A DNA stretch of 34,350 bases from a virus: the IMG/VR virus record IMGVR_UViG_3300010883_000182, positions 1-34,350 of that record. One strand, given 5' to 3'. Positions 1 through 34,350 of the stretch are shown in pieces. The notes beneath the pieces were generated by a model. That model searched no databases. It was given only the letters and a program-made list of their open reading frames with translations, and was not told the DNA's origin. Made by a program: the position numbers and the translations under genes. Position 1 is the first letter of the stretch; every line of letters starts with the position of its first letter.

Positions 1-123
1 CGCACAAATCAGCGCCCTCTATTTCGACGTGGACACGGCGGTCTACCACGACTTCCCCCTGCTCTTCGCCGACTTCCAGCTCTTCGACGTGCGCGACTGC
101 CTGCTGGCGGCGCGCTTCCTCTA
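1..123. repeat. Left copy of 123-bp terminal direct repeat
   Basis: These bases are identical to the last 123 bases of the window. The reading frame of the gene running off the right end (33374 onward) continues without interruption through this copy. It therefore marks the overlap of a circular assembly or a true short terminal redundancy. The unit length is 34,227 bp. Confidence 0.95.
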
Positions 124-202
124 CGAGAATGGCGGTTGGGGGCATTGGCAGGCCTGGGTGGTCAACAAGAACGGGCAAGTACGCGTAGAGGTGACGGAAT
201 GA
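1..202 (+). CDS. 3' end of membrane-anchored lysozyme-like protein (continues from 33374-34350)
   Basis: This is the C-terminal part of the gene that starts at 33374 and crosses the circle junction. Codons begin at base 2 and the stop is TGA at 200-202. The visible residues include an aromatic-rich ending with GGWGHWQAW, which resembles the end of transglycosylase/lysozyme-like domains where a Gly-Gly-Trp-Gly-x-Trp motif closes the fold. The stop overlaps the next start as ATGA. See the entry at 33374 for the whole protein, 351 residues on the circle. Confidence 0.8.
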   Translation, partial: AQISALYFDVDTAVYHDFPLLFADFQLFDVRDCLLAARFLYENGGWGHWQAWVVNKNGQVRVEVTE

Positions 203-390
203 AGAACACGCGGCCCTGCGTCGCCTGCGCGGACCCCACGTTCGTCCTCGCGCAGCATGACATCGCCCCCGACCTCCACCCCCTCTGCCGGGACCACTTC
301 AGCCGGACCCTCAACGGCCAGCTCGCCGCCAAGAATCGACAGATCGAGTCCCTGAAGGAAGCGCTCGACGAGTGCATGGGGGGGCGCTGA
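199..390 (+). CDS. Small zinc-finger-like protein, unknown function
   Basis: This encodes 63 residues. The ATG overlaps the preceding stop (ATGA), which decides the start over an in-frame ATG at 136 lying inside the previous gene. It has CVAC near residue 7 and an LCRDH segment near residue 35, a Cys/His spacing that could bind one zinc ion, followed by a charged, probably helical tail. It is translationally coupled to both neighbours. No family is recognised; such small Cys pairs are common in phage accessory proteins. Confidence 0.7.
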   Translation: MKNTRPCVACADPTFVLAQHDIAPDLHPLCRDHFSRTLNGQLAAKNRQIESLKEALDECMGGR

Positions 391-590
391 TGACCTGCCC
401 TCGCTGCCAGGGCGCGACGATGCTGCGCGACGGCGATGACGGCACGGACCGCGCCTGCCTGACCTGCGGCCACGTCGTCTACAGCGGCCCCACCGTCACC
501 CGCGCCGAGGCCGAAACGGAGATCGGCCCCTACCATGCCGACGGCAAGCGCCGGCACCGCCGCCCCGGACGCAGCGGCCTCAAATTGTGA
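390..590 (+). CDS. Small zinc-ribbon protein
   Basis: This encodes 66 residues. The start ATG at 390 shares its A with the stop of the gene before (TGATG). Two CxxC knuckles, CPRC near residue 3 and CLTC near residue 24, give a classic zinc-ribbon spacing. The C-terminus is basic (KRRHRRPGR), which suits nucleic-acid contact. An in-frame ATG at 372 is possible but lies inside the previous gene and has no better ribosome site. The specific role is unknown. Confidence 0.7.
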   Translation: MTCPRCQGATMLRDGDDGTDRACLTCGHVVYSGPTVTRAEAETEIGPYHADGKRRHRRPGRSGLKL

Positions 591-612
591 ACCCGCGTAC
601 CCCTGTTAGCCT
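585..612 (+). promoter_or_regulatory. Possible sigma-70-like promoter
   Basis: TTGTGA at 585-590 and TAGCCT at 607-612 are separated by 16 bases, upstream of the ParB-like gene. The match is only partial. An alternative -10-like TAGACT lies at 689-694 within a GGGGCTAGACT string that recurs at 24136-24146, but it has no visible -35. Confidence 0.25.
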
Positions 613-643
613 TCCCTTGGCTGTGAGGCCAGTGTCGGCACGG

Positions 644-674
644 CAGCGCCGCTCTTTCGGGGGCGGCGTCGCTG
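644..674 (+). promoter_or_regulatory. Leader hairpin before the packaging genes
   Basis: CAGCGCCGC (644-652) can pair with GCGGCGTCGCTG (663-674) allowing a small bulge, with a loop of about ten bases. No T-run follows, so termination is doubtful. A CCCCTAGGGG palindrome follows at 679-688. The 127-base gap between 590 and 718 holds nothing else recognisable. Confidence 0.35.
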
Positions 675-717
675 TCTCCCCTAGGGGCTAGACTGACCCC
701 TACGGAGACCATCGACG

Positions 718-1179
718 ATGTCGCAAACGCTACCCGCGCCTATCTGGCAGAACCGCATCACCGGCCACCGCGAGGCCGACCCCGCAACCCTCGCGCCCAA
801 CGGATCGAATTGGCGACGCCACCCCAAACGCCAACAGGAGGCCCTCAGCGCCGCCCTGGAGCGCGTCGGCGTCGTCCAGACGGTGATCTACAACGTCCGC
901 ACCCAGCGCCTCGTGGACGGCCACCTGCGCGTCGAGCTGGCGCTGGCGCAGGGCGTGACGACCATCCCCGTCACCGATGTCGACCTGGCGGAGGAGGACG
1001 AGGCGATCGTGCTGGCGTCCCTGGACCCCCTGGCAGCGATGGCGGAGATGGACACGATCGCGCTGACCACGCTGCTACAAGACATCACGGACCGCGACGG
1101 GATCGATGATCTGTTGGCGAGCGTGAGCAGCCACGCCGGCATCGACCCCCCGGAGGCGCGCGCCGTGCTCGAACTATGA
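718..1179 (+). CDS. ParB-like (ParB/sulfiredoxin-fold) protein
   Basis: This encodes 153 residues. Seen: NWRRHP near residue 32, a helix with RQQEALSAAL, then the VDGHLRVELA segment near residue 66 and IPVTDVDL near residue 82. These are the usual marks of the ParB/Srx-like domain. In phages and mobile elements the domain often sits at the N-terminus of DNA-modification methylases or next to them. Here a methyltransferase lies two genes downstream (1705-3225), so a role with DNA modification is inferred. Residues after about 95 are helical and acidic without a known domain. A spontaneous nuclease or NTPase activity cannot be judged from sequence. Confidence 0.82.
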   Translation: MSQTLPAPIWQNRITGHREADPATLAPNGSNWRRHPKRQQEALSAALERVGVVQTVIYNVRTQRLVDGHLRVELALAQGVTTIPVTDVDLAEEDEAIVLASLDPLAAMAEMDTIALTTLLQDITDRDGIDDLLASVSSHAGIDPPEARAVLEL

Positions 1180-1261
1180 GCGCGTCGTATGTTTTGACGA
1201 GGGGGTGCGGAAAACGCGCTCAGCGCCGCCTGAGTGCGTCTGGGACGGACACGACGGATAA

Positions 1262-1705
1262 ATGACGACTCCCGCGAAGAAGACCCCCGCGAAGAACCGC
1301 ACGAAGCGCGTCCCGCCCCGCAAGGGCCGCGCCCAGACGGACGCCCCCGTCGTCCGATGGCAGGCCGCCTGGATGGCCGCCTATGCCGCCGGCGGCAATA
1401 TCACCGCCGCCTGCCGCGCCGCCGGCGTCCCCCGCTCCACGTACATTCACGCCCATCAGGACCACGCCGCCTTCCGCGACCGCCAGGAGGAGGCCTTCGA
1501 GGAATACCTCGACAGCATCGAGGCCGAGGTGACGCGCATGGCCCGCGCCGGCGGCGCCCCCTCGCAGCTCGCCGCCGCCCTCCGCATCCTCGGCCGCAAG
1601 CGCCCGGACTGGCTGCCGCCCAAGCCCAGCGTCGTCGGCATCGACACGACCCCGCTCATCTTCCGCCTCGACCTGGGAACGCCGCTGCTGCAACTGGAGG
1701 AGTGA
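1262..1705 (+). CDS. Putative small terminase subunit (TerS-like HTH protein)
   Basis: This encodes 147 residues. After a Lys/Arg-rich N-terminus comes a helix-turn-helix region: AYAAGGNITAACRAAGVPRST at about residues 40-60. That is the pattern of small-terminase and terminase-associated HTH proteins, in which alternating helices recognise the packaging site. An acidic helix (EEAFEEYLDSIEAEV) follows and may oligomerise. The position, just ahead of the large terminase and separated from it only by the methyltransferase and a small insertion, supports the call. No strong Shine-Dalgarno is visible (GACGGATAA before ATG). The gene ends in TGATG overlap with the methyltransferase. Confidence 0.7.
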   Translation: MTTPAKKTPAKNRTKRVPPRKGRAQTDAPVVRWQAAWMAAYAAGGNITAACRAAGVPRSTYIHAHQDHAAFRDRQEEAFEEYLDSIEAEVTRMARAGGAPSQLAAALRILGRKRPDWLPPKPSVVGIDTTPLIFRLDLGTPLLQLEE

Positions 1706-3225
1706 TGCGCATCCTCCAGGCCGACGCCCGCGACATCCCCCTCGCCGACGCCAGCATCGACGCGATCGTCTGCGACCCGCCCTATGAGCTCGGATTCATG
1801 GGCAAGGGGTGGGACAGCGCCGGCGTTGCGTTCAACCCGGCGACGTGGGCGGAGGCGCTCCGCGTTGCGAAGCCGGGCGCGCACCTGCTCGCCTTCGGCG
1901 GGACGCGGACCTATCACCGGCTCGCCGTCGCGATCGAGGATGCCGGGTGGGAGATCCGCGATTGCCTGATGTGGCTCTACGGGTCGGGCTTCCCGAAGTC
2001 GCTCGACGTGGGGAAGGCGATCGACCGGGCACGCTACGACCGCGAACAGATCCTCAGGGTGACGCGCTGGATCAATGCGGCGTTCAAGGCGGCGGGCGTG
2101 AGCTATCGCACGGCGTTAGGGGCGTTCGGGTTCAATGAGGGTAGCGGGCAGATCGGGCACTGGACAGCGCTCACGATAGGAGCGCAGCCCGCCGTTCCGA
2201 CCCTCGATCAGATACCGACGCTCCTCGCCGTCCTGGGCGACCCGGACGTGCCGCCCGAGATCGCGGATCTGATCTGGACGCTCAACGGGCGCAAGGGGCA
2301 GCCGGGGGAGAACTGGGCGAAGCGGGAGAAGGTGGGGGAGTCCACGAATCAGATACACCTCGCGAACCTCGGGGACGCCGGGTACGCGGAACGCTGGGAC
2401 ATCACCGAGCCCGCGACTGACGCCGCGCGCCAGTGGGACGGATTCGGCACGGCGCTGAAGCCCGCATGGGAAATAATCATCCTCGCCCGCAAGCCCCTAA
2501 CGGGCACCGTCGCCCAGAACGTGCAAGCGCACGGGACGGGGGCGCTCAACATCGACGGGTCGCGGATTGGGAGTGAGAGCACCCGGCGCGATACTGGCGA
2601 AGTCGGCATCTGGGGGCACGCTGGACGTATTGAGGGGGGGTCAGAGGCGGGTCGCTGGCCCGCGAACCTCCTCCTCGACGAAGCGGCGGCGGCACGGCTG
2701 GACGCGGAGGCGGGGGAGCGGATTGTCAACACGCCGGGACAACTGACAGTTGATCCCGGTTTCGGAAGCGGATACGCGCCGCGTGTCCCGTATGGCTACG
2801 GCGACCGCGGCGGCCCCTCGCGATTCTTCTACACCGCGAAGGCGAGCCGGACGGAGCGCGAGGCGGGGCTCCTGGGCCTGGTGCCGTGCGCGGCCTGCGC
2901 CGGCCTCGACTCGGAGTCTCACCCGGACAAGGCCGGCACCGAGACCGTGAGGTGTCGCCGAAACGATCACCCCACCGTGAAGCCCATCGACCTCATGCGC
3001 TACCTCTGCACCCTGATCACGCCGCCCGGCGGGCTCATCCTCGATCCGTTCATGGGGTCCGGCTCGACGGGCATGGCGGCGCTGGATGCGGGCTTCCGAT
3101 TCGTCGGCATTGACCAGGACCCCCACTACGTGGAGATCGCGCAGTCACGCATCGCGCGCCGTCACCTGCTCACCCCGGAGACCAGAGAGCCCACCCCAGA
3201 GACGGCACAAGGGGCGCTGTTCTGA
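1705..3225 (+). CDS. Site-specific DNA methyltransferase, beta-type motif order (N6-adenine or N4-cytosine)
   Basis: This encodes 506 residues. DPPY at residues 24-27 (motif IV, catalytic) precedes DPFMGSGSTG at about 447-456 (motif I, AdoMet binding), the order of beta-class amino-methyltransferases. HPTVKPIDLMRYL at about 422-434 precedes motif I as expected. A CAAC pair near residue 393 may bind zinc. The middle third is the likely target-recognition region. The ATG shares a base with the TerS stop (TGATG), and the stop overlaps the next ATG likewise. A longer in-frame reading upstream runs through TerS in another frame and is not credible. Lying between terminase genes, it probably marks phage DNA against host restriction. 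The target site is unknown. Confidence 0.9.
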   Translation: MRILQADARDIPLADASIDAIVCDPPYELGFMGKGWDSAGVAFNPATWAEALRVAKPGAHLLAFGGTRTYHRLAVAIEDAGWEIRDCLMWLYGSGFPKSLDVGKAIDRARYDREQILRVTRWINAAFKAAGVSYRTALGAFGFNEGSGQIGHWTALTIGAQPAVPTLDQIPTLLAVLGDPDVPPEIADLIWTLNGRKGQPGENWAKREKVGESTNQIHLANLGDAGYAERWDITEPATDAARQWDGFGTALKPAWEIIILARKPLTGTVAQNVQAHGTGALNIDGSRIGSESTRRDTGEVGIWGHAGRIEGGSEAGRWPANLLLDEAAAARLDAEAGERIVNTPGQLTVDPGFGSGYAPRVPYGYGDRGGPSRFFYTAKASRTEREAGLLGLVPCAACAGLDSESHPDKAGTETVRCRRNDHPTVKPIDLMRYLCTLITPPGGLILDPFMGSGSTGMAALDAGFRFVGIDQDPHYVEIAQSRIARRHLLTPETREPTPETAQGALF

Positions 3226-3317
3226 TGGCCGCAACCGGGGCGACGCAAAACGCCCCCCTCGAGCGCGCCCTCCAATACCAGCGCCCCTACGTCTACCCCA
3301 AGCAGCGCGACAAATAG
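3225..3317 (+). pseudogene. Truncated duplicate of the large-terminase 5' end
   Basis: This is a 30-codon reading frame starting in TGATG overlap with the methyltransferase and ending at TAG 3315-3317. Residues 13-29 are ERALQYQRPYVYPKQRD, identical to residues 7-23 of the terL start at 3714. Across those 17 codons the two copies differ at eight positions, all silent third bases (3261-3311 against 3732-3782). The similarity stops right after the Asp codon. It sits where terL would be expected to begin, so it is best read as the displaced original start of terL. It may still be translated as a short peptide. Confidence 0.85.
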
Positions 3318-3344
3318 CGTCAAATACCGCCAGCGCCTCCCCAG

Positions 3345-3360
3345 GCGCCCTGTTGGGCGC
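3345..3360 (+). promoter_or_regulatory. Hairpin in the insert within terL
   Basis: GCGCCC and GGGCGC form a perfect 6-bp stem with loop TGTT. Nearby AGCGCC and CCCC/GGGG segments could make alternative pairings. No T-run follows, so it is not an obvious terminator. It lies between the truncated terL copy and the HTH gene and might control the latter. Confidence 0.4.
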
Positions 3361-3419
3361 TACCGTGGGGCCAAGGGCGCAGACCAGCAAGGCCGCCCAC
3401 CCACAAAGGAGTGATTGCA

Positions 3420-3650
3420 GTGAATCTGCCCCCCGCCCCGCAACGAGTCGTCTCGATGAAGCAACTCCTACTCACGCCCGCCGAGGTCAGCGCCGCCACC
3501 AGCCTTGGCCCCACGACGATCAAGGCGCTGATGGTGAGCGGGGAGATCGAATCGATCACCATCGGCACGGCGCGGCGCATCCCGGCGGCGGCGCTGGAGA
3601 AGTGGATCGAGCGGAAGCGGGTCGCGGCCCTGGCCCCACCGGAGGAGTAA
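3420..3650 (+). CDS. Excisionase-type helix-turn-helix protein inserted in terL
   Basis: This encodes 76 residues from GTG at 3420, chosen because AAAGGAG (3404-3410) ends nine bases upstream. ATG at 3456 would give 64 residues but lacks a good ribosome site. The sequence LLLTPAEVSAATSLGPTTIK, then VSGEIESITIGTARRIP and ALEKWIERK, is the usual layout of the HTH_17/excisionase family: a MerR-like helix-turn-helix, a short beta wing with Gly-x-x-Arg-Arg, and a final Trp helix. Such proteins bind DNA as regulators or recombination directionality factors. It lies between two copies of the terL start. A regulatory role in late expression or a mobile-element origin is inference. Confidence 0.8.
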   Translation: MNLPPAPQRVVSMKQLLLTPAEVSAATSLGPTTIKALMVSGEIESITIGTARRIPAAALEKWIERKRVAALAPPEE

Positions 3651-3713
3651 GTGGGCCACACCCTTAGAGCAGGCCCAGAACCGCCGCCCGCCGGAGAGGA
3701 GGGAAACAAGTCG

Positions 3714-5120
3714 ATGCCCACGACCGCACCCGAACGCGCGCTCCAGTATCAGCGCCCGTACGTGTATCCGAAGCAGCGCGACGCCATCTTCAACGATGCG
3801 CGCTACGCGCTCGTCGAGGCATCGACTTGACGTAAAGCTAAGTCGGGAAAAACGCATGGGACGCTGCTCTGGCTCGTCGAGCAGGCCATCCTCGACCCCG
3901 ACCCGGTCGGCCACGAGTATTGGTGGGTGGCGCCGATCTTCCCCCAGGCCCTGATCGCCTTCAACCGCCTGCGCTCCGGCCTCAGCGACTGGACGCTCCG
4001 CACCCGCATCCTCGAATCGCCGCCGCAGATCACCCTCCCCAACGGCGCCCGGATCGTCTTCAAGTCCGGGGAGAAGCCCGACGGCCTCTACGGCGAGGAT
4101 GTCTACGCTGCCGTCCTGGACGAGGCGACCCGTATGCGCCCCGCCGTCTGGGCCGCCATCCGCTCGACGCTGACCTACACGCGCGGCCCCATCCGCATCA
4201 TCGGCAACGTCAAGGGCAACCGGAACTGGGTCTACAAGCTGGGCCAGCGCGCGAAGCAGGAGATGGAGGCCGGGAACGACCGCTGGCACTACGCGCGCAT
4301 CACCGCCGTCGACGCCCAGGCGGCCCACGTCCTCGACCCCGCCGAGGTGGAGGACGCCCGCTCGGTGCTGACGACCGAGGACTTCCAAGAGCTCTACATG
4401 GCCGAGCCCGCCTCGACGCTCGGCTTCATCTACGCGCAGTTCAGCCAGCACAACGTCAGCGACGATGCCGTCTTCATCCCCGGTGCTGGCCCCCTGTTCC
4501 TCTTCGGGGACTGGGGCTTCACCGACAACACCGCGATCCTGTTCGCGCAGATGCGCGACGGCCGCCTCTACGTCTTCGACGAGTTGGTCGGGAACGGCGT
4601 CGCCGAGGGCGAGTGGGTGCGCCGCGTCGTCCGCCGCCTGATCGACCTCGACGGCTACGACGGCCCCCCTTGGGAGGAGTGGCTGCGGATCTGGGCCGAC
4701 CAGGCCCGCCCCGCCCACTGGCCGACCGTCTGGCCCGAGGCCGCCATCTGCGACCCCTCCGCCGTGCAGCTCCGGACGACGTTCGCCACCCACGGCATCA
4801 GCGCCTATCTGCCCAAGCGGGTCAAGCACGAAGTGATCGCCGGGCAGCGCAAACTCAACGCCCTCTTCGAGGCCGACGCCGGCAACCGGCGGCTCTTCAT
4901 CCACCCATCGTGCAGCGAGACGATCAACGGCCTGGGGGCCTACGTCGCCAAGCAGCGCGAGGACGGCAGCTTCGAGGAGCGCCCCGACCCCGGCGCCGAG
5001 AATCACACATGGAGCCACCCATGCGACGCGCTGCGGTACGGGGCGTGGGGACTTAGGCGGTTCTTTGACATACAATCCGGCCAAGTCCCAGCGGAGTTGC
5101 CCCCGGAGGATGACGCATGA
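3714..5120 (+). CDS. terL: Large terminase subunit (TerL), interrupted by a stop in Walker A
   Basis: Start ATG 3714 follows AGGAGGG with a ten-base gap. Without the 12-base insert at 3828-3839 the product would be 464 residues. Seen: VEAST then KSGKT (residues 35-43, Walker A once joined), WWVAPIF after it, Walker B AAVLDEATRM near 128-136, and RNase-H-like nuclease aspartates in LFGDWGF, AICDPS and HPCDALRYG. TerL is the motor and nuclease that packages DNA into the prohead. As assembled, TGA at 3828-3830 ends the first part after 38 residues. The frame resumes unchanged, but no start codon lies before the Walker A lysine, and the first usable one (GTG 3927) follows it. Either the gene is broken in this genome or an unusual decoding or processing event joins it. 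The ATGA overlap with the portal is intact. Confidence 0.9.
3828..3839 (+). other. 12-base in-frame insertion with stop codon inside Walker A of terL
   Basis: The codons Ser-Thr before and Lys-Ser-Gly-Lys-Thr after would join into a canonical ASTKSGKT P-loop if TGACGTAAAGCT were absent. The ends can slide by two bases because CT occurs on both sides, giving CTTGACGTAAAG as an equivalent insert. CGACTT (3823-3828) and AAGTCG (3840-3845) form an inverted repeat around it, so the stop lies in a small stem-loop. It is too short for a known self-splicing intron or intein. It may be an excision footprint, a recoding site, a polymorphism or a disabling mutation. Confidence 0.8.
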
Positions 5121-7135
5121 GCATCGCGCCCGCGCCTCGCCGGTCCCCCGTGCGATGGCTCGCCGGCCGCTTCCGCCGCCGCCCCTCGACCCCCGCCCGG
5201 AGCATCGCCGCCGCAGACCTGTTCGACCGCGACGCCCTCGACCGCCGCCACGCCGGCGACCGCCGGGGCACCCGCTCCAACGACGAGATCGCGATGACGC
5301 TGGCCGCCGTCTACGGGGCGGTCCGCTTCCGCAGCGTCGCCATCACGAAGTCCGCCGTCGTCCTGCAACGCCGCCGAGGCGACGACTGGGAGGACGTGAC
5401 CGACGACCACCCCGCCGCGCTGCACAGCCGCCGCGTCAACGCCACGCTGAGCTGGCCCCGCGCGCTGCAACTCGTCGAGGAGCACCGCCTCATCAACGGG
5501 AACGCCTTTTGGGTCAAACGCCGCGACGGCCTCGGCATCGCCGCCGGCTTCGAGGTCTGGCACCCATCCCAGGTCGCCGCCATCCGCGATCCCAACGATC
5601 CGTTCATCGTCGCGCGCTACCGCTTCACCGATCAGCGTGGCGCGACCACGACCGCCGACCCCGAAGACGTGATCCACTTCCGCCACATGCTCAACCCCGC
5701 CGACTGGGTTTGGGGCGTCTCGCCGATCACCGCGATCCGGTTGGAGGCGTCCGCCGCCCTGGAGGCGCAGCGATACAACATCAAGTTCTACGACCAGGGC
5801 GCCCGCGCCAGCCTGACCTACGCGATGGGCGAAGGCGTCGGCGACATGGAGGCGTCGCGCGTCGAGGACGTGATCAACGCCAAGATGGCCGGCACCGACA
5901 ACGCCCACCGCATCCGCGTCCTGCCCGGCGCCATGACGCCGATCATGAACGCGATGTCCCTCGCCGATATGGAGTTCCTGGGCCAGCAGAAGTGGACGCG
6001 CAACGAGACCGCGACCGCCTTCGAGCTCTCGCCGCTGGCGCTGAAGGACTTTGAGAAGGCGACCTACCAGAACGCCGACCAGGCGAACGAGCAGGACTGG
6101 ACCGTCGTCCTCGACCAGCTCCGCGCCACCCTGCGCGAGATCAACGAGCAGTTCATCTGGCCCGAGTTCGGGACGGACCTGCGGCTCTTCGCCGCCGGCA
6201 ACGACATCCCCGCGCTCGAATCGAACATGAAGGACCGCGCCGCCGTCGACCAGATCTACCTCGGCACGGCCAAGGTGACGGTCAACGAACTGCGCGAGCG
6301 CGACGGCCAGGACACCGTCCCCTGGGGCGACACCCCCTGGGTGAGTTCCACCCTCGTCCCCGCCGACCAGCCCCGCACCCCCGCGCCGGCCCCGGCGCCG
6401 CCGCCCACGCAGGCGTCGCTCCGGGGCATCCCGCCGATGCCGGTCACCACCGACGTCCCCGGCCTGCTGACCCAAGAGCGCCTGATCGCGGAGCGCTGGC
6501 GCGGCCGCCTGGGGAACGAGATGCGCGGCATCATTCAGCACCTCGACCGTGAGGCGTCCCGCAGCCTGCGCGTCCTCAGCCCGCAGCACGTCGACACCTA
6601 CGACTGGGCCTGGGAGGCCCGCTACGGCGAACGCGCGATCGAGGAGCTGGCGGAGTTGTTCCGCCTCAGCGCCGCCGCCGCCGCGTTCATCGAAGTCCCG
6701 CTGCTGACCGCCAATATCGCCGCCAACACCTACGCGGCCGAGCGCGCCGGCGAGTTGATCGGCGGCATCACCGACGGCACGCGCCGCAACATCCGCCGCG
6801 CCGTGACCGAGACGATCGAGCAGGGTCGCCCCCTGCGGGAGCTGAAGAATCAGATCCGCGAGATGTACGACTTCTCGGAGAGCCGCGCGGAGTCCATCGC
6901 CCGCACGGAGACGGCCACCGCGCAGGGCCAGGGCACCCGCGCCGCTGCCCTCAGCCAGGGGCGCAACGAGAAGCGCTGGGTGACCGCCGGCGATAACCGC
7001 GTCGACCCGCACTGCTCTGAGAATGCGAGCGTCGGCTGGATCGATGCGCAGGGGGTCTTCCCGACCGGTAAGGACACGATCCCCGACCATCCGCGCTGCC
7101 GCTGCGTCGTGCAGTACCGGACGCGCCGGGACTAG
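5117..7135 (+). CDS. Portal protein fused to Mu F-like head morphogenesis domain
   Basis: This encodes 672 residues. The N-terminal two thirds look like an HK97-type portal: residues about 50-400 with AAVYGAVRFRS, LINGNAFWV, DVIHFRH, GVSPI and the ETATAFELSP/ALKDFEKATYQN helices of the portal wing and stem. A Pro-rich linker lies at about 414-432. The C-terminal part, about 540-672, has ESIARTETATAQ, KRWVTAGDNRVDPHC and DHPRCRCVV, typical of the Mu gpF/SPP1 gp7 minor head family. The portal forms the dodecameric DNA gate; Mu F-like proteins assist head assembly or are ejected. They are usually separate genes, so this is a fusion. The start overlaps terL as ATGA after GGAGG. Confidence 0.9.
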   Translation: MSIAPAPRRSPVRWLAGRFRRRPSTPARSIAAADLFDRDALDRRHAGDRRGTRSNDEIAMTLAAVYGAVRFRSVAITKSAVVLQRRRGDDWEDVTDDHPAALHSRRVNATLSWPRALQLVEEHRLINGNAFWVKRRDGLGIAAGFEVWHPSQVAAIRDPNDPFIVARYRFTDQRGATTTADPEDVIHFRHMLNPADWVWGVSPITAIRLEASAALEAQRYNIKFYDQGARASLTYAMGEGVGDMEASRVEDVINAKMAGTDNAHRIRVLPGAMTPIMNAMSLADMEFLGQQKWTRNETATAFELSPLALKDFEKATYQNADQANEQDWTVVLDQLRATLREINEQFIWPEFGTDLRLFAAGNDIPALESNMKDRAAVDQIYLGTAKVTVNELRERDGQDTVPWGDTPWVSSTLVPADQPRTPAPAPAPPPTQASLRGIPPMPVTTDVPGLLTQERLIAERWRGRLGNEMRGIIQHLDREASRSLRVLSPQHVDTYDWAWEARYGERAIEELAELFRLSAAAAAFIEVPLLTANIAANTYAAERAGELIGGITDGTRRNIRRAVTETIEQGRPLRELKNQIREMYDFSESRAESIARTETATAQGQGTRAAALSQGRNEKRWVTAGDNRVDPHCSENASVGWIDAQGVFPTGKDTIPDHPRCRCVVQYRTRRD

Positions 7136-7161
7136 CCCCTCGCATTCGCCCCTCATCTGTG

Positions 7162-7190
7162 CTACGATAACCGTAGGAAAGAGGGACGAC
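7162..7190 (+). promoter_or_regulatory. Recurrent leader with inverted repeat and Shine-Dalgarno
   Basis: CTACG (7162-7166) and CGTAG (7172-7176) form an inverted repeat that includes a -10-like TACGAT. GGAAAGAGGGACGAC follows directly and ends at the start codon. Very similar arrangements lie before 7477 (+) and on the minus strand before 31236 and 30700. It may combine promoter or operator and ribosome site. Confidence 0.5.
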
Positions 7191-7406
7191 ATGCAGACCA
7201 TCGACACCGCCGCAATCGAGTACGCAAGCAAGGTCGGCGACGTGCTCATCGGCTCCGACGAAGACCTCGACGTTTTCTACAACGCCGACGACGAGCGCCT
7301 CGCGGTTGTGGATCGCGACTCCCAGATGGTGCTTGAGACTCGCCTTCACGTCGGCAGCGAAGAGCACGCGAAAGACATCGCGGGGCGGGCGTTCTTCACG
7401 GTCTAG
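7191..7406 (+). CDS. Small accessory protein, unknown
   Basis: This encodes 71 residues and is acidic. ATG at 7191 follows the recurrent GGAAAGAGGGACGAC leader, which decides the start over an in-frame ATG at 7023 inside the portal gene. No motif or membrane segment is seen; alternating hydrophobic residues (LAVVDRDSQMVLETRLHV) suggest a small beta-containing fold. It opens a block of independent small genes between portal and protease, a usual place for acquired accessory genes. Function not recognised. Confidence 0.65.
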   Translation: MQTIDTAAIEYASKVGDVLIGSDEDLDVFYNADDERLAVVDRDSQMVLETRLHVGSEEHAKDIAGRAFFTV

Positions 7407-7429
7407 CCCGCCCCCCCGCCCCCCACCCC

Positions 7430-7451
7430 ACCCCCGCTACGGAGCGGGGGT
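7430..7451 (+). terminator. GC-rich hairpin, possible weak terminator
   Basis: ACCCCCGCT and AGCGGGGGT pair perfectly around loop ACGG. Only two T bases follow, so intrinsic termination is uncertain. A near-identical hairpin with loop ATGG lies at 7894-7915, also between two accessory genes. The repetition suggests the hairpins travel with the cassettes. Confidence 0.5.
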
Positions 7452-7476
7452 TACGGGATCAGGAAAGAGGGACGAC

Positions 7477-7872
7477 ATGAAGACCACCGACACCGCCTAC
7501 ACCGAGCACGACAAAACGCTCGTCCGCCGCGCGCACACGGGCTACCGCTTCAACGGTCGCGACATCAGCAAGGCGATCCGCAGGTCGAGCACCTTCGCCG
7601 CCGCCGAGTTGCGGCTCGCGGGGAGCGGCTGGTTCTGGTCCGCTGAGGCGGCAGACTTCGTCTACGTCGCCACGCAGACCACCGACACGACCCCCGACCA
7701 GGCCACCCTCGCCGCCGCCGAGCGATACAACGACGCGCGGGCGCACGGGTGGAACCACAGCCAGGCGCTCCGCTGGATGGACTACGCGAGGACCGAGCGC
7801 GAGCGTGAAGCCCGCGAGCGCGCCACCGCCAACTACCGCCGCCGCCAAGCGGCCGCCCACCGCCCCGCCTAA
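7477..7872 (+). CDS. Accessory protein, unknown
   Basis: This encodes 131 residues. ATG 7477 follows AGGAAAGAGGGACGAC, the same leader as the gene before. The first half is mixed (a GYRFNGRDISKAIRR stretch), followed by aromatic-rich GSGWFWSAEAADFVYVA; the C-terminal third is a charged helix rich in Arg, Glu and Ala (TEREREARERATANYRRRQ), probably alpha-helical and nucleic-acid or protein binding. No family is recognised. Hairpins on both sides make it look like a self-contained cassette. Confidence 0.65.
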   Translation: MKTTDTAYTEHDKTLVRRAHTGYRFNGRDISKAIRRSSTFAAAELRLAGSGWFWSAEAADFVYVATQTTDTTPDQATLAAAERYNDARAHGWNHSQALRWMDYARTEREREARERATANYRRRQAAAHRPA

Positions 7873-7893
7873 GTCCCCCACCGGCACCGCCCC

Positions 7894-7915
7894 ACCCCCG
7901 CTATGGAGCGGGGGT
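7894..7915 (+). terminator. Second copy of GC-rich hairpin
   Basis: ACCCCCGCT, loop ATGG, AGCGGGGGT. It differs from the hairpin at 7430-7451 only in the loop, and both are preceded by a C-rich run and followed by TTAC-GGG-like sequence. It lies after the 7477-7872 gene. Confidence 0.5.
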
Positions 7916-7955
7916 TACCGGGTGCAATCAGAACACCAAGGAGAGAGAGACGACG

Positions 7956-8339
7956 ATGACCCATACAACGATCGACGGAACGCTGACCTACGTTACAAAT
8001 GTTGCGCATGAAGTGGGGGACGACGGGGGAGAATGGGATACGTTCCGCGTCGCGGGATACCGGATCGTTCTCGCCGAGTGGTATGTCGGCATATGTGAGA
8101 TAGATCGCACTCCCATCCTGAGTGGGATTCACAATCTGAGCGATCGGACACCGCGCGTCATCGACGCATGGTCAGAAAATGTCGGGGGGGGGAACATGAT
8201 CGACGTTCTCGCGCTCAGTACGGGCGATTACTTGACAGTGACGGACGATTGCATCGTCCGTCGAGATACGTCCGATTGGGATAGTTGGGTCATCGACGCC
8301 GATCCGGTTGATGTTGTAGTCCTTCCGGCGCGCCGCTAG
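7956..8339 (+). CDS. Accessory protein with base use unlike its neighbours
   Basis: This encodes 127 residues. ATG 7956 follows AAGGAGAGAGAGACGACG, a variant of the recurrent leader. Base and codon choice are visibly less GC-rich than in flanking head genes (runs such as AATGGGATACG and GTTGATGTTGTAG), which suggests recent acquisition. The protein is acidic with alternating hydrophobic residues, probably mostly beta strand, without Cys pairs or membrane segments. No family is recognised. It ends just before a strong bidirectional terminator. Confidence 0.7.
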   Translation: MTHTTIDGTLTYVTNVAHEVGDDGGEWDTFRVAGYRIVLAEWYVGICEIDRTPILSGIHNLSDRTPRVIDAWSENVGGGNMIDVLALSTGDYLTVTDDCIVRRDTSDWDSWVIDADPVDVVVLPARR

Positions 8340-8374
8340 CCGCCCCGCCCGCACCCCACCCCCGCCGCCGCTCC

Positions 8375-8401
8375 AACACCCCGCCACTCGGCGGGGTGTT
8401 T
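8375..8401. terminator. Bidirectional intrinsic terminator
   Basis: AACACCCCGCC and GGCGGGGTGTT form a perfect 11-bp stem with loop ACTC, then one more T and GCG. It sits between the + strand accessory genes ending at 8339 and the minus-strand HTH gene ending at 8405, where convergent transcripts need stopping. Confidence 0.75.
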
Positions 8402-8407
8402 GCGTTA
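8392..8407. repeat. 16-bp direct repeat, left copy
   Basis: CGGGGTGTTTGCGTTA here is repeated exactly at 8685-8700. This copy includes the 3' arm of the terminator and the stop codon of the minus-strand HTH gene. Confidence 0.85.
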
Positions 8408-8596
8408 TCCCGAGGGCGTTTGCAGCATCGCGTCTAGGGCAGCGCGGGGCACGAGGAGGCGGCGACCTAAGCGAATCACGGGGATCTCCCCGCGCTGCAC
8501 AGCCTCGTAAGCGAGGCGTCGCCCAATGCCCAACCGGGCTGCCGCCTCATCTACGGTCATGGTCTCGCTGAGGTGCCTGTTCGCGACGATTGTCAT
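8405..8596 (-). CDS. Excisionase-type helix-turn-helix protein, antisense in the head operon
   Basis: This encodes 63 residues. ATG at 8596 is chosen because GGAG lies eight bases upstream; an in-frame start at 8653 would add 19 residues without a better site. MTVDEAAARLGIGRRLAYEAV, then RGEIPVIRLGRRLLVPRAALDAML, is the full HTH_17/excisionase layout with the Gly-Arg-Arg wing. It is of the same broad family as the protein at 3420-3650 but clearly diverged. It is the only minus-strand gene within the structural half, is flanked by 16-bp direct repeats and has its own terminator. Upstream, TCCGACGG occurs twice in tandem (minus strand, 8660-8679), a possible operator. A regulator role is inferred. 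Confidence 0.85.
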   Translation of the reverse strand: MTIVANRHLSETMTVDEAAARLGIGRRLAYEAVQRGEIPVIRLGRRLLVPRAALDAMLQTPSG

Positions 8597-8684
8597 GTGG
8601 TGCGCTCCGTTCTTTGTGTGGAAGGATCGCACGGAGCAGGCGTGGCGAACCACCCTGAACCGTCGGAATATCCGTCGGATTCGC

Positions 8685-8700
8685 CGGGGTGTTTGCGTTA
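8685..8700. repeat. 16-bp direct repeat, right copy
   Basis: This is an exact second copy of CGGGGTGTTTGCGTTA, 293 bases from the left copy. It provides the -35 region of the promoter at 8693-8721. Confidence 0.85.
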
Positions 8701-8721
8701 CGCGCGCTCCACCTAGATAAT
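8693..8721 (+). promoter_or_regulatory. Probable promoter for the protease-capsid operon
   Basis: TTGCGT (8693-8698) and GATAAT (8716-8721) are 17 bases apart. This is the best sigma-70-type match seen in the window. It points to the prohead protease gene at 8774 and follows the terminator and antisense HTH gene, so it probably restarts late transcription. Confidence 0.55.
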
Positions 8722-8773
8722 CACCGCAAGCAACATCACGGCCTCACAGCCCCCAGATCAGGGGGACGCCGCG

Positions 8774-9631
8774 ATGGACCAGCTCCGCTCCTACCACACC
8801 TTCACGGCGCAGCGCGCCCAGGACGCCCCCGTCGGCGTCCACCAGTTCGTCATCTCCACCGACGACCTCGCCCGCGACGGCGCGATCATCGAGGCGAAGG
8901 GCTGGAAGTTCGACAACTTCCGCAAGAACCCCGTCGTGCTCTACCAGCACGACGACTTCCACACCGCGCCCATCGGCCGCGTCGTGGACGACTCCCTCGG
9001 CACCCGCGCCGGCAAACTCAGCGCCTCGATCCAGTTCGACATGGACGACCCTGAGTCCGCCCGCATCGAGGGCAAGGTCGCGCGCGGCTACATGAGCGCG
9101 ACCAGCGTCCGCTGGCTGCCAATCAAGGCGGAGATGCAGGAGCGCGAGATCGACGGCGAGACGCGCGAGGTCTACGTCTTCCAAGAGCAGGAGCTGCTGG
9201 AAGTCTCGATCGTCAGCATCCCCGCCGACCCCGGCGCGCTGATCAAGCGCAGCGACGGCGAGCCCCTCGACATCGCCGCCCTCCTCACCCCGCCGCCAGA
9301 CGTTATCGACCTCCGCGGCGACCCATACCACACCGACCCCGACCCCCTGACAACGGTGACCGCCTATTTCCGCGCGCTCGATGAGCAACTGTCCCCCGCA
9401 GCCTTCGATCGTCTTGACGATCAGGAGCGGGAATTGGCGACGCGTCTTTACGCCCGCCTTGGTGGACTGCTCGCGGACGCGCCCGAGGCCCCGGCCCCGC
9501 CGGACCTCCTGCCCCTGGCCGACGGCATCCGCGCGATCACGGACTCCGTGACCGCCTTGGCCGAACGCCCCCCCATCGACATCGCGCGCCTCGTGGACGA
9601 GCGCATCGCCGCTCGCACCGGCCGCGCCTAA
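8774..9631 (+). CDS. HK97-type prohead protease (peptidase S78)
   Basis: This encodes 285 residues. The fold marks are in order: NPVVLYQHD with His59, GYMSATSVRW with the probable nucleophile Ser111, and LLEVSIVSIPADPGAL with Glu143. It matures the prohead by cutting the scaffold part of the capsid protein, which is encoded directly downstream. The C-terminal 100 residues are extra and may act as scaffold or self-cleavage region. It follows the promoter at 8693-8721. Confidence 0.92.
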   Translation: MDQLRSYHTFTAQRAQDAPVGVHQFVISTDDLARDGAIIEAKGWKFDNFRKNPVVLYQHDDFHTAPIGRVVDDSLGTRAGKLSASIQFDMDDPESARIEGKVARGYMSATSVRWLPIKAEMQEREIDGETREVYVFQEQELLEVSIVSIPADPGALIKRSDGEPLDIAALLTPPPDVIDLRGDPYHTDPDPLTTVTAYFRALDEQLSPAAFDRLDDQERELATRLYARLGGLLADAPEAPAPPDLLPLADGIRAITDSVTALAERPPIDIARLVDERIAARTGRA

Positions 9632-9650
9632 GCGAAAGGACCGCCGGACC

Positions 9651-11186
9651 ATGTCCGACCTCCCTGAGACCAACACGGCGGAGGCCCCCGCCTCCGACCC
9701 GACCGCAGACGCCATCGCCCTGATGGCCGCCGGCATCGGCACGCTTTCCGAGACCGTTAGCGCCTTGGCGACCCGCCAGGCCGAGACGGAAGAGCGCGTC
9801 AGCGCCGACATCGACAAGCGCCTAACCACCATCGCCGGCGAGACCCGCACCACGCGGCGCCCCGAGGGCGAAACGCAGCGCGAGCCCCGCATCGAAGTCC
9901 CCGACCGGTTCCGCACCTACGGCTATGGCGACCCCAGCCCCGCCGAGGTCGCCTGGGGCCAGCGCGCCGGCATGACCGCAGCCGAGCTCCGCGAGACCGT
10001 CATGCGCTCCAACCTTGAGGTTGCGATGCTCGTCCTCGGCGGCACGCAAGACCGCAAAGGCATCGGCGAGGTCGCGATCCCCGACGACCTGCAAACGGCC
10101 TTCCGCACCCACGCCTTCGAGGGCGTCGGCCCCCGGCCGTTTGTCACCGACGGCGAAGGCCGCAAGGTTCGCGCGATGGACAGCGCTGAGTCGGGCTTCG
10201 GCCTGGAGCTCATCGGCGTCCAGTACGTGACGAACATGTGGGAGGCCGCCCGCAACCTCGACAGCATCGTCTCGGACATTCGCACGGTCCCGATGACCGC
10301 GCCCACCATGACGATCCCGATCGACGGCGACATGCCGGAGATGCTGTTCGTCGGCGAATCGACCACGTCCAGCGCGACCGCATACACCACGTCCAAGACG
10401 GGCTCGGGCAACCGCGACCTCACCGCCAAGAAGTTCACCATCCAGCAAATCTGGTCCGGGGAACTGGGCGAGGACAGTGTGGTCCCCTGGATTCCCTTCC
10501 TGCGCGACCAGCTCAACATGGCGGCGGCGTCGTACCTCGGGTCGGCCTACCTCAACGGCGACACGACCAACGCCGGCACCGGCAACATCAACCTCGATGA
10601 CGCCGACCCCGCCGACACCAAGCATTACCTTGCCTGGGACGGGATTCGCCACTACTGGCTGGTTGACGCCACGGGCCAGGGTAAGGACATGGCGGCTGCC
10701 CTCGACGACGCGGAGATCACGGTCGCACGCGGCAAGCTCAACGGCGGCGACGACGACATTGACAACCTGATCAAGAACATCAACTGGGGCCTCAACCCCC
10801 GTGACCTGCGGTTGGTCTGCGACTGGGACACCTACATCCAACTGACGCAGTTGGACTCCGTGAAGACGATCGACAAGTACGGCCCGCAGGCGACCATCGT
10901 CACCGGCGAGCTCGGCTCGATCCACGGCATCCCGATCATCAGCCCGTCGTACGCCTCGAAGACCATGGCCGACGGCAAAGCCTCCACGACCGAGGCGTCG
11001 AACACCAAGGGCCAGATCACCATCTTCGCCCCGCGTGGCTACATCGGCGGCGTGCGACGCGAAATGCAGTTGTTCTTCGATCGCATCCAGCGCACCGACC
11101 AGTTCCTCTTCGAGCTCTACACGCGGCGCGGCTTCAACCGCCACGGCGCCAACGTCGCCGCCGGCATCTACAACATCACCGTCTGA
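9651..11186 (+). CDS. Major capsid protein, HK97 fold, with N-terminal scaffold region
   Basis: This encodes 511 residues. Residues 1 to about 80 are helical and charged (SETVSALATRQAETEERVSA), as in the delta domain removed by the protease upstream. After about residue 165 the HK97-type sequence follows, with DSIVSDIRTVPMTAPTMTIP, a long AAASYLGSAYLNGDTT helix, DNLIKNINWGLNPRDLRLVCD and the late IFAPRGYIGG...RRGFNRHGANV end typical of these capsid proteins. It builds the icosahedral shell around the portal. AAAGGA precedes the start. Confidence 0.93.
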   Translation: MSDLPETNTAEAPASDPTADAIALMAAGIGTLSETVSALATRQAETEERVSADIDKRLTTIAGETRTTRRPEGETQREPRIEVPDRFRTYGYGDPSPAEVAWGQRAGMTAAELRETVMRSNLEVAMLVLGGTQDRKGIGEVAIPDDLQTAFRTHAFEGVGPRPFVTDGEGRKVRAMDSAESGFGLELIGVQYVTNMWEAARNLDSIVSDIRTVPMTAPTMTIPIDGDMPEMLFVGESTTSSATAYTTSKTGSGNRDLTAKKFTIQQIWSGELGEDSVVPWIPFLRDQLNMAAASYLGSAYLNGDTTNAGTGNINLDDADPADTKHYLAWDGIRHYWLVDATGQGKDMAAALDDAEITVARGKLNGGDDDIDNLIKNINWGLNPRDLRLVCDWDTYIQLTQLDSVKTIDKYGPQATIVTGELGSIHGIPIISPSYASKTMADGKASTTEASNTKGQITIFAPRGYIGGVRREMQLFFDRIQRTDQFLFELYTRRGFNRHGANVAAGIYNITV

Positions 11187-11218
11187 ATCCTCCTCAGCGG
11201 TAGATGGAAGGAGACCTC

Positions 11219-11590
11219 ATGCCGCAGCGACCAGGCCGACCACAACGCGAGGGCATCCACGCACTGGGCGTGGAACCTCGGCAGATCGACGACCCCGGCA
11301 ACGCCGGCACCATCCCCGGCAACCAGTCCGGCTACGTGGAGCTGACCAGTGGAGGCGCGGAGACGCGCACCCTGGCCGATCCCCAGTTCCGGGGGCAGAT
11401 ACTGGATCTCGTGTTCGTCTCGGACGGCGGCGACTGCGTCGTCACCGCGTCGAGCCCGCTCAACCAGACCGGCAACACCGTGATGACGTTCGCCGACATC
11501 GGCGACCACGTCCGCATCGTGGGCTTCAACAACGCCACCGACGGCTGGGAGTGGCGTCAAGTGGCGAATGACGGGGCGGCGCTGTCGTGA
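11219..11590 (+). CDS. Probable head-associated structural protein (decoration-like)
   Basis: This encodes 123 residues. ATG 11219 has AAGGAG five bases upstream, preferred over in-frame ATG 11204. The central pattern GGAETRTLADPQFRGQ, then VSDGGDCVVTASSPLNQTGN, then WRQVANDGAALS is a small beta-rich unit seen in proteins near capsid genes of other phages. The position right after the capsid gene suggests a decoration or capsid-stabilising role. That is inference; no enzymatic motif is present. The end overlaps the next gene as GTGA. Confidence 0.65.
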   Translation: MPQRPGRPQREGIHALGVEPRQIDDPGNAGTIPGNQSGYVELTSGGAETRTLADPQFRGQILDLVFVSDGGDCVVTASSPLNQTGNTVMTFADIGDHVRIVGFNNATDGWEWRQVANDGAALS

Positions 11591-11832
11591 CCGTCGTCGT
11601 TCTCGATGTCCTCGGCCGCTACCGCTCCTCCTTGGGGGAGTGGGAGGCGGGCGGGGAAGTCCACTGCACCAACGATGAGGCGGCGCTGCTGTTGCGAGAC
11701 AGCCCCGGCAGTTTCGCCGTGCAGGGCTCCAAACCAAAGCCAGCGGCGAAGAAGGTCGGGCGCTCCACCACCACGACGGGGGTGGCGGCGTCGGACCGGC
11801 GCGCTCGGGGCGGCACGAAGCGGGGGTCGTAG
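11587..11832 (+). CDS. Small head-region protein, unknown
   Basis: This encodes 81 residues from GTG 11587, which overlaps the stop before (GTGA). The first 45 residues are compact with VLDVLGRYRSSLGEWEAGGEV; the last 35 are a basic, Ser/Thr/Ala-rich tail (KPAAKKVGRSTTTTG...). A small folded domain with a disordered basic tail suits a virion component, but no family is recognised. The stop abuts the next ATG. Confidence 0.6.
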   Translation: MTVVVLDVLGRYRSSLGEWEAGGEVHCTNDEAALLLRDSPGSFAVQGSKPKPAAKKVGRSTTTTGVAASDRRARGGTKRGS

Positions 11833-12210
11833 ATGACCATTCGCGCGCTTGCCGCCCTGAAAGTCACCACGGCCGGTGACGCTGGCGCCGCCGCTGGGAC
11901 CGCCGACACGGGGCGCGTCATCGCGGGGGAAGTGCTCGGTGCATACATCGACTACACCTCGCAGCCCGGCACGACGGATGTGACGTTGCGGACGAAGGGG
12001 ACCGCCCTGCCGTCCTACAACCTGCTTGTCGTGACCAACGGCAACACCGACGGCTTCTTCCCAGTGCGTGCCTCGCCCGTCGATTTGGCCAACGCGGCGA
12101 TCACCAACTCGCACGCCCCCTTCGTGGTGGCGGACGAACTGGAGGTCTCCGTCGCCCAGGGCGACGCCATCGCGGATGGCGTCGTCGTGCATCTCCTGAT
12201 TCGAGACTGA
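11833..12210 (+). CDS. Probable virion structural protein, unknown
   Basis: This encodes 125 residues. It is rich in Ala, Thr, Val and Gly with alternating hydrophobics, predicted beta. It has no Cys and no membrane segment. ATG immediately follows the previous stop. The context, between decoration-like proteins and the connector gene, points to a head or connector accessory protein. No family assignment is possible by eye. Confidence 0.6.
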   Translation: MTIRALAALKVTTAGDAGAAAGTADTGRVIAGEVLGAYIDYTSQPGTTDVTLRTKGTALPSYNLLVVTNGNTDGFFPVRASPVDLANAAITNSHAPFVVADELEVSVAQGDAIADGVVVHLLIRD

Positions 12211-12348
12211 GCGCGTCAAGGGAGGGCCGCTAACCGCACACCACCACACCACATGGGGCAGGGCTGGCGGCTGTTACTCCGTGGCTCCAGTGTCCACCCC
12301 GCCAGTGTCGCCCCGGCGTCCATGAAAGCCGGAATGTAGGGGACGACC

Positions 12349-13425
12349 ATGCCGAGTTGGCTTGCCACCCGCGAGTCCGTCAAGCGCGCCTCCGGCGCGA
12401 AGGGCAGCGACCGCGACGACCAGATCGACGAACTGATCCAGTCCGCGACGGACGAGATCTACCGCGACACGAATCGCGACAATGACGCGCGCCGCTTCGT
12501 CCCCTACACGGCTCTCGTGCGCCTCTACCGCTTCCCTAATCAGAACATCGTCAGCCCCAGCCACCTCCTGCTCGACGGTGACCTGCAAAGCGTCGACAGC
12601 CTGACGCGCGACGGCACCGACGTCACCGCCATCGCCTCGACGGATTACTTCTTGGAGCCGAACAACCTCGGCCCGCCCTACCACCGCATCGAGATCGACC
12701 TGGCCTCAACCGCCTTCTTCGCCGGCAAGGACACGCCGCAGCGCGCCCTCACACTGACGGGCACCTTCGCACGGCATAGCGAGACGGCCACCGCCGGCAG
12801 CCTGGGCGCCGCGATTGCCAACGGCACCGATACGTCGATGCAGGTCAAGAACGGCCGCCTCGTCGAAGTCGGGCATACCGTCCTCATCGGCACCGAGCAG
12901 GTGCGCGTGACGGACATCAGCGACAACGACATCGGCACGAACGTCGCCGGTTCCGGCCTGACCGCCTCCGTATCGGACACCGCGCTCACCCTGGGCGACC
13001 CCGCCGACAACCTCAACGTCGGCGAGGTGATCCGCATCAATAGCGAGACCCTGCGCGTGACCGCCGTCACCTCCGCCACCGTCGTCACGGTCGAGCGGGC
13101 CTACGACGGCTCCACCCTGGCGGCGCACTCCTCCGGCGACGACATCTTCGTGCGCCGCACCTACACCATCGTCCGAGGCGTCAACGGCACAACCGCCGCT
13201 GCGGCCGCCGACGACGCCGCGATCAGTACGTACGTCGTGCCCGCCGATGTCCGCAAGTGGTGTCGCGGCCTCGTCATCGTGACGATGCAGCAGGAGCAGC
13301 ACGGCTGGGGCCGGGAGATCGGCCGGGGCGAGGGCGCCTCGGAGTTTCGCGGGACGGTCTGGGACAAGTTCCAGGCGTCGATGCGGCAGAAGTACCGCTG
13401 GCACGCGATCGGGGGGCCAGTCTGA
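12349..13425 (+). CDS. Head-tail connector (adaptor) protein with inserted beta domain
   Basis: This encodes 358 residues. The N-terminus (DDQIDELIQSATDEIYRDTNR...) matches the helical start of gp6/gp15-type head-tail adaptors, which dock under the portal. The C-terminal helix VRKWCRGLVIVTMQQEQHG also fits. Residues about 160-285 form an insert with two similar units: VEVGHTVLIGTEQVRVTDI and LNVGEVIRINSETLRVTAV, a duplicated beta motif. The length is well above the usual 100-200 residues because of this insert. The 138-base gap before it holds a CTGGCGG/CCGCCAG inverted repeat and an AGGGG ribosome site. Confidence 0.75.
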   Translation: MPSWLATRESVKRASGAKGSDRDDQIDELIQSATDEIYRDTNRDNDARRFVPYTALVRLYRFPNQNIVSPSHLLLDGDLQSVDSLTRDGTDVTAIASTDYFLEPNNLGPPYHRIEIDLASTAFFAGKDTPQRALTLTGTFARHSETATAGSLGAAIANGTDTSMQVKNGRLVEVGHTVLIGTEQVRVTDISDNDIGTNVAGSGLTASVSDTALTLGDPADNLNVGEVIRINSETLRVTAVTSATVVTVERAYDGSTLAAHSSGDDIFVRRTYTIVRGVNGTTAAAAADDAAISTYVVPADVRKWCRGLVIVTMQQEQHGWGREIGRGEGASEFRGTVWDKFQASMRQKYRWHAIGGPV

Positions 13426-13883
13426 TGGTCGCCCTCAAGGTCACCACGCACGGCCCCGTCTTCAACGGCATCGGCGCGAAGATCCTGCACCAGGCCGAGC
13501 GCGACGCCGTGCAAGACCTCGTCGAGTTGGGCGAGCGGCGCGTGCAGTCGCAGCTCTACCCCGGCCACGGCCTCGTCACCGGCAACTACCGGCGCGGGAT
13601 TGTGGGGCAGGTCGGCGGCCACGTCGGCGGCGCCGGCGGCGTCTCCCAGACCTCCGGGGCGCTCTTGCAGGCGGCTACGCGCGACATCGCACGCGGCGGT
13701 CTGCAAGGCGTCGTCCACGACTCCGGCATCATCTACGGCCCCTGGCTGGAGGGCGTTAGCTCGCGCAACGACGCGACCCGCTTCAAGGGCTACCGGATGT
13801 TCCGCAACGCCGTGCAAGACCTCAACCGGATCGCACCGACGATCCTGCGTCGGCACCTGACGAAAGCAGCGCGGAAGATATGA
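13425..13883 (+). CDS. Neck protein, HK97 gp10-like
   Basis: This encodes 152 residues. Start ATG 13425 shares a base with the connector stop (TGATG). The protein begins with a short beta strand, has a helix RDAVQDLVELGERRVQSQLYPGHG, a Gly-rich middle, then YGPWLEGVSSRNDATRFKGYRMFRNA. The YGPWLEGVS and KGYRMFR segments are typical of HK97 gp10-like/minor tail joining proteins that sit at the head-tail interface. It is followed by the tail terminator candidate in overlap. Confidence 0.7.
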   Translation: MVALKVTTHGPVFNGIGAKILHQAERDAVQDLVELGERRVQSQLYPGHGLVTGNYRRGIVGQVGGHVGGAGGVSQTSGALLQAATRDIARGGLQGVVHDSGIIYGPWLEGVSSRNDATRFKGYRMFRNAVQDLNRIAPTILRRHLTKAARKI

Positions 13884-14335
13884 CCATCGCCGCCGGCCGC
13901 GACGTGCTGGTCTCCCACCTGATGGCGACGGGGTGGTTCGATGGGGGCGTGAACACCTTCGAGCCCAAGGCCGCCCCGACGGGGCAGTTCCACGCAGCGG
14001 TCTTCCTCGACGGCGTCGTGCCCGTGCCGGAGCTCTCGGGCCTGGCAGCGACGACCTACCGCTACACGTACATGGTCCGCATCTTCCGCGACATGCTGGC
14101 CGACCCCGTGGGCCAGATCGACCCCGACCTCAACGTCCTCGCCGACAAGATCATCGACGACATTAACGGCGACTTCACCCTGGGCGGCAACGTCCGCCTC
14201 GTTGACGTGCTGGGCGAAACAGGCGACCCGCTGAACGTGCGCGCCGGCTACATCCAAGTCAATCAGTCGATGTATCGAACCATCGACCTCATCATGCCGC
14301 TCGTGCTGAACGACGCGGCCGCCCAAGCGGCATAG
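13880..14335 (+). CDS. Tail terminator / tail completion protein
   Basis: This encodes 151 residues. ATG at 13880 overlaps the previous stop (ATGA). The mixed alpha/beta pattern, with an N-terminal helix (VLVSHLMATGWF), a central strand (YRYTYMVRIFRDM), the helix LNVLADKIIDDING and a final strand pair, suits the gpU-like tail terminator fold that caps the tail tube. The order connector, neck, terminator, tube protein supports this. The sequence signature itself is weak. Confidence 0.6.
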   Translation: MTIAAGRDVLVSHLMATGWFDGGVNTFEPKAAPTGQFHAAVFLDGVVPVPELSGLAATTYRYTYMVRIFRDMLADPVGQIDPDLNVLADKIIDDINGDFTLGGNVRLVDVLGETGDPLNVRAGYIQVNQSMYRTIDLIMPLVLNDAAAQAA

Positions 14336-14349
14336 AGGAGCGCAGGACG

Positions 14350-14586
14350 ATGCCGACCTATCGCATCGGGAACCCCAACAACATCCCCGCCGGCATCCCG
14401 GTCTTTACCTGCGTCGACGCCTGCTGCGGCAAGCCGCAGTTCGCCGGCGGCACGTTCGACCCGGACGCGCACCCCAAGCTCAACCCCGCCCGCCTCCTGT
14501 CGGGGGGCTGGCTGCTGGGCGACGCGCCAGCGGTGAAGGCGAAGAAGAAGAAGACGGCAGCGACGAAGGGAGCCATCCGTGGCTAA
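14350..14586 (+). CDS. Small protein before the tail tube gene, unknown
   Basis: This encodes 78 residues. Seen: FTCVDACCGKPQF with three Cys near residue 25, and a Lys-rich tail (KAKKKKTAATKG). A GAGGAGCGCAGGACG ribosome region precedes the ATG. The end overlaps the tail tube gene by eight bases. It might be a small virion or assembly protein. Function not recognised. Confidence 0.6.
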   Translation: MPTYRIGNPNNIPAGIPVFTCVDACCGKPQFAGGTFDPDAHPKLNPARLLSGGWLLGDAPAVKAKKKKTAATKGAIRG

Positions 14587-15340
14587 ACGATCCGGACTCG
14601 GCGGCGCCCTCTACCTCAACGGCCTCGACCTCTCGGGCGACGTGGGCTCGATCGACCAAGCAGCCGCCTCGCGGACGCTGCTTAGCGTGCCGGGCATCGA
14701 CAAGAGCGCCAATGAACTGATTGCCGGCCTCGCCACTGGCGCGCTGGACTTCACCGGCTACTTCAACGACGCCACCGACCAACTCCACCTCACCGCTCGC
14801 GCGCTCGGTGCCGCTGCGGCGATTCAGAACATCACCTACGCGGTCGCGACGACGATCGGAGACCCCGCCTTCATGTTGCGGGCGCGGCAGGTGGACTACG
14901 CCCCCTCCCGCTCGGCCGACGGCGCACTGACCATCCCCGTGACGGCCGTGGGCGTCGACGGCGTGATCCCCGAGTGGGGCAAGATGCTGACGACCGGCCT
15001 CGTCACGCAGGGGTCGGCGGCGGCCCTGGCCTCGCTCGACAACGCCGCTTCCTCGGCCAGCGGCCTCGCCGCGATGCTGCACGTCGCCAGCATCACCGGC
15101 GGCGGCTCCACCCTGACCGTCACGATTCAAGAGTCCAGCGACGATGGCAGCGGCGACGCCTGGACGACCAAGCTCGCGATGGCGGGGGTGGCGCAGGCAT
15201 CCGCCGCCACCTCGGAGCGGGCGACCGCTACGGGCACCGTGGAGCGCTACACGCGCATCATCACGACCGGCGGCTGGACACAGGCCAAGTTCGCGCTGGC
15301 GATGCGAAGGGGGACCGCTGATGACATTGACGCGTATTAG
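14579..15340 (+). CDS. Major tail (tube) protein
   Basis: This encodes 253 residues. The start MAKRSGLGGALYLNGLDLSG, DKSANELIAGLATGALDFTGYFND and the later YAPSRSADGALTIPVTAVGVDG are the pattern of siphovirus tube proteins. It shares this pattern with the shorter protein at 15825-16232. Residues about 140-253 form an extra C-terminal beta domain (TGGGSTLTVTIQESSDDGSGDAW, then a strand-rich end), like surface domains appended to tube subunits. The tube forms stacked hexamer rings around the tape measure. Confidence 0.78.
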   Translation: MAKRSGLGGALYLNGLDLSGDVGSIDQAAASRTLLSVPGIDKSANELIAGLATGALDFTGYFNDATDQLHLTARALGAAAAIQNITYAVATTIGDPAFMLRARQVDYAPSRSADGALTIPVTAVGVDGVIPEWGKMLTTGLVTQGSAAALASLDNAASSASGLAAMLHVASITGGGSTLTVTIQESSDDGSGDAWTTKLAMAGVAQASAATSERATATGTVERYTRIITTGGWTQAKFALAMRRGTADDIDAY

Positions 15341-15809
15341 CCCCAGTAAGGGCACCGGCCAGACCCTCGGGGTCCAGGCGCAGGCGGGCTCCCGCCAGCC
15401 GGCGCGCTGCGAAGACGTGGACTGCGCCGCCTTCCGCAACGGCTTCATGCGGACGGTGGCGACGGCCGGCGAGGATCACACCTGGCTCCGCCTGCACCGC
15501 CGCAGCCGCACCGTCCCCGACGGGATGATCTTCCGCGAGCAGTCGAATCGGGATGAGACGACCACCATCATCTTCGAGCCGGGGCAACAATGCCTGCACT
15601 CGATCGCCGGCGATCACGGCTGGATTCATACGAAGCCGGGCCTGCTCACCCTGGGCACGCCCATCAACACCCACGGGTTTACCCGACGTGGCCCTGTGCC
15701 CGATGCACAGCCACTCGGCACGACGGAGGACATCCCCGCCCAGCGGGAATGGCTCGACCGTCTCCACGACGGCACCGACGCGATCGCCGAACGGCGACAG
15801 CGCGGCTAG
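15321..15809 (+). CDS. Protein between tail tube paralogues, unknown
   Basis: This encodes 162 residues. ATG 15321 lies 20 bases before the tube stop in another frame. Seen: CEDVDCAAFRNGF near residue 29 and CLHSIAGDHGWIHTKPGLLTL near residue 92, giving three Cys and several His that could bind a metal. An acidic helical C-terminus ends in RQRG. Similar small Cys/His proteins occur in tail regions of other phages, but no function is assigned. The chance of a non-structural role is real. Confidence 0.65.
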   Translation: MTLTRISPSKGTGQTLGVQAQAGSRQPARCEDVDCAAFRNGFMRTVATAGEDHTWLRLHRRSRTVPDGMIFREQSNRDETTTIIFEPGQQCLHSIAGDHGWIHTKPGLLTLGTPINTHGFTRRGPVPDAQPLGTTEDIPAQREWLDRLHDGTDAIAERRQRG

Positions 15810-15824
15810 TGAAAGGAGCCAGCG

Positions 15825-16232
15825 ATGGCTAAAGAGAGCGGCCTCGGCGCGACGTTCAGCGTCGACGACTCGGGCACCAGCGCCCGAGCGATCACCAACG
15901 ATGTTACTAACTTTGACATCAGCACCCCGCGCAACCTGCAAGACGTGACGGGCCTGGACAAGAGCGCCGTCGAGCGGCTGCAACTGCTGGCCGATGGGCA
16001 GGTCACGTTCAACGCGGCCTTCAACGACGGGGCGACCACCGGCAGCCATACCGTGCTCAAAGACGTGATCAGTAGCGCGGTCGTCCGCACCGTCACGATC
16101 GTCCACTCGGGGCAGACGCTCGGGATGGAGATGCTGGGTGCCGACTACGCCGTCTCGCGCGGCGCCGACGGCGCTCTGGGAGTCTCGGTCCCCTTCAGCC
16201 TGAGCGACGGCTCCGTCCCGACCTGGTCCTAA
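15825..16232 (+). CDS. Second tail tube-like protein (paralogue)
   Basis: This encodes 135 residues. It begins MAKESGLGATFSVDD, then GLDKSAVERLQLLADGQVTFNAAFND and YAVSRGADGALGVSVPFSLSDGSVPTWS. Each segment aligns by eye with the protein at 14579, including DKSA, the AAFND/GYFND turn and SR-ADGAL-PV. It lacks the extra C-terminal domain. The arrangement implies duplication, with either two tube species or one tube and one specialised subunit. GAAAGGAGCC precedes the start. The tail chaperone genes follow directly, the usual place after the main tube gene. Confidence 0.78.
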   Translation: MAKESGLGATFSVDDSGTSARAITNDVTNFDISTPRNLQDVTGLDKSAVERLQLLADGQVTFNAAFNDGATTGSHTVLKDVISSAVVRTVTIVHSGQTLGMEMLGADYAVSRGADGALGVSVPFSLSDGSVPTWS

Positions 16233-16257
16233 GCGCACCCACAACGGAGTGAATCAG

Positions 16258-16713
16258 ATGACCGATGCCCACGACCCCTGGATCGACGACACCCCCGCCG
16301 TGATCATCGTCGAGGAAGCCCGCGCGGGACACCCCCTGGAAGGCACGGTGCTGCGCCTCAGCGCCGAACTCTCCTATGGGGCATGGCGGGCGTCCCAGAA
16401 GGGCGGCGACCGCGCTGCGGAGCTCATGGCGGACGCCTTCGACGCGAGCATTCTCGGGGGCGAGATCCACCTGCGCGGGGAGATCACCCCCGCCAGCACC
16501 GAGACGATCGGGATGATTCCGCTGCGCCTGATGGCGGACATCGTGTCGGCCTGGGCGGACGGCCTCACGCGCCCCCCAGAATCGAGCGAGTCGGATACGC
16601 CGGATTCCTCGCCACCAGCGACGCCCGCGGGGTCTCCGGTCGACTCGCTGCCGCCCTTCGCTGGGACACCGAGCGACAGAACATCGTCGGGCTCTGCCGC
16701 CGCTGGGGCATGA
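16258..16713 (+). CDS. Tail assembly chaperone, short form (gpG-like)
   Basis: This encodes 151 residues. ATG 16258 has ACGGAG eight bases upstream; GTG 16249 is less likely. The first 100 residues are a compact acidic domain (ELSYGAWRASQKGGDRAAELMADAF, IPLRLMADIVSAWADGL). After the slippery heptamer at 16572 the zero frame reads a Ser/Pro-rich low-complexity tail, as in many chaperone short forms. It lies between tube and tape measure genes, as lambda G does. Confidence 0.78.
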   Translation: MTDAHDPWIDDTPAVIIVEEARAGHPLEGTVLRLSAELSYGAWRASQKGGDRAAELMADAFDASILGGEIHLRGEITPASTETIGMIPLRLMADIVSAWADGLTRPPESSESDTPDSSPPATPAGSPVDSLPPFAGTPSDRTSSGSAAAGA

Positions 16714-16856
16714 CGGAGATGGAGTTGGACGCGCAGCCCGCCTGGCGCATCCACTACGCGATCTGGGCGGCGAATGAGAAGAGCGGGCAGGGGGAGACGA
16801 CCCCCACCCCCGAGCCGGAGGATGTGCCGGAAGGACTGCTGACGGATGGCCTCTGA
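16258..16856 (+). CDS. Tail assembly chaperone, -1 frameshift fusion (gpGT-like)
   Basis: A -1 slip at C CCC CCA (16572-16578) joins 107 residues of the short form to a downstream frame that begins RIERVGYAGFLATSD and runs to 16856, giving 199 residues. The extension has its own sensible sequence (LRRWDTERQN-like region, MTEMELDAQPAWRIHYAIW) and no start codon of its own close to its beginning. Its stop overlaps the tape measure start by 11 bases. In lambda-like systems a few percent of ribosomes make the fusion, which binds tape measure and tube proteins. The frequency here is unknown. Confidence 0.78.
16572..16578 (+). promoter_or_regulatory. -1 ribosomal frameshift site C CCC CCA
   Basis: In the chaperone frame the codons are CGC CCC CCA, so the heptamer has the form X XXY YYZ. 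Both tRNAs can re-pair as CCC after slipping one base back. The -1 frame downstream encodes the chaperone extension. No long stem is obvious just after it. Confidence 0.75.
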
Positions 16857-19284
16857 GGTCCGAGTCAAGATCACCGCCGACGACCGCGCCAGCGCCAAGC
16901 TGGACCAGGTCGGCAAAAAGGGCACGCAGATGGGCAACGTGCTCAAGGGTGCGTTTGTCGGCGCGGGCATCGCGGCGGGGGCCTTCGCTGCGGTGAAACT
17001 CGCGGGAGTCGTCAAGGCGCTCTCGGTGGACGCGGTGGGCGCGGCCTCGAACTTCGAGGAGTCGCTGAACAAGGTGCGCGTCGTCTTCGGGCCGGCGAGC
17101 GATGCCGTCGAGGCGTTCGCGGCGGACGCCACGCGCAACATCCTGATGACGGAGGCGGCGGCCCTCGAAGCGGCGGGGACGTTCGGCAACCTGATCACCT
17201 CGCTGGGCGGCACGCAGGACGCCGCCTCCGAGATGAGCACCGGGTTGGTCGCCTTGTCCGCAGACCTCTCCAGCTTCAACAACATCGGCACGGCAGAGGC
17301 GTTAGTCGCCCTGCGGTCGGGGTTGGTCGGGGAGATCGAGCCGCTGCGCCGGCTCGGCGTCAGCTTCAACGCGGCGGACGTGGAAGCCCGCGCGCTCGCC
17401 CTGGGCCTGGCGGACACCAAGATCGCGATCACGGAGGCCGATAAGGTCTCCGCCCGCTACAGCCTCATCCTCGATAAGACGACGAACGCCCAGGGGGACG
17501 CCGCGCGGACGGCGGAGGACTACGCGAACTCACAGAAGCGGGTGCAGAAGGCGTTTGGTGAGTTGCAGGTCGTGATCGGCGAGCGCCTCCTCCCCGTCAT
17601 GACGGACCTGTCGAACATCCTTGCGGAGGAGTTGCCCGCCGCGATCGACTGGGTGGATGCCCACCTCGATGACGCAATTCTTCTGTTCCAGGAACTATGG
17701 ACGGTCGTCGAGGACGGCCTCGTGATCGCGGGCCAGTTCCTCGGCGTGTTCTTCGACATCGGCGTGACCATTGCTGGGGTGCTCGTCAAGCTCGGGCTGC
17801 TCTCCCAGCGCGAGGTCGAAGTGAATGAAGAACTGGCGCGGTTGGTCGCGCAGACGCAGGCACATATCAGCGCAGTGGATGATGAGGAATCGGCGCTCCA
17901 AGCCCTGATCGCGGCGCTGGTCCCATCGTCCCGCGCGTACGACGATCTTCAACGGGCGATCCGGGAATCGGGGGAGGAGTCAGAGGAGGCCCGCGCCGCA
18001 CAAGAGGCATACCAGACGACCACGGACGCCCTGACGGCGAGCATCCCAGGGTTAGAAAGGATCTTTGTAAAGTACGGCGTTTCTCTCGATCAGGTTCGTG
18101 ACCGGCTCGACTTCCTCAACTTCTCAACCGAGAACCTGGAGCAGTCCTTCCCGGTGCTCGCGCAGGCCCTGAGAGATGCGCAGGCGGCGGCAGCGGCGGC
18201 CAAGCCGGAGATTGCCGACCTCGGCAACGCCGCCGGCCATACCGCCGTCCAGATGCGGAACGCCTCGGCGGAGACGATCGCCTGGGGTGCGGCGATGGCG
18301 ATTGCCAGCCTCAACGCGGCGGGGCTCTTCGACGCGGCGGCGCAGGTCTTCGACATCGTGGTCGGCCAGATCAAGGAACTCCGAACGCTCAACAAGCTCT
18401 ATGGGGCCACCGCGAACAGCATCCTCGAAGCGGCGGGGGCAGAGGCGGCGTTCATCGATGAGGCGGGGGGCGTCACCGAGGCGCTGGGTGGTGGTGTCTC
18501 TGAGGCAGTGAAGGATGTCGAGATCGCCTTAGGCGACCTGAGCAAGCAGATGCTGATCACCGAACTCGCCCAGCGGGGGCTCGGGGTGGAGGTGACGAAG
18601 TTCGCCCGCTTCCTCGAAGGCGACCTGCGCGCGCAGCTGACGGCGGTGATTGCGGACGAGGACGCGATGGCGGCCGCCGTGGCGGCGGTGACGGCCGAGT
18701 TCGACGTGCAAGGCAAGGCGGCGGACCGGCTGGCGCGTAAGACTGAACTCCTCGCGGAGAGCGCCCGGGTGTGGGCAGAGGTGCAGAAGGATATCAACCG
18801 GCAGATGATGGAAGATTCGCGGAAGGCTGCTGCTGCGTGGCTGTCCAACTGGACCGACGCCATGGACAAGCGCCTACAGCGGCTCGCCCAGGAGGGCGCG
18901 GCGCTGGGTCAGTTCAACCGCGCGATCGGTGGGCAGCAGTCCGCCGGGACCGTCATGGCGACGTTGGTGCGCGTGGACGCCGCAGGACGGCCCTCCGGTC
19001 TCAGCGGCGTCGATATCGGTGCCATCCTCGGGGAGGCTGGCTTAGGGCGCGGACTGGGCTTCCTCGACGACGATGTGGTGACGGAGAACGAGGCCGGCGA
19101 AATCCTGTGGAAGTACGGGGGGGGGAAAGGGGGGCAATGGAGCGATGATGACATCCTCAGCCTGATCAGCCAGGCCCTCGCCGCCGGCATCATCGTCAAC
19201 GTCAACGGCGACATCGTCACCGACGACCCGGCCAACGCCGTCACGGTGGAGCAGAACAACGAAGAGGCGGGTGTGCCCGCATGA
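16846..19284 (+). CDS. Tape measure protein
   Basis: This encodes 812 residues. The N-terminus MASEVRVKITADDRASAKLDQVGKKG and the hydrophobic AFVGAGIAAGAFAAVKLAGVV (about 36-56) are typical of tape measures. A TMP core follows (FEESLNKVRVVFGPASDAVEAFA...LGGTQDAASEMSTGLVALSADLSSF). A second hydrophobic stretch lies near 290-320, followed by long Ala/Glu helices. It fixes tail length; at about 0.15 nm per residue the tail would be roughly 120 nm (family rule of thumb). The start overlaps the chaperone fusion by 11 bases. Confidence 0.92.
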   Translation: MASEVRVKITADDRASAKLDQVGKKGTQMGNVLKGAFVGAGIAAGAFAAVKLAGVVKALSVDAVGAASNFEESLNKVRVVFGPASDAVEAFAADATRNILMTEAAALEAAGTFGNLITSLGGTQDAASEMSTGLVALSADLSSFNNIGTAEALVALRSGLVGEIEPLRRLGVSFNAADVEARALALGLADTKIAITEADKVSARYSLILDKTTNAQGDAARTAEDYANSQKRVQKAFGELQVVIGERLLPVMTDLSNILAEELPAAIDWVDAHLDDAILLFQELWTVVEDGLVIAGQFLGVFFDIGVTIAGVLVKLGLLSQREVEVNEELARLVAQTQAHISAVDDEESALQALIAALVPSSRAYDDLQRAIRESGEESEEARAAQEAYQTTTDALTASIPGLERIFVKYGVSLDQVRDRLDFLNFSTENLEQSFPVLAQALRDAQAAAAAAKPEIADLGNAAGHTAVQMRNASAETIAWGAAMAIASLNAAGLFDAAAQVFDIVVGQIKELRTLNKLYGATANSILEAAGAEAAFIDEAGGVTEALGGGVSEAVKDVEIALGDLSKQMLITELAQRGLGVEVTKFARFLEGDLRAQLTAVIADEDAMAAAVAAVTAEFDVQGKAADRLARKTELLAESARVWAEVQKDINRQMMEDSRKAAAAWLSNWTDAMDKRLQRLAQEGAALGQFNRAIGGQQSAGTVMATLVRVDAAGRPSGLSGVDIGAILGEAGLGRGLGFLDDDVVTENEAGEILWKYGGGKGGQWSDDDILSLISQALAAGIIVNVNGDIVTDDPANAVTVEQNNEEAGVPA

Positions 19285-21461
19285 CGACCGCTAGTTACGT
19301 CGTGGAGTGTGATTGGGATGGCGACCTGACATGGGACCACGCGCAGGCGGATCTGACCTCGCTCACCCTCCGCGTCGATACCTGGCGCGGCCGCAGTGCC
19401 CCGATCCAACTGCCCGGACGGGGCGAGTCCATCGCTGGCACGATGACTGCCGTGCTCAACAACGACGACGGCAAGTTCTCGGACCCCGGCGGCAGTATCG
19501 GCGCCGACCTCGTGCCGGGTCGGGCGATTCGCCTCCGCACGACCGCGCCCAGCGTGGCGGTCTTGTGGACCGGCCAGGTCGAGAGCATCGCCCCGACCGT
19601 CTCGCCGCAGCATGGTCGGCAGGCGACCATCCGCGCGATCGGCAACCTCTCGAAGATCGTCGGGCGGCAGACCAACGTCGCGCCGCAGACCTCCATCCTC
19701 ACCGGGGCCGCCGTGCGCCTCGCCCTCGACGACGCCAAGTGCTTCGACTACGCCGGCCTCGTCAAGAATCACAGCAGCCTCGTGGGCTACTGGCGGCTGG
19801 ACGAGACCAGCGGCAACGCCCTCGACAGCAGCGACAACAGCAATACGGGGACGGTGACCGGCGCGACCCAGGGGAGTGACAAGCTGACCGATCAGGACGA
19901 CGGCGCCAGCATCGACTTCGACGGGGCCACGGGCGACGTGGACGTGACCAGCGTGGCGGCCATCACCAACATCTTCGACGGCACGGGCGGCACCGTGGAG
20001 GCGTGGATCAAGGCGGACTCCGACGGCGAGGGCAGCCTGGGGATCATCGTCGGCAAGCTGGCCGGGTGGATGGTCTACCTGAGCGACGAATCCACCGGCG
20101 TGTCCAAACTCAACTTCACGGTGGACTTCTCGACGACGGATGGGCGCTGGCGCACGACGGCGACGGCGATCACCAACGGGACCGCGCACCACATCGCGAT
20201 CACCTACGACGCCGACGCGGTCGGCAACAACCCCATCCTCTACGTGGACGGCCTCGTAATCGCGATCGATGAGGTGACCACGCCGGTCGGGACGCGCGTC
20301 ACCGACACCACGAACGCACTGATCATCGGCAACCAGGCGGCCGACGATCGGACCTTCGACGGCCACGTCAGCGAGGTCGCGATCTACACCGCGATCCTCA
20401 CGCCGACCGCGATCGGTAAGCACTACGCCGCCGGCTTCGAATCGCCGCGCCACATCGACAACGGCACGATGACGCTCCCTAACTGGTGGGCCTTCGACCG
20501 CAGCGTCGTCAACGTCATCCGCGAACTGGAAAGCTCCGAGTTCGGCTTTCTCTGGGAGGGCGCGGACGGCGCCCTGCGCTGGTCCGACCGTCACGGCCGC
20601 CTCACCGACACCCTCAGCGCCAACTCGCAAGTAACGCTCAGCGACGCCGCCTCGCCCACGCACGGTTACCAGGCCATCGAACTCATCGACCCCCTGCGCG
20701 CCATCTTCAACGACTTCAGCGCGACCGTGCGCCAGTACCTCACCGGCTCCGCTAACACCCTGCTTTGGGAGACGCCCGAGAACATCAACATCAACGTCGG
20801 CGCGACCATCACGCGCTGGGCGCAGTACCCCTCGCCGGACGTGCCCGAGGGGCGCTACGCGTCCGTCTGGGACACCATCCTGACCGGCGACGTGGACGTG
20901 AGCGGCGTCGCCTTCGGAGACCTCGCAATCGCGCAGACGAAGTTCGCCCAGAGCCAGAAGATCGCCATCACGAACAACGGGGCGGCGGCGGCGGTGATCA
21001 GTCGCCTCGACGCCAAGGGCACGCCCGTCACGGAGAAAGACCCCGTCAAGGTTCGGGCCGAGGACGAGACGAGCCAGGACACCTACGGGCTGAAGACCTA
21101 CGAGATTATTAGCCCTTGGTGGGAGTCCGCCGAGATCGCGCAGGCGATGGTCGACGGCCTCGCCGACACCTACGAGACCCCCCAGCGCGGGCTCGGCATC
21201 CGCCGCAACGCCAACAAGGACAGCAACGCGATGACGCAGACGTTGGCGCGCGACATCAGCGACCGCGTGACCGTCGTCGCGGACAATAACACCAAGTTCG
21301 GGATCACCTCATCGGACTACTACATCGAATCCGTCAAGCACGCGATCACGCGTGGCAAGACGCTGCACACCGTGGAATATACCCTGTCCCCCGTGAGCAA
21401 CCCGCTCGGGGACTTCATCCTGAATGTGTCGCTGCTGGACACCGGGAGGCTGGCGCTATGA
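19281..21461 (+). CDS. Minor tail/tip protein with inserted LamG-like domain
   Basis: This encodes 726 residues. The N-terminal part (SYVVECDWDGDLTW..., RGRSAPIQLPGRGESIAGTM) looks like a distal tail or baseplate-hub beta domain. Residues about 165-382 are a concanavalin-like/LamG domain: VGYWRLDETSGNALDSS, GTVEAWIKAD, HHIAITYDAD, ILYVDGLVI, FDGHVSEVAIY. The remainder resumes a tail-protein sequence (NVIRELESSEFGFLWEGADGALRW). LamG folds usually bind carbohydrate, so this may give reversible host-surface contact. It overlaps the tape measure stop as ATGA. Confidence 0.82.
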   Translation: MTTASYVVECDWDGDLTWDHAQADLTSLTLRVDTWRGRSAPIQLPGRGESIAGTMTAVLNNDDGKFSDPGGSIGADLVPGRAIRLRTTAPSVAVLWTGQVESIAPTVSPQHGRQATIRAIGNLSKIVGRQTNVAPQTSILTGAAVRLALDDAKCFDYAGLVKNHSSLVGYWRLDETSGNALDSSDNSNTGTVTGATQGSDKLTDQDDGASIDFDGATGDVDVTSVAAITNIFDGTGGTVEAWIKADSDGEGSLGIIVGKLAGWMVYLSDESTGVSKLNFTVDFSTTDGRWRTTATAITNGTAHHIAITYDADAVGNNPILYVDGLVIAIDEVTTPVGTRVTDTTNALIIGNQAADDRTFDGHVSEVAIYTAILTPTAIGKHYAAGFESPRHIDNGTMTLPNWWAFDRSVVNVIRELESSEFGFLWEGADGALRWSDRHGRLTDTLSANSQVTLSDAASPTHGYQAIELIDPLRAIFNDFSATVRQYLTGSANTLLWETPENININVGATITRWAQYPSPDVPEGRYASVWDTILTGDVDVSGVAFGDLAIAQTKFAQSQKIAITNNGAAAAVISRLDAKGTPVTEKDPVKVRAEDETSQDTYGLKTYEIISPWWESAEIAQAMVDGLADTYETPQRGLGIRRNANKDSNAMTQTLARDISDRVTVVADNNTKFGITSSDYYIESVKHAITRGKTLHTVEYTLSPVSNPLGDFILNVSLLDTGRLAL

Positions 21462-21937
21462 CGCAGACCCACGCCACTATGGTCGCCGAGAACACCGCCG
21501 CCGTCCGGTCCGCCGTCCTCCAGGGGCGAGCGCGGCCGGAGCAGCAGACGCAGGCGGAGACGATGGCCGCGCTCTCCCACGCCGACTGGCTGCTGACGAT
21601 GCTGGAGGCGGCGCACCCCGGCGCCGGCGCGACGGCCAAGGCCAGCCGCGCGAAGGGCGCGACCGTCCCGGCCCGTATCAATCAGGGGCGCTGGATCGTG
21701 GACTGCCCCGCCGGTTGCAACACGGCCCTAATGGTCGACCCCGACGATCTGCGGACTCTCTGCCCTGCCTGCGATAGCGGCTGGTTCACCGTCGCGCTGC
21801 CGGCGGCGCGCAGCGGCATCGAGTTGGAGCTCTCGCACCGCGCGGAGCCGAATCGTAACTGGGAGCCGGGCGAGTCCGTCGCCGACCTGCGCGCCGATGA
21901 CGCCACGCTGCCGGTCATGGATGCGGGGGCCGCCTAA
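21458..21937 (+). CDS. Tail-region protein with zinc-knuckle
   Basis: This encodes 159 residues. ATGA overlap with the gene before. The N-terminal 80 residues are helical; then RWIVDCPAGCNTALM and LCPACDSGWFTVAL give four Cys with zinc-ribbon spacing. The acidic C-terminus (GESVADLRADD) is probably flexible. Proteins of this kind occur next to tail tip genes in other phages, but their role is not established to my knowledge. Confidence 0.7.
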   Translation: MTQTHATMVAENTAAVRSAVLQGRARPEQQTQAETMAALSHADWLLTMLEAAHPGAGATAKASRAKGATVPARINQGRWIVDCPAGCNTALMVDPDDLRTLCPACDSGWFTVALPAARSGIELELSHRAEPNRNWEPGESVADLRADDATLPVMDAGAA

Positions 21938-23097
21938 TGGCCTACACGAGCCCGAGGACATGGGTGCTGGGGGCGGTGCTGACGGCCGCCCAGCTCAACA
22001 CCCATCTGCGCGATAACTTCCTGGCGCTCGCCTCCACCACGGGCCTACTCCAGCACGAGGCCGGCGGGATGGAGTTCAACGCCTCCGCGATCACCACGGG
22101 CGGCACGGTCTACGGGGCCAGCGCCGGCGTGATGGCGATCCTGGCGGCGGGGTCGAACGCCGACGTGTTCACGATGGCGGGCGGGATTCCGTCCTGGGCG
22201 GCCCCGTCGGGGGTGGCGATCGACGACACCGAGTTCACGGGGAGCGGGACATGGACCAAGCCCTCCGGCGTGACGGTCTGCCTGGTCGCCGCGATTGGCG
22301 GCGGCGGCGGGGGTGGTGGCGCGCGGGGCGGAGCCGCTGGGACCTGGCGTGACGCGGGCGGTGCAGGCGGTGGCGCGGGGCTCACGATGCGTTGGATGGC
22401 TGCGGCCGACCTTGGCGCGACCGAGACGGTGACGATCGGGGCGGGCGGAACCGGCGGCGCGGGCGGGTCTTCGGCTAACGGATCGGACGGCGGCGACGGG
22501 GGTAACACGACGTTCGGGAGCGACCTGGGATCCGTCGGTGGCAAGAGGGGGCTCCTGGGAACCGCCTCAACTGTAAGCGGCCGGGGTGGTGCCGGGAGCG
22601 GGTTGATCGCTACGGGGGCGGCCGGGACAGACGGCATCGGGTCGCAAGGGGGCGGCAACGGGTCGGGCGCGACTGACCCTGGCGACGCCGAATACGGCGG
22701 CGCGGGCGGGAGCAGCCAAAACGTCACCATCAACTCGGACCCCGGTGGATCGTCCGCGTACGGCGGTGCAGGCGGAGGCGCGGGTGGCTCTATCGCTGCC
22801 AGTAACGCGGTGGATACGGCTGGGGCCGGGGGCGATCACGACGTGACCACCAGTGGTGGCGGCGGCGCTGCTGGGGCGGCCGGTGGGACGAACCCTGGGG
22901 CGGCCGGGGCGGCGGGCGATGCTGGCGAAGGCGGTGAAGGCGGCGGCGGCGGCGGCGGGAACGCCTCGGGGACCGGCGGTGCGGGTGGCGTGGGCGGTGC
23001 GAATGGTGGCGGTGCTGGTGGTGGTGGTGGTGGAACAACAGTCGGTGGTGCCGGCGGCGTCGGCGGCGCGGGCTACGTGAGGGTGATTTCATGGTAA
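21937..23097 (+). CDS. Tail fibre/adhesin with polyglycine C-terminal domain
   Basis: This encodes 386 residues. The N-terminus has TWVLGAVLTAAQLNTHLRDNFLAL, an attachment module common in phage fibres. Then EFTGSGTWTKPSGVTVCLVAA leads into a Gly-rich domain (about 120-380) with many GGAGG, GGTGG and GGGGGG blocks. That matches Gly_rich_2-type domains, comparable to the polyglycine-II sandwich of the adhesins at T-even fibre tips. It is probably the receptor-binding protein, with host range set by the loops between Gly runs. ATG overlaps the previous TAA. Confidence 0.8.
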   Translation: MAYTSPRTWVLGAVLTAAQLNTHLRDNFLALASTTGLLQHEAGGMEFNASAITTGGTVYGASAGVMAILAAGSNADVFTMAGGIPSWAAPSGVAIDDTEFTGSGTWTKPSGVTVCLVAAIGGGGGGGGARGGAAGTWRDAGGAGGGAGLTMRWMAAADLGATETVTIGAGGTGGAGGSSANGSDGGDGGNTTFGSDLGSVGGKRGLLGTASTVSGRGGAGSGLIATGAAGTDGIGSQGGGNGSGATDPGDAEYGGAGGSSQNVTINSDPGGSSAYGGAGGGAGGSIAASNAVDTAGAGGDHDVTTSGGGGAAGAAGGTNPGAAGAAGDAGEGGEGGGGGGGNASGTGGAGGVGGANGGGAGGGGGGTTVGGAGGVGGAGYVRVISW

Positions 23098-23417
23098 AGC
23101 GACTCGCGGTGATCGACGGCTTCGGCCTCGTGACCAACGTCATCGTCTGGCCGGACGCGGCGGTGATCTACGACGGGCAGGACTACGCGGCGGGGGAGAT
23201 CCCCGCCAGCACGGTCGACGTGGGCGACCGCACGGCGAGCCCCGACGATACGTTCGACGGCCGGATCTTCACCGCCCCGGCGCCTGCCGATCCCCGCACC
23301 CCCGACGAGATCGCGATCGACGCCATCCTCGACAAGACCGACGCGGACATCACCGACCCCGAGGTGAAGCAGTTGACGATCCTCCAGGCCCGGCAGATGC
23401 GAGGGGTGCGCTCGTGA
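23091..23417 (+). CDS. Small protein after adhesin, possibly fibre-associated
   Basis: This encodes 108 residues. ATG overlaps the adhesin stop. The start VKRLAVIDGFGLVTNVIVWPD followed by VIYDGQDYAAGEIPA is a short beta domain. The C-terminal half is acidic and helical (DEIAIDAILDKTDADITDPEVKQLTILQARQ), a layout like small fibre-associated proteins or chaperones encoded behind fibre genes. Function is inferred from position only. Confidence 0.6.
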   Translation: MVKRLAVIDGFGLVTNVIVWPDAAVIYDGQDYAAGEIPASTVDVGDRTASPDDTFDGRIFTAPAPADPRTPDEIAIDAILDKTDADITDPEVKQLTILQARQMRGVRS

Positions 23418-23935
23418 CCCGCCTCCGCAACTGGCTCTGGGCGCACTTCAACAACGGCACGCGCGGCCTGATGCTGGCGGTTGTCGTCCTGCTGGGGGCG
23501 GTCGGCTTCGCGGCCTTCTCCGAGGCCAACCACGCCGCCCCGCTGGCGGATCCGCTGGGCGACTACGACACGCAGATCGTCCACAACCGCATCGAGGGCA
23601 TCAACGGCCCCGCCGTCGTGGAGGGGGGCGTGCTCTTCGTCACGGGGACGAAATGCAACGCCACCGACGCACCCGTGATGGTGCGGGTGGACCGTTCCTG
23701 GGTCCGTGTCGATGTGGGGGAGCGGATCCAGGTCGTCTTCAATGGTCCTGGGGTTCGTCAGCCCGGATGTCCCACGGGCGACTTCGAGAACCTCCTCCCA
23801 CCCGAGATCGTGCCCGGCGTCTGGTATCAGACCGCCACGGATGTCCCGATCGTCGATGGCCTCGACGGCGTGCCGCGTACCTGGGTGACCCAGAACTTCA
23901 CGGTCGTTGCGCGGGATGTCTCAAGTGGCGCATAA
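23414..23935 (+). CDS. Single-pass membrane protein, unknown
   Basis: This encodes 173 residues from GTG 23414, which overlaps the previous stop (GTGA). A basic N-terminus is followed by the membrane segment GLMLAVVVLLGAVGFAAF at about 18-35. The remaining 135 residues are probably outside the membrane, mostly beta, with two Cys (TKCNATD, QPGCPTG). It precedes the lysis genes. It may be a host-envelope or exclusion protein; no spanin lipobox is visible. Confidence 0.65.
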   Translation: MTRLRNWLWAHFNNGTRGLMLAVVVLLGAVGFAAFSEANHAAPLADPLGDYDTQIVHNRIEGINGPAVVEGGVLFVTGTKCNATDAPVMVRVDRSWVRVDVGERIQVVFNGPGVRQPGCPTGDFENLLPPEIVPGVWYQTATDVPIVDGLDGVPRTWVTQNFTVVARDVSSGA

Positions 23936-24143
23936 GGACTACCCCCGCCGATACGACCCGAAGACCTCCGACGCGACGCTGTGGGAGCGCAACGGCGACG
24001 ATCACGGCGAGCATGACGAGCGCCTGACGGGGCTGGAGCGGCGCTGGCAGGACATCAAGGGCAGCGTCTACAAGGCCATCGTCGGCGTCATCCTCGCGGG
24101 GGCGTCAGCGGCCATTGGGATCGCTATCGACCGCGGGGGCTAG
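23916..24143 (+). CDS. XhlA-like lysis-associated membrane protein
   Basis: This encodes 75 residues from ATG 23916, which overlaps the gene before; GTG 23925 and TTG 23907 are alternatives. The sequence has a polar helical part with ERNGDDHGEHDERLTGLERRWQDIKG and a C-terminal membrane segment VYKAIVGVILAGASAAIGIAI. That is the layout of the haemolysin XhlA family, small cell-surface-associated proteins that act with holins and amidases. It opens the lysis cassette. Confidence 0.65.
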   Translation: MSQVAHKDYPRRYDPKTSDATLWERNGDDHGEHDERLTGLERRWQDIKGSVYKAIVGVILAGASAAIGIAIDRGG

Positions 24144-24144
24144 A

Positions 24145-24162
24145 CTCTCCGGGAAAGGAGAG
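24145..24162 (+). promoter_or_regulatory. Hairpin covering a ribosome binding site in the lysis cassette
   Basis: CTCTCC (24145-24150) pairs perfectly with GGAGAG (24157-24162) around loop GGGAAA. The 3' arm is part of the AAGGAG ribosome site of the gene at 24167. Translation of that gene would be blocked while the hairpin forms. Confidence 0.55.
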
Positions 24163-24166
24163 CGCG

Positions 24167-24322
24167 ATGCGCCGCACCTGGCGATTCCTGCATCGGTGGT
24201 GGGAGTGGCGCACGCTCTGCTGGACCGCCTCCGAGTGGCCCGAATACGAGATGCACATCTCACGCATCCACCACGACCAACCAAAAACCACATCCACCAT
24301 TGGCTGGTGGACGAGCCCGTAA
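24167..24322 (+). CDS. Trp-rich 51-residue protein in the lysis cassette
   Basis: ATG 24167 follows AAAGGAG by six bases and the frame stays open for 51 codons. The protein is rich in Trp and His (RRTWRFLHRWWEWRTLCW at the start, STIGWWTSP at the end) with no clear membrane span. It lies between the XhlA-like and holin-like genes, and its stop overlaps the ribosome site of the next gene. A membrane-interface or lysis-timing role is possible but not shown by the sequence. Confidence 0.6.
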   Translation: MRRTWRFLHRWWEWRTLCWTASEWPEYEMHISRIHHDQPKTTSTIGWWTSP

Positions 24323-24332
24323 GGAGACCCGC

Positions 24333-24560
24333 ATGGACCTCAAGCCGAAGCACCCCGCCCGCACGTCCCGCAGTCTGGCGAAGGGCCTGCCCGAGCTAGC
24401 GCTGGGTACGATCACCTTCATCGTCCTTGGCCTGATCGATTGGGTTGGTGGGGCGAACTTGGACGCACAGGGCATCGCCATCGTTACGATCGGCTTGCAG
24501 GCTGCCTTGCAGTTCGCGCGCCGCCAGTTCCGGGACTGGTTTGGCGTCACGGATGCCTAA
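24333..24560 (+). CDS. Putative holin
   Basis: This encodes 75 residues. ATG 24333 has AAGGAG six bases upstream, preferred over the in-frame ATG 24300. Two hydrophobic segments are seen, ALGTITFIVLGLIDWVGG (about 25-42) and GIAIVTIGLQAALQFA (about 47-62), then a basic tail. Size, two membrane spans, charged ends and position right before an amidase fit a holin that permeabilises the inner membrane. It overlaps the amidase by eight bases. Confidence 0.7.
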   Translation: MDLKPKHPARTSRSLAKGLPELALGTITFIVLGLIDWVGGANLDAQGIAIVTIGLQAALQFARRQFRDWFGVTDA

Positions 24561-25290
24561 CCCGACCAAGGTGCCCGGCTGCCCCGACTTCCCCGACGCG
24601 TGGACCCTGCCCAACGGCGCCCAGCGGTGGTTCGCCGAGGCGCACGCCTCGAACTACACCCACGAGGGGTCGATGTGGTACGGCGGCCCGAAGGAGATCC
24701 GCGCCTTCGTGCTGCACACCCCAGAGGAGCCGCCCGACGACGGCATCAACTCCGCCGGCTGGTGGTTCCAACAGCCGCAGGCCAACGCCTCGACGAGCTG
24801 GGGGATCACGACGGACGGCGACCTCTGGCAGTACGTTCGGCTCACGGACTTCGCCTGGGGCCAGGGGGCGCACGGGGCCAACGTGCAATTGCCGCGCCCC
24901 GTCTGGGCGCCCGATGGCAAATATAACCGCTACGCCGAGGGGGTGGAGATTGAGGGCCGCGCCGCCACGCTCGGCCGGACGCTCGTCGTGGGTGGCCCCC
25001 AGTGGGACACGCTGGTGGAACTCATCGCGCGTCGGTCCATCGCGGGTCAGTACATCGCCGACCGCGCGCACGTTGTTGGACACAGCGAACTGGCGAAGAA
25101 CCGCCGCGACCCCGGTGCCGGCCTCGACTTCGCGGCGCTCCTCCAGGACGTGACGGAGCGACGGTTCGAACTCACGGTGACGCCGCCGCCCATCGTCGAG
25201 CCGGAGCCCGACCCCCCGCCGGAGACGCAGCTACAGCATCACCACCCATGGAAGTCGTTCCGCCGCACCGGCCCCGCCGTCTGGGACTAG
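24553..25290 (+). CDS. Endolysin, N-acetylmuramoyl-L-alanine amidase (Amidase_2)
   Basis: This encodes 245 residues. ATG 24553 overlaps the holin stop. Zinc ligands are visible: His55 in AFVLHTPE, His177 in VVGHSELAKNRRDPG and a third ligand near 186 in the same Asp-Pro-Gly motif. NASTSWGITTDGDLWQYV is the substrate-groove region of this fold. It cuts the amide bond between MurNAc and L-Ala in peptidoglycan. After about residue 215 comes a Pro-rich linker and a short basic, His-containing tail instead of a full wall-binding domain. Confidence 0.9.
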   Translation: MPNPTKVPGCPDFPDAWTLPNGAQRWFAEAHASNYTHEGSMWYGGPKEIRAFVLHTPEEPPDDGINSAGWWFQQPQANASTSWGITTDGDLWQYVRLTDFAWGQGAHGANVQLPRPVWAPDGKYNRYAEGVEIEGRAATLGRTLVVGGPQWDTLVELIARRSIAGQYIADRAHVVGHSELAKNRRDPGAGLDFAALLQDVTERRFELTVTPPPIVEPEPDPPPETQLQHHHPWKSFRRTGPAVWD

Positions 25291-25311
25291 GGCGACGGTG
25301 CTAGGCTCCGC

Positions 25312-25365
25312 AGGCGGGTAGGGGCGGCTCCCCTGAAGCCCGGGTAAGCGCCACGGGCCTCGCCT
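25312..25365 (+). ncRNA. Candidate structured small RNA (three-way junction)
   Basis: Between the endolysin and the convergent methyltransferase, AGGCG (25312-25316) can pair with CGCCT (25361-25365). Inside are two hairpins, AGGGG/CCCCT (25320-25324 with 25330-25334) and GCCCG/CGGGC (25338-25342 with 25354-25358). GTGCTAGGCT just upstream could be a -10 region, and an intrinsic terminator follows at 25368. Own promoter, compact fold and terminator make a phage small RNA plausible, but no known family is recognised. Confidence 0.4.
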
Positions 25366-25367
25366 CC

Positions 25368-25393
25368 AACGCCTCCTCCACATGGGAGGCGTT
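25368..25393. terminator. Intrinsic terminator after lysis genes
   Basis: AACGCCTCC (25368-25376) and GGAGGCGTT (25385-25393) form a perfect 9-bp stem, followed by GTTGCG. It ends the late + transcript and could also stop the minus operon, since the stem is symmetrical. The stretch to 25476 holds no other feature. Confidence 0.65.
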
Positions 25394-25476
25394 GTTGCGT
25401 CCGATGCCGCTACAAGGCCCTGTGCGGGCGCTGAGGGCGTTTATGCGCAATAGCGGGGGTACGTGGCGGGGGAGGC

Positions 25477-26190
25477 TTACAGGAGCACTTCCTGGGAAAG
25501 ACGCTTGGCGGCAATCTCGCAGTAGCGCTCCTCGATCTCGATCCCGATGGCGCGCCGCCCGAGATTCTTTGCCGCGCGCAGGGTCGGACCGGCCCCCATG
25601 AATGGATCGAGCACGACGCCGCCCGGCTCAGTCACGGCCTCAATCAGGCGCTCGATCAGCCCTACGGGCTTCGGGCTCGGGTGGTCAGTAGTCGTGTCGC
25701 GCGGGCACGCGATAATGTTTCCGATTGCATGCGACCCCATCGTGGGCTGACCCTTCGACGCATGCATGATGAGTTCGTGTTGCAGGCGGAAGCCAGCGCC
25801 CATACCGAACGACGTTTTATCCCACACGACCATATTGTGGATGCGAAGATTGCAGCTCTCGAACGCGCCAATGAGGTTCGGCCACTGCCTCCAGTCGATG
25901 AAGGAGAGCACGCTGCCGCCATCGCGGAGGTTCGGCATCGCGGCTCGCATCACCTCGCGCATGAACCAGACGAAGCCTGGCGTCGTCATCTGGTCGTTCT
26001 CGATGGCGGTCTTGAAGCGCTCACCGCGAACCATTGGGCCATGAACGGCCTTCGTCGTCTCGCGCGTTCCGGTTGCATACGGGGGGTCCATGACGATCGC
26101 CGCCGCGACTTCGGGAAGCTTACCTGCGAGTACGTCCAGCACATCCCCGTGGTAGATCGTGATCCCGTCGCGGTCGTAGTAGGGGGTCAT
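25477..26190 (-). CDS. DNA methyltransferase, beta-type (N6-adenine or N4-cytosine)
   Basis: This encodes 237 residues. The start YYDRDGITIYHGDVLDVL leads to MDPPYATGT with DPPY at 35-38, and DPFMGAGPTL at about 195-204 carries the AdoMet motif. HPSPKPVGLIERLI precedes it as expected. It is shorter than the enzyme at 1705-3225 and only shares the general motif order. It is last in the minus-strand operon, after a 102-base gap with a possible structured leader. A beta motif order argues against a Dam-type GATC enzyme, though the specificity cannot be read by eye. No strong ribosome site precedes the ATG. Confidence 0.9.
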   Translation of the reverse strand: MTPYYDRDGITIYHGDVLDVLAGKLPEVAAAIVMDPPYATGTRETTKAVHGPMVRGERFKTAIENDQMTTPGFVWFMREVMRAAMPNLRDGGSVLSFIDWRQWPNLIGAFESCNLRIHNMVVWDKTSFGMGAGFRLQHELIMHASKGQPTMGSHAIGNIIACPRDTTTDHPSPKPVGLIERLIEAVTEPGGVVLDPFMGAGPTLRAAKNLGRRAIGIEIEERYCEIAAKRLSQEVLL

Positions 26191-26207
26191 GGCGTCACAG
26201 GAAGATT

Positions 26208-26280
26208 GGCTGGGGGAGGTTCCGCAGAAGGCACACAGACCGGAAAGAGAGTTAGACGACGGCGGTCGCCACCCCCAGCC
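26208..26280. promoter_or_regulatory. Nested inverted repeats in the leader of the second methyltransferase
   Basis: GGCTGGGGGAGG (26208-26219) pairs with CCACCCCCAGCC (26269-26280) with one mismatch, and GACCG (26238-26242) with CGGTC (26263-26267) nests inside. On the minus strand this lies in the only real gap of the early operon, just ahead of the methyltransferase at 26190. The + strand of the loop reads GGAAAGAGAGTTAGACGAC, close to the recurrent leader but with no gene behind it. A cis-regulatory RNA or a decayed gene start are both possible. Confidence 0.45.
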
Positions 26281-26292
26281 GCGCGGATCGTA

Positions 26293-26496
26293 TCACGAGA
26301 TGCCATGGCGTTCATGCACTCGCCTCAACCACTCAAGGACATCAGGGTGTCCGTCGTCGTCGCTGCGGAGTCGATGCTCGGGGTTCTCCCCGTGCTGCCA
26401 CCACCAGACGGTGTCCGTCTCATTCCAGGTGTAAACCGACGCAGCGCATTGGACACCAGCAAAGCAGGGAACCCCGTCGGCGTCGGTGGGGCTCAT
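26293..26496 (-). CDS. Small protein, unknown
   Basis: This encodes 67 residues. ATG at 26496 overlaps the RusA stop (ATGA). It has two Cys (GVPCFAGVQCA) and a Trp-rich centre (TVWWWQHGENPEHRL), then an acidic-to-basic helix DVLEWLRRVHERHG. No family is recognised. Position in an early replication/recombination operon is the only clue. Confidence 0.6.
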   Translation of the reverse strand: MSPTDADGVPCFAGVQCAASVYTWNETDTVWWWQHGENPEHRLRSDDDGHPDVLEWLRRVHERHGIS

Positions 26497-26906
26497 GTCG
26501 TCTCTTCGTCCCACCCGATGGAGATGTGCGCCCCGGTCGTCGCCCCGTACGCTTTCGTGAGATCCAAGCAGTAGACCTGCGAGTCGTCGTGGATCGCCGT
26601 GCCCGTCAGCGCGTCGAGCACGGCCCGCGCCAGCTTGTCGATGTCGGGGCGCTTGACGTGGTGCTGGACGCGCTTGGGGAGGGTCTTGGGTCGGCGCAGC
26701 ACGAAGCGAATCGAGACGACCACGGGGTCCGTGCGGGGCGTGTCGAAGTGGGACTGCGCCACGACGGCTACGGACGTGCGCCAGTCTTTGAGGGGGGCGC
26801 CGGCGCTTTCCGTGAGGATGACCCCGCCGGTCTTGGGGTTCGTGAAGGCGCGCTTGGATCCTTGCGGGCGTGGAGAGCCGGGGACGAAGAAGGTGATGGC
26901 GGTCAT
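26493..26906 (-). CDS. rusA: RusA-family Holliday junction resolvase
   Basis: This encodes 137 residues. The start ITFFVPGSPRPQGSKRA and the catalytic part RPDIDKLARAVLDAL...AIHDDSQV show the conserved acids Asp88, Asp90 and Asp107/108 that bind magnesium in RusA. The size matches the family. It resolves branched DNA made during replication and recombination and so readies DNA for packaging. It shares ATGA overlaps with both neighbours. The Rad52-like protein encoded upstream in the same operon would produce its substrates. Confidence 0.9.
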   Translation of the reverse strand: MTAITFFVPGSPRPQGSKRAFTNPKTGGVILTESAGAPLKDWRTSVAVVAQSHFDTPRTDPVVVSIRFVLRRPKTLPKRVQHHVKRPDIDKLARAVLDALTGTAIHDDSQVYCLDLTKAYGATTGAHISIGWDEETT

Positions 26907-27148
26907 GGGAGAGTCTCACCACGGAGGGCGGCAGTGAGGATCTGCACGATCCACCCCCGAGAGGCCGCGTCGTTCACCTGGCCGATCGCGTCGTCCATCG
27001 CCAGCGTTAACGCTTCAATGCGCTCCGCCTGCGCGCGATGGGAGGCGAGCAGCTTGGCGGTGTCCACGGCGTCCATACGGTTATCGGTCGCGCGTCCGTG
27101 CCGGCGGCGTGCCCAGTCCCAATCCGCGTCGGGGATGAGGTCAGGCAT
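26903..27148 (-). CDS. Small helical protein, unknown
   Basis: This encodes 81 residues. ATG at 27148 overlaps the end of the DnaA-like gene by eight bases. It is mostly helical and charged (DADWDWARRRHGRATDNRMD, then TAKLLASHRAQAERIEALTLAMDDAIG), with no Cys, membrane segment or known motif. A coiled-coil or helical-bundle accessory of the replication operon is plausible. Not recognised. Confidence 0.6.
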   Translation of the reverse strand: MPDLIPDADWDWARRRHGRATDNRMDAVDTAKLLASHRAQAERIEALTLAMDDAIGQVNDAASRGWIVQILTAALRGETLP

Positions 27149-27569
27149 CGGCGGCGCCGTTCACCGTGGGCGGCACGACGCTGGTGAGGGATTCCCGCGT
27201 GTATTCGGTCTGAAGCCGCGCCCAGTCGCGATCCCACCCCTCGGGTCGGGGCCGGTGGTGGAGGAGGTGACCGATCGAGGAGTGATCGCGGTCCAGGGCG
27301 CGCGCCGTCTTCGTATGCGTCCAGCCCAGCACGTCGACGGCGAAGACGGTGAAGAGCTGACGCGCATCGACCGCGTCCCGCGTGCTCCGCTTCCCGCAGA
27401 GCACCAGGCGGGTGCGCGTCGTGACGCGCTCGACGGCATCGAACAAGACCGGGACCGGGAGAGCGGGCTGCATGGGCATACCCTGGGTGGACTCAATCTC
27501 GATATGCACCGTCCCGTTCTCGATGGTGATCGCGACGTGGCCGTGGAATTCCAGAGTCGCCTTCGTCAT
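27141..27569 (-). CDS. DnaA domain IV-like DNA-binding protein
   Basis: This encodes 142 residues. ATG 27569 overlaps the previous stop (ATGA); a longer in-frame reading would run through that gene. The N-terminal 55 residues form a small beta part. Residues about 62-105 resemble the C-terminal DNA-binding domain of DnaA: STRDAVDARQLFTVFAVDVLG, then TKTARALDRDHSSIGHLLHH, which matches the DnaA signature with Arg-Asp-His-Ser and the second helix-turn-helix helix. It lacks the ATPase domains. It may bind phage or host origin sequences or compete with host DnaA; this is inference. Confidence 0.7.
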   Translation of the reverse strand: MTKATLEFHGHVAITIENGTVHIEIESTQGMPMQPALPVPVLFDAVERVTTRTRLVLCGKRSTRDAVDARQLFTVFAVDVLGWTHTKTARALDRDHSSIGHLLHHRPRPEGWDRDWARLQTEYTRESLTSVVPPTVNGAADA

Positions 27570-27766
27570 GGCGCCCACCCCTCCACGGCCGCGCGGCGGG
27601 CGCGCACGTTGTACGCGTGGATCTGCTGCGTGGTGTCGGCCTCCAGGGCGGTCTGGCAGGAGCGGTGGACCGGCTGCCCGTCGATGTTCGCGTAGTCGGC
27701 CAGGGGCCACGTCAGCGGGCGGTCGCAGAGGCGGCAGCGGGCGGTGATGGTGATGAAGTCGGTCAT
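27566..27766 (-). CDS. Small zinc-finger protein
   Basis: This encodes 66 residues. ATGA overlaps on both sides. ARCRLCDRPLTW gives CxxC near residue 10, and VHRSCQTAL near residue 34 gives a His/Cys pair, a probable single zinc site. A helical basic C-terminus (NVRARRAAVEG) follows. Its role is unknown; it is one of several tiny zinc proteins of this operon. Confidence 0.65.
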   Translation of the reverse strand: MTDFITITARCRLCDRPLTWPLADYANIDGQPVHRSCQTALEADTTQQIHAYNVRARRAAVEGWAP

Positions 27767-28602
27767 CGCAGCACCGGGAACTTCTCCGGCCTCGCCCCGC
27801 CCGTGCGCCAGCGCGCGCTATAGACGTTCTCGCCCGCCCGGAACGCGTTCCACGACTTCGCGGTGATCGCGATTAGCTCGTAGTCGCTGAGGCGATGGTC
27901 GGAGGTGCGCTCGGAGATCATGCGGGCGCGCAGGGCGAGGATGGGGTCGCCCTCGCTCAAGCCCGTGCCCCGCCAGAGCTTCTCGAAGAAGTCGGCGGCG
28001 TCGGCCTCGTCCACCGCGCTGATGACGTAGTACGCGACGGCCCAGATGGTGCGGGCGCCGCCGAGTTGGCCGTGCAGTCGCGCCCCCCAGAGGAGGCAGT
28101 CCCGCAGGCCTTGGTGCCCGGAGCGGAAGAACTGGGCGAGCTGGCGATCGGTGGGCCGCTGGGCGGCAGGGATCGTCCGCATCGAGCGACGCCCCGCATC
28201 GATGTGGTCTTCAGGCCGCGTCACGTACCAGCGCCAGAGCAGCGAGATCGTCCGGGCGAGGTCGGCCGGCGCGGTCTCCTTCTCAATCTCCAGCACATGC
28301 CGCAGGGAGCGCGACCGCCCGCCGTCGAGGGTGTCGAACGCGTATTCGCTGACGCCGCGCACGACGACGCTCTTGATGGGACGGTTGGCACGGACGCAGG
28401 CCTCAAGGCGGTGCTGTCCATCGACCAACTCGCCGGCGACGTTGAAGATGATGCTCTCGCCGTTCTCCTCCCACTCGCCGCGCCGGATGGCGTCAGCGAG
28501 GCGGACGACGCGGGCCTCGATGAGGTGCAGTTGGCGGCCGCGCGTGGCGAGATACTTCTCGGACTTGGCCGGCGAAATGGTTTCGCGGGTGACGGTAATC
28601 AT
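27763..28602 (-). CDS. ParB-like DGQHR-motif protein
   Basis: This encodes 279 residues. ISPAKSEKYLATR, then RRGEWEENGESIIFNVAGELVDGQHRLEACVRAN at about 40-73 is the ParB/DGQHR core; IKSVVVRGVSEYAFDTLDGGRSRSLRHVL follows. The C-terminal 150 residues are helical (LWRWYVTRPEDHI..., FRSGHQGLRDCLLWGARL). Such proteins are frequent in actinophage and prophage genomes next to recombination genes, without a settled function. ATGA overlap joins it to the gene before. Confidence 0.75.
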   Translation of the reverse strand: MITVTRETISPAKSEKYLATRGRQLHLIEARVVRLADAIRRGEWEENGESIIFNVAGELVDGQHRLEACVRANRPIKSVVVRGVSEYAFDTLDGGRSRSLRHVLEIEKETAPADLARTISLLWRWYVTRPEDHIDAGRRSMRTIPAAQRPTDRQLAQFFRSGHQGLRDCLLWGARLHGQLGGARTIWAVAYYVISAVDEADAADFFEKLWRGTGLSEGDPILALRARMISERTSDHRLSDYELIAITAKSWNAFRAGENVYSARWRTGGARPEKFPVLR

Positions 28603-28964
28603 GACTGGGCCTCCGTAGCCTGGAGCATCGCGCGGGCGACGCGGGGGGTGATGCGGGTGGTGTCGCGCGGGGCACGCCGCCCCACGAAGACCTCGGCGCG
28701 GTGGCGGTCGAGGCGCTGGACGCTGGCGAAGATGTCGGGGGGGCCAAATCGCGTTCGCCGGCGACTGATCGCGCTCGCGATGGCCCGCGACTTCCCGAAC
28801 GGCATCACGCCGATCAGCACCGCCGTTCCTGGCGCGCAGTCCATCGCCTGTTGGACAGGGACCGCTGGCGGGCGGGGATGCTGGCCTTGGTCGCGTTCGA
28901 TCATCTCCGCGATGGTGAATGACATGAGGATGGTCTGCCCGCAGGCAGCGCAGGTCTTGGGCAT
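28599..28964 (-). CDS. Protein with N-terminal zinc knuckle, unknown
   Basis: This encodes 121 residues. ATG 28964 follows GGAAAGCGAGACCGGAAC, a relaxed form of the recurrent leader. CAACGQ near residue 5 is half of a zinc knuckle. The middle has a Gly-rich hydrophobic turn (GTAVLIGVMPFGKSRAIASAIS) and the C-terminus is basic. No complete family pattern is visible. It sits between Rad52-like and ParB-like genes. Confidence 0.6.
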   Translation of the reverse strand: MPKTCAACGQTILMSFTIAEMIERDQGQHPRPPAVPVQQAMDCAPGTAVLIGVMPFGKSRAIASAISRRRTRFGPPDIFASVQRLDRHRAEVFVGRRAPRDTTRITPRVARAMLQATEAQS

Positions 28965-28985
28965 GTTCCGGTCTCGCTTTCCTGG

Positions 28986-29822
28986 CTACTCGAAGGGCAA
29001 TCCGTCGTCGGTGTCGAGGGCGATCCCGCCGGCGGGGATGAGGGGCAGGTCGCCCCAGCAGAGCTTGTCCCAGACATTCTCCGCGGTCGCGTTCACTTCG
29101 ACGAAGCAGTGGCCGATGGGGTTCTTCTGACGGTCGAAGTAGCCGCCCCCGTCGCGCTTCGAGATCTTGACCATCGCGCTGCCGTGCTGGGGGCAGGTGG
29201 TGTTACCGATGGCGTCGCCCCACTTGTTCGTGGGGCCGGACACGTCCGCCGTGACATCGCGCGCCGGCACGTCCCCGAAGGCGGCGTCGTCCGGGGGCGG
29301 GGGCTCGTCGCCCCGCTGCGCGGCTTGCGGGCGCTGAGTGGGCGCAGGGGGCCGCTGGGGGGGTGCGGCGGCTGGGGCGGGAGCGTCCGCGTCAAGGAAG
29401 CGCCCGTTGGCGTCGATCGGCAGCCACTCCTGGGGCATCCCGTAGAGCGACCGGCCAATTCCCCAGCGCACCCCTGCGCGCTTCAGGGCGTCGCTAAACG
29501 CCCCCTTCAGCGGCTCCGGGTCGCCGGCGCTGTTGGGATAGCCGACATCAGACTTTACGATCCACTGCTTCGGGGCGTCGAGCTCGAAGACGGCGAGGGC
29601 GAGGTGGCACTGGACCGCGTTGTCGGCGAGGACGGTGTAGCTGTCGCTCCAGTTCTCCGCCCCCATCACGTCGTCGAGGCGGTGCTGCACGTCGCGCGCA
29701 TCGATGTAGTGCAGGACCATCGCGCTGTTGCCGTCGCGCGCCTTCGCCCCCGGGCGGCGCTTCACCACATCGGGGGGGAAGGGGGCGGCGAGTCGTTGCC
29801 AGATCGTCGGTTCGTCGGTCAT
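28986..29822 (-). CDS. Rad52-like single-strand annealing protein
   Basis: This encodes 278 residues. The first 150 residues show IWQRLAAPFPPDVVKRRP, YIDARDVQHRLDDVMGAENW and PLKGAFSDALKRAGVRWGIGRSLYGM, the core of Rad52/Rad22-type phage annealases. They form rings that anneal complementary strands in recombination. A Pro-rich linker (about 155-185) leads to a C-terminal part with CPQHG and a second Cys/His set that may bind zinc. The start overlaps the previous gene as ATGA. RusA and the DnaA-like protein are in the same operon. Confidence 0.85.
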   Translation of the reverse strand: MTDEPTIWQRLAAPFPPDVVKRRPGAKARDGNSAMVLHYIDARDVQHRLDDVMGAENWSDSYTVLADNAVQCHLALAVFELDAPKQWIVKSDVGYPNSAGDPEPLKGAFSDALKRAGVRWGIGRSLYGMPQEWLPIDANGRFLDADAPAPAAAPPQRPPAPTQRPQAAQRGDEPPPPDDAAFGDVPARDVTADVSGPTNKWGDAIGNTTCPQHGSAMVKISKRDGGGYFDRQKNPIGHCFVEVNATAENVWDKLCWGDLPLIPAGGIALDTDDGLPFE

Positions 29823-30271
29823 GAGACCACTCCTAAATCCGCGCCGGTCGTCCGGCTACGCACGACCACCGGGCCGGGGCGATGCCCGGACTGGCGGTGG
29901 CGCTCATCGATAGTTTGCAGTTGGGGGCGCGCCTTGAGCAGCTTGTTCCACGCCTTCAAGGACACCTTGCGGGGCGGCTGCGGGGGACGCTCGGGCAGCG
30001 GGTAGACCGCCTCCATCTCCTGCTCGTTGAGCAGGCCCGCGTCCTGGGCGAAGACGATCGCCTCCGGGTTGAGCACCGAGGGGCCAGGCTTCGTGGTGCG
30101 CACGACCTCGTATTGGTCGGTGAGGAGCGACTGCTCCCAGTTGTCGGCGGCATCCGCCAGCTCCAGGAGGAGGCGTTGGCGCACGTCTTCGAGGTTCTGG
30201 ATGGCGGCGACCGTTTCCAGGAGGACGGCGACCGTCTCGTCGATGGCGGCGGGGGACAGTGTCTCCGTCAC
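29819..30271 (-). CDS. Protein upstream of the Rad52-like gene, unknown
   Basis: This encodes 150 residues from GTG 30271, chosen for GGAGG eight bases upstream and GTGA overlap. The first 65 residues form a long helix or coiled coil (IDETVAVLLETVAAIQNLEDVRQRLLLELADAADNW). The remainder is Pro-rich (YPLPERPPQPPRKVSL) with a basic C-terminus. No motif is recognised. Coupled to the annealase, it may be a partner protein. Confidence 0.65.
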   Translation of the reverse strand: MTETLSPAAIDETVAVLLETVAAIQNLEDVRQRLLLELADAADNWEQSLLTDQYEVVRTTKPGPSVLNPEAIVFAQDAGLLNEQEMEAVYPLPERPPQPPRKVSLKAWNKLLKARPQLQTIDERHRQSGHRPGPVVVRSRTTGADLGVVS

Positions 30272-30486
30272 GACTGCACCTCCACGTAGTACCAGACACG
30301 CCCGCACCAGCGGCAGACGCGGACCCAGGCCTCGGCGCCGCCCTCCACGTCCCCCATGTCGCGACGCATCACCTGGGGGTCGTGGGGTTGTCGGGCGGGC
30401 TCTCGGTCCCCCCACTCGGACTCGCCTGCAAATGGGGCCTTCGGGCAGAAGTCGGCGGTGTCGTAGGCGGTGTTCTCAGCCACCAT
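30268..30486 (-). CDS. Small zinc-binding-like protein
   Basis: This encodes 72 residues. ATG 30486 has GGGAGG directly upstream, preferred over longer in-frame readings. DFCPKAPF near residue 14 and VCRWCGRVWYYV near residue 58 provide three Cys plus nearby His for a zinc-ribbon-like fold; the HxPQVM and acidic middle links them. Function unknown. Overlaps GTGA with the next gene. Confidence 0.65.
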   Translation of the reverse strand: MVAENTAYDTADFCPKAPFAGESEWGDREPARQPHDPQVMRRDMGDVEGGAEAWVRVCRWCGRVWYYVEVQS

Positions 30487-30700
30487 GCACCTCCCGCCCG
30501 TAGTCGTCTGCGCTGGGCAGGGGCGGGGCGCCGGTCGGGTGCTCCACGGAGACCACCCACTCCCACCGACCGGGATCACCGGGGATGTAGTGGTAGCCCG
30601 CCGCGCACGGGCAGACGTAGTCCAGCTCGGAGGCGCGTCGTCCGCCGGAGGTCCGGTAGTCGGGGTGTCCGCAGGGGAGGCGCGGATCGTCGGTCGTCAT
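30476..30700 (-). CDS. Small Cys/His protein
   Basis: This encodes 74 residues. ATG 30700 follows GGAAAGAGAGGACGAC exactly, while overlapping the LuxR-type gene's end (ATGA). LPCGHPDYR near residue 9 and YVCPCAAGYHYIPG near residue 28 form a Cys-x-His plus Cys-x-Cys set likely to bind zinc. Its promoter or operator and ribosome site lie inside the coding end of the gene before. Confidence 0.65.
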   Translation of the reverse strand: MTTDDPRLPCGHPDYRTSGGRRASELDYVCPCAAGYHYIPGDPGRWEWVVSVEHPTGAPPLPSADDYGREVHGG

Positions 30701-30939
30701 GTCGTCCTCTCTTTCCGTTTGCCTAGTTTACGCGATCCGTAGCGTGCGCGCGACCCCATCGCGGCCCAGAGCGCGCCGGCCTGGTAGCGGTTGCGCGCGC
30801 CGAGCTTCCTGCGCGCGCTCGACAGCCAGAAGTCGACGGCGCGAGCAGTCACGCCCTCGCCGGCGGCAATCTCGGCGACGCTGAGGCCGTCGACGACGCC
30901 GTCGAGGGCGAGGACTTCGCGGTCGGTGAAGGCGGTCAT
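30697..30939 (-). CDS. LuxR-type helix-turn-helix regulator (solo DNA-binding domain)
   Basis: This encodes 80 residues. FTDREVLALDGVVDGLSVAEIAAGEGVTARAVDFWLSSARRKLGARNRYQAG is the full GerE/LuxR four-helix DNA-binding domain, and no receiver or autoinducer domain is attached. GAGGAG lies just ahead of ATG 30939. These domains bind short inverted repeats. CTACG...CGTAG repeats at 31255-31264, 30729-30742 and 7162-7176 are candidate sites, by inference. It may control early-to-late switching. The last codons hold a ribosome leader for the next gene. Confidence 0.85.
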   Translation of the reverse strand: MTAFTDREVLALDGVVDGLSVAEIAAGEGVTARAVDFWLSSARRKLGARNRYQAGALWAAMGSRARYGSRKLGKRKERTT

Positions 30940-31118
30940 GGGGCTCCTCTCGGGTGGGTGCCGCAGCCGGAGCCCCGGCAGAGGGGGCAGGGGCGCAGCT
31001 CAGACCAGGGAACGATGGCGGTGACGTCGATGCGGCGAAGCACTGCGCCGTTGACGCAGTGCTCGCATTCCCGGCAGCCGATCGCGAGGGCGTGGGCGAG
31101 CCAGCGGAGGCTACGCAC
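30936..31118 (-). CDS. Small double zinc-finger protein
   Basis: This encodes 60 residues from GTG 31118, which overlaps the end of the first operon gene. GCRECEHCVNGAVLRR near residues 14-29 and PCPLCRGSGCGTHPRG near 44-59 resemble DnaJ-type CxxCxGxG zinc repeats. Stop overlaps the LuxR-type start (ATGA). It could be an RNA or protein binding module. Function unknown. Confidence 0.65.
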   Translation of the reverse strand: MRSLRWLAHALAIGCRECEHCVNGAVLRRIDVTAIVPWSELRPCPLCRGSGCGTHPRGAP

Positions 31119-31236
31119 GGCGCACCGCCCGGACCTCGCGCGGGCGCAGAATCCACGCAGCGATATGGCGCCGGCCGGGGCGGCGGAGCTTGATCAGGTT
31201 GCGCGTGCCGGGGACGCGGATGCGGGGGTCGGTCAT
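31111..31236 (-). CDS. First gene of the early minus operon, small basic protein
   Basis: This encodes 41 residues. ATG 31236 follows GGAAAGAGAGGACGACCCC, the recurrent leader. The protein is strongly basic (RNLIKLRRPGRRHIAAWILRPREVRAVRRA), so it probably binds nucleic acid or is a decoy peptide. It is short, but the leader, open frame and overlap with the next gene support it. Function unknown. Confidence 0.6.
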   Translation of the reverse strand: MTDPRIRVPGTRNLIKLRRPGRRHIAAWILRPREVRAVRRA

Positions 31237-31239
31237 GGG

Positions 31240-31264
31240 GTCGTCCTCTCTTTCCTACGCGTAG
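31240..31264 (-). promoter_or_regulatory. Leader and CTACGCGTAG palindrome of the early minus operon
   Basis: On the minus strand the palindrome CTACGCGTAG (31255-31264) runs into GGAAAGAGAGGACGAC (31240-31255). It matches the arrangement at 7162-7190 but with no spacer between the repeat halves. It is a candidate operator plus ribosome site for the operon. Confidence 0.5.
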
Positions 31265-31312
31265 CGTAACGGATGGGAGGACGAAGCGCGAGGACGGCGG
31301 CGGAGACAGCAA

Positions 31313-31337
31313 CGCCCCCACGGGTTCCGTGAGGGCG
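31313..31337. terminator. Hairpin in the divergent control region
   Basis: CGCCCCCACGG and CCGTGAGGGCG pair over ten positions with one mismatch and loop GTT. On the minus strand it is followed by TTGCTGT. It could end or attenuate minus transcripts begun further right, or insulate the two operons. Confidence 0.5.
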
Positions 31338-31351
31338 GGCTGCGCGCTAAA

Positions 31352-31361
31352 CTAGCGCTAG
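31352..31361. promoter_or_regulatory. CTAGCGCTAG palindrome, candidate operator
   Basis: A perfect 10-base palindrome lies in the middle of the divergent intergenic region between the minus operon (31236) and the + initiator gene (31422). GCGCTA is repeated next to it (31344-31349). No convincing -35/-10 pair is visible on either strand. Confidence 0.35.
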
Positions 31362-31421
31362 CTTGGACGTTGGATAGGGTAGCAAACGCTGCCGTCTGCG
31401 TCCGCACGAAAGGACGCATCG

Positions 31422-31958
31422 ATGGTCGCTGATCCCATCTCCATCCACGACGCCCGCGCCGGCTACGACACCCCGGACCAGTTCGCCCGCGTCCCGCGTT
31501 GGCTCACGGAGGCGGCGGTGAGCGACGGGGCGGTGGCGCTCTATGCGCTTCTCGCCTGTCAATACATCGACTTCCGATCGGGCCTCGCCACGCACTGCCC
31601 CCAGGCGGAGCTTGCCAAGAAGCGACATACCTCGACGCGGCGCATCCGCCGCCTCCTTCGCGAACTCGCCGGCGCCGGCGCGATCGACATCATCGCCTTC
31701 ACTCCGGAGCGCGCCCACACCGTCCACCACTACCGCCTGCACTACGGCGCACCATGGGGACAAAACGGACCCATGGATGGGGACAAAACGGACCCATCAC
31801 GGGGACAAAACGGACCCGACCATGGGGACAAAACAGGCACCCGTTCCAGATCCGGATCAGAGATCAGATCAGACTTAAGAACATCTTGGCGTTCAGCGTC
31901 GGAGTTCGACCACCTGATCAATCGCGGCCCGGAGAACATCCCGGAGAGTGCATGGTGA
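31422..31958 (+). CDS. Winged-helix replication initiator-like protein with internal iterons
   Basis: This encodes 178 residues. ATG follows AAAGGACGCATCG. The first 105 residues are a typical phage replisome-organiser/winged-helix domain: DQFARVPRWLTEAAVSDGAVALYALLACQYID, CPQAELAKKRHTSTRRIRRLLREL, then a wing with HHYRLHYG. After residue 110 the sequence is a low-complexity linker that encodes four DNA repeats (31756-31842), then a GATC-rich part and a short tail. In lambda the O gene likewise contains the origin. It would bind the iterons and load host replication proteins; this part is inference. Confidence 0.75.
   Translation: MVADPISIHDARAGYDTPDQFARVPRWLTEAAVSDGAVALYALLACQYIDFRSGLATHCPQAELAKKRHTSTRRIRRLLRELAGAGAIDIIAFTPERAHTVHHYRLHYGAPWGQNGPMDGDKTDPSRGQNGPDHGDKTGTRSRSGSEIRSDLRTSWRSASEFDHLINRGPENIPESAW
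31756..31842. repeat. Four iterons, probable replication origin
   Basis: GGGGACAAAACGGACCC begins at 31756, 31779 and 31801, and a variant GGGGACAAAACAGGCACCC begins at 31824. Start-to-start distances are 23, 22 and 23 bases, about two helical turns. The spacing is not a multiple of three, so the repeats are read in changing frames, and selection must act on the DNA. They lie inside the initiator gene. Confidence 0.8.
31849..31870. other. GATC cluster next to the iterons
   Basis: GATC occurs at 31849, 31855, 31862 and 31867, four times in 22 bases, and another lies near 31915. The segment that follows (to about 31890) is less GC-rich than its surroundings and could be the unwinding part of an origin. 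Confidence 0.5.
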
Positions 31959-32227
31959 CGATCACGCACGACTCGCCCCTCACGAAATACATGGAAGCGG
32001 CGCTCTGCTACATGAGCATCGAGACGCCCGAGCGGTTGGGCTACGGGCACGGGAGCCTCTACCCGCACGGGGAGCCCGTCGCGATGGGCCTCGTCCGGCG
32101 CGGTTGCATTACGCCCTGCCGCGTCGAGGTCGACGGCCGCCCCCTGGAGTCCTGGACCCTCACGGCGCACGGCGAGCGCATCGCGGCGGCCCTCTGGGCG
32201 CAGCGCACCCTGCGGGTCGTGCGATGA
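31952..32227 (+). CDS. Small protein after initiator, unknown
   Basis: This encodes 91 residues. ATG 31952 overlaps the initiator stop. SPLTKYMEAALCYMSIETPERLGYGHG, then MGLVRRGCITPCRVEVDGRPLESWTLTAHGERIAAALWAQR looks like a winged-helix end (LTAHGERIAAAL resembles the last part of many wHTH proteins). Two Cys lie close together. A small regulator is possible. The stop overlaps the next ATG (ATGA). Confidence 0.6.
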   Translation: MVTITHDSPLTKYMEAALCYMSIETPERLGYGHGSLYPHGEPVAMGLVRRGCITPCRVEVDGRPLESWTLTAHGERIAAALWAQRTLRVVR

Positions 32228-32505
32228 CGCGGCTGCGCTACCTCTCCCTGTTCTCAGGCATCGGCGGCGACAGCCTGGCGGCGGAGCGTGCGGCTAACCC
32301 CTGGGCAGTTGAACCCGACGTGGGTCGAGTGGCTGATGGGGTTCCCCGGCGGGTGGACCGCCTTAGAGGATTAGGCAACGCCCTGGTCCCGCAGGTCGCC
32401 GAGCCCATCCTGCGCGATCTCTACGCCCGCCTTGACGGATGGGATAACCTGCGCGTACCGGAAATGAGAGGAGACGACGATGGCCGACCAGCTCCCGCTG
32501 TTTGA
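32224..32505 (+). pseudogene. Relic of a C5-cytosine DNA methyltransferase
   Basis: This 93-codon frame starts RLRYLSLFSGIGGDSLAAER, the AdoMet motif I at the beginning of C5-cytosine methyltransferases. It then jumps to DRLRGLGNALVPQVAEPILR, the C-terminal motif. The catalytic Pro-Cys and ENV motifs and the target domain are absent, so about 200 residues are missing. In the +1 frame, 32294-32374 reads GQLNPTWVEWLMGFP, another known late motif, ending at TAG. So it holds a large deletion plus frame changes. It ends inside the next gene. Confidence 0.75.
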
Positions 32506-32800
32506 CGACCTCGACCCCCACACCCACGCCCGCGCCACCGACCCGGAGACGAGCCACGCGGCCGCCCGCAGTATTGCGTCGACCGCGAAGCATCACGTCG
32601 CGCAGATCGCGCGGGTGCTGCGGACGCTCCCCGACGGCGGCACGAAGGACGAGCTGGCCGCGCGCCTGCCGTTCGGCGAGCACGAGGTCGGGCGCCGCCT
32701 GCCCGACTGCGAGAAGGCCGGCGTCGCCCGCCGGCGCGGCGATACGCGTCCGGGGTGCAGCGGCCGCGCCTGCGAAGTCTGGGAGGCCCCCGATGCCTGA
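32480..32800 (+). CDS. Winged-helix-like small protein
   Basis: This encodes 106 residues. ATG 32480 follows GAGAGGAGACGACG. The sequence ARATDPETSHAAARSI, then VAQIARVLRTLPDGGTKDELAARLPFGEHEVGRRLPDCEKAGVARRRGDTRPG is a known phage layout in which the second part forms a winged helix (ELAARL / VGRRLPDCEKAG). Two Cys near the end may be structural. It probably binds DNA as a regulator or replication accessory; exact role unknown. Confidence 0.75.
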   Translation: MADQLPLFDDLDPHTHARATDPETSHAAARSIASTAKHHVAQIARVLRTLPDGGTKDELAARLPFGEHEVGRRLPDCEKAGVARRRGDTRPGCSGRACEVWEAPDA

Positions 32801-32840
32801 CAGCCTGATCCTCAATCAACGACCGGAGACCACGACATGA
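32793..32840 (+). CDS. 15-codon mini-ORF bridging two genes
   Basis: ATG 32793 lies eight bases from the end of the previous gene (ATGCCTGA) and follows GGGAGGC. The frame encodes MPDSLILNQRPETTT and its TGA at 32838-32840 overlaps the ATG of the next gene (ATGA). It may only couple translation of the two genes or be a leader peptide. Confidence 0.35.
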   Translation: MPDSLILNQRPETTT

Positions 32841-33031
32841 ACTTCCTGCCCTGGCGACGACGCTCCCCGCACCCCGACGGTGGCGCGACCCCCATCCACT
32901 ATTGCGCGCCCTCGGCCAATGCCACCGCCTGCGGCGTGCCCCGTAACGCAGTGCCGAAGGCCCGGCGGCAGACGAATGTCTTTCGCTGCACCTGCCGCGC
33001 GTGTTTTCGGGTGATCTGCGGTTGCGGGTGA
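32837..33031 (+). CDS. Small Cys-rich protein, unknown
   Basis: This encodes 64 residues. It begins MNFLPWRRRS and has HYCAPSANATACGVP in the middle and FRCTCRACFRVICGCG at the end, with seven Cys that could hold one or two zinc ions. It is basic overall. The ATG overlaps the mini-ORF stop and the stop shares a base with the next ATG (TGATG). No family is recognised. Confidence 0.6.
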   Translation: MNFLPWRRRSPHPDGGATPIHYCAPSANATACGVPRNAVPKARRQTNVFRCTCRACFRVICGCG

Positions 33032-33213
33032 TGGCGCTCGCGTACTTCAGCGGGGCGATCTTCATCGGCGCGATGGCCTTCTTCGCAGGGCTGTCGATGA
33101 AGGACACCGGGCAGAATCCCTGCATCCGTGCGGATGTCGAGGCGGGCGCGCAGTTCGACATCCTGGCGGGCGTCGTCATCTGCGACGGCACGGCGGGGAG
33201 GCGGCTGCCATGA
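33031..33213 (+). CDS. Small membrane protein
   Basis: This encodes 60 residues. ATG 33031 shares a base with the previous stop; an in-frame GTG at 33001 is possible. A membrane span fills residues 2-22 (ALAYFSGAIFIGAMAFFAGLS); the rest is soluble with two Cys (NPCIRAD, VVICDG), which could form a disulfide outside the cell. Stop overlaps the next ATG (ATGA). Unknown function. Confidence 0.6.
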   Translation: MALAYFSGAIFIGAMAFFAGLSMKDTGQNPCIRADVEAGAQFDILAGVVICDGTAGRRLP

Positions 33214-33377
33214 AATACGTGATCGAGTCCGTGCTGCTCATCGGCTGGTCCGGGGCCTTCCTCGGCGCGGCCCTGGCGGGCGTGTTCGTTGTGCCGGTTG
33301 CGCCCGCCGTGATGATGGGGGCGGTGCTGGGGTGCGCGCTCCTCCTGTTGCCGATCATGGTCTGGCGGCTGCCATGA
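33210..33377 (+). CDS. Two-span membrane protein, 55 residues
   Basis: ATG 33210 overlaps the previous stop and the TGA at 33375-33377 overlaps the next ATG at 33374. Two hydrophobic stretches, about 6-30 (ESVLLIGWSGAFLGAALAG) and 32-52 (PAVMMGAVLGCALLLLPIM), give a hairpin-like membrane protein, holin-like in size. Lying next to a membrane-anchored lysozyme-like gene, it could be part of a second lysis or exclusion unit. Confidence 0.6.
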   Translation: MKYVIESVLLIGWSGAFLGAALAGVFVVPVAPAVMMGAVLGCALLLLPIMVWRLP

Positions 33378-34350
33378 AGGGGTCACTCTGGGCCACGGGC
33401 GGGCCGAAGGGTGATCGGATGAGCCGCGCCCCGCACAAGCGTCCGTCTGGGCAGCCTCCGATCTGGCGGTTCCCCTTCAATATCATCGGGACCATCTTTG
33501 GTCTGTGGATGTTCATGACCATCGGCGGCGCGCTGACGGATGACATCCCCACCGTCGGCGAGGTCCGCGACGGGATGCGTTTCCTCGCGACGCGGACGCT
33601 TCCCGCCGCGACCGTTGCTGCGCCCGCCCCCGTGACCATCTCCCTGCCCCCGTCCACGCTGACGCTGGCGACGCCGCTGACAACGCCCGTGTCGCCGCCG
33701 GAGGAGGCCCCCGCCCCGGTGGTGGTGGAGCCCCGAGAGGAGGTGACCCATGTACCCGCCGACTCTGCACCCAGCACCGGGAGTAATGTGACGGAGGTGG
33801 GCGAGGCGGAATTGCCGGACGTGACTCCTGCCGAGACGATCCGGGAAGCAGTCCCCTCGCCCACCATTCGCGACCTGCTGGATGCGCGCTTCGCCGCCTA
33901 CCCCGCGCAGGACAGCGAGGCGTTCGTGGCGTTCGCGACCGCCGTGGCGGCGGAGTACCGGCGCGACCGCCTGATCCACACCTTCGTCAACAAGTGGAGC
34001 CCCATCTTCGCGACGCTCCCGCCGGCCATCGTGGCGAACCGCTACTGGCAGCGCGAGGCGTGGGACGCGGTGGCGCTCTCTGTGGGCTGGCAGCCGGAGG
34101 AGTTAGAGCAACTCTGGCGCATCGCTCGATACGAGGCCCCGTCCGAGATTGTGGACGATCAAGGGGTCGGCGGCCCGCCGGGGCTCGTCGATATGTTGGC
34201 CGTGGGGCCTGGCGATGAGGTTTGTGCCGCACAAATCAGCGCCCTCTATTTCGACGTGGACACGGCGGTCTACCACGACTTCCCCCTGCTCTTCGCCGAC
34301 TTCCAGCTCTTCGACGTGCGCGACTGCCTGCTGGCGGCGCGCTTCCTCTA
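33374..34350 (+). CDS. Membrane-anchored lysozyme-like protein (5' part; ends at 202 on the circle)
   Basis: On the circle this gene is 1,056 bases, 351 residues, running through the join to TGA 200-202. Residues about 34-54 are a membrane span (PFNIIGTIFGLWMFMTIGGAL). About 70-145 is a Pro-rich, Thr-rich stalk. Residues from about 245 look like a degenerate transglycosylase/lysozyme domain: LWRIARYEAPSEIVDDQGVGGPPGLVDML, where the Glu in ARYEA would be the catalytic acid, and the end GGWGHWQAW. A role in cell-wall breakdown or blocking further infection is inferred. It starts in ATGA overlap with the previous gene. Confidence 0.7.
   Translation, partial: MKGSLWATGGPKGDRMSRAPHKRPSGQPPIWRFPFNIIGTIFGLWMFMTIGGALTDDIPTVGEVRDGMRFLATRTLPAATVAAPAPVTISLPPSTLTLATPLTTPVSPPEEAPAPVVVEPREEVTHVPADSAPSTGSNVTEVGEAELPDVTPAETIREAVPSPTIRDLLDARFAAYPAQDSEAFVAFATAVAAEYRRDRLIHTFVNKWSPIFATLPPAIVANRYWQREAWDAVALSVGWQPEELEQLWRIARYEAPSEIVDDQGVGGPPGLVDMLAVGPGDEVCAAQISALYFDVDTAVYHDFPLLFADFQLFDVRDCLLAARFL
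34228..34350. repeat. Right copy of 123-bp terminal direct repeat
   Basis: These bases match 1-123 exactly and lie inside the coding frame of the lysozyme-like gene. See the left copy. Confidence 0.95.

Follow-up and report, generated by a model that had tools for sequence, protein, structure and literature searches.

Translational bypassing in gene 60 of bacteriophage T4 is characterized by a gap of 50 nt, a stop codon after the take-off codon and a hairpin (PMC8211752), and introns have been reported in the large terminase gene (terL) of ICP1 and other phages (PMC10448857). In this study, we report a terL gene in which 12 bases with an in-frame stop codon lie inside the Walker A motif, and we compare the locus with its relatives and with the systems above.

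Genome Context

The sequence analyzed (hereafter the window) is a whole IMG/VR virus record, 34,350 bp in length and with a G+C content of 68%. Its two ends share an exact overlap of 123 bp, which suggests that the record is probably a complete circle. According to the profile matches on the record, its core genes are of the tailed-phage type and include terS, a DNA methylase, terL, a portal fused to a Mu F-like domain, a protease, a capsid-like protein, a major tail protein, a tape measure, an amidase, RusA, and Erf. The features surrounding the interruption, together with other methylase genes, are provided in Table 1. No tRNA genes were found in the genome, and hence no suppressor tRNA. A DNA search of the phage collection with positions 1–25000 of the window gave no match.

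Only one other record of the same population (L011) was found, which is 100% identical over 6288 bp and covers positions 6845–13132. Its comparison with the window also displayed short repeat matches of 85–95% identity (7175–7227 with 7461–7514, and 7411–7457 with 7875–7922). In addition, two nearby genes, at 14579–15340 and 15825–16232, each resemble major tail proteins.

TABLE 1. Location of the interrupted terL gene, its insertion, and other annotated features of the window.
Feature	Position	Strand	Remarks
ParB/methylase-like gene	718–1179
terS, small terminase subunit	1262–1705	+	phrog_4044, E 1.5e-10
DNA methylase gene (N6_N4_Mtase)	1702–3225		Between terS and terL
30-codon ORF, partial duplicate of the terL 5' end	3225–3317	+	Starts on the methylase gene stop; translation MAATGATQNAPLERALQYQRPYVYPKQRDK, then stop
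HTH_17 (excisionase/MerR-like) gene	3411–3650	+	Between the duplicate and terL; Pfam HTH_17, E 2.2e-9; phrog_66, E 1.7e-6
terL, large terminase subunit	3714–5120	+	468 codons, one internal TGA at codon 39
Walker A region, GCA TCG ACT [insert] AAG TCG GGA AAA ACG	3819–3854	+	Four-codon gap in the alignment with relatives
Inverted repeat CGACTT/AAGTCG around the insertion	3823–3845	+	Arms 3823–3828 and 3840–3845
12-bp insertion TGACGTAAAGCT (TGA CGT AAA GCT)	3828–3839	+	Absent from 158/158 relatives
DNA methylase gene (N6_N4_Mtase)	25477–26190

The terL Gene and Its Insertion

The gene was identified as terL by its match to the PHROG family of terminase large subunits (phrog_2, E 5.4e-24, over residues 5–409 of the part that follows the stop), and it also matches Pfam Terminase_6N. 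Its product is approximately 50% identical to many IMG/VR TerLs, and homology to this class extends over both the ATPase and the nuclease domains; the continuous frame with an intact Walker A motif is broken by the TGA and the four-codon insert. The 12 bases separate the Thr codon of the motif from the Lys codon and keep the reading frame, which is open on both sides and has no other internal stop. Downstream of it the gene shows no sign of decay. An earlier note on this DNA had claimed such an interruption, that its removal would restore the P-loop and a TerL of 464 residues in the same frame, and that none of the codons separating the stop from the P-loop lysine is a start codon. The interruption was indeed located there, and translation with the 12 bases skipped gave VEAST-KSGKT and the 464 residues. 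Reading of the codons in between (CGT AAA GCT AAG TCG GGA AAA) agreed with the last claim as well, since neither ATG, GTG, or TTG nor CTG or ATT occurs there in frame.

The boundary of the insert is ambiguous by 2 bp, given that a CT is repeated at its flanks, and three placements are possible, so that the insertion consists of 10 new bases together with 2 bp of CT microhomology. No source for the 12-mer was found elsewhere in the genome, where only three non-significant 8-mer matches occurred, and a templated insertion from another part of the genome was rejected on these grounds. An insert length that is a multiple of three has a one-in-three chance, and some luck is needed for the stop as well, as about 6% of the 12-base pieces of this genome hold a stop in a given frame, a value to be read bearing in mind that the case was picked for study because of its stop.

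Without the insert, which sits at its center, the site is a near-palindrome (CGACT-A-AGTCG). The earlier note had situated the stop in the loop of an inverted repeat; the repeat is present, but the stop is not wholly in the loop, because the 5' arm ends with its T and the codon thus straddles arm and loop. Repeats with 6-bp arms and loops of 3–20 nt are common throughout the genome (310 in 34 kb, around 9 per kb), and the z-scores of five local folds with respect to shuffled sequences were 0.01, −1.61, −1.10, 0.46, and −0.76, none of which stands out. The hairpin at the insertion is therefore at background level in both frequency and folding. A separate, perfect inverted repeat of 12 bp was observed between positions 3707–3718 at the start of terL (CAAGTCGATGCC) and positions 3818–3829 (GGCATCGACTTG), the latter extending from the codons immediately before the insertion into it; this pairing is possibly due to chance.

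The Upstream Duplicate

Positions 3253–3311, within the short ORF that follows the methylase gene, are 81% identical at the DNA level to positions 3724–3782 of terL. All 17 shared residues (from E to D) are identical, and 8 of the 17 codons differ, in every case synonymously. The HTH_17 gene located between both copies had no match in the phage collection. A search for an upstream copy of the terL 5' end in 136 relatives yielded only weak matches, and the four that were inspected corresponded to TerS or to noise. It is likely that a cassette consisting of the HTH gene and the terL 5' end of a related phage was recombined into this genome, leaving the old start of the gene as a stub.

Comparison with Relatives

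Single-protein and DNA searches did not reveal any close relatives, the phage collection reaching just 20–30% identity. Relatives were therefore fetched with a degenerate DNA motif encoding IGNVKGxxNWxY, a stretch some 120 codons further downstream that does not involve the P-loop. This search yielded 120 IMG/VR loci, a further 55 GC-rich loci (partly the same), and three loci from bacterial genome assemblies. There were 171 TerL matches in total, and the site was covered in 158 relatives, some of which are near-identical to each other, so that they represent fewer than 158 independent lineages. Their TerL identity to the window ranged from 34 to 57%, the best full-length relative (L027) being 49.6% identical over 462 aligned positions. 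No genome with more than 60% TerL identity was found, and in the Chloroflexota genomes that were searched for closer relatives the best match was 54% identical, over part of TerL.

All 158 relatives have a four-residue gap with respect to the window in the Walker A region, where most of them read E/A-[AG]-[ST]-T-K-x-GKT. None of them has an insert or a change of length at the P-loop, and their aligned parts are free of in-frame stops. The GC-rich relative L154 has an uninterrupted TCGACTAAGTCG, with the codons GCG TCG ACT AAG TCG GGC AAA ACG, and its four central codons (TCG ACT AAG TCG) are those of the window without the 12 bases. Absence of the insert from the whole set supports its being a derived insertion, a singleton of this genome among the relatives found, and not a variant of the family. 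The earlier note had itself named an uninterrupted sequence in nearly all relatives as what would refute its reading, and this is what the 158 relatives display. Foreign codon usage near the P-loop was also considered as a sign of an imported tract and discarded: 4 of the 10 codons end in A or T, but some GC-rich relatives have 3–4 of 10.

Origin of the Insertion and Alternative Explanations

At the level of sequence, the alignments demonstrate a derived insertion, unique among the relatives found, that is in frame and bears a stop in an otherwise intact gene. We further infer a genuine mutation of the sampled DNA and no expression of the gene through recoding. In our opinion, the 12 bases are probably a recent, one-off micro-insertion that gives a null terL allele in one assembled phage genome, and they look like an ordinary chance event, not a new way of reading genes. 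Ten new bases and a 2-bp CT duplication would have entered a terL that is otherwise normal, at its near-palindromic Walker A codons; that the frame was kept would be due to chance, and with the TGA the gene as assembled would yield only a 38-residue peptide and no working TerL. Such a mutant could still replicate its DNA and, in a cell co-infected by intact siblings, have it packaged by their TerL; alternatively, it may be a dead-end variant. The candidate origins are repair filler at a broken palindrome and the footprint of an excised element. Recombination near the site is supported by the partial duplication adjoining the terL 5' end. It must be noted that the circular assembly, the intact state of the other checked core genes, and the undecayed TerL sequence after the stop count against a null allele, given that the genome looks like that of a live phage, which needs TerL.

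The earlier note had listed, among its options, a dead gene, a variant of the population, and the footprint of a lost element; the dead gene fits best, a sequence artefact comes second and a new mechanism is not favored. An artefact would imply that the 12 bases are absent from the real phage DNA, or that the consensus took them up from a molecule that was rare or chimeric. The site is known from a single record, as the same-population record L011 does not reach terL and so gives no independent confirmation, and the near-palindrome lies exactly there. Nevertheless, a clean insert of 12 bp that lacks any source in the rest of the genome is untypical of short-read or overlap-assembly errors, for which reason we regard an artefact as unlikely. 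As for the origin of a true insertion, it would be improbable that it is the footprint of a lost mobile element (an intron, an intein gene, or a transposon) that once occupied the Walker A codons. Phage terL genes with introns are known, among them that of ICP1 (PMC10448857), a 2-bp duplication flanks the 10 new bases, and the recombined HTH cassette is 180–420 bp upstream; against this, whichever of the three placements is taken, the ends of the insert fit neither the group I rule (U before, G at the end) nor those of group II, no examined relative carries an element at this site, and no convincing transposase or homing nuclease was found among the scanned genes. An element still in place was also rejected: the Rfam search gave no match and thus no detectable intron, and there is neither a catalytic core for a group I or II intron nor a splicing domain for an intein in an insert of just 12 nt or four codons. 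Bulge-helix-bulge splicing was discarded as well, because the helix of the predicted hairpin is uninterrupted and does not show the two bulges of 3 nt.

The remaining explanations would maintain TerL synthesis in spite of the stop. Reassignment of TGA to a sense codon was rejected, since TGA terminates 12 of the 23 checked genes; its only internal occurrence is codon 39 of terL, and the remaining checked genes are free of internal stops. With leaky readthrough, a certain amount of TerL, sufficient for packaging, would be made with its P-loop extended by four residues (xRKA). UGA followed by C, as found here, is a weak stop context in bacteria, as at the prfB frameshift site, and the resulting RKAKSGKT would keep KSGKT. 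We consider readthrough very improbable, however, because the P-loop length is constant in the 158 relatives, which makes a four-residue insert unlikely to work, and because the genome lacks a suppressor tRNA. Slightly less probable than readthrough is programmed bypassing, in which the ribosome would stop at ACU before the UGA, slip over the 12 nt with peptidyl-tRNA-Thr landing on GCU through a G-U wobble at the first base, and resume at AAG, giving the normal AST-KSGKT; such a gap might have been acquired together with the recombined terL 5' end and the HTH cassette. The stop directly follows the would-be take-off codon, the last gap codon matches ACU in two of its three bases, a small hairpin covers the site, and the product would be the exact sequence of the family. 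In addition, ribosomes are known to hop in T4 gene 60, where a stop likewise comes after the take-off codon and a hairpin is present (PMC8211752). Against it, the take-off and landing codons are not identical, the folding (z-scores from 0.46 to −1.61) does not indicate a stable stimulatory hairpin, the gap is far shorter than the 50 nt of T4 and is conserved in none of the 158 relatives, the nearest of which are only about 50% identical, and the CT match is what any insertion with a 2-bp microhomology would show. A scan of IMG/VR for the same layout of a stop in the P-loop produced no second case, its three matches being unrelated, out of frame, and not TerL. The functional recoding or RNA-processing mechanism suggested in the earlier note thus lacked support: no relative shares the insert, no second case appeared, the hairpin is at background level, TGA is a common stop in this genome, and no intron was detected.

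Comparison with Known Systems

The locus shares with the bypass of T4 gene 60, and with the mitochondrial byps, extra bases that begin with a stop and interrupt an essential phage gene, a normal product if they are skipped, and a small hairpin. It differs from the T4 bypass in that its gap has 12 nt instead of 50, its codons are non-identical, its hairpin is at background level, and it is unconserved and known here from sequence alone. Fixation of the insertion in a thriving phage that still makes TerL would turn the locus into a very short natural translational bypass, a new case alongside that of T4 gene 60. As matters stand the locus calls for caution, since a lone nonsense insertion in a metagenomic genome, however well placed, should be backed by reads and by relatives before it is attributed to a mechanism. 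With the terL introns of ICP1 and other phages the locus has in common an interruption in the conserved 5' part of terL; in contrast to them, there is no intron core, the insert is far too short, and its boundaries do not fit. Classical amber mutants, that is, nonsense alleles kept by complementation, likewise have a single in-frame stop in an essential gene whose rest is intact, whereas the stop was brought in here by an insertion of 12 bp and comes from a metagenomic assembly rather than from a selected mutant.
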